Shown piece by piece: positions 1-64,000 of a stretch of DNA of 64,000 bases. The DNA comes from Brevundimonas sp. LM2. GTDB taxonomy: Bacteria > Pseudomonadota > Alphaproteobacteria > Caulobacterales > Caulobacteraceae. The notes beneath the pieces were generated by a model that saw only the letters and a list, made by a program, of their open reading frames with translations, ran no database searches and was not told the DNA's origin. Position numbers and translations under genes: made by a program. The DNA is taken from the NCBI RefSeq assembly GCF_002002865.1, contig NZ_CP019508.1, positions 620,001-684,000 on the forward strand, given 5' to 3'. Within the stretch, counting starts at the first letter, position 1. The number at the start of each line of letters is the position of its first letter.

Positions 1-123
1 TCGACGACGGCGTGACCGGCAAGTTGCTGCGACGGGCCGCCGCGCCTCAATCCGGAACCGGAACTGCAGCGTTGCCATACCGTTCCAAACGATATCGATT
101 TTCGTAACCGTCCGGAGACTTCC

Positions 124-1362
124 ATGCGTCCGCTTCTTCTTGTTGCCTCATCCTCGCTGCTCGTGCTCGCCGCCGCCTGTGGAGCCAACGGCCAGACGGC
201 CCAGACGGCCCAGACGGAGGCTGAGGGCGCGCCCATCGAGTCGCGGCCCGCCAACGGCGTTGGCCAGACGCCGGCCTTCGAGGGCCAGACCCGCGCGCCG
301 GGCGTCCGCACCGAACAGGCGCTGTCGACGGCGGTGGTCGCCTCGAACCTGGTGCATCCCTGGGGCTTGGCCCTGCTGCCGGACGGCCGCTGGCTGGTGA
401 CCGAGCGGCCGGGCCGTCTGCGGATCATCAGCGCCGAGGGCCAGATCGGCGCGCCGATCAGCGGCCTGCCGGCCGTCGACGCGCGCGGTCAGGGGGGCCT
501 GCTGGACGTGGTCCTGTCGCCGACCTTCGCGAGCGACCGGACGATCTTCTGGAGCTATGCGGCGCCTCGGGACGGCGGCAATGCCACCTCGGTCGCGCGC
601 GGCCGCCTGTCCGACGACGGGACTTCGGTGACCGAGGTGCGGGTCATCTTCCGCGCCCTGCCGACCTATGACGGCGACAAGCATTTCGGCTCGTCCCTGG
701 CCTTCTCGCAGGACGGCAAGCTGTTCGTGACCCTGGGCGAGCGCTCGGACAAGCCGATGCGGCCGCAAGCCCAGCAGTTGGGCTCGCACATGGGCAAGGT
801 CATCCGCATCAATGCGGACGGATCGGTGCCCGAGGACAATCCCTTCGTCGGCCAGGCCGGGGCCCTGCCGGAGATCTGGTCGCTCGGGCACCGCAACGTC
901 CAGGGCATCGCGGTCCAGCCGGGCACGGGCGCGATCTGGACCATCGAACACGGCACCAAGGGCGGGGACGAGCTGAACCTGACCGAGGCCGGCAAGAACT
1001 ACGGCTGGCCGATCATCGCCTATGGCGTCGAATACCAGGGCGGGCCGATCAATGAGGGGATCACCGCGCGCGAAGGGCTGGAACAGCCGGACTACTACTG
1101 GGACCCGGTGATCGCGCCCGGCGGTCAGGCCTTCTACGCCGGGGCGATGTTCCCGGGCTGGGACGGCAACCTGCTGGTCGCGGGCCTCGGCAGCAAGTCG
1201 ATCAACCGACTGGTGCTCGAGGACGGCCGGGTCGTGGGAGAAGAGGCGCTGATCACCGACTTCGGCAAGCGGATCCGCGACGTGGCGGTGGGCGCGGACG
1301 GCGCGGTCTGGGCCATCACCGACGAGGAAGACGGTCAGCTGATCCGGATTTCCGCGCAATAG
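124..1362 (+). CDS. PQQ-dependent sugar dehydrogenase family lipoprotein
   Basis: Predicted periplasmic glucose/sorbosone dehydrogenase-like beta-propeller (412 aa) that would oxidise aldose sugars with PQQ. The N-terminus is a lipoprotein-type signal peptide ending LAAACG, with Cys19 as the likely lipidated residue, followed by a low-complexity stretch containing a short QTA repeat (9-bp DNA unit). Family landmarks are HPWGLALLPDG near residue 78 and SLGHRNVQGIAV followed by EHGTKGGDELN around residues 256-285. Length fits the family of about 350-420 aa. The ATG is preceded by a GGAG-type ribosome-binding site at 114-119. No PQQ biosynthesis genes are in the window, so cofactor source and substrate are unknown. 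Family assignment is firm, substrate is not. Confidence 0.9.
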   Translation: MRPLLLVASSSLLVLAAACGANGQTAQTAQTEAEGAPIESRPANGVGQTPAFEGQTRAPGVRTEQALSTAVVASNLVHPWGLALLPDGRWLVTERPGRLRIISAEGQIGAPISGLPAVDARGQGGLLDVVLSPTFASDRTIFWSYAAPRDGGNATSVARGRLSDDGTSVTEVRVIFRALPTYDGDKHFGSSLAFSQDGKLFVTLGERSDKPMRPQAQQLGSHMGKVIRINADGSVPEDNPFVGQAGALPEIWSLGHRNVQGIAVQPGTGAIWTIEHGTKGGDELNLTEAGKNYGWPIIAYGVEYQGGPINEGITAREGLEQPDYYWDPVIAPGGQAFYAGAMFPGWDGNLLVAGLGSKSINRLVLEDGRVVGEEALITDFGKRIRDVAVGADGAVWAITDEEDGQLIRISAQ

Positions 1363-1371
1363 GACCGCCGA

Positions 1372-1547
1372 GGCGAGGCGGACTCTCCGCCGCCTCGCCG
1401 AACGTCGATTCAAGATGTGGTTTCTGTGGACGGAGTGAGTCGCACATCTTGCGTCCCTTAAGGGCTAGTTTACGATTAGTTGTGGCTCGGGAGACCCGAT
1501 CGGGGATTTAGGCGCCACATCTTGAATCGCTCGACCCGGAGGGTGTC
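1372..1547 (+). promoter_or_regulatory. gcrA upstream region with inverted repeat, CtrA-like site and GANTC cluster
   Basis: A GC-rich hairpin (1372-1381 with 1390-1399) may end the upstream gene, although no T tract follows. A perfect 14-bp inverted repeat lies at 1407-1420 (GATTCAAGATGTGG) and 1515-1528, with a third nine-base copy of the core, CACATCTTG, at 1443-1451. TTAA-N7-TTTA at 1458-1472 is one mismatch from the CtrA consensus TTAA-N7-TTAA. Four GANTC sites fall at 1381, 1407, 1437 and 1524. The ribosome-binding site GGAGGG is at 1538-1543. In Caulobacter, gcrA is known to be controlled by CtrA and DnaA. Their action here is inferred, and I saw no good DnaA box. Confidence 0.6.
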
Positions 1548-2063
1548 ATGACTGCAGGCTGGACCGAAGATCGTGTCGGCGCGCTGAAGAAGCTGTGGCT
1601 GGAAGGCCAATCGGCCTCGCAGATCGCCAAACAGCTGGGTGGCGGCGTCACCCGCAACGCCGTCATCGGCAAGGTGCACCGCCTCGGCCTGTCGGGTCGC
1701 GCGACCCCTTCCCAGCCGGCCCGCACCTCCACCTTCCGGCCCGCGCGCACGCGCACCACGCCCCCGGCCCAGCCGTCCGCCCCGCGCCGCATCGAGGCCG
1801 TCCAGCCCGCGCCGCGGCCCGTCGTGACCACGCCCAGCCTGCCGGCCGTGGCCGAGATGGCCGGCACGGCGACAGTAATGACCCTGGGGGCTCACATGTG
1901 CAAATGGCCGATCGGCGACCCGTCCTCGACCGAGTTCAGCTTCTGCGGCCGCCGCGCCTCGGAGGGCGTCTATTGCCAGGAACACGCCCGCGTCGCCTAC
2001 CAGCCGCAGATGAAACGTGGCGGCAAGGAAGAACTGGCCCGCAGCCTGCGGCGTTACATCTAA
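1548..2063 (+). CDS. gcrA: GcrA family cell-cycle transcriptional regulator
   Basis: GcrA is the S-phase cell-cycle regulator of Caulobacterales. It binds sigma-70 RNA polymerase and acts at promoters carrying CcrM-methylated GANTC sites. The N-terminus (WTEDRVGALKKLWLEG, then SASQIAKQLGG and TRNAVIGKVHRLGL, residues 4-55) is the characteristic GcrA helix-turn-helix. A Pro/Ala/Arg-rich linker follows (about 56-100). The C-terminal part (about 110-171) includes CKWPIGDP and FCGRRASEGVYCQEHARVAY. The length of 171 aa matches the family. The start is an ATG spaced correctly behind GGAGGG. The upstream region carries likely cell-cycle control sites, described separately. Confidence 0.96.
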   Translation: MTAGWTEDRVGALKKLWLEGQSASQIAKQLGGGVTRNAVIGKVHRLGLSGRATPSQPARTSTFRPARTRTTPPAQPSAPRRIEAVQPAPRPVVTTPSLPAVAEMAGTATVMTLGAHMCKWPIGDPSSTEFSFCGRRASEGVYCQEHARVAYQPQMKRGGKEELARSLRRYI

Positions 2064-2279
2064 GCGAAGAAACGCGCTAACGCTCGCGACGCGGTCGCTC
2101 GCTGCTTGAGCGCGTGATTTCGGGCGCCATCTTTCGCGACGCGGTCTCTCGCTGCGAGAGCGAGGCGCTCGTCGCTTGTCATCCCCGCGCAGGCGGGGAG
2201 GCATCCGCCCCGGGGGCTCGCCCCGGGATCGGGGCGGGGCTGCGGTTATCCGGGTTGACGCAGCCCCAAACCCCGCGCT
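2064..2279. repeat. Intergenic repeat and hairpin cluster between gcrA and the galactosidase gene
   Basis: This convergent gap holds a 22-bp direct repeat with one mismatch at 2084-2105 and 2134-2155. It also holds a hairpin with stem CCCCGC/GCGGGG at 2183-2188 and 2193-2198, and a nested GC-rich palindrome whose outer arms are CCGCCCCG (2205-2212) and CGGGGCGG (2230-2237). The ATCCCCGC...GCGGGGA hairpin resembles dispersed intergenic repeats common in alphaproteobacteria. It probably serves as a bidirectional terminator or REP-like element. No gene is visible. Confidence 0.6.
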
Positions 2280-4214
2280 TCAGCGCAGCAGGGCGGCGTC
2301 CCCCCACACCACGGGAAGCGCGGCGACAGCCTCTCCCTCGGCGCGCACCACCATCTCCAGGATCGCCACGTCGCGGATGTCGACGTCCAGCGCCTGAGGC
2401 GCGGCGCCGAACGCCTGCGGCTCCGAGCGCGCCAGAAGCCTCCCGTCGCCATAGATCAGGAAGGTGACGGGCCGCTCCCGCGACACCGCGCTGTCGTCGA
2501 TCCCCACGCGGGCGGTCAAACGCGCATAGCCGTGGTTGCGGACCTCGAGCCGGGAGTTGGCCAGGGCGCCGATGCCGCTGTCGAACCGCGTCCCGGCGAT
2601 GCGCAGCGGCTCTCCGAAGGGGGAGCGGTCCGCCTGGGCGCCGCCGAACCCGCCGTACTGGGGATGCTCGCCCGACCCGCGGGTTCCCTGCCAGCCGATG
2701 ACGCCGCGATGAATGGCGGGATCGTGCTGCGGGGTCGTGACGCCGTCCTCGGCCGGGTTCACATCGCCGGGCACCTCCGACACATAGAGGCCGTCGGGCA
2801 GGGCGCGGGCCCCGGACGCGCGGAACACCAGCGTCTGGCGCGGTTCGAGGCGGAAGGCCGTCTCCCCTGTGAAGGTCTGCCGCTCGCCGGTCCAGAGATC
2901 CGTCAGGCTCACCTCGGCATCGTCGCGGAACTTCAGATGTCGGGCGCTGAGCTGCGTCTCGATGGCGGCCAGGCCGCGATTGAAGATCGCCACGCCCTTG
3001 TCGCCGTCCGCCAGGGTCTTGACGAAGATCTGCAACTCGCTGGACTGATAGGCCGGGACCGCCTGATGCCCGGCGGGATCCTGGTTGAGGGCGACGAGGC
3101 CGGGGTTTCCGAACAGGGCGATCTGCTCGGGGGTCGCCTTGCGGAGGTCGTAGCCGATGATCAGGGGGGCGTTCAGGATGGCCCACAGCGCGAAATGCGA
3201 GCGCGCCTCGGTCATGTGGGCGGCGTCGAAATCGCCCGAGCCCACGAACAGCATGTCCGGGTCGTTCCAGGATCCCGGCCCGGCATAGAGGGCGCGGGTC
3301 GACACCGTGTCCAGATTGGTCAGCATCCGCGTCCACTGCGGCGTGATGTCGTCGCTGGTGCGCGAGAGGTTGCCCAGGTTCTTGCCCCAGGCCCGCACGT
3401 TCGACGAGCCCCACAGGCAGACCGAGAACAGATAGTCCCCGTCGGGATTGTGGTCGTGCAGCGCCTGTCCGACCTCTTCGTACAACGCCTGCACGGCGGC
3501 GATGTCGGTGCGGCCCAGGGCGTTCATGTCGATCAGCGGCGGAAATTCGCGGTAGTGATCCTGGCGGACATGGTCGGTGTCGGCCGCCAGCCCGCGGATG
3601 CCGCAGCCGTCCACCTTGATCAGGTCGAAGCCCCATTCCGCGAAATACAGCCGGATGTCCTGGTCGACATGGCCATGCAGGCCCACCTCCCGCTCCGCGA
3701 CCGTGCCCTCGGGCTGGTTGGCGAAATTGGGGGTATAGACCTGGCCGCACGAGTTGCGCCCGATGTCGGAATAGATGCCCGCCCGCAGCCCCATGGCGTG
3801 CAGTCGGTCCGTCAATGGGCGGAAGCTGGTCTGATCGCCTGGGCCCACGATGGCCGACGGAAAATTGTCGGTGCGGATGACCATCCGGCCGTCCGACTGT
3901 CGCCGTTTCAGCCACCAGCCGTCGTCGATATTGACGTGGCGATAGCCCCGGGCGGCCAGGCCGGTGTCGACCAGGATCGTCGCGGAGGCCATGATCTTCT
4001 CTTCGTCGATGTCGCTGTAGAAGGCGTTCCAACTGTTCCAGCCCATCGGCGGCACGGGGGCCGCCCCCCGGGTGTTGGCGCTCCAGCGGCCGGTCGGGGC
4101 CAGCGGGTCCGTCTGGGCGGCCGCGACGCCCGGCGTCAGCAGGGCCAGCCCCGCCGCCAGCGCCACGAAGCGCCGGCGCAGGCTCGGACCGACGCGGTTC
4201 GGGAGAGGGCGCAT
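2280..4214 (-). CDS. Secreted GH27 alpha-galactosidase with C-terminal NPCBM-like domain
   Basis: Predicted exported glycoside hydrolase (644 aa) that removes alpha-galactosyl residues from oligosaccharides. A Sec signal peptide (RRRFVALAAGLALLTPGVAAA) covers about residues 10-33. The catalytic barrel starts at PPMGWNSWNAFYSD. The expected nucleophile is Asp202 in IKVDGCG, and the acid/base region is SWNDPDMLFVGSGD. After the antiparallel beta domain, the last 150 residues resemble an NPCBM carbohydrate-binding module (RFDSGIGALANSRLEV). I chose the ATG at 4214 because it puts the signal peptide at the N-terminus; an in-frame ATG at 4268 would add 18 residues without a signal-like sequence. 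The gene lies downstream of apaG on the same strand. Confidence 0.92.
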   Translation of the reverse strand: MRPLPNRVGPSLRRRFVALAAGLALLTPGVAAAQTDPLAPTGRWSANTRGAAPVPPMGWNSWNAFYSDIDEEKIMASATILVDTGLAARGYRHVNIDDGWWLKRRQSDGRMVIRTDNFPSAIVGPGDQTSFRPLTDRLHAMGLRAGIYSDIGRNSCGQVYTPNFANQPEGTVAEREVGLHGHVDQDIRLYFAEWGFDLIKVDGCGIRGLAADTDHVRQDHYREFPPLIDMNALGRTDIAAVQALYEEVGQALHDHNPDGDYLFSVCLWGSSNVRAWGKNLGNLSRTSDDITPQWTRMLTNLDTVSTRALYAGPGSWNDPDMLFVGSGDFDAAHMTEARSHFALWAILNAPLIIGYDLRKATPEQIALFGNPGLVALNQDPAGHQAVPAYQSSELQIFVKTLADGDKGVAIFNRGLAAIETQLSARHLKFRDDAEVSLTDLWTGERQTFTGETAFRLEPRQTLVFRASGARALPDGLYVSEVPGDVNPAEDGVTTPQHDPAIHRGVIGWQGTRGSGEHPQYGGFGGAQADRSPFGEPLRIAGTRFDSGIGALANSRLEVRNHGYARLTARVGIDDSAVSRERPVTFLIYGDGRLLARSEPQAFGAAPQALDVDIRDVAILEMVVRAEGEAVAALPVVWGDAALLR

Positions 4215-4302
4215 GAACGGCTCCATCGGCGCGACGGCGCCCGGGGTCAGACCTTGGCCGGTTCGCAAATGTCTGACAATATCCCGCGTCGTCGCCTGGG
4301 CC

Positions 4303-4707
4303 TCAGTTCAGCACCCGTCCCTCGGGCACGTCGAGGCTGAAGGTCGGGATGGTGGCCTCGAACGAGCGGCCGGCGGCGTCGGTCATGGTATAGGCCCCGG
4401 CCATCAGGCCCGACGGAGTCGGCAGGGGGCAGCCCGAGGCGTAGGAATAGCTGTCGCCCGGCGCGATCAACGGCTGTTCGCCGACGACGCCGGGACCGCC
4501 GACCGTCTCCACATGGCCCGTGCCGTCGGTGATGATCCAGCGGCGCGCCATCAGCTGAACGGCCTGCGAGCCCCGGTTCTCGATCTCGACCTGATAGGCC
4601 CAGACCCAGCGCCCCTCGTCGGGATCGGACTGGCCGGCCAGATAGGCGGGGCGGACGCGAACGATCACGCCTTCGGTCTCGGCTTCGTAGGGGCGACTGT
4701 CATGCAT
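4303..4707 (-). CDS. apaG: ApaG domain protein
   Basis: ApaG is a small fibronectin-III-like beta-sandwich protein (134 aa here, about 125 in Escherichia coli) linked genetically to cobalt resistance and magnesium efflux; its biochemical role is unsettled. Recognisable family segments are GRWVWAYQVEIENRG, QLMARRWIITDGTG, VVGEQPLIAPGDSYSYASG and MAGAYTMTDAAGRSFEATIP. It is not next to ksgA and apaH, its usual partners in enterobacteria. The next gene downstream on the same strand is the galactosidase, 88 bp away, with no obvious terminator between. Confidence 0.93.
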   Translation of the reverse strand: MHDSRPYEAETEGVIVRVRPAYLAGQSDPDEGRWVWAYQVEIENRGSQAVQLMARRWIITDGTGHVETVGGPGVVGEQPLIAPGDSYSYASGCPLPTPSGLMAGAYTMTDAAGRSFEATIPTFSLDVPEGRVLN

Positions 4708-4831
4708 GGCCTATGGTCGCGCGGCAGAGAGGTGGTTTCAAGCGCGCTCAAGCAGCGCGCGATCGAGTCGTGCGCGATAGCGGTCCCGGCCGGACGTGCG
4801 TCCGGCAGCTTCCATGTGTATGGCGTGGAGC

Positions 4832-5869
4832 ATGACCCCAACCTTCCCGAACCTTGCCTTCCCGACCCCCGGCATCCTGCCCTGCCAGTCCATCGAGACC
4901 CTGATCGCCGGCGGCGCGATCGCCTCGGCCACCCCGTTCGACGTCGATCAGGTCCAGCCGGCCAGCCTGGACCTGCGCCTGTCCGAGCGGGCCTGGCGGG
5001 TCCGGGCCTCCTTCCTGCCCGGCCGCCGTCTGGTCGCCGACCGGATCGAGGACGTGTCGATGCATTCGATCGACCTGTCCGGCGGCTATGTGCTGGAGAA
5101 GGGCTGCGTCTACATCGCCCTGCTGCAGGAGCGTTTGAGCCTGCCGCCGGGCCTGATCGCCCGCGCCAACCCCAAGTCCTCGACCGGGCGGGTCGACGTG
5201 TTCGTGCGGCTGCTCACCGACCGGGGCGGATCCTTCGACGACGTGGACGAAGGCTATGAAGGGCCGCTGTATCTGGAGATCGCGCCCCAGACCTTCTCCA
5301 TCCTGGTCCGGCCGGGCACCCGGCTGAACCAGCTGCGGCTGAAGGCGGGGGAACCGCCGAAGCTGGAGACCCGCAGCGTCGGCGTCGATCTGCAGGGGGG
5401 CGACATCGTGGGCTTCCGCGGCCGCCGGCACGCCGGGGTGGTCGACCTCGACAAGATCGACGGCCACGACCCGAAGGATTTCTGGGAGCCCCTGGCCCTG
5501 CGCCGCGGCGAGCTGCTGCTGGACCCGGGCGAGTTCTACATCCTGGCCTCCAACGAGGCGGTCGAGATCCCGGTCGACCAGGCCGCCGAGATGACGCCGA
5601 TCGACCCCAGCGTGGGCGAGTTCCGGGTCCACTACGCCGGCTTCTTCGATCCCGGCTTCGGCACCGACGAGGCGCACGGGGCCGGATCCAAGGGCGTGCT
5701 GGAGGTCCGCACCCACGACACCCCCTTCCTGCTGGAGCACGGCCAGATCGTCGCCCGGCTGGTCTATGAGCCCCTGACCGAACGGCCGACGCGGCTGTAT
5801 GGCGAGGGCGGCAGCCACTACCAGCGGCAGGGGCTGAAGCTGTCGAAGCATTTCCGGACGTGGGGGTAG
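4832..5869 (+). CDS. dcd: 2'-deoxycytidine 5'-triphosphate deaminase, long alphaproteobacterial form
   Basis: Predicted dCTP deaminase, which converts dCTP to dUTP for thymidylate synthesis in the cytosol. At 345 aa it is the long form typical of alphaproteobacteria, about twice the enterobacterial Dcd, and looks like two fused dUTPase-like folds. The first half has QPASLDLRLSERAWRV and ARANPKSSTGRVDVF (about residues 36-125), where the SSTGR segment matches the nucleotide-binding motif of the family. The second half repeats the fold, with VGEFRVHYAGFFDPGFG and HGQIVARLVYEPL. The ATG at 4832 begins the conserved sequence. GGAG lies very close to it, and in-frame ATGs at 4814 and 4820 are alternatives. 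Confidence 0.88.
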   Translation: MTPTFPNLAFPTPGILPCQSIETLIAGGAIASATPFDVDQVQPASLDLRLSERAWRVRASFLPGRRLVADRIEDVSMHSIDLSGGYVLEKGCVYIALLQERLSLPPGLIARANPKSSTGRVDVFVRLLTDRGGSFDDVDEGYEGPLYLEIAPQTFSILVRPGTRLNQLRLKAGEPPKLETRSVGVDLQGGDIVGFRGRRHAGVVDLDKIDGHDPKDFWEPLALRRGELLLDPGEFYILASNEAVEIPVDQAAEMTPIDPSVGEFRVHYAGFFDPGFGTDEAHGAGSKGVLEVRTHDTPFLLEHGQIVARLVYEPLTERPTRLYGEGGSHYQRQGLKLSKHFRTWG

Positions 5870-5982
5870 GGAAGAGGGTGGCTGTGGCGGGTGGCTAGTG
5901 GTCGATGCGGTCACCGCCTTTGCCGTATGAGCCACGGCCTTTGACCCTGCAGTCACCAGCCACCAGCCACCAGCCACCAGCC
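5870..5982. repeat. Intergenic inverted and tandem repeat between convergent genes
   Basis: The gap between convergent dcd and the MFS gene contains four perfect copies of the 7-bp unit CACCAGC at 5954-5981. On the other side is an imperfect reverse-complement arm rich in GGTGGCT at 5876-5901. A transcript from either strand could fold the two arms together, so the element may act as a bidirectional terminator or be a dispersed repeat. No coding sequence is visible. Confidence 0.55.
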
Positions 5983-7278
5983 TCACACTAGCTTGTCGGC
6001 CTTCCTCAGCCCCGGGAACAGCTTGGCCCACAGGCCCGTCGCCGCCAGGGCCCCGACGCCGCCGAACACCGCCGCCCCGATGGGTCCCAGGAAACGCACC
6101 ATGACGCCGGAATAGGCCTCGCCCAGCTCGTTGGAGGCGCCGATGAACAGCATGGATACCGACGACACCCGGCCGCGCATGTGGTCGGGCGTCGACAGCT
6201 GGATCAGGGTCTGGCGGATGTTGACGCTGATCATGTCGGCCATGCCGCCGACGAACAGGGCCGCCGCGCTGATCCAGACGATCTTCGACAGGCCGAAGAC
6301 GATGGTGCAGATCCCGAACACGGCCACCGAGGCGAACATCAGCAGGCCCCCCTTGCCGGGGATCGGATAGCGGGCCAGCACCAGGGCCATGGTGAAGGCC
6401 CCGCCCCCGAAGGCCGCGCGCAGCAGGCCGAACCCTTCCGGACCGACCTGCAGGATGTCGCGCGCGAAGATCGGCGTCAGCAGGGCCACGCCGGCGAACA
6501 GGACCACGATCAGGTCCAGCGAGATGGCCCCCAGCACGATCTTGGTGTCCCAGACGTATTTCAGCCCATCCTTGACCGACTGCCACCGGCCGACGCCCCC
6601 CTCGATCGGGGCGGGCTTGCCGCTCGTGCGGATGATCAGGAAACAGACCAGCCCCAGGGCGAACAGCCCCAGCGACACGCCATAGGCCAGGGGCACGGAG
6701 AAGCCGACGATGACGCCGCCCAGGGCCGGCCCGGCGATGGCCCCGGTCTGGAAGGCGATCGACTGGGCGGCGATGGCGCGGGGCAGGGCGGGGCGGCCGA
6801 CCACCATGGGCAGGAAGGCCTGGCTGGCCGGGGCCAGGAAGGCCCGCGACGCCCCGAATCCGACGGCCACCGCCAGCAGGCCCCACAGCGGCGGATTGCC
6901 GTGGAGCGCCATGGCCAGGAAGGCGGCGGCGCAGGTGCCCTCGGCGACGATGGCCAGGGAGACGGTGCGCTTGCGGTCGCGCCGGTCCGCCATCTCGCCC
7001 GCCGGCAGGGTCAGGGCCAGCAGGGGGATGAACTGGGCCAGGCCGACGAGGCCCAGATACAGGCTGGCCTCGGCGATCGGATGGTCCCGGCGCGCGATCT
7101 CATAGACCTGCCACAGCAGGGCCGAGGACTGGATCTGGATCGCCAGAACGGCCGCCAGCCGGCCTAGCCAGATCAGGCGGAAGTCGTTGATCTTCCACGG
7201 ATTGGTACCGTGGGCCTCGAGCGCCGCCTTGGCATTCGGCCCGGTGATCGGCTCGGGAGCCTCAGGTGCGTCGGTCAT
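5983..7278 (-). CDS. MFS transporter (EntS/MFS_3-like)
   Basis: Predicted inner-membrane major facilitator of 431 aa with about 12 transmembrane helices. The start (WKINDFRLIWLGRLAAVLAI), the loop-2 motif GEMADRRDRKRT and the overall spacing resemble the MFS_3 / enterobactin-exporter-like branch. Substrate unknown. I took the ATG at 7278 (MTDAPEAPEP) because the longer frame reads antisense-like sequence before it. This start lies inside the end of the upstream cupin gene (17-bp overlap), so the two are probably co-transcribed and translationally coupled. Confidence 0.9.
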   Translation of the reverse strand: MTDAPEAPEPITGPNAKAALEAHGTNPWKINDFRLIWLGRLAAVLAIQIQSSALLWQVYEIARRDHPIAEASLYLGLVGLAQFIPLLALTLPAGEMADRRDRKRTVSLAIVAEGTCAAAFLAMALHGNPPLWGLLAVAVGFGASRAFLAPASQAFLPMVVGRPALPRAIAAQSIAFQTGAIAGPALGGVIVGFSVPLAYGVSLGLFALGLVCFLIIRTSGKPAPIEGGVGRWQSVKDGLKYVWDTKIVLGAISLDLIVVLFAGVALLTPIFARDILQVGPEGFGLLRAAFGGGAFTMALVLARYPIPGKGGLLMFASVAVFGICTIVFGLSKIVWISAAALFVGGMADMISVNIRQTLIQLSTPDHMRGRVSSVSMLFIGASNELGEAYSGVMVRFLGPIGAAVFGGVGALAATGLWAKLFPGLRKADKLV

Positions 7279-7798
7279 GTTTGGGGTAGGGCGTTCCGTC
7301 TCGGTGAAAATATTGTTCCGACCCGGCGGGCAGGACCATGTCGATGTCGGGATAGTCGCAGGCGTCGGTGGTCTTCGAGCGCGTGCCCACTTCCAGCAGA
7401 ACGGCTTCTGAACCCGATCGGTTCTCGATCTTGTGTCCATTCGGCACGCCGGCCTTGAAACCGGCGCAGTCCCCGGCGCGCAGCAGGGTCTCGCCGTCGT
7501 CCTCGACCAGCACGACCTCGCCGGACAGGACGGTGACGAACTCGTCCTCCGTCGCGTGCCAGTGGCGCTGACTGGACCAGGCCCCGGCCGGAAGGCGCAG
7601 AAGATTGACCCCGAACTGACTCAGCCCCGCCGCGTCGCCCAGCCGCCAGCGCCGTCGCGGCAGGCAGGGTCCTGCGTGTTCGTCCGGATAGGTGGTGCCG
7701 TGCCCCGTGGGTGCGGCGTCGAGGTCGATCTTCGGCAGGACGGTCCCCTTTTCGACGTGGTCGCGTCCCCCTAAAGCATGACCGTATGAGCGCCGCAT
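7262..7798 (-). CDS. Cupin domain protein
   Basis: Single-domain cupin of about 178 aa or shorter. Cupin motif 1 is visible as HWHATEDEFVTVLSGEVVLVEDDGE, and motif 2 as GDCAGFKAGVPNGHKIENRS. The two histidines and the glutamate of motif 1 could bind a metal ion. The C-terminus (SEQYFHRDGTPYPK) is typical of small stand-alone cupins in proteobacteria. Function unknown. The only in-frame ATG is at 7798, inside the 5' end of divergent dapE. A non-ATG start nearer LPKIDLDAAP (CTG at 7738, preceded by a GGGG-type site) would avoid that overlap. It is probably in an operon with the downstream MFS gene. Confidence 0.8.
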   Translation of the reverse strand: MRRSYGHALGGRDHVEKGTVLPKIDLDAAPTGHGTTYPDEHAGPCLPRRRWRLGDAAGLSQFGVNLLRLPAGAWSSQRHWHATEDEFVTVLSGEVVLVEDDGETLLRAGDCAGFKAGVPNGHKIENRSGSEAVLLEVGTRSKTTDACDYPDIDMVLPAGSEQYFHRDGTPYPKHDRRT

Positions 7799-8973
7799 CA
7801 ACTCCTGTGATCGATCCTGTCGAACTGACGCGCGACCTGCTGCGCCGACCCTCGGTGACCCCGGCCGACGCCGGGGCGATGGACACGCTGGAGCGGGTCC
7901 TGACCGACCTCGGCTTCACCTGCCGGCGGATGGCGTTCGAGGGACCGACGGGGGTCGGCGTCGATGCGCGGATCGAGAACCTCTACGCCCGGCGCGGGAC
8001 CGCCTCGCCCAACCTCTGTTTCGCCGGACATACGGATGTGGTTCCGACCGGCGAGGCGGCGGCCTGGTCGGCGGGCCCGTTCGAGGCCGAGGTGAAGGAC
8101 GGAGTCCTGTACGGTCGCGGCGCGGTGGACATGAAGGGGGGCATTGCCGCCTGGGTCGCGGCGGTGTCCCAGATCCTCGCGGAAGGCGACCCTGCGGGCT
8201 CCCTGTCCTTCCTCATCACCGGGGACGAAGAGGGCCCGGCCCTGCACGGCACCAAGAAGGTGGTCGAGGCCCTGAGAGCCGAGGGCGAGGTCATCGACGC
8301 CTGCGTGGTCGGCGAGCCCTCGTCGCAGATGCAGCTGGGCGACATGATCAAGATCGGCCGGCGGGGTTCGCTGAACAGCTGGATCACGGTGCACGGCAAA
8401 CAGGGCCACGTCGCCTATCCCGCCCGCGCCGCCAACCCGGCCCCGGTGCTGGTGCGGTTGCTGGCGGCGCTGGACGCGCATGTCTTGGATGAAGGCTATG
8501 AGGCCTTCCAGCCGTCGAACCTAGAGATCACGACCATCGACATCGGCAATCCGGCCACCAACGTCATCCCGGCAGAGGCGAGGGCGCGGCTGAACATCCG
8601 CTTCAACCCGGCCCAGACCGGCGACGGCCTGATCGACTGGCTGAACCGCGAGGCGGGTCGGGTCCAGGCCGAGACCGGCCTGCAGATCACGCTGGAGCAT
8701 ATGTGTTCGGGCGAGGCCTTCCTGACCCCTGTCGGCCCCTTCGTCCTGGCGGTGCAGGACGCGGTCGAGGCCGCGACCGGCGTGCGGCCCGAGGCCTCCA
8801 CCACGGGCGGCACTTCTGACGCGCGCTTCATCCGCGCGATGTGCCCGGTGCTGGAACTGGGTCTGGTGGGGCAGACCATGCACCAGGTCGACGAGCGGGT
8901 GCCGGTTGCCGAGCTGATCGCCCTGACGGCCGCCTATCGGCGCGTCATCGAGACGGTGCTGGCAAGAGCCTGA
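7786..8973 (+). CDS. dapE: Succinyl-diaminopimelate desuccinylase
   Basis: DapE hydrolyses N-succinyl-L,L-diaminopimelate to L,L-diaminopimelate in the succinylase branch of lysine and peptidoglycan precursor synthesis. This is an M20 di-zinc peptidase of 395 aa. Metal and catalytic landmarks are FAGHTDVVPTG, GRGAVDMKGG, TGDEEGPA, and the C-terminal MHQVDERVPV. The dimerisation domain contains GRRGSLNSWITVHGKQGHVAYP. The ATG at 7786 fits the family start; the frame is open further upstream but the extra sequence is not DapE-like. The gene is divergent from the cupin gene and may overlap its 5' end. Confidence 0.95.
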   Translation: MSAASTPVIDPVELTRDLLRRPSVTPADAGAMDTLERVLTDLGFTCRRMAFEGPTGVGVDARIENLYARRGTASPNLCFAGHTDVVPTGEAAAWSAGPFEAEVKDGVLYGRGAVDMKGGIAAWVAAVSQILAEGDPAGSLSFLITGDEEGPALHGTKKVVEALRAEGEVIDACVVGEPSSQMQLGDMIKIGRRGSLNSWITVHGKQGHVAYPARAANPAPVLVRLLAALDAHVLDEGYEAFQPSNLEITTIDIGNPATNVIPAEARARLNIRFNPAQTGDGLIDWLNREAGRVQAETGLQITLEHMCSGEAFLTPVGPFVLAVQDAVEAATGVRPEASTTGGTSDARFIRAMCPVLELGLVGQTMHQVDERVPVAELIALTAAYRRVIETVLARA

Positions 8974-8979
8974 CGTGGA

Positions 8980-9011
8980 AGCCCTTCCCCCTTGAAGGAT
9001 GGGGAAGGGCT
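8980..9011. terminator. Bidirectional hairpin terminator between dapE and the amidohydrolase gene
   Basis: An 11-bp perfect stem, AGCCCTTCCCC at 8980-8990 and GGGGAAGGGCT at 9001-9011, encloses a 10-nt loop. It fills most of the 38-bp gap between two convergent stop codons. There is no long T run on either side, so strength is uncertain. Confidence 0.6.
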
Positions 9012-10331
9012 CTACTCCCGCTCCAGGAAGCGCAGGGCGGTCAGCACATGGGCGCGGACCCCGACCGGCAGGACGGCCTCGTTGACGTCGAACTGGGGCG
9101 AATGGTTGGGCGCGGCGGTGGCCGGATCGATGCCGTCGGGGGTGGCCCCCAGGTGGTAGAAGACGCCCGGCACCTCGCCCTGGAAATAGGAGAAGTCCTC
9201 GGCCACGGTGGTCGGCGGGGCGGCCGGATTGACGTTGCCCTCGCCCGCCGCCTCGGTCAGGACCGGGGCCAGCCAGGCTGACAGGTTTGCGTCGTTGAAC
9301 ACCAGGGCCGCGTTCTGGCGCACCGCGAAGTCGGCCGTGGCCCCATAGGCTTCGGCGACGTGATCCACGGCCGCCTCGGCCCGGGCCACCAGAGCGTCGC
9401 GCTGGGCGATGTCGAACGTCCGCAACGTTCCGGCCAGGGTCGCCGCCTCCGGAATGATGTTGTAGCGGACGCCGGCGTCGACCGTGGCGATGGTGAAGAC
9501 GGTCGGCGTCGTGGTCGGATCAACCGTGCGGGCCGTCAGGGTGTTGATCGTCTGGATCACGTTCGCAGCGACCGCGATGACGTCGACGCCGCGCCAGGGC
9601 CAGGCCCCGTGGGTCTGGCGGCCGTGCAGGACGATGTCGACCCGGTCGGACGCGGCCATGAACCCCTGCGGCCGATAGAAGAGCGTGCCCGGGGCGCCCG
9701 GCACGACATGCAGGCCGAAGATGGCCTCGACCTTCGGATCCTTCAGCGCACCCGCCTCGATCATCAGCCGCGCCCCACCGATCGGTTCGCCGGGAGGGGC
9801 CCCCTCTTCCGCCGGCTGGAACAGGAAGACGATGGTGCCGCTGAAGCGGTCCGTCATCCCGCTCAGCACCTCGGCGGCCCCCAGCAGCATGGCGACGTGG
9901 GCGTCGTGGCCGCAGGCGTGGGCCACGGGCACGGTCGCCCCCTGATAGGTGCCGGTGGCGGTCGAGGCGAAGGGCAGGCCGGTCGCCTCCAGCACCGGCA
10001 GGGCGTCCATGTCGGCGCGCAGGGCCACCACCCGCTGCGGTCCGGAGCCGGTGCCGCGCAGCACCCCGACCACGCCGGTCCGACCCACGCCCTCGCGCAC
10101 CTCGATCCCCATGCCGCGCAGACGCTCGGCCACGAAGGCGGCCGTGCGGGTCTCGGCAAGACCGAGCTCGGGGTGCTGGTGCAGGTCGCGGCGCCAGGCG
10201 ACGACCTCGGCCTTCACCGCTTCCGCCGCCGACGCCACCTCGGTCGCGCTGACCGGCCCGGTCTGGGCCGCGGCGGGGAGTGCGGCCAGGCTCAAGGTCG
10301 CGGCGATCAGGGAGGGACGCATCATCGACAC
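9012..10331 (-). CDS. Exported M20 family amidohydrolase
   Basis: Predicted periplasmic M20 metallopeptidase/amidohydrolase (439 aa) of the hippurate hydrolase / IAA-amino-acid hydrolase type, cleaving an N-acyl or peptide-like amide of unknown identity. A Sec signal peptide ends LAALPAAAQTGP. Metal-site motifs are RRDLHQHPELG, LRADMDALPVLEATGLPF, AHACGHDAHVAMLLGAA and FLFQPAEEGAPPGEP, and the C-terminal histidine lies in AAPNHSPQFDVNE. Its export separates it from cytosolic biosynthetic relatives such as DapE next door. In-frame ATGs at 10325 and 10322 are equally possible starts. Confidence 0.92.
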   Translation of the reverse strand: MSMMRPSLIAATLSLAALPAAAQTGPVSATEVASAAEAVKAEVVAWRRDLHQHPELGLAETRTAAFVAERLRGMGIEVREGVGRTGVVGVLRGTGSGPQRVVALRADMDALPVLEATGLPFASTATGTYQGATVPVAHACGHDAHVAMLLGAAEVLSGMTDRFSGTIVFLFQPAEEGAPPGEPIGGARLMIEAGALKDPKVEAIFGLHVVPGAPGTLFYRPQGFMAASDRVDIVLHGRQTHGAWPWRGVDVIAVAANVIQTINTLTARTVDPTTTPTVFTIATVDAGVRYNIIPEAATLAGTLRTFDIAQRDALVARAEAAVDHVAEAYGATADFAVRQNAALVFNDANLSAWLAPVLTEAAGEGNVNPAAPPTTVAEDFSYFQGEVPGVFYHLGATPDGIDPATAAPNHSPQFDVNEAVLPVGVRAHVLTALRFLERE

Positions 10332-10373
10332 TCTCCGGAACGGGCGCGATGATGCGATCAGGCGACGCGATGA

Positions 10374-10387
10374 CGCAAGCGCTTGCG
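10374..10387. promoter_or_regulatory. Perfect 14-bp palindrome, candidate LacI-family operator
   Basis: CGCAAGCGCTTGCG is a perfect palindrome in the 86-bp divergent region between the exported amidohydrolase and the Fe-S protein gene. Its AAGCGCTT centre matches the core recognised by many LacI/GalR-family repressors. No LacI-type gene is in the window. The assignment is inference from the motif and position. Confidence 0.4.
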
Positions 10388-10417
10388 GTCGACCCCGAAC
10401 CCTCCGATCTAGGACGC

Positions 10418-10765
10418 ATGGCCATCAAGACAGCGAAGACGGAGTGGCGCGACGTCGTGCTGGTCTGCAAGAAATGCCAGAAGAAGCTGGACGGCGGCTT
10501 CGGCCCCGACGGCGATAAGACGCTGAAGAAGGCGCTGCGCAAATATCTGCTGCCGGGCGGCGGCAAGGGGCGCAAGGCCGAGCTGGCCGTCATCGAGACC
10601 GCCTGTTTCGACATCTGCCCCAAGAACGCGGTGGTCGCCGTCAATGCCGCCAACCCCAAGGCCCTGCTGATCGTACCCACCGGGGCCGACCTGTTCGAGG
10701 TCAAGGCGCGCTTGGGACTGGACGACGGCCGGCGGCTGAAACCCGCCCTGACCGTCATCGATTAA
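10418..10765 (+). CDS. Small (2Fe-2S) ferredoxin-like protein
   Basis: A 115-aa cytosolic protein with four cysteines, C17 and C20 in VCKKCQKKL and C63 and C67 in TACFDICPKNAVV. The C-x3-C at the end followed by PKNAV is characteristic of thioredoxin-like [2Fe-2S] ferredoxins, although the first pair is closer together (C-x2-C) than in classical members. Partner and electron donor are unknown. The ATG at 10418 begins the conserved region; the frame is open upstream, but that sequence overlaps the divergent promoter region. The next gene on the strand is an MFS transporter. Confidence 0.75.
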   Translation: MAIKTAKTEWRDVVLVCKKCQKKLDGGFGPDGDKTLKKALRKYLLPGGGKGRKAELAVIETACFDICPKNAVVAVNAANPKALLIVPTGADLFEVKARLGLDDGRRLKPALTVID

Positions 10766-10806
10766 GCCGGGTGACCCGCGGCCGATCCCCGGTCTAGTCT
10801 GGACCC

Positions 10807-12102
10807 ATGTCGCCGAAGTCCCCCGCCTTCATGATCCTGTTCGTCGTCAGCCTGATCGCGGCGGCGGGGAACATGGGGCTGCAGTCGGTGCTGCCGAACA
10901 TCGGGCGCGCGTTCCGGCTGTCCGACACCCTGGTCGCGGCCGCCTTCGCCGTCTCGGCCCTGATGTGGACTTTCGCCTCGCCGGTCTGGGCGCGGCTGTC
11001 GGACCGGCTGGGCCGCAAGCGGGTCATCCTGATCGGCCTGTCGGGCTTCGTGGTGTCCATGCTGGGGTTCGGCCTGGCCGCGACCTCGGGTATCGAGGGC
11101 TGGCTGGGGGCGATCACGGCCTTCGTGCTGATGGCCACGGCGCGGACCATTTACGGCGTGTTCGGCTCGGCCGCCCCGATCGCGTCCCAGGCCTATGTCG
11201 CCGATCGCACCGGCCCGGCCGAGCGGACCCAGGCCATGTCGCTGCTGGCCTCGGCCCAGGGGCTGGGCACGGTGATCGGGCCGGTGCTGTCGCCCTTCTT
11301 CATCCTGCCGCTCGTCGGCCTGGCGGGGCCGATGTACGTCTTCGCCCTGTTCGGGGCGATCGTGCTGGTGATCGTCCTGCGCTTCCTGCCGTCGGGCGAA
11401 GTCGTGCGGGTTCCCTCGGCCAGCGGTCATCGGGGCGATACCGGCAAGGGTCTGTGGCGCGACCCGCGCGTGCGCGACTTCCTGCTTTACGGCCTGCTGG
11501 TGACGGGGGCCCAGGCGGTCAACATTTCGGTGCTCGGCTTCCACATCATCGACGAGATGGCCGCGACCGGCCTCGACGCCCGGGCGGCCCAGCCCTTCAT
11601 CGGCCTGGCCATGTTCGCCGGGGCCGTGGCCACCCTGATGGTGCAGTGGGGCCTGATCCCGCTGCTGAAGCTGCGCCCGCGCGAGCTGATGCGCTGGGGG
11701 GCCGCCCTGGCCCTGCTCGGCAATCTGCTCAGCATCGCCTCGCCGGGTTATTTCGGCGTGGTGGTCGGCTATGCGGTCGTGTCGATGGGCGCCGGCTTCG
11801 CCCGCCCGGGCTTCACCGCGGGGTCGTCGCTGGCGGTCGGGCCGCATGAGCAGGGGGCGGTGGCCGGGCTGATGATGTCCCTGGCCGGGCTCAGCTTCCT
11901 GGGCCCGCCGGTCATCGGGGTCGCCCTCTACGAGTTCCGAGAGTTCGCGCCCTTCGTCGGCAATGCCGTGCTGCTGGCGGGGGCGGTGGCCGTGGCCTGG
12001 CTCAGCCCGGCGCTGAAGGCCCTGGCGGCGCGTGCGGACGACGAGGCCCCCGCCGCCGAAATGGCCCCTGCCTCCCAGCCGGGCCCGGAGGGCAACAGCT
12101 GA
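10807..12102 (+). CDS. MFS transporter, tetracycline/multidrug-efflux-like
   Basis: Predicted 12-helix inner-membrane transporter of 431 aa. The loop between helices 2 and 3 reads ARLSDRLGRKRVILIG, the standard MFS motif A of proton-coupled exporters. SLLASAQGLGTVIGPVLSP resembles motif C of drug/H+ antiporters. The N-terminus enters the membrane almost at once (SPAFMILFVVSLIAAAGN). Substrate cannot be inferred. It starts 41 bp after the Fe-S protein gene, so the two may be co-transcribed, though nothing links them functionally. Confidence 0.88.
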   Translation: MSPKSPAFMILFVVSLIAAAGNMGLQSVLPNIGRAFRLSDTLVAAAFAVSALMWTFASPVWARLSDRLGRKRVILIGLSGFVVSMLGFGLAATSGIEGWLGAITAFVLMATARTIYGVFGSAAPIASQAYVADRTGPAERTQAMSLLASAQGLGTVIGPVLSPFFILPLVGLAGPMYVFALFGAIVLVIVLRFLPSGEVVRVPSASGHRGDTGKGLWRDPRVRDFLLYGLLVTGAQAVNISVLGFHIIDEMAATGLDARAAQPFIGLAMFAGAVATLMVQWGLIPLLKLRPRELMRWGAALALLGNLLSIASPGYFGVVVGYAVVSMGAGFARPGFTAGSSLAVGPHEQGAVAGLMMSLAGLSFLGPPVIGVALYEFREFAPFVGNAVLLAGAVAVAWLSPALKALAARADDEAPAAEMAPASQPGPEGNS

Positions 12103-12175
12103 TCCCTGAGGCAAATCGCGCACGCGCGAACCGCCCTGCTTGCGCTCGGCCCGGTCCCTTGCGACATCGGAAACC

Positions 12176-12607
12176 ATGAACTTCAAGGTCGAAAAACGCG
12201 TCGGCGTTAAAGCCACTTCGGAACGCATCTGGGAGGTCATCTCCGACCTCCAGGGCTGGGATGACTGGAACCCGATCGAGACCGGCGTGTCCGGAACGAT
12301 CGCTTTCGGGGGCACCCTCGCCCTGACCGAGGCCGTCCCCGGCCTGCCGGATCGTCAGGTCGTCGGACGCATCGGGGACTGGCAGCCCAGTGGGCAGCTG
12401 CTCTGGACCGAGAAGCGCGGCTGGCTCTTCCAGAGCACCCGTTACTACAGGATCGATCAGCTGGAGCCCGGCAGCTGTATCGTCGCCAACGGCTTCATCT
12501 TCTCGGGCTTCCGCGGCGAGGGGTTCCACGACAAGCACCGGCAGATTCTGCGCGCCGGCTGCGAGAGCGTGGGCGAGGCCCTGCGCCTGAGGGCCGAGGC
12601 CGGCTAG
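12176..12607 (+). CDS. SRPBCC (START/polyketide-cyclase-like) domain protein
   Basis: A 143-aa single-domain protein of the SRPBCC fold, which binds hydrophobic ligands in a deep cavity. The typical opening VEKRVGVKATSERIWEVISDLQGWDDWNP and the closing helix KHRQILRAGCESVGEALR are visible. The specific ligand is unknown. The ATG at 12176 directly begins the domain. Its stop codon overlaps the stop of convergent tadC: both use the same CTAG tetranucleotide. Confidence 0.85.
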   Translation: MNFKVEKRVGVKATSERIWEVISDLQGWDDWNPIETGVSGTIAFGGTLALTEAVPGLPDRQVVGRIGDWQPSGQLLWTEKRGWLFQSTRYYRIDQLEPGSCIVANGFIFSGFRGEGFHDKHRQILRAGCESVGEALRLRAEAG

Positions 12608-13611
12608 TCTGCGGATGAAGCGGCGGCCGCGGCCGCATTGGCCTTCATCGTGTCCTGGATGTTGATGATCGCGGGCCCCAGGATGACGACGAACAGCACC
12701 GGCAGAAAGAAGATGATCATCGGCACGGTCAGCTGAGCGGGCAGGCCCGCCGCCTTCTTTTCGGCCGCCGAAAGACGCAGGTCGCGGTTTTCCTTGGCCA
12801 TGGTGCGCAGGGCCGAACCCAGCGGCGTGCCGTACTGTTCAGCCTGGATCATGGCGGTGGCGACCGACCGCACGCCGGGATGGTTGGTCCGTCGGGCCAG
12901 GCCGTCATAGGCGAGACGCCGCTCCGGCAGATAGCTGAGCTCGGCCGCCAGAAGGGCCAGCTCCTCGGCCAGTTCCACCGACGCCGTGCCGATCTCCTGG
13001 CTGACCTTGACGACGGCGGCCTCGATCGACATGCCGGATTCGACGCAGATCAGCATCAGGTCCAGCGCATCGGGGAAGGCCTGCATGATCGAAATCCGCC
13101 GCTTGGCGATCCGGTTCTGCAGGAAGATATTGGGACCATAGAAGCCCAGCATGGTCGCCACGACGACGACCCCGAACCGCAACGTCAGCGACAGGCCGAA
13201 ATCGTTGACCACGAAGACGTAGACGGCGGCCAGGAACATGAAGACGAAGGGCGTCGCGAAACGAAAGAAATAGAAGGTGGTCAGGGGGCGCGGGCCCCGA
13301 AACCCGGCCTGGATCATCTGCTCGGCCACCTTCGGATCTTCCAGCAGCTTGGTCAGGTTCAGGCGTTCGACGACGCGCTTCTTGAACCCGTCGTCGGTGT
13401 GGCGCAGCCCGCCCGGATTGCTGGCGATGGCCTGGCGCGAACGCCGCTTCAGCTCGTCGCGCCGCACGGCGACCGCCTGCATGCGCTTGTCCAGATTGAC
13501 GCCGCCGCCGATCGAACTCGTCAGCGTCAGCAGGGTGGCGAACACCAGAACGCCGACGACGATGCTGAGCAGGGTCCGGGGTTCGACGATCGCTTGCAGA
13601 ATACTGTCCAC
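12604..13611 (-). CDS. tadC: Tad pilus inner-membrane platform protein TadC
   Basis: Type II secretion F-like membrane protein (335 aa), the second platform subunit of the Flp/Tad pilus machine (CpaH in Caulobacter naming). It has an N-terminal membrane segment (LLSIVVGVLVFATLL), two central helices (FVFMFLAAVYVFVV and LRFGVVVVATMLGFYG), the T2SSF domain with FPDALDLMLICVESGMSIEAA, and a C-terminal helix IIFFLPVLFVVILGPA. It is the last gene of the minus-strand pilus operon, 10 bp after tadB. Confidence 0.93.
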   Translation of the reverse strand: MDSILQAIVEPRTLLSIVVGVLVFATLLTLTSSIGGGVNLDKRMQAVAVRRDELKRRSRQAIASNPGGLRHTDDGFKKRVVERLNLTKLLEDPKVAEQMIQAGFRGPRPLTTFYFFRFATPFVFMFLAAVYVFVVNDFGLSLTLRFGVVVVATMLGFYGPNIFLQNRIAKRRISIMQAFPDALDLMLICVESGMSIEAAVVKVSQEIGTASVELAEELALLAAELSYLPERRLAYDGLARRTNHPGVRSVATAMIQAEQYGTPLGSALRTMAKENRDLRLSAAEKKAAGLPAQLTVPMIIFFLPVLFVVILGPAIINIQDTMKANAAAAAASSAD

Positions 13612-13621
13612 GTCGCCCTCC

Positions 13622-14602
13622 TCAGAACTTGAACGAAATCATCTTCTTCATCACGAAGATGCCGGTCGCCATCCACATGCCCGCGATCAGCAGCATGATC
13701 TGGCCGCGGAAGTCGGTGAACATCAGGCCCATGTAGGCGGGGCTGGTCAGGCCGACGAGGGTCATCACGATGATCGGCAGGGAGCCGATGATCCCGGCCG
13801 AGGCGACCGCTTCGCCGGACAGGGCCTTGATCTTTTCGACCATCATGCGGCGCGAACGCAGCACCGTGGTCAGGTTGGACAGGGCCTCGCCCAGGTTGCC
13901 GCCGGTCTTCTGCTGGATCGCGATGACGATCGCGAAGAAGCGCAGTTCCGGCGTCGGGATACGCTCGTACATCTTGTCCAGGGCCTGGCTCAGCGTCAGG
14001 CCAACGCCCAGGCCCTCGACCAGGGTCTGGAACTCCGGCCCCACGGGGGCAGGGCTTTCCTTGGCGATGATCTTGAAACAGTCGTGGACCGGCAGGCCGG
14101 TCTTGATGCCCCGGACGATGACGTCGACCGAGTTGGCGAACTCGCCCGAGAACTTTTTCAGCCGCGTCTTGCCGATGAAGCCGACGACCCAGCGCGGCAG
14201 GCCCAGCCCCACGACGACGGCGATCCCCACAGCGAGGAGGATGTTCAGGCCGAAGACCAGAGGCACCAGAAGGGCCACGACGCCCAGGCCCGCGCTGATC
14301 ATCCAGAAGGTGCGGATGTTGAGGGCCATGCCGGCATGTTTCAGCCGGGCCGCCATCGTCATGCGGGCCTTGCGCTCCTTGCGCTCGGCGTCCTTCAGCT
14401 GCAGCTCGATCGCCTTGCGCCGCGCCTCGGGCGTATTGGCCTCGGCCCGGGCCTGTTTGGCGCGGGCGGCGCGGGCGGCCGGGTTGGAAAAGTTTTCGGC
14501 GCGCTTCAGCGCCTGGGACGACGAGTCTTCGTCGCCGACGAAGACCCAGCCCAGGCCGCCGATGGTGATGAAGGCGAGGATCGCCGCGAGGATGGGCAAC
14601 AT
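13622..14602 (-). CDS. tadB: Tad pilus inner-membrane platform protein TadB
   Basis: Type II secretion F-like protein (326 aa), paired with TadC to form the inner-membrane platform on which CpaF drives pilin assembly (CpaG in Caulobacter). Hydrophobic segments lie at about residues 3-20, 95-140 and at the C-terminus. The T2SSF domain includes FANSVDVIVRGIKTGLPVHDCF and the conserved GGNLGEALSNL. A charged alanine-rich region lies at 30-85. It lies 6 bp after cpaF and 10 bp before tadC, consistent with one transcript. Confidence 0.93.
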   Translation of the reverse strand: MLPILAAILAFITIGGLGWVFVGDEDSSSQALKRAENFSNPAARAARAKQARAEANTPEARRKAIELQLKDAERKERKARMTMAARLKHAGMALNIRTFWMISAGLGVVALLVPLVFGLNILLAVGIAVVVGLGLPRWVVGFIGKTRLKKFSGEFANSVDVIVRGIKTGLPVHDCFKIIAKESPAPVGPEFQTLVEGLGVGLTLSQALDKMYERIPTPELRFFAIVIAIQQKTGGNLGEALSNLTTVLRSRRMMVEKIKALSGEAVASAGIIGSLPIIVMTLVGLTSPAYMGLMFTDFRGQIMLLIAGMWMATGIFVMKKMISFKF

Positions 14603-14608
14603 CGCGCT

Positions 14609-16228
<1,620 letters not shown>

Positions 16229-16231
16229 GAT

Positions 16232-17758
16232 CTAGGGCTTCTTCTTGAACAGGCCCGCGAACATCGACGCGCTCGCGGCCTTGGTCTTGGGGGCCTTGCC
16301 CGGGGCGGCCAGCATGGGCAGCTCGCGACGCGAGACGATCTGGGCCAGGGTCTGGAAGGCCTCGGCCGATTTCGACTTGGCCCCGGCGTCCTGGATCATC
16401 TGGCCGTTGTTGGCGGCGACGCCGAACAGCTTGGCGTCGAACGGGATCGACAGGCAGGGGTGGATGCCCAGAGCCGTGCCGAATTCCTTGGCGGGAATCT
16501 CCGGACGACCCGGCACGCCGACCTGGTTCAGCACCAGGCGGGGGGGCGCGTCGTTCGGCCGGCCCGAGCGAATCAGGTCGATCATGTTCTTGGCGTTGCG
16601 CAGGGAGGCCAGGTCCGGCGTCGCCACCACCACCACCTCGTCGGCGGCGATCAAAGTCTTGCGCATCCAGCCCGACCACAGGTGGGGCAGGTCCAGAACG
16701 ACGAAGGGCGCCGTCGACCGGATCTGGGTCGTGACCTCCTCGAAGGCGTCGGCGTCGATCTCCCAGTCGGTGTCCAGGGTCGCGGGGGCGGCGAACAGCG
16801 ACAGCTTGTCGGTGCAGCGGACCATCATCCGGTCCAGCAGGACGGGATCCAGCCGGTCGGGCTGGCCCAAGGCGTCGGCCACCCCGCTGAGCGGGTCCTG
16901 GTTGAAGTCGAGCCCCGCCGTGCCGAAGGGCAGGTCGTAGTCGACGATGACGGTGTTGACCCCGATCTTCTCGGACATCGCATAGGCGGTGTTGTGCGCG
17001 ACCGAGGAGGAGCCGGCCCCGCCCCGGGCGCCGACGAAGGCGATCGAACGCCCGACGAAGGGCTGGGCCGGGTCCGAAAACAGCCCGCCGATGGCCGCGA
17101 TCAGCTGCAGGGGCTGGATCGGGGCGACCATGTACTCGCTGACGCCCCGCTTCATCAGTTCGCGGAACAGGATGATGTCGTTGGTGGCGCCGATGACCAC
17201 GACCTTGGTGCCTGCGTCACAGACCTCGGCCAGTCGGTCGACCTGCCAGAGCAGGGTCTGCGGATCCTGTAGACATTCGACCACGATCAGCGGCGGGGTC
17301 GGTTCCTGGCCATAGGCCTCGACCGCGGCCGGGATGCCGCCGACGCGGATCTGCGTCGTGGCCCGCGACATGCGCCGGTCCTGACCGGCGCGCTCGGCGG
17401 CGGCCAGGGTGTCCTGGCGCTCCCCGAACACGTGGATCGCGATCCGGGGTACATTGACCTCGGCGGACAGACCGGCGGCGCCAGGCGACAGCGCCGTCGT
17501 GGCTCCGGCCACCATGTCGCCGACGGGGTTGTACCCGGTGGCGGGAAGGCCCGGCTGACCCGGGTTCAGTGCGGCATGGGGGTGGCTGACGACGACGGCG
17601 GCCGGGACGGGAACGCCCGCGCCGGAGGCCGTGAACTGCAGGGGCTCGCGGGGGTTGATGTCCCCGGCGAAGGGGCCCTCGACGGTGACGAAATCCATGT
17701 CGGCGTCGAAATCGTCGTCGACGGCGTCAAAGGCGTTGGAGGCGAAAGCTTTGCTCAT
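16232..17758 (-). CDS. cpaE: Pilus localisation protein CpaE/TadZ
   Basis: MinD/ParA-like protein (508 aa) that places the Tad pilus machine at the cell pole. The N-terminal 110 residues are variable and acidic. A receiver-like domain follows (about 120-250). A MinD-type nucleotide-binding domain begins with the deviant P-loop FVGARGGAGSSSVAHN near 260. The P-loop lacks the usual lysine, as in other CpaE proteins, so ATP hydrolysis should not be assumed. APFVVLDLPHLWSGWM and EVVVVATPDLASLRNAKNMID are further MinD-like segments. Confidence 0.92.
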   Translation of the reverse strand: MSKAFASNAFDAVDDDFDADMDFVTVEGPFAGDINPREPLQFTASGAGVPVPAAVVVSHPHAALNPGQPGLPATGYNPVGDMVAGATTALSPGAAGLSAEVNVPRIAIHVFGERQDTLAAAERAGQDRRMSRATTQIRVGGIPAAVEAYGQEPTPPLIVVECLQDPQTLLWQVDRLAEVCDAGTKVVVIGATNDIILFRELMKRGVSEYMVAPIQPLQLIAAIGGLFSDPAQPFVGRSIAFVGARGGAGSSSVAHNTAYAMSEKIGVNTVIVDYDLPFGTAGLDFNQDPLSGVADALGQPDRLDPVLLDRMMVRCTDKLSLFAAPATLDTDWEIDADAFEEVTTQIRSTAPFVVLDLPHLWSGWMRKTLIAADEVVVVATPDLASLRNAKNMIDLIRSGRPNDAPPRLVLNQVGVPGRPEIPAKEFGTALGIHPCLSIPFDAKLFGVAANNGQMIQDAGAKSKSAEAFQTLAQIVSRRELPMLAAPGKAPKTKAASASMFAGLFKKKP

Positions 17759-17764
17759 GACGGC

Positions 17765-18448
17765 TCAGTTCACCGCTCTGGAGACCTGGGCGGCCGCCAC
17801 CAGGGCTTCCTGAGGCGCCGCAGTCGTCCGGCCCTGCCGGTAGTTGTCGAAGACCACGGTCCGGCGGCTGGCGTCGGCCGGAGTCATCGTCCGAGGCTGG
17901 ACGATGTCGCGCGGGTTCGCGATCTGGGCGGCCAGATTGGCGTGGATGGCGCAGCCGAAATTGGCGTAGCCGGCGTTCGCCGCGGTTCGCGTCAGGTTGG
18001 TCCATTCGGTGCCGCACCGGGGCACGATCGCCCGAACCGTGTCGAACCCGACCAGGACCGGCGCCCGAGGGTCCGGGGCCGCATAGGTGACGACCTGGAG
18101 CTGATAGGGCGACAGGCCGTAGGCTTCCAGCTCGCCCCGGATCCGCCAGGCCAGCTCGCCGGCCACGGGGTCGTTGCCGGACGGCGCCTCGATCCGCAGC
18201 ACCGGCGCGCCCTCGGCCGAGAAGCGCTGAGCGATGTCGCGCAGGGCCGCAGCCTGATTGGCCGACAGGCCCGTGTCGTGCACGGCGAGCGCGACCCGTT
18301 CCAGACCCGGCTCGACCTGCAGACTGTAGCGGGAGGTGGGCGTCAGGGGCACCGGGTCGAGGCCCTCGGCCGGCAGACCGACGCAGCCGGCCAAAGCCAG
18401 GGCGACCCCGGCGAGAAGCGCGGGCACGAGGAAGGGGGATCGGGTCAT
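17765..18448 (-). CDS. cpaD: Pilus assembly lipoprotein CpaD
   Basis: Predicted outer-membrane-associated lipoprotein (227 aa) of the Tad secretion pore, thought to assist the CpaC secretin. The signal peptide ends LAGCVGLP, giving a clear lipobox. The CpaD family region includes FGCAIHANLAAQIANPRDIVQPR near the C-terminus. The ATG at 18448 puts the signal peptide first and begins just after the cpaC stop; an in-frame start at 18490 would overlap cpaC. Confidence 0.9.
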   Translation of the reverse strand: MTRSPFLVPALLAGVALALAGCVGLPAEGLDPVPLTPTSRYSLQVEPGLERVALAVHDTGLSANQAAALRDIAQRFSAEGAPVLRIEAPSGNDPVAGELAWRIRGELEAYGLSPYQLQVVTYAAPDPRAPVLVGFDTVRAIVPRCGTEWTNLTRTAANAGYANFGCAIHANLAAQIANPRDIVQPRTMTPADASRRTVVFDNYRQGRTTAAPQEALVAAAQVSRAVN

Positions 18449-18456
18449 GGGCGTGC

Positions 18457-20019
18457 TCACTCGATCACATAGCCGACCGGGCCCTGCCATCCGGCCGACG
18501 GGGACGTCGTCGGTGCGGGGGAGCCGTAGGCCTGGTTCAGCTGGCCGAAGAAGATGGTCTGGGCGTCGGTCGGGATCCGCAGGCCGTCGGCGGGCGTCTG
18601 CAGGCGGTTCGGCGACGTCGGGGAGACGATATAGGGCTCGACGATCACGACCAGTTCGGTCTCGCCGGACAGGTAGTCCCGCGAACGGAACAACTGTCCC
18701 AGCACCGGCAGGCCACCCAGGCCGGGCAGGGAGTCGATCGCCTGTCGGGTCGATTCCTGGAGCAGGCCGGCGATCATCATGGATCCGCCGGACGGGATCT
18801 CGACGGTGTTCTGCACCCGCCGGACGTTCAGGCCGGCGACGCTCACGGCGGTCGGCGTTCCGGCCCCCAGGGTGATGCCCCCCGTCTGGGTCAGTTCGGA
18901 CACCTCGGCCGAGATCTGCAGGCTGATCCGACCCTCCGACAGGACGATGGGTCGAAAGCCCAGGCTGACGCCATAGGGCTTGAACTCGATGGTGGCGTTG
19001 CCGTCGCGGTCCCGGCCGGTCGGGACCGGGAACTCGCCCCCGGCCAGGAAGCTCGCGCTTTCGCCGTTGACCGAGGTCAGGTTGGGTTCGGCCAGGGTCC
19101 GCACCAGGCCGACGCGTTCGAACGCCTTGATCGTGGCGTCGCCCTTGTTCAGGCCGTCCGACCCGGGGCCGGTTCCCGGCTGGGCCGTGTCCCAGTTGGG
19201 CGAGTCTTCCGGACCGTCGACGACGAACGGGCAGAGGGCGTCGGGCAGAAAGGCCCCGCCGCAGGGACGTTCCATCTGGTAATTCTGGGTCGTGTCGATC
19301 GACGCGCCGGCGCTGATGCCGCCCAGCAGGCTGCCGTTGACCGCGAAACTGGCCGCCTGGCTCAGCAGGAACTGGGTGTCGCCGATCTGGCCCAGCACGG
19401 CCTTGGTATCGAAGCCCAGCTGTTTGATCGCGTTGCGCTGCACCTCGATGATGCGGACCTTCAGCGTCACCTGGTCGGACCCGGCGATGGTCAGCATGTT
19501 GAGCACCTTCTCGGGCGTCGAGACGAAGGCGCGGGCGACCTGGGCGACCTGGGCGGACTGGGCCGCGCTGGTCACCAGGCCGGTCAGGATGATGCTGTCG
19601 TTGACCGCTTCCGCATGGACCTGGGCCCCGGGGGCGACGCGGCTGAGCGTGTCCTGCAGCGCGGTGACGCCGGCGTCGACCCGCACCCGCAGCGTCAGGA
19701 TGGAGCGGCCGGCGGCGTCCATGAAGACGGCGTCGGTCTCGCCCGGCGCGATGCCGATGACGGTGATGCGGCGCGGCGAATGCACATTGGCCTCGGCCAC
19801 GGCCGGGTTGGACACGATGACTTCGCGGGCGTCGGCGGGAAGGTCGACGGCGAAGGACGTCCCTCTCGGCAGGCTGATCAGGCGCGGCGCGGCTCCGGCG
19901 GCGACGGTCTGCCGGCTGGCATAGTCCTGCGCTACCGCGCCGGCGGTCATGCCGGCGGTGATGGTCGCCATCAAGGCGGCGGTGGCCACGGCCACGAAAG
20001 GGGTCCGGGACCGGCTCAT
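18457..20019 (-). CDS. cpaC: Tad pilus secretin CpaC/RcpA
   Basis: Outer-membrane secretin (520 aa) through which the Flp pilus passes. A Sec signal peptide (ALMATITAGMTAGAVAQ) is followed by the pilus-assembly N-terminal domain with GTSFAVDLPADAREVIVSNP. Next come a BON-like segment and the secretin core with VRTLAEPNLTSVNGESASFLAGGEFPVP and EIPSGGSMMIAGLLQE. Length fits the family. Its start overlaps the stop of cpaB by 4 bp (ATGA), indicating coupled translation. Confidence 0.95.
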   Translation of the reverse strand: MSRSRTPFVAVATAALMATITAGMTAGAVAQDYASRQTVAAGAAPRLISLPRGTSFAVDLPADAREVIVSNPAVAEANVHSPRRITVIGIAPGETDAVFMDAAGRSILTLRVRVDAGVTALQDTLSRVAPGAQVHAEAVNDSIILTGLVTSAAQSAQVAQVARAFVSTPEKVLNMLTIAGSDQVTLKVRIIEVQRNAIKQLGFDTKAVLGQIGDTQFLLSQAASFAVNGSLLGGISAGASIDTTQNYQMERPCGGAFLPDALCPFVVDGPEDSPNWDTAQPGTGPGSDGLNKGDATIKAFERVGLVRTLAEPNLTSVNGESASFLAGGEFPVPTGRDRDGNATIEFKPYGVSLGFRPIVLSEGRISLQISAEVSELTQTGGITLGAGTPTAVSVAGLNVRRVQNTVEIPSGGSMMIAGLLQESTRQAIDSLPGLGGLPVLGQLFRSRDYLSGETELVVIVEPYIVSPTSPNRLQTPADGLRIPTDAQTIFFGQLNQAYGSPAPTTSPSAGWQGPVGYVIE

Positions 20020-20933
20020 GGAACGTTCACCACCTGGGGGTCGCCGCCCCGGAAGACGCGGATCGTCTGAGCCCGCTCGACCGGGCGCGGCGCGCTGGCC
20101 ACGCGACCGGAGGGGCCGGACGTGTCGGCATAGGATCGAAGGACCAGCGAGAGGGTGCCGGCGGACTTGGCGAGAGCCAGGACCTCGGCGTCGGCCGGGG
20201 CGAGCTCCAGCGTCGCGGTCGCGCCGACCACGGCCTGCTGATCGTCCCCGGCGCGCGTCGACTGGTCGATGGCCAGGACCTTGACGTTCTGCATGACGAT
20301 CCGGCTGGCGAACTTGGCCTGGCCCGAATCCGGGGCGACCTCCTGTTCGACGGTCACGATCACATCGACGCGGTCGCCTGGCAGGATGAAGCCCCCGGCC
20401 GCGCTTTCGACCGAGACGCCGATGGCCATGGCGCGCATGCCGGGGTCCAGATAGGCGGCCATATAGCCGCTGTCTCCGGCGCGAACGATCTTGCGACTGA
20501 CGATCGGTTCGCCCGCCAGGATGGGCTCGCGCACGACCGATCCGAAATAATCCGCCTTGGCGCCGCCGGTGGCCATGTCGGTGGCCGTGCGGGTCACGCG
20601 GGCCACGGCATTGCCCGCGGCTTCGGTTTTGGCCTCGGGCTTTTCATCGGGCTGCGGCGCGGCGGGCACGGGCACGGAGCCGTCGGTGATGAAGGCCGGA
20701 TTGACCTCGTCGGCCGGCCACTCCTTCCACGCCAGATCGGCGTCGGTCAGGCGCTGGCCGGGGGGCAGGTCGCGGGCGGCGACCAGGACCTTGGCCATGG
20801 GCCGGGCCGGAGCCGCCGCGGCCGTCGCCACGGCCGTCGGCTCGTCGGACGATCCCATGGCGCGCACCACGAACGCCAGGCCGATAGCGGACACGGCGGC
20901 GATACAGATGACGGCGATACGAGCGGGTTTCAT
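20016..20933 (-). CDS. cpaB: Pilus assembly protein CpaB/RcpC
   Basis: Periplasmic, membrane-anchored Tad protein (305 aa) that interacts with the secretin. One N-terminal transmembrane segment (IAVICIAAVSAIGLAFVVRA) precedes an SAF domain (KVLVAARDLPPGQRLTDADLAWKEWP) and the RcpC core with FILPGDRVDVIVTVEQE. The ATG at 20933 gives a short basic N-terminus before the membrane segment; an in-frame ATG at 20966 is possible. It overlaps cpaC and lies 106 bp after cpaA. Confidence 0.93.
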   Translation of the reverse strand: MKPARIAVICIAAVSAIGLAFVVRAMGSSDEPTAVATAAAAPARPMAKVLVAARDLPPGQRLTDADLAWKEWPADEVNPAFITDGSVPVPAAPQPDEKPEAKTEAAGNAVARVTRTATDMATGGAKADYFGSVVREPILAGEPIVSRKIVRAGDSGYMAAYLDPGMRAMAIGVSVESAAGGFILPGDRVDVIVTVEQEVAPDSGQAKFASRIVMQNVKVLAIDQSTRAGDDQQAVVGATATLELAPADAEVLALAKSAGTLSLVLRSYADTSGPSGRVASAPRPVERAQTIRVFRGGDPQVVNVP

Positions 20934-21039
20934 CCAGGGTCTCCGGCGAAGACCACGCGCCATCACAACGCGAGCGGTCCACCGTTAACGATCATGCCGA
21001 GAGGGGGTTAACGCGAACCTAAGCCCGCAGGCCCTCGCA

Positions 21040-21552
21040 TCATCCCGCCGCGAAAAGGCTCGGCAGGGGACTGGACGGATAGGCCGCCAGGGCGCCGGCG
21101 CAGATGGCGATCCCATAGGGCAGGGCGCCGCGCGGCTGCATCAGGGTCGTGACCCAGCCCGGGGTCCCCTGCGCCGGCAGGACGAGCATCCGCCGCGCCG
21201 CGATCAGGCTGAGGCACAGAAGGCCGCCGAACAGGGCCGTGTAGAGGAAAAACAGGCCCGCGCCCTGCAGGCCCATCCAGAGGCTGGCCGCCGCCATCAT
21301 CTTGGCGTCGCCGCCGCCGATCACGTTCATGGCGAACAGGCCCATGCCGACCACCAGGGCCACGACGGCGACGACCGCGTGCAGACCCACGCTCGGCACC
21401 GACAGACCGACCGCGAAGGCCGCCGGAAAGAAGCTCAGGATCAGAAGGCCCGAGATCCAGTTGGGAATTTTCATCGTCGTCAGGTCGGACAAGGCCGCGA
21501 CGATCGCGAGCGCGGGCAGCGCGCCGAGCAGGAGAAGGGTCAAATTATCCAT
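21040..21552 (-). CDS. cpaA: Prepilin peptidase CpaA
   Basis: Inner-membrane aspartic peptidase (170 aa) that removes the leader from PilA and probably from TadE/TadG pseudopilins. It has only the peptidase half (A24) and no methyltransferase domain, as usual for Tad systems. The two catalytic aspartates are in LSDLTTMKIPNW (about residue 23) and GGGDAKMMAA (about residue 85). About six transmembrane helices. It lies 124 bp downstream of pilA on the same strand. Confidence 0.93.
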   Translation of the reverse strand: MDNLTLLLLGALPALAIVAALSDLTTMKIPNWISGLLILSFFPAAFAVGLSVPSVGLHAVVAVVALVVGMGLFAMNVIGGGDAKMMAAASLWMGLQGAGLFFLYTALFGGLLCLSLIAARRMLVLPAQGTPGWVTTLMQPRGALPYGIAICAGALAAYPSSPLPSLFAAG

Positions 21553-21676
21553 GAACCGCAGCCTAGCGGCCGCGGGTTAAGCCCGGGTTTCCGGAGCCCT
21601 TCGCTTCGGCCACAGACAAAGGGCCGGAGCGGTTTCCCGCCCCGGCCCCCGGTCTCAAGACCCTTCGGCCTGTCTA

Positions 21677-21865
21677 TCAGGCGGCGGGCGCGTCACCGGC
21701 GGTGTTGAGCTCGGTTTCGATGCCTTCGAAGGCGTTGGTCAGGCCGTCGCTCAGCGTCCCCATGACGGCGATCAGGACAACGGCGATCAGGGCGGCGATC
21801 AGGCCATATTCAATGGCCGTCGCGCCGGACTCGTCTTTGGCGAACTTGTTGAGGAACTTGGTCAT
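21677..21865 (-). CDS. pilA: Flp-type pilin PilA
   Basis: Major Flp pilin precursor, 62 aa. The leader MTKFLNKFAKDESG is followed by the Flp motif ATAIEYGLIAALIAVV; cleavage by CpaA is expected after Gly14, leaving Glu at position +5 of the mature pilin and Tyr next to it. The remaining 25 residues are the short hydrophilic tail. The ATG at 21865 has a plausible AAGGAAAA site upstream. The gene heads the minus-strand tad locus, behind a long low-GC promoter region. Confidence 0.95.
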   Translation of the reverse strand: MTKFLNKFAKDESGATAIEYGLIAALIAVVLIAVMGTLSDGLTNAFEGIETELNTAGDAPAA

Positions 21866-22201
21866 GAAAGTTTTCCTTGCTGAAAAATGGTGAGGCGAGC
21901 GACGCTGCTGGGAGGCTCCGGTCGCCCGCATTACCCCCAAACACAGGAGCATAATCACTCCCATCGGTTAAAACGCAGTCACGGCGCATGGTTAGCGGCG
22001 CATTTACTATCTTATCTAGAATATCGACAGTATATGTCCGCTCCCGTATCGATCGAAGTCAGTAAGCGTTGCCTTGGACCGGCCGCTGATCGCCGGGTCG
22101 TCAGCCTTTACGGTTCCCGGTGCGGAGGGCGTTTCAGACTTTCTTGAGGTTTCCCGCTGATCGTGCGCGTGGGACGCCCGCGCTCGCGTCGCCTTTAGGG
22201 A
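21866..22201. promoter_or_regulatory. Divergent promoter region between pilA and the cpaC-N/tadEG genes
   Basis: This 336-bp stretch contains no convincing gene and is noticeably richer in A+T than its surroundings around 22000-22040. Minus-strand candidates for pilA are a sigma-54-like element at 21948-21963 (TGGGAGTGATTATGCT, with GG and GC ten bases apart), TTAACCG at 21965-21971 and CTAACCATG at 21987-21995, which resemble CtrA half-sites. An 86-aa plus-strand frame covers part of the region but has no family features. Confidence 0.5.
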
Positions 22202-22603
22202 ATGCCGACCATGGCTGGCTGTTTCGCCTCACCTCTCGCCCGTCCGGCCGCCGTCCTCGGCGGGATCGCAAGCCTGTTCCTGGCGGGCGTCGCCCAGGCC
22301 CAGTCGCTGAACGTCGAGATCGATCGACTGACGCGTGTGGCCGTGCACGGCGCGGTCGCCTCGGTCATCGTCGGCAACCCCGCCATCGCCGATGTGACGG
22401 TGGTGGATGCCAATACCCTGTTCGTGACGGGCAAGGGCTATGGCGTGACGGAGGTGGTCGCGGTCGATCGGGCCGGTCGCACGGTCTATGAGAGCGAGGT
22501 CGTGGTCACCGGCGGCTCGGGCGTGGCGGTCCGGGTTTGGCGGGGCGCGGAAGACAAGGAAGTGATCTGCGCCGCATCCTGCTGGACCAGCACGCGGGAG
22601 TGA
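22202..22603 (+). CDS. Stand-alone pilus-assembly N-terminal domain protein (CpaC N-domain-like)
   Basis: A 133-aa exported protein. The signal peptide ends FLAGVAQAQS. The mature part (SLNVEIDRLTRVAVHGAVASVIVGNPAIADVT...) matches the N-terminal domain found at the front of CpaC-type secretins, here without a secretin core. It begins a plus-strand group with two TadE-like genes and may be an accessory periplasmic component of the pilus pore (compare CpaI-type genes of Caulobacter; that equivalence is inferred). The first ATG is used; a second in-frame ATG at 22211 is equally plausible. Confidence 0.75.
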   Translation: MPTMAGCFASPLARPAAVLGGIASLFLAGVAQAQSLNVEIDRLTRVAVHGAVASVIVGNPAIADVTVVDANTLFVTGKGYGVTEVVAVDRAGRTVYESEVVVTGGSGVAVRVWRGAEDKEVICAASCWTSTRE

Positions 22604-22608
22604 TCTGC

Positions 22609-23151
22609 ATGCCCACGTCGCCTCTTCCCCCTGTACGCAAGACCGGCCGACGGCGGGGTCATCGATCGGGCGTGGCCGCCGTGGAATTCGCGTTCGTGGC
22701 CGCGCCCTTCTTCTTTCTGATCTTCGCGATCATGCAGATCGCCTTCCTGTTCCTGCTCGACTCCCTGCTCGAGAGCGCGACCATGCAGACGGCGCGACTG
22801 GTCCGCACCGGCGAGGCGTTCGATCGCAGCCTGACCCAGGCGCAGTTCGAAAGCGAACTGTGCGCGCGCATGAGCGTGTTCCAGGCCGAGTGCCCCAATC
22901 GCCTCTCCGTCGATATCCGCGAGATCCCTCAGTTCCGCAATCAGACCCTGCCGAACCCGGTGGTGAACGGGGTGCTGAATGAAGCCGGGCTCGCCTACAC
23001 CAACGCCCAGGCCAGCAGCCTGGTGGTGGTGCGGGTCTGGTACCGCCAGGCCCTGTTCGTGCCGACCCTGTCCCAGGCCGTGTCGCGCCCGGAGTCGGGC
23101 GATCTCCTGCTGAACGTCACCACCGCGTTCCGCAGCGAGCCTTACGAATGA
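22609..23151 (+). CDS. tadE: TadE-like pilus assembly protein
   Basis: A 180-aa minor pseudopilin of the Tad system. The N-terminus has a basic leader followed by RSGVAAVEFAFVAAPFFFLIFAIMQIAF, the TadE pattern with a Glu five residues into the hydrophobic segment, probably processed by CpaA. The rest is periplasmic. The ATG at 22609 lies 5 bp after the previous stop; the last four bases overlap the next gene's start (ATGA). Confidence 0.85.
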   Translation: MPTSPLPPVRKTGRRRGHRSGVAAVEFAFVAAPFFFLIFAIMQIAFLFLLDSLLESATMQTARLVRTGEAFDRSLTQAQFESELCARMSVFQAECPNRLSVDIREIPQFRNQTLPNPVVNGVLNEAGLAYTNAQASSLVVVRVWYRQALFVPTLSQAVSRPESGDLLLNVTTAFRSEPYE

Positions 23152-23705
23152 TGCCCCGCGTCGCGAAACAACCGGGGCTGCTGAGCCGGTTCTGGCAGGA
23201 TCGCCGCGGCGTGTCGGCGGTCGAGTTCGCCCTGCTGGCCCCCGTCCTGATCATCCTGTATTTCGGTGCCGCCGAGTTCTGCCAGGCCTTCATGGCCCAG
23301 AAGCGGCTCGGCCATGCCACGGCCCAGCTGGCCGACATCACCTCCCAGGACAATGCCGTCACCGTCAACGAGCTGAGCGACACCATGGCGATCGCCGGCC
23401 TGATCATGACGCCCTATCCGACCGCGCCGTTGAAGATGCGGGTCTCGAGCGTCACGCGCAACGCCGAGGGCGTGGCCAAGGTCGACTGGAGCCGCCCGGA
23501 CGGCATGACGCCGCTGCTTCGGGACGCCGTGGTCACGATCCCGGCCGGGGTCATCGAGAACGGCGAAAGCGTCATCCTCAGCGAGGCGACCTACGATTAC
23601 AGCTCACCACTGGGCTATCTGGTGCCGGAAATGGTCGTGTTCAGCCGCACCTTCTATCTGCGTCCGCGTCTGGTCAACAAGATCACCTGCAGCGACTGCG
23701 CCTAG
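23148..23705 (+). CDS. TadE/TadG-like pilus assembly protein
   Basis: A 185-aa second pseudopilin-like protein. The leader QDRRGVSAVEFALLAPVLIILYFGAAEFC again shows the Glu in the hydrophobic segment typical of TadE-domain proteins. Two cysteines (CSDC) end the protein. At 185 aa it is much shorter than classical TadG (400-600 aa with a von Willebrand-like region), so TadE/CpaK-like is the safer name. It is translationally coupled to the preceding tadE. Confidence 0.82.
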   Translation: MMPRVAKQPGLLSRFWQDRRGVSAVEFALLAPVLIILYFGAAEFCQAFMAQKRLGHATAQLADITSQDNAVTVNELSDTMAIAGLIMTPYPTAPLKMRVSSVTRNAEGVAKVDWSRPDGMTPLLRDAVVTIPAGVIENGESVILSEATYDYSSPLGYLVPEMVVFSRTFYLRPRLVNKITCSDCA

Positions 23706-23713
23706 ACCCGCGC

Positions 23714-23742
23714 CCCTGGTCGACGTCAGCCGCCGACCAGGG
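23714..23742. terminator. Bidirectional hairpin between the tadEG genes and pabB
   Basis: CCCTGGTCG (23714-23722) pairs with CGACCAGGG (23734-23742), a 9-bp stem with an 11-nt loop. It spans the convergent 3' ends and includes the pabB stop codon in its loop. There is no T run. Confidence 0.45.
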
Positions 23743-25024
23743 CGCGCCGGATCGCCGTGATCTTGGTCTCGGTCTCGGCGCATTCCGCCGACGGATCGCT
23801 GTCGGCCACGATGCCGGCCCCCGCCAGGGTGCGGACCCGCCACCGGCCCGCCTCGCGCCGGAAACAGGCCGTGCGGATCAAGACCGAGGCGGTCATCCGC
23901 CCACGGTCATCCAGCAGGAACAGTGAACCGCACCACGGGCCGCGCGGCGGTTCATGGTGCGCGATGACCTTCATCGCCTGATGCTTCGGGGCCCCGGTGA
24001 TCGAGCCGGGAGGAAAGGTGGCGGTCAGGACCGCGGCGGGATCGGTGCCCGGCACCGCCTCCGCCACCACGGTCGAGACCAGGTGGTGGACGGTGGCGAA
24101 GGTTTCGAGCGCGAACAGACGCTCGACCGCCACAGATCCCGGCAGGCAGACTCGGGCCAGGTCGTTGCGCATCAGGTCGACGATCATCAGATTCTCGGCC
24201 CGGTCCTTGGCGCTGGCGATCAGATCCGCCGCCTGCGCTGCGTCTCGCGCCGGATCCGGATCCCGCCGCCGCGTGCCCTTGATCGGTCGCGTCTCGATGC
24301 GGCGATCGGAGGGATCGAAGGTCAGGAACAGCTCGGGCGAGTTCGACACCAGGGCGCGGTCGCCGATCCGCCAGAAGGCCCCATAGGGCGCGCTTCCCCG
24401 GGCCAGTCGCACGAACACGTCGAACGGGTCGGCGTCGGGCTTTAGCGATCCGGTCCAGGCCCGGGCGATATTGGCCTGGAACAATTCACCGGCGGCGATG
24501 CGGGCCACAACGTCGCCGACCGCGTCGCGATAGGCCTCGGCCGGCTGCTCCGGCTCCAGCGCCGCGGCCGGGGGCGGGGGTTCGGTCGGCTGGGTCGCCC
24601 CCGCGATCCATCCGGCCGCCCGATGCGCCTCGGCCTCGGCCTCGGGTCCGATTCCGATGGCTTGAACGGTCCCCGTCGGGTGGTGAAAGCGCAGCAGCGC
24701 CGGATAGCGGGCGAGCATCAAGTCGGGCCAGGCGTCCGCGCCGCCGGGCCGGGGCCCCGTCGCCGGCCGGGCCCCCGCGTCATAGGCCGCCAGCCCGACC
24801 AGGTGGCGGTCGAACCCTGGCTGCCTCAGCCGGGCGAAGGGGTCGGCGTCGTCGACCGGGCCGACCTCCATCCGATCGGGATCCGCCCCGACCCAGGACA
24901 CGCGCCCGTTCGGCCCGCCGTCGGACAGCAGGCACAGAGCCCCCGGGCGGTGCGACACCCGGGCGGCGACCGCGAGGGGCGCGATCCACGGCAGTTGCAG
25001 GACGAACCGATCCGCGCCGCTCAC
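23726..25024 (-). CDS. pabB: Aminodeoxychorismate synthase component I
   Basis: Predicted PabB (432 aa), the chorismate-binding subunit that makes 4-amino-4-deoxychorismate for folate. The C-terminal chorismate-binding domain shows LFQANIARAW, RPIKGTRRRD (PIKGT, with the lysine that distinguishes PabB from anthranilate synthase), DLMRNDLARVC, GSITGAPKHQAM and AGAGIVADSDPSAECAETE. The N-terminal part is less conserved, as usual. The start overlaps the stop of the upstream phosphatase gene by 4 bp. The glutaminase partner PabA is not in the window. Confidence 0.92.
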   Translation of the reverse strand: MSGADRFVLQLPWIAPLAVAARVSHRPGALCLLSDGGPNGRVSWVGADPDRMEVGPVDDADPFARLRQPGFDRHLVGLAAYDAGARPATGPRPGGADAWPDLMLARYPALLRFHHPTGTVQAIGIGPEAEAEAHRAAGWIAGATQPTEPPPPAAALEPEQPAEAYRDAVGDVVARIAAGELFQANIARAWTGSLKPDADPFDVFVRLARGSAPYGAFWRIGDRALVSNSPELFLTFDPSDRRIETRPIKGTRRRDPDPARDAAQAADLIASAKDRAENLMIVDLMRNDLARVCLPGSVAVERLFALETFATVHHLVSTVVAEAVPGTDPAAVLTATFPPGSITGAPKHQAMKVIAHHEPPRGPWCGSLFLLDDRGRMTASVLIRTACFRREAGRWRVRTLAGAGIVADSDPSAECAETETKITAIRRALVGG

Positions 25025-25800
25025 TCCGCCAGCCGCTCCGTGATCCGGTCGCGCATGGGGGCATCGACGCCCAGGGCCTGTTCCAGATAGGCGTCGATCG
25101 AGCCGTGCTGGGATTCGATGGCCGCGATGGCGGCCTCCAGATAGGCCGCCTCCACCCCCATGAAGGCCACCACCGCATCGTGCGAGGCCGTGCGCCCAGT
25201 GAAGGCCTTCAGCTGTTCGGCGATGCCGGGAGCCCGCGCCTCCAGATCCACCGCGATATTGGTCAGCAGATAGTCCTCGACCAGATCGTCCTGGCCGACG
25301 CCAAGCAGGTGATGGGTCAGGGCCGCCAGCATCCCCGTCCGGTCCTTGCCCGCCGCGCAGTGGATCAGGACCGGGCGGTCGGTCTCGCCCAGGGCGCGGA
25401 AATAGCGGGCGAACAGGTCCAGATGGGCGGGGGCGAAGGGCAGTTCCCGATAGGTCTCGGTCATGAACCGCCGACCCGAGTCCGGCGTCAGGTCCGCAGT
25501 CTTCAGGAAGGTGATGTGCGGGGCCTCGCCCGTCTCGTCCAGGTCGCTCTCGACCACCTGACCGGTGAAGTTGGCCGGGCGTCTGGACGGCTGGCGACGC
25601 CGTTCCACGGGCCGGCGCAGGTCGATGACCGTGCCGATGTCGAGCCGCGACAGACGCTCGAGGTCGGCGTCGGACACGCTGGCCTGATGGGCCGACCGGA
25701 ACAGGCGGCCGGGTCGCACCCGCGTTCCGGCCGTCGTGGCGTAGTCGCCATAGTCGCGAAAGTTGTCGAGCGCCTCGAAGGCATGGATGCGACCGGTCAT
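25021..25800 (-). CDS. Tyrosine-protein phosphatase (Y_phosphatase3 / PTP-DSP superfamily)
   Basis: Cysteine-dependent phosphatase of 259 aa. The catalytic CX5R P-loop is HCAAGKDRTG at about residue 145. The N-terminal NFRDYGDYATTAGTRVRPGRLFRSA is characteristic of the Y_phosphatase3 family of secreted or cytosolic tyrosine/phosphoinositide phosphatases. There is no signal peptide here, so it is probably cytosolic. It is translationally coupled to pabB (ATGA overlap), without an evident functional link. Substrate unknown. Confidence 0.9.
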   Translation of the reverse strand: MTGRIHAFEALDNFRDYGDYATTAGTRVRPGRLFRSAHQASVSDADLERLSRLDIGTVIDLRRPVERRRQPSRRPANFTGQVVESDLDETGEAPHITFLKTADLTPDSGRRFMTETYRELPFAPAHLDLFARYFRALGETDRPVLIHCAAGKDRTGMLAALTHHLLGVGQDDLVEDYLLTNIAVDLEARAPGIAEQLKAFTGRTASHDAVVAFMGVEAAYLEAAIAAIESQHGSIDAYLEQALGVDAPMRDRITERLAE

Positions 25801-25842
25801 GCCGCCTCTATAGCCCAGGCGCCGGGGAGCGGGACAGGGGGC

Positions 25843-26148
25843 CTAGGCGCGCGGAGCGACCAGACCGGCCATGGCATCCAGATAGGCCACGAAAGCTGCG
25901 CGGCCGGCCTCGGTCATGCCGGCCTCCGTCAGCGGCTTGCGGCCCACGAACCGTTTGGTGACGGCGACGAAGCCCGCCTCCTCCAGCTTGCGCAGGTGGA
26001 CCGACAGGTTGCCGTCGGTGGTCTGCAGACGGGCCTTCAAAGTGTTGAAGTCGGCGGTCTCGACCCCCGCCAGCACGGCCATGACCCCCAGCCGGACGCG
26101 GCCGTGGATGACGTCGTCGATCCGCCCGATGTCGAAATCGTCGGGCAC
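25843..26148 (-). CDS. Winged-helix transcriptional regulator
   Basis: A 101-aa DNA-binding protein of the small winged-helix family (HTH_34, ArsR/MarR-like). The core HGRVRLGVMAVLAGVETADFNTLKARLQTTDGNLSVHLRKLEEAGFVAVTKRF contains the recognition helix and wing. FVGRKPLTEAGMTEAGRAAFVAYLDAM closes it. The GTG at 26148 is the best start: it follows the upstream stop by 2 bp and directly begins the domain. It is the last gene of a three-gene operon with two membrane paralogues and probably controls that operon through the palindrome at 27411-27425. Confidence 0.85.
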   Translation of the reverse strand: MPDDFDIGRIDDVIHGRVRLGVMAVLAGVETADFNTLKARLQTTDGNLSVHLRKLEEAGFVAVTKRFVGRKPLTEAGMTEAGRAAFVAYLDAMAGLVAPRA

Positions 26149-26150
26149 GC

Positions 26151-26771
26151 TCAGGCCTTCGCCGACCGCATCAGCAGCAAGCCGGGCAGGGCCATCAGGC
26201 CGAACAGGGCGGCTGCATAGGCCAGATACTGCGCCGCCATCCCGGCCATCAGCGCCAGCAGCGGGGCCGCCAGGAAGGAGGCGATCGCCAGGACGCTCAG
26301 GGGCCGTGACTTCTGCAGCGTCGCGGTCACCGACCAGCCCAGGCCGTAGAAGGCCATGATGACCGACGGGATCAGGCTGAACATCATCGGCAGGCCTTCC
26401 GCGCCCATGCGCGACCCGATGACGGCCAGGGAGGTGAACAGGGCGAAGATGCCCCAGCCCACGGCCGTCCAGGCCGCGCTCGCGCCGCGAGCGGCCGTGG
26501 TGCGAACGCCCCCGACGCGCCTCAGCCGAACGCTGACCCCGACGACGATCATCAGAAACAGGCCGGTGGCCGCGAGCCACAACAGGTTGAACGCGGCGGT
26601 GGGCATCGTCACAAGGCCACTGGCGACGGCCCAGTGCACCAGACTGGCGCAGCCAAAGATGACGCCGGCCGCCATCAGGATCGCCGCGCCGCGCATCGGG
26701 GATCGCCCGCCTTCCTCGGCCAGTTGGCGCATCCAGGCGATGTCGGTGGTGTCGTTCCGGGTCTCGGTCAT
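26151..26771 (-). CDS. Polytopic membrane protein, paralogue of the upstream gene
   Basis: A 206-aa protein with about six transmembrane helices and no recognised functional motif. It resembles the upstream gene product along its length: both have RLRxxGG between helices 2 and 3, a Pro-containing helix followed by G-W (SLIPSVIMAFYGLGW here, WMSPIGLSVYAVGW there), and a QYLAYA segment before a Leu/Pro-rich final helix. The ATG at 26771 follows the upstream stop by 23 bp. It is probably co-transcribed with its paralogue and the winged-helix gene. Function unknown. Confidence 0.78.
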   Translation of the reverse strand: MTETRNDTTDIAWMRQLAEEGGRSPMRGAAILMAAGVIFGCASLVHWAVASGLVTMPTAAFNLLWLAATGLFLMIVVGVSVRLRRVGGVRTTAARGASAAWTAVGWGIFALFTSLAVIGSRMGAEGLPMMFSLIPSVIMAFYGLGWSVTATLQKSRPLSVLAIASFLAAPLLALMAGMAAQYLAYAAALFGLMALPGLLLMRSAKA

Positions 26772-26794
26772 CTGCAATTCCCTCCGTTCAGCGA

Positions 26795-27367
26795 TCAGCG
26801 CGTGCGACCCAGGGCCAGGACGATCCCGGGCACCAGGACAAAGGCGAACAGGCCCATGGCATAGGCCAGATACTGGACCGGCGTCCCGACCAGAAGCGCG
26901 ACCCCGCCCGCCGCTGCCGCGGCGCCTAGTCCTACGCCGCTCATCCAAAGCGTCCCACCGCGTCGCGACGCGATCAGCCAGCCGACCGCATAGACCGACA
27001 GGCCGATGGGCGACATCCACATCATCAGCGCCCAATGGCCGGTGACGCCCGATGCGACCGCCAGCGCCATCGCTATTCCCAGCTGGAGAAGAATCGACGC
27101 CCGCGACCAGCCGACGGCCCGCGCCGTTGCCGCGCCTCCCGTCGCGCGCAGCCGCCGCAGGATGACGATGAAGGCGATCACGGCCACCGGCCAGGTCAGC
27201 CCCAGCAGGGCCGGGTGCACGGGCAGGGTCCCGCTGAGGATCGCCCATTCGGCCACATTCGCCAGGCCGAAGATCGAACCCGCCGCGATCAGGTTGCGGC
27301 CGGCAGCGACAGCCAGTGGCGGTACCGATGCGGCGACAGGGGGGGTGTCGAGGGTGAGGGACGTCAT
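26795..27367 (-). CDS. Polytopic membrane protein, first gene of the winged-helix operon
   Basis: A 190-aa protein with about six predicted transmembrane helices (for example NLIAAGSIFGLANVAEWAIL and GTPVQYLAYAMGLFAFVLVPG). It is the tandem paralogue of the next gene. The ATG at 27367 is chosen; the frame stays open to 27397. It is preceded by an A+T-rich promoter region with a 15-bp inverted repeat at 27411-27425. The family is unknown to me; pairing with a winged-helix regulator suggests an inducible stress or transport function, which is inference only. Confidence 0.75.
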   Translation of the reverse strand: MTSLTLDTPPVAASVPPLAVAAGRNLIAAGSIFGLANVAEWAILSGTLPVHPALLGLTWPVAVIAFIVILRRLRATGGAATARAVGWSRASILLQLGIAMALAVASGVTGHWALMMWMSPIGLSVYAVGWLIASRRGGTLWMSGVGLGAAAAAGGVALLVGTPVQYLAYAMGLFAFVLVPGIVLALGRTR

Positions 27368-27410
27368 GGCCGAAGCTCCGGGGGTCAATAACGACACCCT
27401 GACCTATTAG

Positions 27411-27425
27411 CTTTATAACGTAAAG
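27411..27425. promoter_or_regulatory. Perfect 5-5-5 inverted repeat, candidate operator of the winged-helix operon
   Basis: CTTTATAACGTAAAG consists of CTTTA, a 5-bp spacer and TAAAG. It lies 44 bp upstream of the first membrane gene's ATG and 10 bp past the 3' end of the amn gene, in one of the few A+T-rich spots of the window. Its position fits an operator overlapping the operon promoter, recognised by the winged-helix protein encoded in the operon (inference). Confidence 0.5.
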
Positions 27426-27435
27426 TGCTTTCTTA

Positions 27436-28893
27436 TCACCTGAAGGGTGGCTCGTCGAAGGCGCGCAGCTTGCGGGAATGCAGGCTCGATCCCTCCTTGC
27501 GGAGCAGGTCGACCGCCTGGATGCCGATCTGCAGATGTTCCGAGATCGAGCCCTCGTAGAAGCGGTTGGCCTGGTTGGGCAGTTTGATCTCGCCGTGCAG
27601 GGGCTTGTCCGAGACGCACAGCAGGGTGCCGTAGGGCACCCGGAACCGGTAGCCCTGGGCCGCGATCGTGGCGCTCTCCATGTCGATGGCGACGGCTCGG
27701 CTCTGGTTGAAGCGCAGCGCCGATTTCGAATAGCGCAGCTCCCAGTTCCGGTCGTCGGTGGTGACCACCGTGCCCGTGCGCAGACGGCGTTTCACGTCCT
27801 CGCCGGGCATGCCCGAGACCTGTTTGGCGGCGTCGTACAGGGCGCGCTGGACCTCGGCGATCGAGGGGATGGGAATGTCCGGCGGCAGCACCGCGTCCAG
27901 CACATGGTCGTCGCGCAGATAGGCGTGGGCCAGGACATAGTCGCCGATGGTCTGGCTGGGGCGCAGGCCGCCGCAGTGGCCGATCATCATCCAGGCGTGG
28001 GGCCGGGTGACGGCCAGGTGGTCGCAGATCGTCTTGGCGTTCGACGGCCCCACCCCGATGTTGACCAGGGTGATCCCGTCCCAGCCCGGCGCCGTCAGGT
28101 GATAGGCGGGCATCTGGTGGCGGCGCCAGGCCGTGTCCAGGATCGCCAGCTCAGGGTCGGGATGGTCGCGCGTGATCACCACCCCGCCGGCGCAGGACAG
28201 GGTTTCATAGGCCGAGTGGGGGTCCGCCAGCTGAGCGCAGGCCCAGCGGACGAATTCGTCGACGTAGCGGTGGTAGTTGGTGAACAGGATGTAGGACTGG
28301 ACGTCCTCGACCGGCGTCCCCGTGTAGTGCCGCAGCCGGGCCAGGGAGAAGTCGGTGCGCAGGCCGTCGAACTGCGACAGCGGGAAGTCCTCGGCCAGGT
28401 CGAACAGGCCGTCGGAGATCTCGTCGCCGATATGGGCCAGGTCAGTGGTCGGGAAATGCCGGGCGATGGCCGCCGTCATTGACCGGTCCAGCGCCACGTC
28501 CGCCCCGTCCAGCACATAGGGGAAGGGGATTTCCTGGTCCGACGGCTCGACCTCGAAGGTCGCGCCATAGTCCTGCTCCAGCAGGCTCAGCTGCTCAGCG
28601 ATATAGCTGCGGAACAGGTCGGGTCGGGTGATGGTGGTCGAATAGACCCCCGGACGTGACAGCCGGGCATAGGCACGCTGGGTCAGGTTTTCGGGCCGGT
28701 CGCCGAACCAGCGGATGCGCAGGCGGGGATAGGCGAACAGGCCTTCGGCGCGCGCCTTCGGGTCGGCGCGCTCGCCGGTGGCGACGAAGGTCCGCACGGC
28801 CGCGCGCAGGGCGGCGACGGATTGGGTGTAGAGGGTTTCGAGGCGATCCAGCGCCTCGGGCGCCGACAGCGCCCCGGTCATGTGTTCTATCAT
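27436..28893 (-). CDS. amn: AMP nucleosidase
   Basis: Predicted AMP nucleosidase (485 aa, E. coli Amn 484 aa), which hydrolyses AMP to adenine and ribose 5-phosphate and helps set cellular AMP levels. The N-terminal regulatory part includes RAYARLSRPGVYSTTITRPDLF. The C-terminal nucleoside-phosphorylase fold has VNIGVGPSNAKTICDHLAVTRPHAWMMIGHCGG, GDYVLAHAYLRDDHVLD and AIDMESATIAAQGYRFRVPYGTLLCVSD. The ATG at 28893 is taken, with GAGG upstream at 28900-28903 on the minus strand. It lies downstream of the esterase-like gene, separated by a 14-bp palindrome. Confidence 0.95.
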   Translation of the reverse strand: MIEHMTGALSAPEALDRLETLYTQSVAALRAAVRTFVATGERADPKARAEGLFAYPRLRIRWFGDRPENLTQRAYARLSRPGVYSTTITRPDLFRSYIAEQLSLLEQDYGATFEVEPSDQEIPFPYVLDGADVALDRSMTAAIARHFPTTDLAHIGDEISDGLFDLAEDFPLSQFDGLRTDFSLARLRHYTGTPVEDVQSYILFTNYHRYVDEFVRWACAQLADPHSAYETLSCAGGVVITRDHPDPELAILDTAWRRHQMPAYHLTAPGWDGITLVNIGVGPSNAKTICDHLAVTRPHAWMMIGHCGGLRPSQTIGDYVLAHAYLRDDHVLDAVLPPDIPIPSIAEVQRALYDAAKQVSGMPGEDVKRRLRTGTVVTTDDRNWELRYSKSALRFNQSRAVAIDMESATIAAQGYRFRVPYGTLLCVSDKPLHGEIKLPNQANRFYEGSISEHLQIGIQAVDLLRKEGSSLHSRKLRAFDEPPFR

Positions 28894-28944
28894 GACCTCC
28901 TCTAGCGAAACAACGTGACCTTGGCGAGACGGCGCCGTCTGGGG

Positions 28945-29817
28945 CTATCCCAGGACGCGGTGGAAGAAGCCGCTGACGTCGGCCAGCACCGGGGCCTTCT
29001 TGCGGAACAGGGGGGCGAAGGTGGCGATCAGGTCCTCGTGGCTCAGCCCGGGATACAGATTCAGCTCGGACCGCCCGCCCAGTTCGCGCATCTTCGCGTC
29101 CAGCAGGATGGAGTCCTCGTCGTGCACGGTGACGTCCGCCGTGCCGTGGCCCAGCCATAGCGGCGGGGCGTCGGCGCGGGCATAGGTCAGGGGCTGGGTC
29201 TCGCGCGGCTCGGGCCACTGGCCGAAGGCGTTGACCGAGGCGGGGACGTCGAACGGCAGGAACTCATACGGCCCGGCCAGTCCGGCGGCGGCCTTGATCC
29301 GGTCCGGCTGGCCCACGGCGGCCATGTAGCGGCGGTCAAGCGTGATCATCATGGCCAGATGCGCCCCGGCGGAGTGGTCGAGCACCCCCAGGCGAGCTGG
29401 ATCGCCGCCATAGGCTCCCACGACCTCGGCGACACGGGCCGTCGCGGCGGCGGCGTCCTCGACGAAGGTCGGGAAATGCACTTCCGGCACCAGCCGATAG
29501 TCGGGCACGGCGACCACGAACCCCTGGGCGGCCAGGGCCTGGGCCGCCCAGCCATAGAGATCCTTGGAGCCGGAATCCCAGCCCCCGCCATAGAAGAAGA
29601 CCAGCACCGGCAGCGGCGTAGCGGGCGTCGCCCCGGCCGGGGCGAAGACGTCGAACGTCTGGCGCGCCTCGGAGCCATAGGGCAGGTCGCGGGCCACGCG
29701 CCGGACGCCGGGGTCGCGCGGAGCCACGGCATTGAGCACGCCCAGCGGGCTGCAGGCGGCCGCCGTCGCGGCGACGATCGCGCCGAGCGCGGGGAGGAGG
29801 AGGCCTCTGCGGGTCAT
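28945..29817 (-). CDS. Alpha/beta-hydrolase (esterase/lipase-like) lipoprotein with altered nucleophile elbow
   Basis: A 290-aa exported alpha/beta-hydrolase of the BD-FAE / hormone-sensitive-lipase-like group. The N-terminus (RRGLLLPALGAIVAATAAACS) is a lipoprotein-type signal peptide with two leading arginines. Oxyanion motif FFYGGGWDSGS and PDYRLVPEVHFP are typical. The nucleophile elbow, normally G-x-S-x-G, reads DHSAG (LGVLDHSAGAHLAMM): Ser is kept but the first Gly is Asp. The C-terminal Asp (HGTADVTVHDED) and His (GLSHEDLI) complete a triad. It may still be active, but the elbow geometry would be unusual. Confidence 0.88.
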   Translation of the reverse strand: MTRRGLLLPALGAIVAATAAACSPLGVLNAVAPRDPGVRRVARDLPYGSEARQTFDVFAPAGATPATPLPVLVFFYGGGWDSGSKDLYGWAAQALAAQGFVVAVPDYRLVPEVHFPTFVEDAAAATARVAEVVGAYGGDPARLGVLDHSAGAHLAMMITLDRRYMAAVGQPDRIKAAAGLAGPYEFLPFDVPASVNAFGQWPEPRETQPLTYARADAPPLWLGHGTADVTVHDEDSILLDAKMRELGGRSELNLYPGLSHEDLIATFAPLFRKKAPVLADVSGFFHRVLG

Positions 29818-29900
29818 GACGTCTCGGTCTGCGGTCCTGGATGCGGACGACAGATACGCACGACCGGCCGGATCGGCTCAACCGCCGACCTGCGACCAAT

Positions 29901-31961
29901 TCAGCGAGCGTTGGCGATCAGCGACCCGCAGTTGGCGTCCTCGGCCAGGCCGGGATCGACGAAGGCGAACAGGGCGGCGGCCGGGGCCACGATGGCGGCC
30001 AGCACGGCCGTCAGTCCGCCCTGACCGAGGATCTGGCTGGTGTCGACCCCCACGCGCGGCGCGGTCAGCGGGCCGCTGACCAGGATCGGCGTCCACAGGC
30101 GCAGCAGGCGCGGGCGCTTGCTCTCCCCGTCGATCCGCAGGTCCATGGTCTCGGTGCCCAGGTTGATCGAGCCGGTGCCGCTGGCCAGCACGACGTCGGT
30201 GTCGACCACCAGGGTCTTGGCCCGCGCGACCCCATTCGTGACGTCGAAATCGGCCACGCCGCAGCGGATGGTGCTCTGGGAATCGTCGCCCCGTAGCAGT
30301 TTCAGCAGGCCGGCGCTGGCGTTGATGCCCAGCAGTTCGGCGAAGGCGGCGCGCATCCGCCCCTGGGGCACGACCAGGCTGAGCGAGCCCTTGGAGGCGG
30401 CGGCGAAGCGGTGGATCGAATTTCCGGACCCCTCCAGCCGCGCGCGCCCCAGGGCGGCTCCGCTGACCGGGGCGACCCCGTTCCGGGCCGGGATGATGGA
30501 TTCGAGTGGGTATCCGGCCAGGCGGAAGTCGATCTTGTTGTACGGCACGTCTCGGGTCGCATCGATCGTGGCCGTGCCGGTCAGGCTGCCGCGGTTGAAG
30601 GTGAAGGCGACGGGATCGAGGTTCAGCACCCCGTCCTTCAGATCGCCGCCCAGCCGCACCGCGCGGATGTCCATCTCATTGGCCTTCACGCTGGCGGCGC
30701 GATAGGTGATCGTTCCGTCCATCGACCGCAGGCGCTCGACCTGCAGGGTGGCGTCCGGCAACAGCTTGCCCACCGTGTCGCCGGTGCTGACCGTCGTCGT
30801 GTTGGTGCCGGCCGCATTGGTCTGGGTGCGGCCGCCGAAGATGGCCGTCAGGTCGTCGATGTCGAGCCGTTTCGAGCTCAGGGTCGCATCGACCTTCAGC
30901 CGCCCGCCGCCCTGGACGCGGATGTCGCCTTCGAGGTCGGAGGCCCCGACCCGACCGCTGAAGTCGTTGAAGGTCCAGATGTTGTCGTCCCGTGTCAGCG
31001 CCCCCGCCAGCCGATAGGCGGGGGTATTGGGCAGGGTGACGCCCGTCAGCAGATAGAGGTCGTTCAGGTTCTGCCCCTGCAGGCTAAGGGTCGAGGTGAA
31101 CTGGCCCAGATCGAACGGCCGGGTGATCGCGCCATCGGCGACCAGGCGAGAGCCGGCTCCGGCCAGGGTGGCCTGGAACTGATACGGCCGGTTGCGGCGG
31201 ATGTTGATGAAGGGCCCGCCCTCGATCTTCAGCGTCAGGGGCGAGCCGTTGATCGAGCCCTCGCCTTCCAGCACGAAGCCGCTCTGGCCGTCGGCGTCCG
31301 ACGCGGCCTCCTGGGCGGTGACGGCGGCTTCCAGGGTCAGATCGCGGTTCTGCTCGTCCACCGACAACCGGCCGTCGGTGATGACCAGCCGGTTGATCAG
31401 CGGCAGTTTCGCGCCTTCGCCGTCATCCGGCTTGTCCGGTTCCAGATCCCAGCTCTGACGGCCGTCCTCGGTGGCGATCAGCACGACGTTCGGACGCGTG
31501 ATCGACAGCAGGGGCATCTCGATCTGGCCGGCGAACAGCTTGCGCAGACGGAACTGCGCCTCGATCCGCTCGACGTTGGCCGTGTCTTCCTCGCGTGCCC
31601 AGTCCGGCCCGCCGAACTTCAAACCGTTGACGATGACCGCCGGGGTCCAGCTGAACAGCTTGACGTCGAGATCGCCCTGCAGCGCGATCTCCCGGTCGTA
31701 CTTCTCCGAAGCCCAGCGCCCGATCGGGCCGCGCAGCCAGTTCCAGTCGAACAGCAGCAGGAAGATCGTGATCGCCAGGATCAGCAGCAGCACCACCGAG
31801 GCGGCGATCTTCTCCGAACGCCCGGGGCGTCGGAACGACTGATAGACCGGATCGTGCTCGGCCACCCAGTCGTGCCAGCCGCGCAGGCGGGCCCCGGCGG
31901 GGGCGAGGCCCCGGGTGCGAACGCCCTCCCAGAGGGTCGGCAAATTCAGTGGCTTGGTCAA
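29901..31961 (-). CDS. AsmA family protein
   Basis: Large inner-membrane-anchored periplasmic protein (about 686 aa) of the AsmA family, relatives of which take part in outer-membrane lipid homeostasis. One transmembrane segment (IAASVVLLLILAITIFLLLFDW) lies after about 50 cytosolic residues. The AsmA start RGPIGRWASEKYDREIALQGDLDVKLFSWTPAVIVNGLKFGGPDW follows. The C-terminal AsmA domain includes GSISLGT-like VLASGTGSINLGTETMDLRIDGESKRP. The start is uncertain: a TTG at 31961 has GGAG well placed, while the ATG at 32057 adds 32 basic residues. Confidence 0.85.
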   Translation of the reverse strand: MTKPLNLPTLWEGVRTRGLAPAGARLRGWHDWVAEHDPVYQSFRRPGRSEKIAASVVLLLILAITIFLLLFDWNWLRGPIGRWASEKYDREIALQGDLDVKLFSWTPAVIVNGLKFGGPDWAREEDTANVERIEAQFRLRKLFAGQIEMPLLSITRPNVVLIATEDGRQSWDLEPDKPDDGEGAKLPLINRLVITDGRLSVDEQNRDLTLEAAVTAQEAASDADGQSGFVLEGEGSINGSPLTLKIEGGPFINIRRNRPYQFQATLAGAGSRLVADGAITRPFDLGQFTSTLSLQGQNLNDLYLLTGVTLPNTPAYRLAGALTRDDNIWTFNDFSGRVGASDLEGDIRVQGGGRLKVDATLSSKRLDIDDLTAIFGGRTQTNAAGTNTTTVSTGDTVGKLLPDATLQVERLRSMDGTITYRAASVKANEMDIRAVRLGGDLKDGVLNLDPVAFTFNRGSLTGTATIDATRDVPYNKIDFRLAGYPLESIIPARNGVAPVSGAALGRARLEGSGNSIHRFAAASKGSLSLVVPQGRMRAAFAELLGINASAGLLKLLRGDDSQSTIRCGVADFDVTNGVARAKTLVVDTDVVLASGTGSINLGTETMDLRIDGESKRPRLLRLWTPILVSGPLTAPRVGVDTSQILGQGGLTAVLAAIVAPAAALFAFVDPGLAEDANCGSLIANAR

Positions 31962-32152
31962 ATGAGGCGCTCCTCGAGCGACCACAACGCGCGAGCGCCT
32001 GTTTGGGGCCACGCGCCGGTTGCCGGCCCACGCCCGTCTGCGCTGTTTCGTCCGCACTGCGCGCAGTTGTCGTATTTTCTTTACATAGCCGAAAACGAGC
32101 GCATTAATGCTCCGAACCCTGACACTTTTCAGGTCATCGGGAGGAGCCCGCC

Positions 32153-32461
32153 ATGAATCGTTTCGCTATCCTGTCCGCCGTCGCCGCCATTGCCGCCTCG
32201 GCTTCCGTCCCCGCCTTCGCGCAATCGCCTGCGCCTACCCCAGCCCCGGAGCGCGCTCAGCGCGTGGTCATGCTGTGCGCCACCGACGCCGCGACCCGCG
32301 CCTCCTTCCAGCGTGATTTCGGCACCCGTCCGGTCTTCGTCAGCGCCGACGACGCCCTGCGCGCCCGGACCGCGCGCGAGACCTGGACCGCGCCGCGTTG
32401 CATGACGGAACGCGAGCACGCCCGTCTGACGCAGACGCTGAGCGCCTACGCCGCGCGCTAG
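32153..32461 (+). CDS. Small secreted protein of unknown function
   Basis: A 102-aa protein with a clear Sec signal peptide (FAILSAVAAIAASASVPAFA, cleavage after AFA). A short Pro/Ala linker is followed by about 65 residues containing two cysteines, in VVMLCATDAAT and APRCMTE, which could form a disulphide in the periplasm. No recognised family. A GGGAGG ribosome-binding site precedes the ATG. It is flanked by divergent asmA and convergent ccmB, with only 5 bp to the ccmB stop. Confidence 0.7.
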   Translation: MNRFAILSAVAAIAASASVPAFAQSPAPTPAPERAQRVVMLCATDAATRASFQRDFGTRPVFVSADDALRARTARETWTAPRCMTEREHARLTQTLSAYAAR

Positions 32462-32466
32462 GTCGA

Positions 32467-33132
32467 CTATCCCTGGGCGCTGCGGATCGCCGCGGCGCCC
32501 GCCGGGGGGGCGATGACCATGGCGAACAGGACATAGGCGGTCAGCAGGGCGAGGGCCGCCATCGGGCTGAGCCCCGCCGCCGCCCGGTCCAGCGCGCCGG
32601 ATCCGAACACCACCGGCGGGATGAACAGCGGCAGGACGACCACCGCGATCAGCAGGCCGCCCCGCCTGGCCCCCAGGGCCAGGGCCGCGCCCAACGCCCC
32701 GGTGAAGGCGAACCCCAGCCCGCCGATCAGGGCCGCAACAGCCGTCAATGGGGCCAGTTCGATCGACTGGCCCAGGGCCAGGGCCGCCACCGGGGCCGTC
32801 AGGGCCAGGGGCAGGCCGGTCGCCAGCCACTGGCTGACCGCCTTGACCGCGAACACCACCTCCAGCGGCAGGGGGCCGGTCGCCAGCAGATCCAGCGCCC
32901 CGTCGTCCAGGTCGCGCTCGAACAACCGCTCCAGCGACAGCAGGGAGGCCAGGGCCAGGGCCAGCCAGGCGATCCCCGCCGCCACCGGTTTCAGCACCGC
33001 CGGATCGCCGCCGGCCGCCAGGGGCACCACGGTGGTCAGACAGGCGAAGAAGCCGCAGGCCAGCAGCGGCCCGCCGCCCCCGCCCCAGGCCAGGGCCAGT
33101 TCGCGCCGGAACAGGACCGAGACCGCGCTCAT
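32467..33132 (-). CDS. ccmB: Haem exporter permease CcmB
   Basis: Inner-membrane permease (221 aa) of the CcmABCD system, which passes haem to CcmE during cytochrome c maturation. About six transmembrane helices. The CcmB signature region [28 protein letters not shown] is near residues 64-91. The ATG at 33132 overlaps the ccmA stop by 4 bp, showing translational coupling. The expected next gene, ccmC, is not downstream; the following gene on this strand is absent and the next ORF is the unrelated small secreted protein in the opposite orientation. Confidence 0.93.
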
Positions 33133-33752
33133 GGTCTCGCCCCCAGGTCGAAGCCGCGCGCGGGGATCGGCAGGGGATCGTGCACCGCCGCCAGGATCAG
33201 CCCGCCCCCCGCCAGATGCCGGGCCATCATCGCCCCCACGGCCGCGCGCCAGCCGGCGTCCAGCGGGCTCAGCGGCTCGTCCAGCAGCCACAGGGCGCGG
33301 GGCGATCCAATCAGCCGGGCCAGGGCCAAACGGCGTCTCTGACCGGCCGACAGCTTGCGCACCTCCAGGTCCAGCAGGGGTTTCAGCCTCAACGTCTCGA
33401 TCGCTTCGGCGATGCCGTCGTGGCTGCGCCCCAGCCATTGCGACTGGAACATCAGCTCGTTGCGCGCGATCCGCCCGCTTTTCAGCCCGTCCAGATGGCC
33501 GAGCATATGCACCTGATGCGCCCGGGCCTCGCCCGCCTCGATCGTCTCGCCGTCCATCCCGCCGAAGCGGATGTCGCCCGCCTCGGGGCGCAGGAAGCCG
33601 GCGATGGCGCGCAGCAGACTGGTCTTGCCCGCGCCGTTGGGGCCCGTCAGGGCGACGGCCTCTCCGCCGGCCAGGGACAGATCCAGGGCGCGGAACAGGG
33701 TCCGCTCGCCCCGCGTCAGGGCCAGGTCGGAGATCGTCAGCGCCGTGATCAT
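33129..33752 (-). CDS. ccmA: Haem exporter ATPase CcmA
   Basis: ABC ATPase (207 aa) that works with CcmB to drive release of haem-loaded CcmE in cytochrome c maturation. Walker [13 protein letters not shown] is at about residues 36-47, the signature [14 protein letters not shown] at about 129-142, and Walker [13 protein letters not shown] follows. Short length is typical of CcmA. The CDS ends within the ccmB start. The gene is divergent from acnA across about 200 bp with no clear motif. Confidence 0.93.
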
Positions 33753-33949
33753 GTCGCCGGCTCGTTGCGACCCGTTCTCAATGTCCCTACGGCCACCGTG
33801 GATACATGGACGCGCCCGCAGACGGCGTTTATAGCCAGCGTCGCCGCAGCAGGCTGTCGCCGCGCGCGTTGGGGACCTGTGCGCCCCAGCGTTTGCCGCG
33901 AGACGGCGCGACCGGATGTTCGGGCGGCTTTGACCAGAGGAAAACTCCC

Positions 33950-36643
<2,694 letters not shown>

Positions 36644-36664
36644 GGCCCGTCACCGAGACCGTTG

Positions 36665-36698
36665 AAGGCCCGGCCGCGAGCGCGCGCCGGGCCTTTTT
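36665..36698 (+). terminator. Rho-independent terminator of acnA
   Basis: AAGGCCCGG (36665-36673) pairs with CCGGGCCTT (36687-36695) around a 13-nt GC-rich loop, and TTTTT follows at 36694-36698. It sits 21 bp after the acnA stop and just before the convergent lipoprotein gene. Confidence 0.85.
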
Positions 36699-36709
36699 CG
36701 TTCATGGCC

Positions 36710-37231
36710 TCAGCCGGCGGTGGCGTTGTGCGGGCCGGGTCGCCGGGGATTGCGGCTGAAGGCGGCGTCGCACAGGGCCCGCCCGAAGGCCTCCGAGGCG
36801 ATCATCTGCCGGTCGCCCAGCACCCCGGCCAGCCGACCGCCCGCGTCGACCCGGACGACCAGCGGATAGCGTCCCAGGATCTCGTTCCGGCGGGGATCCA
36901 GCAGTTCGGCCACGGCCCGGATCTCGTGCTCGCCTTCGCCGGTCAGGGCCATCTGGACGCGTCCCGCCCGGCGGACCTCCTCGACATGGATGCGCAGGTC
37001 GAGGGGATAGGTGCCATAGGCGCAGGCCTGCATCTCCTCATCGACCTCGTCGGCGAAGGTGGCGGCGAAATCGTCGGTGACGTCCACCCATCCGGTCGAG
37101 ACATGCACGGTCCCGACGGAGGCGGTCTCGGCCAGACCCGGCGGCAGCGCCAGCGGGGCTCCGCCCTGGGTCACGGGCGCGCACGCGGCGCACAGCAGCA
37201 GGGCGGCGGTCAGGAGGGCAGGGGTCTTCAT
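36710..37231 (-). CDS. Hypothetical lipoprotein
   Basis: A 173-aa exported protein. The signal peptide (LLTAALLLCAACAPV) contains a lipobox-like LCAAC, so lipidation at Cys17 is likely. The mature part has alternating beta-strand-like segments (YPLDLRIHVEEVRRAGRVQMALTGEGEHEIRAVAELLDP) that suggest a compact periplasmic domain. No family recognised. It is on the same strand as katG and oxyR, 77 bp after the oxyR stop, and could be read from their transcript, although a link to peroxide defence is not supported by sequence. Confidence 0.75.
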   Translation of the reverse strand: MKTPALLTAALLLCAACAPVTQGGAPLALPPGLAETASVGTVHVSTGWVDVTDDFAATFADEVDEEMQACAYGTYPLDLRIHVEEVRRAGRVQMALTGEGEHEIRAVAELLDPRRNEILGRYPLVVRVDAGGRLAGVLGDRQMIASEAFGRALCDAAFSRNPRRPGPHNATAG

Positions 37232-37308
37232 CGCGGCTTCCGAAAATACGGTGTTCTCCGGGTTGATGCCGCGTCTTCCGCTCCAGGCCTAATGTCTTTT
37301 CGGCAATG

Positions 37309-38196
37309 TCAGTCCAGCCGCATCGCCTCGGCCAGCAGCCGCGCCTCGGCCGCCCGGCTGGATCCGGCGCGCCAAGCGACGACGATCTCGCGCTTCGGGG
37401 CCTCGGCGGCGAAATGGCGGATGACCACGCCCTTGTCGTCGGCCAGACCCGCCCGCACCGCCATCGCGGGCAGGAACGACACCCCCAGGCCCGACGAGAT
37501 CATCTGCACCAGGGTGTGCAGGGAGGTGGCGGCGAAGACGTCCTCCCCGCGCGGGGCTTCCATGTCCAGACCGGCGAGCGCCTGATCGCGAAGGCAATGG
37601 CCGTCCTCGAGCAGGATCAGGTCCTCGGTCTTCAGGGCTCCGGGCTGGATGTCGCCGACCGCGGCCAGGGGGTGGCCGGCCGGCGCGGCCGCCAGGATCT
37701 CGTCGTCGCCGATGTGGGCGTGTTCGATGCCCGACGCGTCGAAGGGCAGGGCGATCACGGCGCAGTCCAGCTGGCCCGCCTTCAGCGCGGCGATCAGGCG
37801 CGGCGTCAGGTCCTCGCGGATGAACAGGCGCAGGGCCGGATAGGCCGCCTTCAGCCCCGGCAGGGTCGCGGGCAGCAGGAAGGGCGCGACGGTCGGAATG
37901 ATGCCCAGTCTCAGTCGGCCCGACAGGGGCCGTCCGGCATTGCGCGCCGCCTCGACCAGATCCTCGGTGCGGGCCAGGACGTCCTCGGCGCGACGACAGG
38001 CCTCGGCCCCGACCGCCGTCAGCTGAACGGCGCCCCGGGTGCGCTCCACCACGGGGGCCCCCAGCACCTTCTCCAGTTCCTGGACCCCGGCGGACAGGGC
38101 CGGCTGGCTGACCAGCGCCGCCTCGGCCGCGCGGCTGAAGGATCCATGCTCGGCCAGCAGGGTCAGATAATGCAGTTGGCGAAGCGTGGGGAGCAT
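37309..38196 (-). CDS. oxyR: LysR-family peroxide regulator OxyR lacking the resolving cysteine
   Basis: OxyR senses hydrogen peroxide and activates katG and ahpC genes. The N-terminal LysR helix-turn-helix is LRQLHYLTLLAEHGSFSRAAEAALVSQPALSAGVQELEKVLG (residues 5-46). The redox loop EDGHCLRDQALAGLDMEA has the peroxidatic Cys201, but the second cysteine expected nine residues later (C208 in E. coli) is missing. The only other cysteines are Cys67 and Cys145. The ATG at 38196 is used since the longer frame (to 38241) adds sequence not found in the family. It follows katG across a strong terminator. Confidence 0.92.
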   Translation of the reverse strand: MLPTLRQLHYLTLLAEHGSFSRAAEAALVSQPALSAGVQELEKVLGAPVVERTRGAVQLTAVGAEACRRAEDVLARTEDLVEAARNAGRPLSGRLRLGIIPTVAPFLLPATLPGLKAAYPALRLFIREDLTPRLIAALKAGQLDCAVIALPFDASGIEHAHIGDDEILAAAPAGHPLAAVGDIQPGALKTEDLILLEDGHCLRDQALAGLDMEAPRGEDVFAATSLHTLVQMISSGLGVSFLPAMAVRAGLADDKGVVIRHFAAEAPKREIVVAWRAGSSRAAEARLLAEAMRLD

Positions 38197-38251
38197 GGGG
38201 TAAGCATAGGCTCTGGCTTGGTACGAAGCAAAGCCGATCAATCACGCTTAT

Positions 38252-38284
38252 GAAAACCCCGCCCCGGCGATGCCGGGGCGGGGC
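38252..38284 (-). terminator. Rho-independent terminator of katG
   Basis: On the minus strand a 12-bp perfect GC stem (38283-38272 with 38268-38257) and a 3-nt loop are followed by TTTTCA. It lies 10 bp after the katG stop and separates katG from oxyR, so oxyR needs readthrough or its own promoter in the short gap. Confidence 0.8.
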
Positions 38285-38293
38285 TTCAAGGCG

Positions 38294-40654
<2,361 letters not shown>

Positions 40655-40778
40655 TCAGTGCGGCGCCGTAGCGCTTTGACTTCTGCTGTGTGATGGCGCA
40701 AGGACCGCCCGATCGCGTCTCCCCATGCGATCATCATCAGACAAAACGGCCCTCGCGGCCTACCGAAGGGATACATCC

Positions 40779-41333
40779 ATGCTCGGCGTCGGCGAACACC
40801 TGCCCCAATTCAAAGTCATCGGCGTCAAGCCGGGCTTCAACAGCCACGAAGAAAACGGCGTCTCGGCCTTCGAGACCGTCACGAACGACTCGTTCGAAGG
40901 CAAGTGGAAGGTCATCTTCTTCTATCCGAAGGACTTCACCTTCGTCTGCCCGACCGAGATTGCCGAGTTCGCCTCGCTGGCGCGCGATTTCGAAGACCGC
41001 GACACGGTCGTTCTCGGCGGCTCGACGGACAACGAGTTCGTCAAACTGGCCTGGCGCCGCGATCACGCCGACCTCAGCAAGCTGCCGATCTGGCAGTTCG
41101 CCGACAACGGCGGCAAGCTGGCCCGCGCCCTGGGCGTGCTCGACGAGGCTGAAGGCGTCGCCCTGCGCGCCACCTTCGTCGTGGATCCGCACAACGTGAT
41201 CCAGCACGTCTACGTCACCAACCTGAACGTCGGCCGCGCCCCGGCCGACACCCTGCGGGTCGTCGACGCGCTGCAGACCGACGAACTGTGCGCCTGCAAC
41301 CGCCCGGTGGGCGGCGAGACGCTGGCCGCCTAG
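40779..41333 (+). CDS. ahpC: AhpC-type peroxiredoxin
   Basis: Typical two-cysteine peroxiredoxin (184 aa) reducing hydrogen peroxide and organic hydroperoxides. The peroxidatic Cys57 is in FYPKDFTFVCPTEI. The C-terminal ELCACNRPVGG contains Cys171 and Cys173, one of which resolves the disulphide. The extended C-terminus matches AhpC proteins that use AhpD rather than AhpF, and ahpD is the next gene. The ATG at 40779 has GAAGGG upstream at 40765-40770. It is divergent from katG across the OxyR-like site. Confidence 0.95.
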   Translation: MLGVGEHLPQFKVIGVKPGFNSHEENGVSAFETVTNDSFEGKWKVIFFYPKDFTFVCPTEIAEFASLARDFEDRDTVVLGGSTDNEFVKLAWRRDHADLSKLPIWQFADNGGKLARALGVLDEAEGVALRATFVVDPHNVIQHVYVTNLNVGRAPADTLRVVDALQTDELCACNRPVGGETLAA

Positions 41334-41359
41334 GCCAGCCGAACTCGGCACACTCAAGC

Positions 41360-41391
41360 AAGGGCGGCGGCGATCTCGCCGCCGCCCTTTT
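41360..41391 (+). terminator. Hairpin terminator or attenuator between ahpC and ahpD
   Basis: A perfect 14-bp inverted repeat (AAGGGCGGCGGCGA at 41360-41373, complement at 41376-41389) is followed by a short T run, TTTT at 41388-41391. It lies 26 bp after the ahpC stop and 25 bp before the ahpD ATG, so it probably lowers ahpD expression relative to ahpC. Confidence 0.75.
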
Positions 41392-41416
41392 CTTCACCCG
41401 CATCCAAGGATTTTCC

Positions 41417-41950
41417 ATGTCGATCGATTCTCTGCGCGACCTGATGCCCGCCTATGCCAAGGACATCTCGCTCAACCTGTCGTCGCTGGCCTCCGAAGCC
41501 GTGCTGAACGACCAGCAGAAATGGGGATGTTTCCTCGCCTCCGCCCATGCCGTGGGCGTGGCCCCCGTCGTCCGCGCCATCGAGGCGGCCGCCGCCGAGA
41601 AGCTGTCGCCCGAGGCCCTGACGGCCGCCAAGGCCGCCGCCGCCATCATGGGCATGAACAACATCTACTATCGTTCGCTGCACCTGATGAAGAACCACGA
41701 ATACACCACCCTGCCGGCGCGGCTGCGGATGAACATCCTGGCCAATCCGGGCGTGGAGAAGATGGATTTCGAGCTGTGGTCCACGGCCGTCAGCGCCATC
41801 AACGGCTGCGGGGCCTGCCTCGACGCCCACGAGGGTGAGCTGCGCAAGCACGGCGTTCCGGCCGCCCAGATCCAGACCGCCCTGCGCATCGGCGCCGTCG
41901 TCCACGCGGCCAGCCGCATCGTGGCCTCGGAGACCGCGCTCGCGGGTTAA
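41417..41950 (+). CDS. ahpD: Alkyl hydroperoxide reductase AhpD
   Basis: AhpD-type carboxymuconolactone-decarboxylase-family protein (177 aa), which reduces AhpC. The catalytic CxxC is Cys131 and Cys134 in NGCGACLDAHEGELRKHG, with His138 in the proton relay. The start MSIDSLRDLMPAYAKDISLNL matches the family. The ATG at 41417 is used. Its TAA stop shares the tetranucleotide TTAA with the stop of convergent murI, leaving no intergenic space. Confidence 0.95.
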   Translation: MSIDSLRDLMPAYAKDISLNLSSLASEAVLNDQQKWGCFLASAHAVGVAPVVRAIEAAAAEKLSPEALTAAKAAAAIMGMNNIYYRSLHLMKNHEYTTLPARLRMNILANPGVEKMDFELWSTAVSAINGCGACLDAHEGELRKHGVPAAQIQTALRIGAVVHAASRIVASETALAG

Positions 41951-42810
41951 GCCGCCTCGAAGGCGAGCGGCGCGCCCCAGAACTGGCTGACCATGTCCGA
42001 CTGCGGGCCGGTCTTGCCGGTCGTCAGGAAGGCGCGCCGCCCGCTGTCGCCCAGCGCATATTCCGGATGGCGGGCGAAATAGCGGTCCAGGGCGTCGGCC
42101 ACGGCGCTGGGCTGATGGATCAGGGTCGTCCCCTCCGGCAGGGCGGCCGCGAACAGGTCGGCGACGATCTCATAGTGGGTACAGCCCAGGATGGCCGTGT
42201 CCGGGTGGCGGCCGATCCGGCGACGCAGGGCGTCGACGTGGTCGGCGATCACGACCCGCAGTTCTTCGGTCGGCGCGCCCAGTTCGATCAGGCCCGCCAG
42301 GCCGGGGCAGGGCTCGGAGAAGACCGCCAGGTCCTGACGGCGCTTGTCGATCTCGATCTCATAGACCCGGCTGATGGCCGTGGCGGCGGTGCAGAAGACA
42401 CCGGTGATATCGATGGCCTCGACCTTGTCGCCGCCGAACCGTTCGTCGCGTTCGGCCTCATAGGTCCAGGGCAGGCCGGTCGCCGCCTCGATCGTCGGCA
42501 CGATGATGCCCAGCACATTGACCGGACGTCCGTGGCGCGCGCTCGCCTCCGGCACCCAGGTCTGCTGCAGCCGCCGCAGGGCGACCGCGGACGCCGTGTT
42601 GCAGGCCAGGACGATGACGCTGGCCCCGGCCTCGAACAGCCGCTCGCAGCCGTTGCGGGTGATGTCGACGATCTCCTCGCCGCTCTTGGAGCCGATCGGG
42701 GCATGGGCCTGATCCGCCAGATAGACGAAATCCCGCTGCGGGAAGCGCCGGGTCAGTTCCCGGTGCACCGTCAGGCCACCCACGCCGCTGTCGAACACGC
42801 CTATCGCCAT
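41947..42810 (-). CDS. murI: Glutamate racemase
   Basis: MurI supplies D-glutamate for peptidoglycan (287 aa). The two catalytic cysteines are Cys70 in VLACNTASAVAL and Cys210 in LGCTHYEIVADL. The start IGVFDSGVGGLTV contains the conserved Asp-Ser pair. Length is normal. It is convergent with ahpD with overlapping stops and divergent from the M3 peptidase gene. Confidence 0.95.
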   Translation of the reverse strand: MAIGVFDSGVGGLTVHRELTRRFPQRDFVYLADQAHAPIGSKSGEEIVDITRNGCERLFEAGASVIVLACNTASAVALRRLQQTWVPEASARHGRPVNVLGIIVPTIEAATGLPWTYEAERDERFGGDKVEAIDITGVFCTAATAISRVYEIEIDKRRQDLAVFSEPCPGLAGLIELGAPTEELRVVIADHVDALRRRIGRHPDTAILGCTHYEIVADLFAAALPEGTTLIHQPSAVADALDRYFARHPEYALGDSGRRAFLTTGKTGPQSDMVSQFWGAPLAFEAA

Positions 42811-42931
42811 GCAGCGGCCTGTAGCCGCAGCGTGTGCTTTCGTCCAACGTGATTCCGGTCTGTCCCGTGACGTTCGCGCGAAATCCCTCTAACATATTGA
42901 AAGAACGTTGATTTATGTATGGATTACGCAG

Positions 42932-45088
42932 ATGCACAGACGCCAGCTCCTCGTGGGAGGCGCAAGCCTGATGGCTCTTACGGGATGCGCGACGGCCGCC
43001 ATGGACACCGCCGGTGCCAGCGCCGTCAGTGAAGCGGAGACGGCGCGCGCCGTGCTGGCGGCCCAGGCCCCGCGCGCCGCACTGCTCCAGCCCTGGACGG
43101 GCCCCTTCGACGGCACGCCGCCGTGGGAGAAGGTGACCCCGGCCGCCCTGCGCGAAGCGATCGTCGAGGGTATCGATCTCCAGCGCGCCGATATCGCCGC
43201 CATCGCCGACAACCCCGAACCGGCGACCTTCGCCAATACGATCGTGGCCTTGGAGCTGGCCGGCGAGCCGCTGGACCGGGCGACCAACCTGTATGGCGTG
43301 ATGACCTCGAACATCGGCGGCGCGGCGTGGGACGCGCTGGACACCGAGGTGTCGCCCCTGCTGTCGGCAGCGTCGGACGAGATCACCTTCAACGACGCCC
43401 TGTTCCAGCGGATCAAGGCGGTGGCCGACAACCCCGCCGGCCTGAACGCTGAACAGCAGCGCCTGGCCGAACGCCGCCGCGACGCCTTCGTCCGATCGGG
43501 CGCCAATCTGGACGCGGCCGGCAAGGCCGAGCTGGGGCGCATCAACACCGCGCTGTCGGCCGCCTTCACCCGCTTCGGCCAGAAGGTCGTGGCCGACGAG
43601 AACGCCTGGACCGTGGTCCCGACCGAGGCCGGGGTCGCCGGTCTGCCGGCGTCCGACAAGGCGGCCGCCGCCTCCGCCGCGCGGGCCAAGTCCGTCTCCG
43701 GCTGGGTGATCATGAACACGCGCTCCAGCGTGGACCCCTTCCTGACCTTCGCCGACGACCGGGCCATGCGCGAGCAGGTCTGGAAAAAGTTCGTCAACCG
43801 GGGCGACAATGGCGACGCCAACGACACCAATGCGACGATCGCCGAGATCGTGCGTCTGCGTCAGCAGCGGGCCCGGCTGCTCGGCTACGGCAACCATGCC
43901 GAATGGCGGATGCAGGACACTATGGCCAAGACCCCGGCGGCCGCCCAGTCGCTGATGGACCGGGTCTGGGCCCCGGCCAAGGCGCGGGTCGCCGAGGAGG
44001 TCGCCGACATGCGCGCGATCGCCGGCTTCGACATCGAGCCGTGGGACTATCTGTATTTCGCCGAGAAGGTGCGGAAGGCGAAATACGATCTCGATCAGAA
44101 CCAGCTGAAGCCCTATTTCGAGCTGGACGCGGTGCGCGCCGGCTCCTTCCACATGGCCGAGCGGCTGTACGGCTTCACCTTCACCAAACAGCCGACCGGG
44201 ACGGTCTCGGTCTTCGAGCCGGACGTCGCCACCTATGAGGTCCGCGACAAGGCCTCGGGCCGTCTGATCGGCCTGTACTACACCGACGACTATGCCCGTC
44301 CGGGCAAGCGTTCGGGGGCCTGGATGACGACCTACCGGTCGTTCTCGAAGCTGGACGGGTCAAAGGTCATCCTGGCGTCGAACAACAACAACTTCACCAA
44401 GCCCGAGCCCGGCCAGCCGGTGCTGCTCTCGCTCGACGACGCCGAGACCCTGTTCCACGAATTCGGCCACGCCCTGCACTATCTGAGCTCGACCGTGACC
44501 TATCCGTCGTACGGCAACACGCCGCGCGACTTCGTCGAATATCCGTCCCAGGTGCACGAGCACTGGGTGCTCAGCCGCCCGATCCTGGACGGCTATCTGA
44601 AGCATTACGAGACGGGCGAAGCCATGCCCCAGGCCCTGGTCGACAAGATCCAGGCGGCGGCGACCTTCAACCAGGGCTATGTCACGGTCAGCTATCTGTC
44701 CTCGGCCATCGTCGACATGGACCTGCACACCCAGGCCACGCCGCCGACCGACATCGACGCCTTCGAGAAGGCCTCGCTGGACCGCATCGGCATGCCTCGG
44801 GAGATCGTGATGCGGCACCGTCTGCCGCAGTTCAACCACCTGTTCACGTCCGATGCCTATTCGGCCGGCTACTACAGCTACCTGTGGTCCGAGACGATGG
44901 ACGCCGACACCTGGGCCTATTTCGAGGAGTCGGGCGACGTGTTCGATCCGGACATCGCCGCGCGCTTCAAGTCGATCATCCTGGCCCCCGGCAATACGAC
45001 GGACAGGGGCGAGTCCTATCGCCGTTTCCGGGGCCGCGACGTCGATGTGACGGCCCTGCTGAAGGTCCGGGGCTTCCCCGTCGGCTGA
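42932..45088 (+). CDS. M3 family zinc metallopeptidase lipoprotein (peptidyl-dipeptidase Dcp-like)
   Basis: Large exported oligopeptidase (718 aa) of the thimet/Dcp family, cleaving short peptides. The signal peptide ends LMALTGCATAA, a good lipobox, so it is probably periplasmic and membrane-tethered. The zinc site is HEFGH (His509, Glu510, His513), with the downstream Glu in EYPSQVHEHW. GYYSYLWSETMDADTWAYF is the conserved substrate-binding C-terminal region. The ATG at 42932 starts the signal peptide; the frame is open to 42908. Its 3' end is 24 bp from the convergent histidine kinase gene. Confidence 0.93.
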   Translation: MHRRQLLVGGASLMALTGCATAAMDTAGASAVSEAETARAVLAAQAPRAALLQPWTGPFDGTPPWEKVTPAALREAIVEGIDLQRADIAAIADNPEPATFANTIVALELAGEPLDRATNLYGVMTSNIGGAAWDALDTEVSPLLSAASDEITFNDALFQRIKAVADNPAGLNAEQQRLAERRRDAFVRSGANLDAAGKAELGRINTALSAAFTRFGQKVVADENAWTVVPTEAGVAGLPASDKAAAASAARAKSVSGWVIMNTRSSVDPFLTFADDRAMREQVWKKFVNRGDNGDANDTNATIAEIVRLRQQRARLLGYGNHAEWRMQDTMAKTPAAAQSLMDRVWAPAKARVAEEVADMRAIAGFDIEPWDYLYFAEKVRKAKYDLDQNQLKPYFELDAVRAGSFHMAERLYGFTFTKQPTGTVSVFEPDVATYEVRDKASGRLIGLYYTDDYARPGKRSGAWMTTYRSFSKLDGSKVILASNNNNFTKPEPGQPVLLSLDDAETLFHEFGHALHYLSSTVTYPSYGNTPRDFVEYPSQVHEHWVLSRPILDGYLKHYETGEAMPQALVDKIQAAATFNQGYVTVSYLSSAIVDMDLHTQATPPTDIDAFEKASLDRIGMPREIVMRHRLPQFNHLFTSDAYSAGYYSYLWSETMDADTWAYFEESGDVFDPDIAARFKSIILAPGNTTDRGESYRRFRGRDVDVTALLKVRGFPVG

Positions 45089-45112
45089 TCCCAACGCGCG
45101 CCGTCGCGGCCG

Positions 45113-47080
45113 TCAGGCCGCGGCGGTCGCCGCTTCCGGTCGGACATGGGCCGAGATCGCGGCCACCAGTTCCCGGGGATCGATGGGCTTGCCGACGTGG
45201 GCCTGCATGCCCGCGGCGCGGCACTGATGGACCTGGTCCGGCAGGACATTGGCGCTGAGGGCGACGATCGGCGTGTGGCAGCGCGGGGCGTCGAGGGCCC
45301 GGATGGCGCGCGCCGCCGCGGGCCCGTCCATGACCGGCATCTGCATGTCCATCAACACCAGGTCGTAGTCGCCCGTCGACACGGCCTCCACCGCTTCCGA
45401 CCCGTCCGTCACCATATGCAGCGCGATGTCGAAGGGGGACAGCAGGGCCTGGATCAGGGCGCGATTGGCCGGATTGTCCTCGGCCAGCAGCAGGCGGAAA
45501 TGGCCTTGCGGCATCTCAAGGTCCGGCGCCCTGGCCGTCTCGGCCAGCGGACCGGCCGGGTCCAGGGGAACGCGGAAGCTGAACGTCGATCCGCACCCCA
45601 GCTCGCTCCGGGCGGAGATCTCGCCGCCCATCATCTCCAGCAGGCGGCGTGAGATCGCCAGACCCAGCCCGGTGCCGCCATGGCGGCGCGACACCGAGCC
45701 GTCGGCCTGGGTGAAGCGCTCGAACACCCGCTCGATCTGATCGGCGGCCAGGCCGACGCCCGTGTCCGATACCTGGCCCACCAGCACCGTACGGCCGGCC
45801 GGACAGACCTCGGTGCGCAGCGCGACCACCACGGAGCCGCTGTCGGTGAACTTGATGCCATTCGAAACGAGGTTCAGCAGCACCTGGCGCAGCCGCGACG
45901 CATCGCCCATCAGCCGGACGTCTTCGGTGGCCTCCAGCGTCAGGCGCAGACCCTTTTCCGTCGCCTGATCCCGCAACAACGCGATCACGCCGCTCGCCAG
46001 ACCCTCGGTCGAGAAGGGGGCGAGGTCCAGGGCCATGGCCCCGGCTTCCAGCTTGGAGAAGTCCAGGATGTCGTTGACCACGGTCAGCAGGGTCTCGCCA
46101 GCGCTGCGGATCAGATCCAGATAGGCGCGATCCTTGTCCGGCAGCGTCCCGTTCTGGCCGACCAGCGCGGCGAAGCCGACGATGCTCGTCAGAGGCGTCC
46201 GCAGCTCATGGCTCATGTTGGCGAGGAATTCGCTTTTGGCCCGGGCGGCCGCCTCCGCCGCGAAACGGGCGGCGTGCAGCTCGGCCTCCACCGTCTTGCG
46301 CGCCGTGATGTCGCGCACGACGTCGACCACTTCCGCCAGTTCTCCGGCACCGTTGAAGACCAGTCTGGGATTGGCTTCGAGCCAGACCTCGTGGCCGTCC
46401 TTGTGAATGCCGCGATATTCGTAGCCGGTCGCGGAGACGGCCTCGCCGCGCGCGATCCGCTCGTGCAGCAGGCCGCGGATCCGCTCCAGGTCCTCTGGCA
46501 CGACGAACTCGCCGGGCATGCGGCCGATCATCTCCCGGGGCGCATAGCCGAGGACGGTCCGGGACGCCGGCGACACATAGGTCAGGCCCACGCCGGTCTG
46601 GTGTCGGACCACCATGTCGGAGGTGTGGCCCGCGACGAAGCTGAAGGCCCGCTCCGTCTCGAACAGCACGCTGTCCTCCAGATGATCGGTCACATCCAGG
46701 ACCATGCCGACCAGCCAGATCTCGCCCTTGGCGTCGGGGCGCTGGCGCCGACCCCAGGTCAGGTGGTGGCGAACCTCACCCGAGGGATGCACCGCGCGGT
46801 AGCGCAGCGTCACCGGGGCGTCCGACGCGAACAGGGTCATGAAGCCCCGCGCCGCCAGATTGGCGTCGTCCGGGTGATAGAGGCGATACAGCTCGGCGAT
46901 CGTCGGCACCCCGGCCTCGCGCGGCCGGCCGAACAGATCGTACATCCGCGGCGACCACCAGGCCGTCTCGGTGTCCCGCACGCGCCACCAGCCCGCCCCG
47001 GAGCTGTGCAGAGCGGCCATGGCGATGGCCGTGCTATCCGGATCTTGAGGCGAGGCGACAGGCAGTGTGGCGGTGTTCAT
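45113..47080 (-). CDS. Hybrid PAS sensor histidine kinase with receiver domain
   Basis: Cytosolic hybrid kinase (655 aa) with no transmembrane segment. Two PAS domains occupy about 25-130 and 140-260. The HisKA dimerisation domain has the phospho-accepting His291 in FLANMSHELRTPL. The HATPase domain shows LNLVSNGIKF (about 402), DTGVGLA (439) and GTGLGLAISRRLLEMMGG (469). The C-terminal receiver (about 528-645) has the phospho-acceptor Asp578 in LVLMDMQMPVMDG. No output response regulator is adjacent, so it is an orphan; the input signal is unknown. The start ATG at 47080 is preceded by a poor ribosome site. Confidence 0.93.
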   Translation of the reverse strand: MNTATLPVASPQDPDSTAIAMAALHSSGAGWWRVRDTETAWWSPRMYDLFGRPREAGVPTIAELYRLYHPDDANLAARGFMTLFASDAPVTLRYRAVHPSGEVRHHLTWGRRQRPDAKGEIWLVGMVLDVTDHLEDSVLFETERAFSFVAGHTSDMVVRHQTGVGLTYVSPASRTVLGYAPREMIGRMPGEFVVPEDLERIRGLLHERIARGEAVSATGYEYRGIHKDGHEVWLEANPRLVFNGAGELAEVVDVVRDITARKTVEAELHAARFAAEAAARAKSEFLANMSHELRTPLTSIVGFAALVGQNGTLPDKDRAYLDLIRSAGETLLTVVNDILDFSKLEAGAMALDLAPFSTEGLASGVIALLRDQATEKGLRLTLEATEDVRLMGDASRLRQVLLNLVSNGIKFTDSGSVVVALRTEVCPAGRTVLVGQVSDTGVGLAADQIERVFERFTQADGSVSRRHGGTGLGLAISRRLLEMMGGEISARSELGCGSTFSFRVPLDPAGPLAETARAPDLEMPQGHFRLLLAEDNPANRALIQALLSPFDIALHMVTDGSEAVEAVSTGDYDLVLMDMQMPVMDGPAAARAIRALDAPRCHTPIVALSANVLPDQVHQCRAAGMQAHVGKPIDPRELVAAISAHVRPEAATAAA

Positions 47081-47210
47081 GGCGGCGAAGCTTAGCCGTC
47101 AACCGTTCAGGACCGGTGAATTTCTCGCCCCCTTTCGACCGGCCTCCGCACGACGCATCGACTCGCCGGGCAGGCTTTCCGAGGCCCGCGACTCCGGCTA
47201 GGAACGGAGC

Positions 47211-48458
47211 ATGAACACGCTGTCCATCGTCCTTCTGGTGATCGTCGCCGTCCTCGCGGGGGGCTTCGTATGGGCCTTTCTCGGCTGGCAGGCGGCCAAG
47301 GGGCTGGTGGCCCTGGCGCACGACAAGATGGCCCTGATCGAGGACAGCCGCGTCACCATGGGCGAATTCCTGAAGGTTCAGGCCGCCCAGTCGGCCCAGG
47401 TCGTCGCCGACCAGATGGTGTCGCGCGCCACCGAGACCTTCCAGGCCCAGGACCGCGCCGCCCGGCTGCGCATGGAGGCGCAGCTGAAGCCGGTCGCCGA
47501 CACCCTGGTCAAGTTCGAGGCCCAGGTCGCGGCGCTCGAGAAGGCCCGGGCCGAGGAGACGGGCAGTCTGAAGGAGCAGCTGTCGGCCCTGATGATCGCC
47601 TCCACCGCCACCCGCGACGAGGCCAAGCGCCTGACCGAGGTGCTGCGCGGCAACACCGGCCGGCGCGGACGCTGGGGCGAGCAGACCTGCCGCAACGTGC
47701 TGGAGGCGGCCGGCATGGCGGGCCGGTTCGACTTCGACGAACAGTCGTCCAGCGCCAATGACGAGGGCCGCCAGATGCGGCCGGACTTCATCGTCAAGAT
47801 GCCCGGCGGGGGGATGTTCGTGATCGACGCCAAGGTGCCGCTGGCCTTCCCCGACGAGGCCGACGGCGATGACGAGGCCCAGCGCAAGGCCGCCGCCCTG
47901 CGCACCCTCGCCAGCATGCGGACCCATATCCGCCAGCTGTCGGCCAAGGCCTACCAGGAGCAATTCCAGCCCAGTCCGGACTTCGTCGCCATGTTCGTGC
48001 CCAGCGACGCCTTTTTGTCGTCCGCCCTGGACCACGATCCTGATCTAATGAGCCAGGCGATGATGTCCGGCGTGGTCCTTGTCACCCCCTCGACCCTGTT
48101 CGCCATGTGCAAGGCGGTCGCCTATGGCTGGCGGGCCGAAGAGCAGACGCAGAACGCCCGAAAGGTCGCCGAGCTGGGCAAGGAGCTCTACAAGCGGCTG
48201 TCGGTAATGGGCGGCCATGCCGTGAAGCTGGGTGAATCGCTCGGGGCGGCGGTCGGGCGCTACAACCAGTTCGTCGGCTCGCTGGAGAGCCAGGTCATGG
48301 TCTCGGCCCGGCGATTCGAAGACCTGCATGTTGATCACGAGGGCAAGGATCTCCCGCTGATCTCGCCCGTGGAGCCGGCGCTGCGGACCATCACCCGCGC
48401 CGACCTGGCCGCCGATCCGGGCGCGGCGGTCCTGACGGACCGGCGCGGCTCCTCCTGA
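47211..48458 (+). CDS. rmuC: DNA recombination protein RmuC
   Basis: RmuC (415 aa) is linked to limiting inversions and recombination at short inverted repeats and has a nuclease-like fold. An N-terminal membrane anchor (LSIVLLVIVAVLAGGFVWAFLGW) is followed by a long coiled coil (about 30-140) and the RmuC domain with RGRWGEQTCRNVLEAAGM, QMRPDFIVKMPGGGMFVIDAKVPL and VAMFVPSDAFLSSAL. The gene is divergent from the histidine kinase and stands alone. Confidence 0.94.
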   Translation: MNTLSIVLLVIVAVLAGGFVWAFLGWQAAKGLVALAHDKMALIEDSRVTMGEFLKVQAAQSAQVVADQMVSRATETFQAQDRAARLRMEAQLKPVADTLVKFEAQVAALEKARAEETGSLKEQLSALMIASTATRDEAKRLTEVLRGNTGRRGRWGEQTCRNVLEAAGMAGRFDFDEQSSSANDEGRQMRPDFIVKMPGGGMFVIDAKVPLAFPDEADGDDEAQRKAAALRTLASMRTHIRQLSAKAYQEQFQPSPDFVAMFVPSDAFLSSALDHDPDLMSQAMMSGVVLVTPSTLFAMCKAVAYGWRAEEQTQNARKVAELGKELYKRLSVMGGHAVKLGESLGAAVGRYNQFVGSLESQVMVSARRFEDLHVDHEGKDLPLISPVEPALRTITRADLAADPGAAVLTDRRGSS

Positions 48459-48536
48459 CGGAGGTGGACAAGGTCGCTTGACATCCAGCCCGCCAGCCTA
48501 GTAAAGCCTCCTTGTCTTCGAGCGGAGGAAATTGTC

Positions 48537-48992
48537 GTGGATCGCAAGCTTCTGGGCCTGCTTCGCTGGTCGGCGATCGGGCTGACCGCGGTCGCTGCGG
48601 CGGTGGTCATCGGCGCATTCGCGGCTGGTTATTTCGCGTCCCGGGGAGCGATCTCGCGCGATCAGGCGGTGCTGGCAGTGGTCGTGCCGTTCGCCGTCGT
48701 GATCATGATCGGTGCCTTCGGGATCGGCCTCGTCTGGTTCCGCCACATCGACGAGGCCGCGCGCGAGGCGCACAAGGCCGCCTGGTACTGGGGCGGGACC
48801 GCCGGAATGGCGGTCGGTGGGGTCGGGTTGATCGTGGCGGCCACGCCCGGCATCGCCGTGCCGGTGGTCTCGGTGCTTCCCGACCGGACCGACCCCGCCG
48901 CCTATGCCATCACCGGCGCCTTCGGGATGCTGCTGCTGATGATGCTCGGCTACACCATCGTTTGGGCGGCGTGGTGGCTAAGGCGGCGGTAG
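48537..48992 (+). CDS. Four-helix membrane protein, first gene of an HTH cassette
   Basis: A 151-aa protein with four predicted transmembrane helices (GLTAVAAAVVIGAFAAGYFA, AVLAVVVPFAVVIMIGAFGIG, WGGTAGMAVGGVGLIVAAT and GAFGMLLLMMLGYTIVWAAWW). The loop WFRHIDEAAREAHKAAWYWGG is a noticeable charged linker. The GTG start at 48537 is supported by a strong GGAGGAA site at 48524-48530. It is followed 4 bp later by a small HTH gene; membrane proteins of this kind are often encoded beside such regulators. Function unknown. Confidence 0.82.
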   Translation: MDRKLLGLLRWSAIGLTAVAAAVVIGAFAAGYFASRGAISRDQAVLAVVVPFAVVIMIGAFGIGLVWFRHIDEAAREAHKAAWYWGGTAGMAVGGVGLIVAATPGIAVPVVSVLPDRTDPAAYAITGAFGMLLLMMLGYTIVWAAWWLRRR

Positions 48993-48996
48993 GGTC

Positions 48997-49200
48997 ATGA
49001 ACAATCGTCTCAAGGTGCTGCGCGCCGAGCGGAGCTGGAGCCAGGCGGACCTCGCCGCGGCCCTCGGCGTCTCGCGCCAGACCGTCAACGCCCTGGAGAC
49101 CGGTCGCTACGATCCGTCCCTGCCGCTCGCCTTCAAGATCGCTCGCGTTTTCGAACAACCCATCGAGTCCATCTTTTCCGACGAAGGAGCCTCCGCATGA
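48997..49200 (+). CDS. Small XRE/Cro-family HTH transcriptional regulator
   Basis: A 67-aa DNA-binding protein consisting of one HTH domain: RLKVLRAERSWSQADLAAALGVSRQTVNALETGRYDPSLPLAFKIARVFEQPIESIF. This is the YozG-like group of short regulators usually encoded next to small membrane proteins. The start ATG follows the upstream stop by 4 bp and the last bases overlap the next gene (ATGA), so all three genes are one operon. It probably autoregulates the operon (inference). Confidence 0.92.
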   Translation: MNNRLKVLRAERSWSQADLAAALGVSRQTVNALETGRYDPSLPLAFKIARVFEQPIESIFSDEGASA

Positions 49201-49778
49201 CGTCCCGGTCTGATCCTTCCCTCCCGTCCATCGCGGTCAAGCTTCTGGGTGGGCTGGCGCTCGCGGCGGTCGGCGCCGTCACCGGCTACAGCCTGGTGGA
49301 CGTGCTCGAGGGCCGGTCGTGGAGCGACAGCCTGGCCGTGGTCATGGCCGTGGCCCTGATCGCCGTCGGCGTCCTCAGCGCCATCACCCTGGTGCTCCGG
49401 CCCTCGACCGTCCCGCGCGGATGCGGCCTGCTTCAGGTCGTGGTCCTGATGCTGGCCGGACTGCTGTTTCTGGCCCCGATGTATGCCCCGGCCTCTGTTT
49501 CGCCGGACGTCGTCTTCGCCGGCATCGTCGTGATCCTGGGGATCCAGACCGTCGCCAATCTGATGCTGTGGCGCGCGGCCGACGAGATGCTGCGTCGGGT
49601 GATGGCCGATACCAGCGTCATCGCCTTCTGGGTCCTGCAGACCGCCCTGTTCCTCTATGCCGCCGCCGAACGCCTGGGCCTGGTGGCCACGATCAGCGGC
49701 TGGGGTCTGATCGGCATCCTGATGGCGGTCTACCTGGTCGCCTCGATCGCGGCCTCGGCGCGGCGCGGCATCCACTGA
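49197..49778 (+). CDS. Polytopic membrane protein, third gene of the HTH cassette
   Basis: A 193-aa protein with about six transmembrane helices (KLLGGLALAAVGAVTGYSLV, SLAVVMAVALIAVGVLSAITLVL, VVVLMLAGLLFLAPMYA, VVFAGIVVILGIQTVANLMLW, VIAFWVLQTALFLYAA and WGLIGILMAVYLVASIAAS). It is translationally coupled to the HTH gene. No catalytic motif is visible. It differs from the first membrane gene in length and pattern, so the two are not obvious paralogues. Function unknown. Confidence 0.82.
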   Translation: MTSRSDPSLPSIAVKLLGGLALAAVGAVTGYSLVDVLEGRSWSDSLAVVMAVALIAVGVLSAITLVLRPSTVPRGCGLLQVVVLMLAGLLFLAPMYAPASVSPDVVFAGIVVILGIQTVANLMLWRAADEMLRRVMADTSVIAFWVLQTALFLYAAAERLGLVATISGWGLIGILMAVYLVASIAASARRGIH

Positions 49779-49828
49779 CGCCTTCGATCGCCCTCCCCAC
49801 TCTTCCCTCGCTTCGAAAGGAAATCGCC

Positions 49829-50818
49829 ATGACCTTCCTGTCTCGCCTCAAATCCTCCACCGCGCGGATCGCCCAGCGGACGGCCGGCACGGCGCTCGGC
49901 CTCGGCCTCGCCGCCAGCCTGCTGATCTCGCCCGACATGGCCTTCGCCCAGGCGGCCGCGGCCCCCGCCGCCCCGGCCCCCGTGACCGCGCCGCGCGCCG
50001 TCGTCCCGGCCCAGGGCCAGGGCCCGGCCCTGTGGGTCGTGCGCGACGCCGACTCCACCCTCTATCTGTTCGGCACCGTCCATGCGCTGCGCCCGGAGAC
50101 GGCTTGGGGGTCGGCCAAGGTCGACGCGGCCTTCGACGGCGCCGAGCGCGTCGTGCTCGAGATTTTGAACCCGGACGACCAGGCCGCGATCCAGCCCCTG
50201 ATTCAGCAATACGGCCTCTCCCCCGATCGGCCCCTGTCCAGCCTGCTGACCCCCGAGGAGCTGACGCGCCTCGACGCGGCGGCCCAGACGATCGGCGCGC
50301 GCGCGGCCCAGCTGGACCCGCTCCGGCCCTGGCTGGTGGCCCTGTCGCTGTCCGTCGCCCCCCTGTTGAAGGCCGGCTACGATCCCAAGTCGGGCGTCGA
50401 GCTGATTTTGAAGGCGCGGGCCGAGGCGGCGGGCAAGCCGGTCACGGGCTTCGAGACGATCGACAGACAGGTCTCCATCCTCGCCGGCCTGTCCGAGGAG
50501 ACCCAGCTCGACTTCCTGCGCGCGACGTTGGAGGAGGTCGAGGATGCCACGGCCGAGCTCGACGCCTTGGTCGAGGCCTGGGCGAGCGGCGACGTCGCCA
50601 GTATCGAACGCCTGGGCGTCGACGAGATGCGCACGGAGTCCGAAGAGATCTATCAGGCTTTGCTAGTCCGCCGGAACGTCGACTGGGCCCAGCAGATCGA
50701 GACCCTGCTGGCGGGCTCGGGCACAGTCTTCATCGCGGTCGGCAGCGCCCACCTGGCGGGCGAGGACAGCGTCCAGGCCCTGCTCGAGCGGCGCGGGGTG
50801 TCGGTCTCGCGCGAGTAG
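49829..50818 (+). CDS. TraB/GumN family protein
   Basis: Exported protein (329 aa) of the TraB/GumN family, related to the TIKI metalloprotease fold. The signal peptide ends LISPDMAFAQ and is followed by a Pro/Ala linker. The family opening GPALWVVRDADSTLYLFGTVHALRP carries the first GTVH motif, and the C-terminal GSGTVFIAVGSAHLAGEDSVQALLERRGV carries the second conserved GxxH. Protease activity in bacteria is not established. The ATG at 49829 has GAAAGGAAA upstream. It begins 50 bp after the HTH cassette and could share its transcript. Confidence 0.9.
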   Translation: MTFLSRLKSSTARIAQRTAGTALGLGLAASLLISPDMAFAQAAAAPAAPAPVTAPRAVVPAQGQGPALWVVRDADSTLYLFGTVHALRPETAWGSAKVDAAFDGAERVVLEILNPDDQAAIQPLIQQYGLSPDRPLSSLLTPEELTRLDAAAQTIGARAAQLDPLRPWLVALSLSVAPLLKAGYDPKSGVELILKARAEAAGKPVTGFETIDRQVSILAGLSEETQLDFLRATLEEVEDATAELDALVEAWASGDVASIERLGVDEMRTESEEIYQALLVRRNVDWAQQIETLLAGSGTVFIAVGSAHLAGEDSVQALLERRGVSVSRE

Positions 50819-50830
50819 GCCCGATCCGGC

Positions 50831-50850
50831 CGGGTCCCCGGGGGGACCCG
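50831..50850. terminator. Bidirectional hairpin between convergent genes
   Basis: CGGGTCCCC (50831-50839) and GGGGACCCG (50842-50850) form a nearly perfect palindrome in the 36-bp gap between the TraB/GumN gene and the convergent lipoprotein gene. There is no T tract. Confidence 0.5.
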
Positions 50851-50854
50851 CGCC

Positions 50855-51262
50855 TCAGGGGCGGACGCGATTGGGCAGGCCGGCGACCGCGTCTTCGGGC
50901 ACCATGCGTGTGATCGTCGCTCGACACGTCCGCGCGATGACCGATGCGCTGGCGACCTCCAGGGTGACCCTGTCGCCGACGCAGAGACTGCCACCCTCGG
51001 GCCCGAGGGCGCGGACCCTGATCTCGGTATCCGGTCCGCCCTGGACACAGGCGTCGTCGGCGGCGACTTCCAGCGTCTGGCCCGTCCGAACGCGCAGATA
51101 GACAGGGGCGGTGCCCGCGCGCGAGATCACGAAGGCGCTGTCGCCGGCGAAACATCTCCGGCTGTCGGTCGGCATCGCAGCCTGCCCCGGCGTCGGCGCG
51201 GGGGCCGGCGCGCACCCCGCGACGGCGATCAGAACGCAGAACGGTAGGATCATTCGCAGCAT
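50855..51262 (-). CDS. Hypothetical lipoprotein
   Basis: A 135-aa exported protein with lipobox VAGCAPAP (Cys17). The mature part has four further cysteines (RRCFAGDS, DDACVQGG, GSLCVGD and ARTCRA), probably two disulphides in the periplasm, and the pattern YLRVRTGQTLEVAADDACVQG suggests a small beta-rich domain. No family recognised with confidence. The ATG at 51262 is chosen. Confidence 0.75.
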   Translation of the reverse strand: MLRMILPFCVLIAVAGCAPAPAPTPGQAAMPTDSRRCFAGDSAFVISRAGTAPVYLRVRTGQTLEVAADDACVQGGPDTEIRVRALGPEGGSLCVGDRVTLEVASASVIARTCRATITRMVPEDAVAGLPNRVRP

Positions 51263-51417
51263 GTCGTCCTCGTGCGTCCCGTCGGCAGGCGTGCGCTGTC
51301 CCCCTCATGGAGACCCGGCCGGCCCGGACGCACAATGCACGACTTCGTCATCCGGGGGCGAAGGGCCCGCCTGCGGCCGTCTGCGGAGAGCGCCCCCGGG
51401 CACCGAAGCTGGGAAGA

Positions 51418-51491
51418 TGGAGCGGGCGGCGGGAATCGAACCCGCACGAAAAGCTTGGGAAGCTTTCAGGCTACCACTACATCACGCCCGC
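51418..51491 (-). tRNA. tRNA-Gly (anticodon CCC)
   Basis: Read on the minus strand, the acceptor stem GCGGGCG (51491-51485) pairs with CGCCCGC (51428-51422), followed by discriminator T and an encoded CCA (51420-51418). The anticodon arm AAAGC-TTCCCAA-GCTTT gives loop TTCCCAA and anticodon CCC, which reads GGG. The T arm GCGGG-TTCGAAT-CCCGC is canonical. The 74-nt length including CCA is normal for tRNA-Gly. Confidence 0.95.
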
Positions 51492-51595
51492 GGAAGCCGG
51501 GGCAAACTAGCGGATTGCGCCGTGGGCTCAAGCCGAAAGACGGGCTTGCCGCCGATGGGCGTCGGGGCTAGTCCGCCTCGCAGGAGACGATCCCG

Positions 51596-52426
51596 ATGGC
51601 GCGCCGGTCCGACCGCGAAGGCATGATCCTGCTGAACGTGCTGCTGGTCGTGGCCATGGCCAGTGTGACCGTGCTGATCATGGTCGCGGGCCAGGACCTC
51701 GAGATCCAGCGCAGCACCCGTCTGCGCGACGTGGCCCAGGCCGGGGCCTATGCCCGCGCCGGCGAACTGTCGGCCATCACCAGCCTGCGTCGGGACGGTA
51801 TCGTGGCGGCGGGGACCGACAACCTGACCGAGCCCTGGGCGGCCCTGTCCCAGACCTCGGTCGCCGTCCCGAGCGGCCGCTTCGCCCTGGCCATCGAGGA
51901 CGAACAGGCCCGGTTCAATCTGAATGCCATGGTGGGCGGGGAGGCGGGCCCCATCGATCTGTTCCAGCGGATCGGCGCGGCCGCCGGCGTCGCTCCCGAA
52001 AGCCTGATCCGGATCGCCACGGTGGTGCGGGTGGCCGGGCCGCTGTCGGACGACCGGCTCCTGCTCGCCGCCGGGATCACGCCGGACGAACTGGCGCGGC
52101 TGTCCCCCTTCGTGGTGATCCTGCCGTCGGCGGCGCGGCTGAACCTCAACACGGTGGGCGAGTCGCTGCTGGCCCTGGTGCTGAACGATCCCGAGTCCGC
52201 CCGCGCCCTGATCGCCCGCCGGGCGCAGGTGGGATACCTGACCCAGGCCGATCTGGCGGCGGCGGGCGCCCCGCCCGCGGCCACCGGCTTCACCTCCGAC
52301 CATTTCCGCACCACCACCTCCGTCACGGTCGGGGCCGTGGACCAGGTGGTGACCAGCCGCCTGACCCGCACGCGCGGCGCCGGTCGGGTGGACGTCGTGG
52401 TGACGGGGCGACAGTCCGGCGTTTGA
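51596..52426 (+). CDS. GspK-like minor pseudopilin (general secretion pathway)
   Basis: A 276-aa protein with a type IV prepilin-like N-terminus: DREGMILLNVLLVVAMASVTVLIMV has a basic leader and a hydrophobic helix. As in GspK, the mature position 5 is not the usual glutamate. The following QARFNLNAMVGG and the SAM-like helical part (LARLSPFVVILPSAARLNLNTVGESLLALV...AQVGYLTQADLAAAG) match GspK, which caps the type II secretion pseudopilus. No other T2SS gene is in the window, so it is either a lone gene or separated from its cluster. AGGAGA precedes the ATG. Confidence 0.82.
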   Translation: MARRSDREGMILLNVLLVVAMASVTVLIMVAGQDLEIQRSTRLRDVAQAGAYARAGELSAITSLRRDGIVAAGTDNLTEPWAALSQTSVAVPSGRFALAIEDEQARFNLNAMVGGEAGPIDLFQRIGAAAGVAPESLIRIATVVRVAGPLSDDRLLLAAGITPDELARLSPFVVILPSAARLNLNTVGESLLALVLNDPESARALIARRAQVGYLTQADLAAAGAPPAATGFTSDHFRTTTSVTVGAVDQVVTSRLTRTRGAGRVDVVVTGRQSGV

Positions 52427-52683
52427 CGCGATCTGAGGCGCTCAGAGCACACCGCCCGGGCCTCCGCGCCTTTCGGGGCGCGGGGTCCCACGTCTATGAC
52501 AGCGGCGAAACACTCGCGCGACACACGGGCGATACTCACTCCGTATTCGGAGCAACTGTAATAATGCGTCGATTTTCTGTCACCGACACATCGCAAACGC
52601 GCCTTAAAGCCGCCGTCGGGGTTGCTGGAATTGTGTCGTCCGGACGCGTGGCAACCAGACATTTCAACGCGAGGGACTGCCCG

Positions 52684-54189
52684 ATGCTTCGTCTGACCAA
52701 GGTACTGATGGCCGGTACGGCCGTGATGGCGCTGGCCGCCTGTGGATCCGCCGAAGTGGCGTCCCCCGGCGAAGGCGACTTCGGCCAGCCCACCACCCCG
52801 ACCACCCCGACCACCCCGACCACCCCGACCCCCGGCAACGGCACGCCCGCCGCGGATTGCCCGAGCGGCCTGAGCAACATCGGCCTGGTCGCCGGCGGCA
52901 CCCTGCGCGCCTGCCAGCTGCCCCCCGTCATCACCGGTAACCTCGGCCTGTCGGTCCGCGCCGGCACCATCTACGCCATCGCCGGCGCCACCCAGGTCGG
53001 CGTCGACCGCGGCATCGACGGCGCCGGCGGCGCCCAGGGCATCCTGACGATCGATCCGGGCGTGCGCGTGTTCGCCTCGGGCGGCGGCGACGCGCTGGTC
53101 GTCAACCGCGGCTCGCAGCTGTTCGCCGAGGGCACCTCGACCAACCCGATCATCTTCACCAGCCGCCAGAATGTTGAGGGCACCACGACGGACACCTCGC
53201 AAGGCCAGTGGGGCGGCATCATCCTGGCCGGCCGCGCGCCCCAGGCGAACTGCCAGCTGACCGCCCCCGTGACCTGCACGGGCACCGTCGAAGGCGGCCT
53301 GTCGGTCTCCTACGGCGGCAACACGGCCGGCGACACCTCGGGCCGTCTGCGCTACGTCCAGATCAAATACTCGGGCTTCGAAGTCTCGCCGGGCAACGAA
53401 CTGCAGGGCCTGACCCTGGCCGGCACCGGTTCGGGCACGACCCTCAGCCACATCCAGGTCTACAACAGCTCGGATGACGGCATCGAGATCTTCGGCGGCA
53501 CCGCCAACCTGACCTATCTGGTCATCAACGGCGCCGACGACGACGGCCTGGACACCGACACCGGCTGGCGCGGTGGGGCTCAGTTCGGCATCGTCACCCA
53601 GCGTGCGACCACCGGCACGGGCGGAAGCCGCGGCTTCGAATGGTCGGCCGCGCCGACCACGACGCCCTACGCCACGCGCTACCTGTCGCAACCGAAGGTC
53701 TCGAACTTCACCATCGTCGGCCGCAACGCCGCGGTCGCCGCCGACTCGCTCATCCGTCTGGACTCGGGCACCGACGCGACGATCCTGAACTCGGTGTTCA
53801 CCAACCCGACGACCTCGGTCTCGGCCTGCCTGGACATCAACAGCGCCGACACCCTGACCAGCACGCCGACCTTCACCTCGGTGTTCTTCGCCTGCTCGAC
53901 GCCGTATGCGACGGCCGCCGTGGCCGGCACCGCCGCCGCCTTCACCAGCGGAACCAACAACACCGCCGCCGGAACGTCGACCCTGACGGCCCCGACGACG
54001 GGCACGACGATCGCCAACCAGTCGCTGGCCTTCATCAACGGTGCCAACGAAACGGCCGTGACCCCGGTCAACGCCAGCACGGTCTACTCGTTCTTCGTGG
54101 CGACGCCCTACATCGGCGCCGTCCGCAACGCGGCCGACACCTGGTACCTGGGCTGGACCTGCGGCATCACCGCCGGCCTGACCTGCTGA
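52684..54189 (+). CDS. Beta-helix-like lipoprotein paired with a TonB receptor
   Basis: A 501-aa predicted outer-membrane lipoprotein. The signal peptide ends VMALAACGSAE. A Pro-Thr linker follows, from four perfect 9-bp repeats (52792-52827). The rest has parallel beta-helix character: repeated short strands and Asn/Gly turns such as GRLRYVQIKYSGFEV, LSHIQVYNSSDDGIEIFGGTANLTYLVINGADDDGLDTD and VSNFTIVGRNAAVAADSLIRLDSG. The aspartate-rich turns could bind calcium. It lies 79 bp upstream of a TonB-dependent receptor gene, so the two may form a surface uptake pair. Substrate unknown. Confidence 0.82.
   Translation: MLRLTKVLMAGTAVMALAACGSAEVASPGEGDFGQPTTPTTPTTPTTPTPGNGTPAADCPSGLSNIGLVAGGTLRACQLPPVITGNLGLSVRAGTIYAIAGATQVGVDRGIDGAGGAQGILTIDPGVRVFASGGGDALVVNRGSQLFAEGTSTNPIIFTSRQNVEGTTTDTSQGQWGGIILAGRAPQANCQLTAPVTCTGTVEGGLSVSYGGNTAGDTSGRLRYVQIKYSGFEVSPGNELQGLTLAGTGSGTTLSHIQVYNSSDDGIEIFGGTANLTYLVINGADDDGLDTDTGWRGGAQFGIVTQRATTGTGGSRGFEWSAAPTTTPYATRYLSQPKVSNFTIVGRNAAVAADSLIRLDSGTDATILNSVFTNPTTSVSACLDINSADTLTSTPTFTSVFFACSTPYATAAVAGTAAAFTSGTNNTAAGTSTLTAPTTGTTIANQSLAFINGANETAVTPVNASTVYSFFVATPYIGAVRNAADTWYLGWTCGITAGLTC
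52792..52827 (+). repeat. 9-bp tandem repeat, four perfect copies, inside a lipoprotein gene
   Basis: The unit ACCACCCCG is repeated at 52792, 52801, 52810 and 52819, encoding the repeated T-T-P linker behind the lipid-attachment cysteine. Copy-number change by slippage would keep the reading frame and change only linker length. Confidence 0.9.
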
Positions 54190-54199
54190 CGACGGAAGC

Positions 54200-54223
54200 G
54201 CGGCGGCCCTTCGGGGTCGCCGC
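54200..54223 (+). terminator. Intercistronic hairpin between lipoprotein and TonB receptor genes
   Basis: GCGGCGGCC (54200-54208) pairs with GGTCGCCGC (54215-54223), one G-T wobble included, around the loop CTTCGG. No long T tract follows (CTTTCG only), so it is more likely a partial attenuator or an RNA-stability element for the lipoprotein message. Confidence 0.55.
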
Positions 54224-54268
54224 CGGCTTTCGCCATTTCCGTTGAAACCTACCCAAGGCGCGCAGATC

Positions 54269-56950
54269 ATGAAGACGCTATCTTTGACCCTTAGCGGGGT
54301 CCTGCTGGCCACCAGCGCGCTGATCGCGCCTGGGCTGGCATACGCTCAGACCGCCCCCGTCCAGCAGACCCCGGCGCAGCAGGCTGAGCCGACCGTGCAG
54401 GAGTCGGACGCGGAGCAGGAGTCCACGCTCGACGAGATCGTCGTCCTGGGCCGCTATATTCCCGAGCCCAACCGCGAAAGCTCCGAGGTCGCCGCCTTCG
54501 TGACCGCCGAAGACCTGCAGCGCACCGGCGATTCGAACGCCGCCGCCGCCCTGACCCGCGTCACCGGCCTGTCGGTCGTCGAGGGTCGCTTCATCTACGT
54601 CCGCGGCCTGGGCGAGCGCTATTCCTCGGCCCTGCTGAACGGCTCGCCCCTGCCCAGCCCCGAACCGCTGCAGCGGGTCGTGCCCCTGGACCTGTTCCCG
54701 GCCAACGTTCTGGACAGCGTCACCGTCCAGAAGACCTACTCCGCCAACTTCCCCGGCGAGTTCGGCGGCGGCGTGATCGACCTTCAGACCATCGACGCGC
54801 CCAACGATCCCTTCTTCACGATGCAGGTCGAAATCGGCGGCAATACGGAAGCGACGGGCCAGGAGGGTCTGACCTATTTCGGCTCGCGCACCGACTTCCT
54901 CGGCTTCGACGACGACACCCGCGACATCCCGGGTGAGCTCGCCCTGGCCTTCCAGTCCGGCAACCAGATCCAGCAGGGCACGGGCGCCTTCACCGATCGC
55001 CAGCTGCAACAGATCGGCCGGTCGCTGAACAACGCCCCGCTGCGGCTGCTTCAGCGCGAAGAAAACCCGGTCGACGTGGGCCTCGAGGTTTCCGGCGGCT
55101 TCTCCAACGAAACGCCGCTCGGGACGCTCGGCGTCATCGCGGTGGCGGGCTACGACAACAGCTGGCGCATCCGCCAGGGCTTCCAGGAAGCCGGTGGCTT
55201 CGACGCCGGCACGCTGATCCCCCTGGACAGCTTCCAGTTCGCCTCGAACCAGAACGACGTCCAGCTGAACCTGCTGGGGGGCCTGTCGCTGTCGGGCGCC
55301 GACCATGAGCTGAAGTGGACCAATTTCTACGTCCGCAACACCACCAAGGAGGCCCGCTCGCGGGTCGGACCGGTGTTCGATGCCGGCGGCAACATCCTGC
55401 GTGACGATTTCACGGAATGGTTCGTGCGGGAGCTGTTCTCCACCCAGCTGGCCGGCGAGCATGACTTCATGGACGGCGCGCTGGAACTGGACTGGCGCGC
55501 GGCCTATGCGACCACCTCGCGCGACGCACCGTACGAGACCCGCTTCAGCTACGCCCAGAACGCCACGGGTGCCTTCGTCCACCGGACGGGCGGCGGCGGC
55601 AACCTGATCTCCTTCAGCGAGCTCGACGACGACGTCTATTCGGCGGGCGCGGACGTTCGCTACACCCTGCCCCTGTCCGAGCTGCGCGACGTCACCTTCG
55701 CCGGTGGCGTGGCCTTCCTGGACAACAGCCGCGACTCCGAGCGTCGCGACCTGACCTTCACGGGTGGCAACAACCTGACCCAGGACCAGCTGGAATCCCG
55801 CGTCGACTACTACACGTCGGACTTCAACATCGGACCGAACGGCCTGGTGCTGCAGGAGATCACCGGTCAGAACGGGGCCGCCGCCTATGACGGCGAGCTG
55901 CAGGTCAACGCCGCCTATGTGTCGGTCGAGGCGGAGATCATCCCCCTGGTCACGACGACGGTCGGCGTCCGCTACGAGGAAGCCGAGCAGTCGGTGACGA
56001 CGCGGGATCTGTTCGGGAACACGGCACCGCTGCTGGCCACGCGTCTGGAGGAAGAATATTTCCTGCCGGCCTTCACCGCGACCTGGAACTTCGCCGAAGA
56101 CATGCAACTGCGTCTCGGCGCGTCGCAGACCATCGGCCGCCCCCAGTTCCGCGAACTGGCCGCCCAGCCCTATACCGATCCCGAAAGCGACCGGACCTTC
56201 AACGGCAACCCGTTCCTGGTCGACACCGAGATCCTGAACCTGGACGCCCGTTACGAGTGGTATTTCGACCGCCAGCAGTTCTTCACCTTCGGCGTCTTCT
56301 ACAAGGACCTGGACAAGCCGGTGGAGTCCACGATCGTGGCCATCACCAACACCGACAAGCAGCAGTCCTTCCTGAACGCCCCACAGGCGGTGATCTACGG
56401 CGCCGAAGTCGAGGCCAAGAAATATTTCGAATGGCCCGACAGCGGAACGTCCTTCATCGCCAACAAGCGCTGGCTGGTCCAGGCCAACTACACCTACTCC
56501 AGCTCCGAGGTTAAGGTGGAGTCGGGCGACACCGTGGTCAGCCCCGGCGATACCGTGCCGCAGCCGGCCGACTTCTTCATCGAAGACGGCAGCCGTCTGC
56601 AGGGCCAGTCCGAGCACGTCGCCAACCTGCAACTGGGTTGGGAAGACGACACGGCGCGGTCGCAGGCCACGATCATCGTCAACTACGTGTCCGAGCGGAT
56701 CACCGCCCGCGGCGCCGGCGCCGCCGGCAACCGCGAGCCCGATTTCATCCAGGAGCCGGGCGTCTTCCTCGACTTCGTCTACCGCAAGGACTTCACGGTG
56801 GCCGAACGCGACCTCGGCTTCGCCCTGGAACTGCGCAACCTGCTGGGCACCGACTTCGACGAGTATCAGGAGTTCGGCGACAGCAAGATCCGCATCAACA
56901 ACTACGACCTGGGCTCCAGCGCCTCGGTCAGCCTGACCGCCCGCTTCTAG
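54269..56950 (+). CDS. TonB-dependent receptor
   Basis: Outer-membrane TonB-dependent transporter (893 aa). The signal peptide ends APGLAYAQ. A glutamine/glutamate-rich spacer precedes the probable TonB box DEIVVLG (about residue 56). The plug domain shows AAALTRVTGLSVVEGRFIYVRGLGERYSSALLNGSPLPSPEP, and the barrel ends with the terminal aromatic SVSLTARF. The plug style, with the VRGLGERY motif, is that of the large Caulobacterales/Sphingomonadales receptor family. Substrate is not predictable. The ATG at 54269 begins the signal peptide; an in-frame TTG at 54242 is possible. Confidence 0.93.
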   Translation: MKTLSLTLSGVLLATSALIAPGLAYAQTAPVQQTPAQQAEPTVQESDAEQESTLDEIVVLGRYIPEPNRESSEVAAFVTAEDLQRTGDSNAAAALTRVTGLSVVEGRFIYVRGLGERYSSALLNGSPLPSPEPLQRVVPLDLFPANVLDSVTVQKTYSANFPGEFGGGVIDLQTIDAPNDPFFTMQVEIGGNTEATGQEGLTYFGSRTDFLGFDDDTRDIPGELALAFQSGNQIQQGTGAFTDRQLQQIGRSLNNAPLRLLQREENPVDVGLEVSGGFSNETPLGTLGVIAVAGYDNSWRIRQGFQEAGGFDAGTLIPLDSFQFASNQNDVQLNLLGGLSLSGADHELKWTNFYVRNTTKEARSRVGPVFDAGGNILRDDFTEWFVRELFSTQLAGEHDFMDGALELDWRAAYATTSRDAPYETRFSYAQNATGAFVHRTGGGGNLISFSELDDDVYSAGADVRYTLPLSELRDVTFAGGVAFLDNSRDSERRDLTFTGGNNLTQDQLESRVDYYTSDFNIGPNGLVLQEITGQNGAAAYDGELQVNAAYVSVEAEIIPLVTTTVGVRYEEAEQSVTTRDLFGNTAPLLATRLEEEYFLPAFTATWNFAEDMQLRLGASQTIGRPQFRELAAQPYTDPESDRTFNGNPFLVDTEILNLDARYEWYFDRQQFFTFGVFYKDLDKPVESTIVAITNTDKQQSFLNAPQAVIYGAEVEAKKYFEWPDSGTSFIANKRWLVQANYTYSSSEVKVESGDTVVSPGDTVPQPADFFIEDGSRLQGQSEHVANLQLGWEDDTARSQATIIVNYVSERITARGAGAAGNREPDFIQEPGVFLDFVYRKDFTVAERDLGFALELRNLLGTDFDEYQEFGDSKIRINNYDLGSSASVSLTARF

Positions 56951-56974
56951 GGCATCGGGTTCCGACGACGACGA

Positions 56975-57005
56975 GGGCCGCTCCGGCAACGGGGCGGCCC
57001 TTTTT
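56975..57005 (+). terminator. Rho-independent terminator of the TonB receptor gene
   Basis: An 11-bp GC stem (GGGCCGCTCCG at 56975-56985 with CGGGGCGGCCC, one T-G pair) closed by a GCAA tetraloop is followed by TTTTT at 57001-57005. It lies 24 bp after the stop. Confidence 0.88.
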
Positions 57006-57009
57006 CGTT

Positions 57010-58677
57010 TCAGTCGGCCGGATGGACGACCCGGCCGTCGACGACGGTCAGGACGGCCCGACCCTTCGGGATCTCGGCCTCCGGCACGGTCATCAGATCG
57101 ATGTCGAAGGCGGTGAAGTCGGCGCGCTTGCCGACCGCGATCGTGCCCAGGTCGTCCTCCCGGAACGCGGCATAGGCGGGCCACAGGGTGAACATCTTCA
57201 GCGCCGTGGCACGGTCGACGGCCTCCTGCGGCCGCCAGTCCGGCCCCTGAACCCCCTCCAGGTCGCGGCGGGCGACGGCGGCGTAGAATTCGATCAGCGG
57301 ATCGCCGCGCTCGACCGGGGCGTCCGATCCCCCGACCACGACGACGCCGAGGTCGACCAGACTGTGCCAGGCATAGGCCCCGTCCAGCCGCGCGTCGCCG
57401 AGCCGGGCCGGGGCGAAGTGGAAGTCGCCGATCGCGTGGCTGGGCTGCATCGAGGCGATGATCGGCAGATCCTGGAACCAGTGGTAGTCCGACGGCCGCA
57501 GGATCTGGGCATGCTCGATGCGCAGACGGACGTCCGCGCCGTTCGGGCGCTCGGAGGCCGGCACGGCGTCCAGGGCGCTCGCATACCATTCCGCCACCGA
57601 GGCGTTGCCGCGATCGCCGATGGCATGGGTGGCGATCTGGATGCCCGACCGCAGCGCCTGCTGGTACAGCGGCCCGATCTGCTCAGGCGTGATCTGCATC
57701 AGGCCGGTCGTCGCGGGCGCGTCCGCATAGGGCTCGAACAGGGCCGCCCCGCGCGACCCCAGGGCCCCGTCGGCATAGAATTTCACCGCCCGCGTGACGA
57801 TCCGGCCGTTCACGCTTTCGCGCGGGCCGGAGGCGAACAGGGCCTGGGCCCCGTCGGGGGTGACGCTGTTGTAGATCCGCAAGGGGGCCTCTCCGGCCGC
57901 GTCCATGGCCTCCAGCAGGGGGATGTCCTTCCACGGCGCGCTCATGAAATGCACGCCGGTCCAGCCATAGCGGGCCTCGACCCGGAAGCCGGCGCGATAG
58001 GCCTCGCGCGTCTGTTCGGGATCGGCCTGGGGCATCAGCGGGGCCAGAAGCTGTTCGGCGGCATCGACGAACAGGCCGGTCGGCCGGCCGTCCGCGCCCT
58101 TCAGGATCTCGCCGCCGAACGGGGCCTCGGTCGCGGCGGTGATGCCCAGCCGGGTCATGGCGGGGGTCGAGGCGACCATGGCGTGGCCGTCGGAACGGCC
58201 CAGCAGGACGATCCGACCGGGGGCGGCCGCGTCCAGGTCGGCGGCGGTCAGGAACCGGGCCCCGTCGGCGCTTTCGGGCCAGCGGGTCTCGATCCAGCCC
58301 CGGCCGACGATCACGCCCTCCGGATGCGCCTCGGCCCAGGCCGTCAGCCGCGCCATGGCGTCGACCACCGAGGTCGAGCCCTCCAGGTTCAGCGTCAGTT
58401 CGCGCCAGCCGACGCCGTCCAGATGGGCATGGCCGTCGGTGAAGCCGGGAAACAGGGTGGCCCCGTCCAGCTCGATGACCCTCAGCCCCTCGGTCGAGGG
58501 CGCGCCCGCGGCGGTGCCGGCATAGGCGATGCGCCCGTCGCGGGCGATGACCACCTCGACCGTCGGCATGGCCTCGACGCCCGTGTGGATGGTGCCGCCG
58601 CGGATCAGCAGATCCTGGGCCTGGGCCGGCAGGGCGAGGGCCGCGAGCGCGGCGGCGGTCAGGAACGATCGGAACAT
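57010..58677 (-). CDS. Exported YtcJ-like amidohydrolase
   Basis: A periplasmic metal-dependent hydrolase (555 aa) of the amidohydrolase_3 / YtcJ family. The signal peptide ends ALALPAQAQ. The metal motif is FPGFTDGHAHLDGVG, with KFYADGALGSRGAALFEPY (the carboxylated-Lys / substrate region), ATHAIGDRGNASV and IEHAQILRPSD as further family landmarks. VVVGGSDAPVERGDPL carries the last metal-binding Asp. Substrate unknown. The ATG at 58677 gives the signal peptide; a longer frame to 59154 runs antisense to the DUF488 gene and is rejected. Confidence 0.92.
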   Translation of the reverse strand: MFRSFLTAAALAALALPAQAQDLLIRGGTIHTGVEAMPTVEVVIARDGRIAYAGTAAGAPSTEGLRVIELDGATLFPGFTDGHAHLDGVGWRELTLNLEGSTSVVDAMARLTAWAEAHPEGVIVGRGWIETRWPESADGARFLTAADLDAAAPGRIVLLGRSDGHAMVASTPAMTRLGITAATEAPFGGEILKGADGRPTGLFVDAAEQLLAPLMPQADPEQTREAYRAGFRVEARYGWTGVHFMSAPWKDIPLLEAMDAAGEAPLRIYNSVTPDGAQALFASGPRESVNGRIVTRAVKFYADGALGSRGAALFEPYADAPATTGLMQITPEQIGPLYQQALRSGIQIATHAIGDRGNASVAEWYASALDAVPASERPNGADVRLRIEHAQILRPSDYHWFQDLPIIASMQPSHAIGDFHFAPARLGDARLDGAYAWHSLVDLGVVVVGGSDAPVERGDPLIEFYAAVARRDLEGVQGPDWRPQEAVDRATALKMFTLWPAYAAFREDDLGTIAVGKRADFTAFDIDLMTVPEAEIPKGRAVLTVVDGRVVHPAD

Positions 58678-58782
58678 ACGGCACCCCGGATTGGCTGAAA
58701 TCGGACATGGAGTTGGACCGGGCGCCGCCGGGCGCGTCAAGGCGGCGCTGGTTTCCGGGCTGTCCGGTCCCATATCGGTGCC

Positions 58783-59214
58783 ATGAAACTGTTCACCATC
58801 GGATATGAGGGCGCGACCCAGCCGGAGGTCATCGCCCGGCTGAAGGCGGCGGGGGTCGAGACCCTGGTCGACGTCCGGGCCGTGGCGGCGTCGCGCCGGG
58901 CCGGCTTTTCCAAGACCCTGCTGGGCGAGAGCCTGAGGGCCGAGGGCATCGACTACCTGCACCTGCGCGCGCTGGGCACGCCCAAGGCCGGGCGGGAGGC
59001 GGCCAAGAAGGGCTATGTCCGCGAGATGCGCGCCATCTTCGCCGACCACCTGGCCGAACCCGCGTCGCAGCTGCAGCTGGCCCAGCTGAAAGCCCTCGCC
59101 GGAGAAAAGCGTATCGCCATGCTGTGTTTCGAGGCCGACCACGCCGGCTGTCACCGCGCCGTCCTGGCCGAGCGGCTGGTCGCCGAAGAGGGCTTCGAGG
59201 TGGTGAACCTGTAG
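58783..59214 (+). CDS. DUF488 family protein
   Basis: A 143-aa cytosolic protein of the DUF488 family. The opening LFTIGYEGATQPEVIARLKAAGVETLVDVRAVAASRRAGFSK and the closing IAMLCFEADHAGCHRAVLAERL (CFE...CHR motif) are diagnostic. The biochemical role of the family is not established; conserved Cys and His residues suggest a nucleotide- or metal-related function. It is divergent from the amidohydrolase gene, with 105 bp between. Confidence 0.93.
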   Translation: MKLFTIGYEGATQPEVIARLKAAGVETLVDVRAVAASRRAGFSKTLLGESLRAEGIDYLHLRALGTPKAGREAAKKGYVREMRAIFADHLAEPASQLQLAQLKALAGEKRIAMLCFEADHAGCHRAVLAERLVAEEGFEVVNL

Positions 59215-59394
59215 GGATCGCTCAGGGGGGCGGCTGTCGCCATCCGGCGGTTGCCGTCACGCCCGCGCGGCCCCATATCTGCCCGCCTTCGCGCGCATCC
59301 GGGACGAACGATCCGAACGGGTCGGACGGGTCGGACGGTGTTTTCCAGTCGCCTGACCGCCCCGCGTTCCTGACCAGCCGTTGCAAAGGCCCGC

Positions 59395-60438
59395 ATGACC
59401 GACGCTCCCCGCCACAAACGTTCCGGCCTGTTCGCGCCGATCGGCCTGTTCCTGATCGTGCTGATCGCCTGGTCCGTCTGGTGGTTCTATCTGGCCGGCC
59501 AGGTGCGGGATCGGCTGGAGCTGCAGGTCCAGGCCATGCGGGGCGCGGGCTGGACCGTGGCCTACAGCGGCCTGGGCACTTCGGGCTGGCCGTTCCGGGT
59601 CCGGCTGGGGGCCGAGAACGTCGCTGTGACCGCCCCGTCGGGCCATGCTCTGGCCGCGCCGGATCTGGCGGCGGAGGCCAATGCCTGGAACCCGGACAAA
59701 TGGGTCATCGTCGCCGATGACGGCCTGGTCCTGACCCGGGCGGGCAAGGGCAAGGTGGCCATCGGCGGACCGGCCATCCGCGCCAGCGTCCACGGCCTGA
59801 CCCAGCGCTGGCCCAATGTCGCGGTCGAACTGGCCCAGCCGGTCTTCACCGTGCACCGGGGGGCCGAGCCCTTCCCGATCTCCCGGGCCGAACGCATCGA
59901 ACTGTATCTTCGCCCCCATCTGGCCCCCTCGACCACGCCCGGGGCCGAGAACAGCGTCGACGTCCTGTTCCGCCTGATCGACGGCGAGGGCCGCCCCGGC
60001 GGCCCGGTCGAGGGCATGGCGCGGAACGGCAAGCTGACGGCCCAGATCGAGACCGTGGTCGAGGGCGCCGACCGTCTGCAGGGGGCTGACGCCGCCGGGA
60101 TCTTCTCGGCCTGGACCCGCGCGGGCGGCCGCTTCACCGCCGTCCGGGGCGAACTGTCGGCCGGAGACAGCCGCGCGACCCTGTCCAGCGACGTCCTGTC
60201 CGCCACGCCCGACGGCCGGCTGCAGGGCACGGTGGCGCTGCAGGCGGTGCGACCGATGGCGGCCATCGCCGGCCTGGCCGGCTCGGGCTCGGGCGCGGTC
60301 AACCGGGCGGGCGCCGCGGGGGCCAGCGCCGCCGCCGCCGTCCAGGGTGATGACGACGTGACCCTGTCGCTGGTCTTCCGCGACGGCCGCACCTTCCTGG
60401 GCCCCTTCGCCCTGGCCCCGGCCCCCAAGCTGTTCTGA
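59395..60438 (+). CDS. DUF2125 domain protein
   Basis: A 347-aa inner-membrane-anchored periplasmic protein restricted to alphaproteobacteria. An N-terminal membrane segment (LFAPIGLFLIVLIAWSVWWFYLAG) leads into the DUF2125 domain starting RDRLELQVQAMRGAGWTVAYSGLGTSGWPFRVRLGAENV. This resembles AsmA-like beta-taco proteins in layout. Function unknown. Its TGA stop overlaps the next gene's ATG by one base, so translation is coupled. The upstream 180 bp contains a short GGGTCGGAC tandem repeat and no clear promoter. Confidence 0.88.
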   Translation: MTDAPRHKRSGLFAPIGLFLIVLIAWSVWWFYLAGQVRDRLELQVQAMRGAGWTVAYSGLGTSGWPFRVRLGAENVAVTAPSGHALAAPDLAAEANAWNPDKWVIVADDGLVLTRAGKGKVAIGGPAIRASVHGLTQRWPNVAVELAQPVFTVHRGAEPFPISRAERIELYLRPHLAPSTTPGAENSVDVLFRLIDGEGRPGGPVEGMARNGKLTAQIETVVEGADRLQGADAAGIFSAWTRAGGRFTAVRGELSAGDSRATLSSDVLSATPDGRLQGTVALQAVRPMAAIAGLAGSGSGAVNRAGAAGASAAAAVQGDDDVTLSLVFRDGRTFLGPFALAPAPKLF

Positions 60439-61145
60439 TGGCCAGAAAGCACGGCGCCCTGCTGGAGGAGCCCCGGGTCGACACCGACCGGCTGAAGCTG
60501 GACCAGGCCCTGATCGAGGCCCTGACCGCCCGGCTGGCGGCGGGGTCGGAGGCCTCGCCCGACGCCTCGACCCTGGCCCTGCGCGCCCTGCTGGCCGAGG
60601 CCGACGACGTCCATCAGGCCGCCATGCTGCGCGCCCTATGGGGACGGATCGAGGGCCACACCGGCGTATCGCTTGTGGTCGCGGGCCCGGCGGCCCAGCT
60701 GCTGGCCGCCGACCGTTTCGGCCTGTCGGCCCGCGCCGTCGCCGATGCGGACGCCGCCCTGGCCCAGGCCGCCGCCGGGGCCCACGCCCTGATCGACGTG
60801 GCGACGGCCCGTCCCTGGTGGGGCCGGCTGCTGGCCCGGCCCGAACTGCGGGTCATCGCCGCCCTGCCGGACGACCGGCACGGGATCCCCGCCGCGCTCA
60901 GGATCGCCGCCGCTCCGACGGGCCCGACGGGTGACGACCGCACCTTCTGGGTCACCGATGCGCGGCTGGCCGACACGCGGATCGTCGAAGCCCTGGCGGC
61001 CTGCGGCTTCGTCGCCCGGCCGCTCGCCTCGGCGGGCGGCTTGAAGCTGTTCATGCTGGCGGGCTATGTGCAGGCCGAAGACGGGCGGCTCTCGGCAGCC
61101 CCCGGCGCCCTGAAGGGCGTGATCGGCGCCGCCCCCCTGTTCTGA
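60438..61145 (+). CDS. Degenerate chorismate-mutase-like protein
   Basis: A 235-aa protein upstream of hisC. Residues about 15-75 (TDRLKLDQALIEALTARLAAG...LRALLAEADDVHQAAMLRALWGRIEGH) have the three-helix length and pattern of an AroQ chorismate mutase. However, the standard catalytic Arg/Lys/Glu arrangement is not recognisable. The rest (about 78-235) is an alpha/beta region resembling the C-terminal part of Caulobacter chorismate-mutase homologues. In those bacteria such a gene precedes hisC2 and tyrC; here tyrC is absent after hisC. Function could be lost or altered. It overlaps the DUF2125 stop. Confidence 0.55.
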   Translation: MARKHGALLEEPRVDTDRLKLDQALIEALTARLAAGSEASPDASTLALRALLAEADDVHQAAMLRALWGRIEGHTGVSLVVAGPAAQLLAADRFGLSARAVADADAALAQAAAGAHALIDVATARPWWGRLLARPELRVIAALPDDRHGIPAALRIAAAPTGPTGDDRTFWVTDARLADTRIVEALAACGFVARPLASAGGLKLFMLAGYVQAEDGRLSAAPGALKGVIGAAPLF

Positions 61146-61154
61146 GATGCCCGC

Positions 61155-62270
61155 ATGACCGACGTCACGACCGCGCCCGCCTCGACCGGCCCCGCTCCCA
61201 AGCCCGGCATCCTCGACATCGCCCCCTATGTCGGCGGCAAGTCGGTCCTGGCCGGCATCGCCGAGCCGATGAAACTGTCGTCGAACGAGAATGCCCTGGG
61301 GGCCGGTCCGATGGCGCGGGCGGCCTATGAGGCGGCGCTCAAGTCTATTCATCTGTACCCGGACGGTCGCGCCGGCAAGCTGCGCACCGCCGTCGCGGAT
61401 CACCACGGGCTGGAGCCCGAGCGGCTGATCTTCGGCAACGGCTCGGACGAGGTCTTCGCCCTGCTGAACCAGACCTATCTTTCGCCCGGCGATAATATCG
61501 TCACCGGCGAATACGGCTTCCTGGCCTACCGGATCAGCGCCCTGGGCTGCGAGGCCCAGGTGAAGCTGGCCCCCGAGCCGGGCTATAAGGCCGAGGTCGA
61601 CGCCCTGCTGGCCCAGGTCGATGACCGGACGAAGATCGTCTACGTCTCCAACCCCTCCAACCCGACCGGCAGCTACAACACGGGTGAGGAAATCCGCCGC
61701 CTGCACGAGGCCCTGCCGGCCCGCATCATCCTGGTCGTCGACGAGGCCTATGCCGAGTTCGTGGTCGAGTCCGACTGGGAGACGGCGATGCCGCTGGCCC
61801 GCGAGGCGTCGAACGTCGTCGTCACGCGCACCTTCTCCAAGATCCACGGGCTGGGCGGCCTGCGCGTCGGCTTCGGCTATGCGCCCTTGTCGGTGGCTGA
61901 GGCGATTGACCGCATCCGCCTGCCGTTCAACGTCTCGGTCCCGGGCCTGGAGGCCGCCACGGCCGCCATCGCCGACACGGGCCACCAGACCGCTTCGCGC
62001 GAGCTGGTCCAGACCTGGCGGCCGCGCCTGACCCAGGCCATCCGTGGCTTCGGGTTCGAGGTCCTGCCTTCGGCCGGCAACTTCATCCTGGTGCTGTTCA
62101 AGGACCCCAAACGCACCGCGGCCGCCGCCAATGACTATCTGAATTCCAAGGGAATCATCGTCCGCGCCGTGGGCGGCTACGGCATCCCCGACGGCCTGCG
62201 CATCACCGTCGGCACCGAGGACCAGAACCGCGCCGTCATCGACGCCCTGAGCGAGTTCGCGGCGACGTAA
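61155..62270 (+). CDS. hisC: Histidinol-phosphate / aromatic aminotransferase
   Basis: PLP-dependent fold-type I aminotransferase (371 aa) of the HisC family, acting in histidine synthesis or, as HisC2, in transamination of aromatic keto acids. The PLP lysine is Lys229 in TRTFSKIHGLGGLRVG. Other landmarks are KLSSNENALGAGP, LFGNGSDE-like IFGNGSDEVF, SNPSNPTG and VVDEAYAEF. Context next to a chorismate-mutase-like gene suggests an aromatic amino acid role. The ATG at 61155 lies 9 bp after the previous stop. The frame is normal in length. Confidence 0.92.
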   Translation: MTDVTTAPASTGPAPKPGILDIAPYVGGKSVLAGIAEPMKLSSNENALGAGPMARAAYEAALKSIHLYPDGRAGKLRTAVADHHGLEPERLIFGNGSDEVFALLNQTYLSPGDNIVTGEYGFLAYRISALGCEAQVKLAPEPGYKAEVDALLAQVDDRTKIVYVSNPSNPTGSYNTGEEIRRLHEALPARIILVVDEAYAEFVVESDWETAMPLAREASNVVVTRTFSKIHGLGGLRVGFGYAPLSVAEAIDRIRLPFNVSVPGLEAATAAIADTGHQTASRELVQTWRPRLTQAIRGFGFEVLPSAGNFILVLFKDPKRTAAAANDYLNSKGIIVRAVGGYGIPDGLRITVGTEDQNRAVIDALSEFAAT

Positions 62271-62324
62271 ATCCGGGCGGGCATCGCTGAATACGGAGGG
62301 CTGCACGAAACGCTCCCCTGTTGG

Positions 62325-62371
62325 ACACAAGATGTTGAGGCTGGGGATCATTAATCATCTACCGGTAGCTT
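62325..62371 (+). promoter_or_regulatory. Tandem NrdR-like boxes upstream of nrdB
   Basis: Box 1, ACACAAGATGTTGAGG (62325-62340), matches 12 of 16 positions of the NrdR consensus including all its strongly conserved bases. Box 2, CATCTACCGGTAGCTT (62356-62371), keeps the CTA...TAG arms. The boxes are 15 bp apart, 31 bp centre to centre, as is usual for NrdR. A GANTC site (GAGTC) lies at 62411-62415. Sites are read from sequence; regulation is inferred. Confidence 0.6.
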
Positions 62372-62445
62372 TCTCATCGGTTTTGGGGTTGGATGCCGGT
62401 CGAACAGCCTGAGTCCTCCCCGTCGCCTCCAGTCCGGTCATCGCC

Positions 62446-63504
62446 ATGAACGCCCACGTCACGATCAAGCCCGCCCCCGGCCTGCAACGGCCCGGCCTGC
62501 TGACCCCCTCGGCGGCCTACAAGCCGTTCCGCTATCCGTGGGCGTTCGACATGTGGAAGACCCAGCAGCAGGTCCACTGGATGCCGGAAGAGGTGCCGCT
62601 GGGCGAGGACTGCAAGGACTGGGCGGCGAACCTGAACGACAAGGAGCGCAACCTGCTGACGCAGATCTTCCGTTTCTTCACCCAGTCGGACATCGAGGTC
62701 GCCGACAACTACATGGAAAAATACGGCCGGGTGTTCAAACCGACCGAGGTGAAGATGATGCTCTCATCCTTCGCCAACATGGAGACCATCCACATCGCGG
62801 CCTATGCCCTGCTGCTGGAAACCATCGGCATGCCCGAGAGCGAGTTCGGGGCCTTCATGGAATACGAGGCCATGCGGGACAAGCACAACTACATGGGCCA
62901 GTTCGGGGTGGACACCGACGCCGACATCGCCCGGACCCTGGCCATGTTCGGTGGCTTCACCGAGGGGCTGCAGCTGTTCGCAAGTTTCGCGATGCTGATG
63001 AATTTCCCGCGCCAGAACAAGATGAAGGGTATGGGCCAGATCGTCAGCTGGTCGGTGCGCGACGAGAGCCTGCACTGCGACGGCATCATCAAACTGTACC
63101 ATGCCTTCAACAAGGAGACGGGCTGCGTCACGCCGTCGGTGGCTGATGACATCGTCGAATGCTGCCGCACCGTGGTGGGTCTGGAAGACAAGTTCATCGA
63201 CCTGGCCTTCGAGGCCGGCGAGGTGAACGGCATGACGCCCGAGGACATCAAGCAATACATCCGCTTCATCGCCGACTGGCGTCTGCGCCAGCTGAAGCTG
63301 CCCGAACTGTACGGCATCAGGGAAAACCCCCTGCCGTGGCTGCAGTCGCTGCTGTCGGGCGTCGAACACGCCAACTTCTTCGAGGCCCGCGCCACCGAAT
63401 ACTCCAAGGCCGCCACCACCGGCGCCTGGCAGGGCCCGGACGGCGTCTGGGGCGAGTTCGACAAGATGATGGCCCGCCGCGACATGAGCATGGTCGCGGG
63501 CTGA
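62446..63504 (+). CDS. nrdB: Class Ia ribonucleotide reductase beta subunit
   Basis: The radical-bearing subunit (352 aa) of ribonucleotide reductase. Metal ligands include Asp82 (QSDIEVADNY), Glu113 and His116 in NMETIHIAAYALLLETIG, and the tyrosyl-radical residue Tyr120 four positions after the histidine. The second metal half-site is in SWSVRDESLHCDG. The start MNAHVTIKPAPGLQRPGLL and the C-terminus fit the family. nrdA is not adjacent. The gene is preceded by tandem NrdR-like boxes and followed by hairpins of the DUF559 repeat element. Confidence 0.96.
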   Translation: MNAHVTIKPAPGLQRPGLLTPSAAYKPFRYPWAFDMWKTQQQVHWMPEEVPLGEDCKDWAANLNDKERNLLTQIFRFFTQSDIEVADNYMEKYGRVFKPTEVKMMLSSFANMETIHIAAYALLLETIGMPESEFGAFMEYEAMRDKHNYMGQFGVDTDADIARTLAMFGGFTEGLQLFASFAMLMNFPRQNKMKGMGQIVSWSVRDESLHCDGIIKLYHAFNKETGCVTPSVADDIVECCRTVVGLEDKFIDLAFEAGEVNGMTPEDIKQYIRFIADWRLRQLKLPELYGIRENPLPWLQSLLSGVEHANFFEARATEYSKAATTGAWQGPDGVWGEFDKMMARRDMSMVAG

Positions 63505-63516
63505 GTTTGAGCCTCT

Positions 63517-63586
63517 CCTCCCCGTCGCGTAGCGATGGGGAGGTGGCGCGGCGCGCTTGCGCCGTGACGGAGGGGGCGACCGGGTG
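63517..63586. repeat. Left repeat unit: two hairpins plus left copy of a 23-bp inverted repeat
   Basis: Hairpin 1 spans 63517-63543 (CCTCCCC...GGGGAGG with an inner TCGC/GCGA stem). Hairpin 2 spans 63549-63564 (CGGCGC-GCTT-GCGCCG). The 23-bp segment 63564-63586 follows and is the exact reverse complement of 63962-63984. The unit lies between the nrdB stop and the DUF559 stop and may also end nrdB transcription. Confidence 0.85.
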
Positions 63587-63604
63587 TCGGAAGCAGGCCC
63601 CTCA

Positions 63605-63964
63605 TCACCCCCGCAACCTCGCCTCCGCCTCCCGCCATATGAACTCCAGCACCCCATCCAACTCGTCCTTCACCGCCCGGGCGGTAATTCGAATGACGCG
63701 GATCGCCCTGCCGCCCAGCCAGACCGTTCGTCTTTCGTCGTGGGCGGCCCGCTCGTCGGTCGCGTGCGACGCCCCGTCCACCTCCACGGCCAGCTTCGCC
63801 GCCGCGCAGTAGAAGTCGAGGATATAGGGTCCGATCGGATGCTGTTTGCGAAAGCCCAGGCCCCCCAGTCTGTTGCCCTTGAGGCGGATCCACAGCCTGG
63901 CCTCGGGCGGGGTGAGCCTGCGCCTGAAACTGCGCGCGCGTTCGTAGCTTTTCCCGTCCGCCAC
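63605..63964 (-). CDS. DUF559 domain endonuclease-like protein
   Basis: A 119-aa protein of the DUF559 family, related in fold to Vsr-type very-short-patch-repair and restriction endonucleases. Residues include LTPPEARLWIRLKGNRLGGLGFRKQHPIGPYILDFYCAAAKLAVEVDG (D51, E61 and D63 region of the nuclease core) and the HATDERAAHDERRTVWLGGRAIRVIRI segment. The GTG start at 63964 lies at the inner edge of the right inverted repeat, which also provides a GGAGGGGG ribosome-binding site. The whole gene is enclosed by the 23-bp inverted repeat, suggesting that gene and repeat travel together. Confidence 0.85.
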   Translation of the reverse strand: MADGKSYERARSFRRRLTPPEARLWIRLKGNRLGGLGFRKQHPIGPYILDFYCAAAKLAVEVDGASHATDERAAHDERRTVWLGGRAIRVIRITARAVKDELDGVLEFIWREAEARLRG

Positions 63965-63984
63965 CCGGTCGCCCCCTCCGTCAC
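63962..63984 (-). repeat. Right copy of the 23-bp inverted repeat around the DUF559 gene
   Basis: Perfect reverse complement of 63564-63586. On the minus strand it contains GTGACGGAGG at its outer end and CGACCGGGTG at its inner end; the final GTG is the DUF559 start codon and the GGAGGGGG within it is correctly spaced as a ribosome-binding site. The window ends 16 bp further on, so any outer hairpin cannot be seen. Confidence 0.9.
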
Positions 63985-64000
63985 GGCCCTGAAGGAGGGC

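Follow-up and report, generated by a model that had tools for sequence, protein, structure and literature searches.

Inverted triplex-motif repeats often flank DUF559 nuclease genes: a probable RAYT/REPIN-like element in Brevundimonas sp. LM2

In Brevundimonas sp. LM2, a gene for a single-domain DUF559 nuclease lies between two inverted hairpin repeats that fit the intrastrand triplex motifs of E. coli (TMs, formerly PIT, and presumably also the motifs called boxC) better than classical REPs. The gene stands at the end of the stretch that was analysed (the window; 64,000 nt, NZ_CP019508.1, positions 620,001 to 684,000). DUF559 genes and TMs are associated, and specifically so: the repeats are mirror-coded, their flavours match the nuclease, gene and repeats are present or absent jointly, the gene product has a nuclease fold, and gene-free repeat pairs occur. 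The locus is probably an element of RAYT/REPIN type that uses an unrelated nuclease; the repeat would be the cognate DNA of this enzyme and would be copied by host repair or replication. The earlier note on this DNA had drawn the parallel with RAYT systems; inverted hairpin repeats that often flank DUF559 across the class and beyond, gene-free pairs and the element's absence after nrdB in relatives all bear it out. We infer that DUF559 recognises, cuts and copies the repeat, and that the element is mobile.

The same note held that an exact 23-bp inverted repeat encloses a single DUF559 gene, and this was confirmed by the sequence, by the PF04480 match and by score controls. A repeat search extends the two 23-mers, which are exact reverse complements, to 31-nt arms at 97%, with 365 nt between them. 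The full inverted repeat is about 85 nt long and imperfect, with a left/right local score of 101; the same score at 1254 positions slid from 300 to 63000 had a median of 19 and a maximum of 31, and the maximum among 46 ORFs of the window was 30. The 23-mer, which had been taken as the unit, is the tail end of a hairpin–hairpin–tail repeat. Its left copy is joined to two hairpins in REP-like fashion, as had been described, and the description falls short on the right, where the copy is joined to hairpins as well, one straddling the window end and the other beyond it (locus L006). The stem sequences of both hairpins are unlike between the left and right sides, with pairing preserved.

Features of the element, in window coordinates
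Feature	Position	Strand	Remarks
Left triplex motif, tail toward gene	63517..63575	+	sole strict-rule TM within the 64-kb window; two DNA hairpins predicted
Left arm of near-perfect inverted repeat	63561..63591	+	contains exact 23-mer 63564-63586; repeat search
DUF559 nuclease gene, 119 aa from GTG start	63605..63964	-	PF04480, E 1.8e-27; Vsr / I-Bth0305I fold
Right arm of near-perfect inverted repeat	63957..63987	-	contains exact 23-mer 63962-63984; repeat search
Shine-Dalgarno-like GGAGGGGG, from the right repeat's tail	63972..63979	-	read from the sequence; putative function
Right triplex motif, visible part	63973..64000	-	whole motif ends at base 64034, beyond the window; strict-rule match 63973-64034, locus L006

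The right copy was also said to hold a ribosome-binding site and the GTG start. Correspondingly, GGAGGGGG lies inside the copy and the ORF begins with the GTG that closes the right 23-mer on its inner side; since the reading frame continues open beyond this GTG, the start is uncertain. The element's neighbours read as nrdB and a Gfo/Idh-like oxidoreductase, both named by reading, and no cytosine methyltransferase adjoins the gene.

The protein matches PF04480 (DUF559) at 95.8 bits against a curated cut-off of 20.6, and also matches MTES_1575, under that family's cut-off. Among the families in the VIA list, its fold is of the Vsr / I-Bth0305I type. Residues E21, D50, E61, D63 and H67 are invariant in 65 sequences and form a putative active site, the conserved acidic and histidine residues presumably having the catalytic roles of those in the Vsr active site. 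As judged from its sequence, DUF559 is a single-domain Vsr-like PD-(D/E)XK nuclease that would be expected to cut DNA. No match to the HUH Y1 transposase domain PF01797 was found in the protein or in the whole genome.

A TM has a hairpin with one pyrimidine and one purine arm, followed by a tail that repeats the purine arm in mirror order. The left TM runs CCTCCCC (pyrimidine arm), inner stem-loop, GGGGAGG (purine arm), TGGC, second hairpin, GAC and tail GGAGGGG, which mirrors the purine arm. The window repeats carry a 7/7 mirror on both sides, with 7-nt arms and a 13-nt loop. They fail a first rule for 8-nt, short-loop TMs (arms of at least 8 nt, loop of at most 10), which detected neither of them and gave one spurious match only. 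A strict rule (exact 7-nt arms, exact mirror tail, loop up to 20), applied to the window and the adjoining locus, places both TMs next to the DUF559 gene.

The mirror rule holds across flavours, with T permitted opposite an arm A: GGGGAGAAGG / GGATGAGGGG, GGGAGAGGG / GGGTGAGGG and GGGGAAGGG / GGGATGGGG. A mirror tail that has either A or T where the arm has A corresponds to the purine-motif code for a third strand. Among 31 distinct asymmetric arms, a mirror tail fitted better than a direct tail in 25, equally in five and worse in one; for 93 repeats the figures were 62, 23 and eight. A direct-repeat reading of the tail was rejected for its poorer fit. Each repeat's own tail fitted above the mean foreign tail in 162/207 cases. 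Arm G stood opposite tail G in 1657/1726 cells, and arm A opposite A (229) or T (207) in 436/467, a table that is partly circular because only tails with a fit of at least 75% entered it.

Six DUF559 matches occur in the 3.56-Mb genome, with left/right scores of 33, 79, 28, 18, 109 and 101 for L001–L006. By score, three of the six are strongly repeat-flanked, the remaining three scoring 33, 28 and 18. Two of the low scorers nevertheless have, by eye, hairpin repeats of the same sort on both sides; L004 is without an upstream repeat, and its DUF559 is fused to what reads as recQ. At L004, positions 1501-1809 on the minus strand (C1:744094-744402), DUF559 lies in frame at the recQ-like end and is followed, by eye, by an inward hairpin-repeat pair. 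Each of the six loci appears by eye to have its own repeat flavour.

Gene-free repeats, which the earlier note had proposed to look for, were found both as solo repeats and as inverted pairs. The 17-base end TGACGGAGGGGGCGACC has three exact occurrences in the genome, two of them at the window element, and four with one mismatch (reversed control, 0); its 12-base core occurs 12 times against once in the control. Inward-facing pairs with tens of bases and no gene between them were recognised by eye at L014, L015, L020, L021 and L022, and the window element's extended end, CGACCGGGT, is common to L009, L010 and L021. At L023 (about 1460-2050; C1:3558151-3558654), three TGACGGAGGGGG repeats cluster inside what reads as a lipoyl-domain gene.

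The arrangement recurs at other loci, taken as the best-scoring DUF559 match per genome and not as random picks. An inverted-repeat score of at least 40 was reached at 16/30 loci of the class (shifted positions, 0/754), 13/27 of the phylum (3/702), 53/78 from named genomes with L155 dropped (1/2334) and 5/10 from a plasmid collection, in which the shifted control of one locus (L228) reaches 52. The plasmid set holds ten loci, one per genus, from 30 listed of 45 matching records. Examples at this score are Sphingomonas sanguinis (L156), Bradyrhizobium sp. AS23.2 (L189) and Dyella sp. RRB7 (L208) and, in the plasmid set, Novosphingobium sp. THN1 (L231) and Pseudanabaena sp. ABRG5-3 (L226); L226 scores 126, yet has no strict-rule TM.

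On one side or both, a TM was present within 220 bp at 30/33 loci of relatives, 29/30 of the class, 25/27 of the phylum, 78/78 from named genomes and 8/10 from plasmids, or 170/178 in all, a count that includes L006 for the wrong reason, through the spurious match of the first rule. TMs on both sides were seen at 21, 16, 13, 66 and 2 loci of these sets (118/178). Under the strict rule, 30, 27, 23, 70 and 8 loci (158/178) had a TM on at least one side and 97 on both, so many loci have one only. The 178 loci are at most 175 places because L142/L093, L143/L094 and L163/L098 are the same places twice; two loci at contig ends (L045, L148) and one with a run of N (L155) were dropped from the counts. 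By comparison, shifted positions had a TM on at least one side in 14/525 cases (strict, 7/525), control genes within 220 bp in 0/30 (GIY-YIG) and 0/30 (cold-shock), and Y1_Tnp loci under the strict rule in 0/12. Seven of the 178 DUF559 loci were without a TM under the most permissive rule too, a rule run without a separate control. Most tails point at the gene, outward-only tails being found on 28/356 flanks.

The titles of metagenome-assembled genomes extend DUF559 matches to Chloroflexi, Nitrospirae and others, although such titles may be misassigned. E. coli ycjD was rejected as a textbook case, having a TM-like hairpin at its 3′ end only, no inverted pair and a score of 18. Around the DUF559 gene of L120 lie inverted repeats of 116 nt (93%; 1365-1480 and 1847-1962), far longer than usual.

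Gene and repeats are also mostly present or absent together. Within 1500 nt downstream of nrdB (718 nt at L060), DUF559 and strict-rule TMs were both absent from 29/29 relatives, whereas the window's genome has both; the nrdB set comprises the 30 best loci among 61 genomes. The earlier note had asked whether empty sites exist here, and the flanking genes are in place in two of the 29, G061 and G030: the frame of the oxidoreductase that follows the element in the window's genome starts there within some 25 nt of the nrdB stop, compared with a gap of 576 nt in the window's genome. The intergenic parts at nrdB are too diverged for element ends to be placed in a check for target-site duplication. 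The pattern that the earlier note had named as speaking against its reading, a repeat equally near all genes with a constant position at nrdB, is not the one found.

A second site lies between glyQ and glyS (best 30 loci of 57 genomes). Seven of the 30 loci have DUF559, each with at least two TMs, which form a flanking inverted pair in five and lie on one side of DUF559 only in L294 and L311. Among the 23 without DUF559, L318 has TMs within the gap, L305 has one TM further on, inside glyS, and ten retain an overlapping TGATG junction. The gene-bearing sites look related by eye, so one old insertion followed by losses is possible. In L292 and L302, by eye, the DUF559 frames continue through the right-hand repeat to the TGATG that starts glyS, the repeat being read as protein. 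In L300, L304 and L313 the gap seems filled by other small genes without triplex motifs.

At the level of whole genomes, 190 of the class (one or a few per family) were searched with the pattern CCYYCYCCCN{2,8}GGGRGRRGGN{1,26}GGRWGRGGG, overlapping matches being counted separately. There were 1498 matches in 53 genomes, and 11 to the reversed pattern. At least two matches were present in 37/49 genomes with DUF559 and 7/141 without (p 5.7e-22, with no phylogenetic correction), DUF559 being scored at E of at most 1e-10 and 15 genomes with weaker matches only counting as without. The direction was the same in each of five genome-size strata (p at most 0.0055). The exceptions are 12 of the 49 DUF559 genomes, with fewer than two matches, and the seven genomes without DUF559.

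The flavour of the repeat tracks the DUF559 clade at non-syntenic loci. For 26 loci of the genus, protein identity correlated with flank similarity at r 0.52 (0/999 permutations; 314 pairs, 11 syntenic ones dropped), and for 134 wider loci the correlation was weak, at r 0.23 (0/999 permutations; 29 pairs dropped).

It is proposed that the compact element consists of a single-domain DUF559 nuclease gene between two inverted TMs, with tails mostly gene-ward, and that the TM is the enzyme's cognate DNA. When a strand becomes single during replication, transcription or repair, the repeat would fold into a hairpin and its purine tail would lie back as a third strand. DUF559 would read this folded shape, with a clade-specific sequence preference, and nick or cut there. 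Host repair or replication may then copy the repeat to new intergenic sites, singly, in inverted pairs or together with the gene that they enclose. Gene-free TM pairs would be the non-autonomous form.

Four other explanations were considered. TMs might owe their spread to a different enzyme (a RAYT or an IS200/IS605 Y1 transposase) or to replication slippage, with DUF559 riding between them as a passenger, as DUF559-free TM pairs and the seven TM-bearing genomes classed as without DUF559 would allow. This is unlikely, since repeat flavour tracks the DUF559 clade and the Y1 transposase, the only transposase family compared, was rejected as a general mobiliser: the window's genome has no match, none of the 12 Y1_Tnp loci is TM-flanked, and, of 190 genomes, at least two TMs occur in 11/44 that have Y1_Tnp and in 33/146 that lack it (p 0.84). 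It is equally improbable that the repeats are RNA or DNA controls (terminator, attenuator or Shine-Dalgarno cover) restraining a toxic nuclease in an inherited, immobile unit. The right repeat does supply the Shine-Dalgarno-like sequence and start, and upstream inward tails end a median of 36.5 nt before the domain (130 flanks); regulation nevertheless leaves unexplained why inverted pairs occur at other places, why both flanks carry the same repeat and why gene and repeats are jointly absent at nrdB and glyQ-glyS.

A slightly less probable account makes DUF559 a chromosomal nuclease of mismatch or triplex repair, the repeats at its own gene being targets or autoregulatory sites. The Vsr fold suits this, as does a DUF559-protein-dependent SOS response in Caulobacter, where the portion of the report consulted proposes a mismatch repair role for VsrA (PMC12907096). 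Against it stand the patchy presence of DUF559 (49/190 genomes), several divergent copies per genome (six here), repeats matched to the clade and a position beside nrdB and an oxidoreductase rather than a methyltransferase. Accidental matches between short G-rich repeats do happen, but chance or an assembly artefact is refuted by the sliding, ORF, shifted and other-gene controls and by the reversed pattern.

The RAYT/REPIN-like reading rests on likenesses to RAYT/REPtron systems (GTAG REPs, REPINs): in both, one nuclease gene is enclosed by palindromic repeats in inverted orientation, inverted pairs without a gene occur at other sites and the repeat family is matched to the enzyme. The element differs in the Vsr-like fold without a Y1/HUH match, in the lack of a visible GTAG tag and in the mirror-tailed repeat with its triplex code. 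With TM_ECO, as described in the part of Holder et al. (2015, PMC4666352) consulted, the repeats share the pyrimidine arm, purine arm and mirror purine tail. The window variant differs in its 7-nt arms, long inner stem and second hairpin, and the published in vitro triplex, from CD and NMR, is for TM_ECO only; in vivo, a DMS footprint gave no stable triplex. The paper also states that mobility activity was not found near the E. coli TM_ECO copies, whereas the repeats described here regularly have a DUF559 gene beside them.

Related nucleases differ in setting. The solved chain of the homing endonuclease I-Bth0305I (3r3p) represents the catalytic domain within a larger protein, while here there is no intron or defined target; empty sites do exist, at nrdB and glyQ-glyS. 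Unlike Vsr endonuclease (1vsr, 1cw0), the protein has no neighbouring cytosine methyltransferase. Caulobacter VsrA (CCNA_02930) is likewise a DUF559 protein whose gene is unlinked to its methyltransferase, according to the portion of PMC12907096 consulted. CGTC-tagged REPs (Di Nocera et al. 2013, PMC3733652, in the part consulted) are also palindromic, mostly from Alphaproteobacteria and without a known transposase, but their AT-starting stem and CCA end are missing from the window repeat, and they look associated with GIY-YIG genes instead. A CGTC REP reading was rejected for these misfits of stem and end, GTCAT hairpins flanking both sides in 1/178 DUF559 loci (L231).

The TM class and the DUF559 family are each already known. 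The link between them is new to the open-licence PMC full text searched, where no paper joining the two was found (preprints and most subscription journals lie outside it). DUF559 may be the missing partner that spreads a common class of triplex-forming repeats, which would give a function to a domain of unknown function. A nuclease usually beside the TM makes the question left by Holder et al. directly testable in ordinary laboratory strains and could explain TMs marking unstable sites; it would also offer a natural example of a folded, mirror-coded DNA that may itself be what is recognised. More tentatively, and with the odds slightly against it, each class of bacterial palindromic repeat may be served by a solitary nuclease of its own, with HUH RAYTs paired to GTAG REPs (as is known), Vsr-like DUF559 to TMs and single-domain GIY-YIG to CGTC/TGTC REPs. 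DUF559 would then read the folded triplex hairpin and copy it, unrelated folds having converged on the REPtron/REPIN lifestyle.

Single-domain GIY-YIG genes (L232-L261) reached an inverted-repeat score of at least 34 at 16/30 loci and of at least 40 at 14/30, against 4/655 shifted positions. GTCAT-tagged hairpins lie on both sides of 8/30 of these genes (shifted, 0/112) and on at least one side of 12/30 (shifted, 11/112), and look like the CGTC/TGTC REPs said to be without a transposase. Another repeat kind at GIY-YIG loci is, by eye, of the GAGCTTGTCGAA type.
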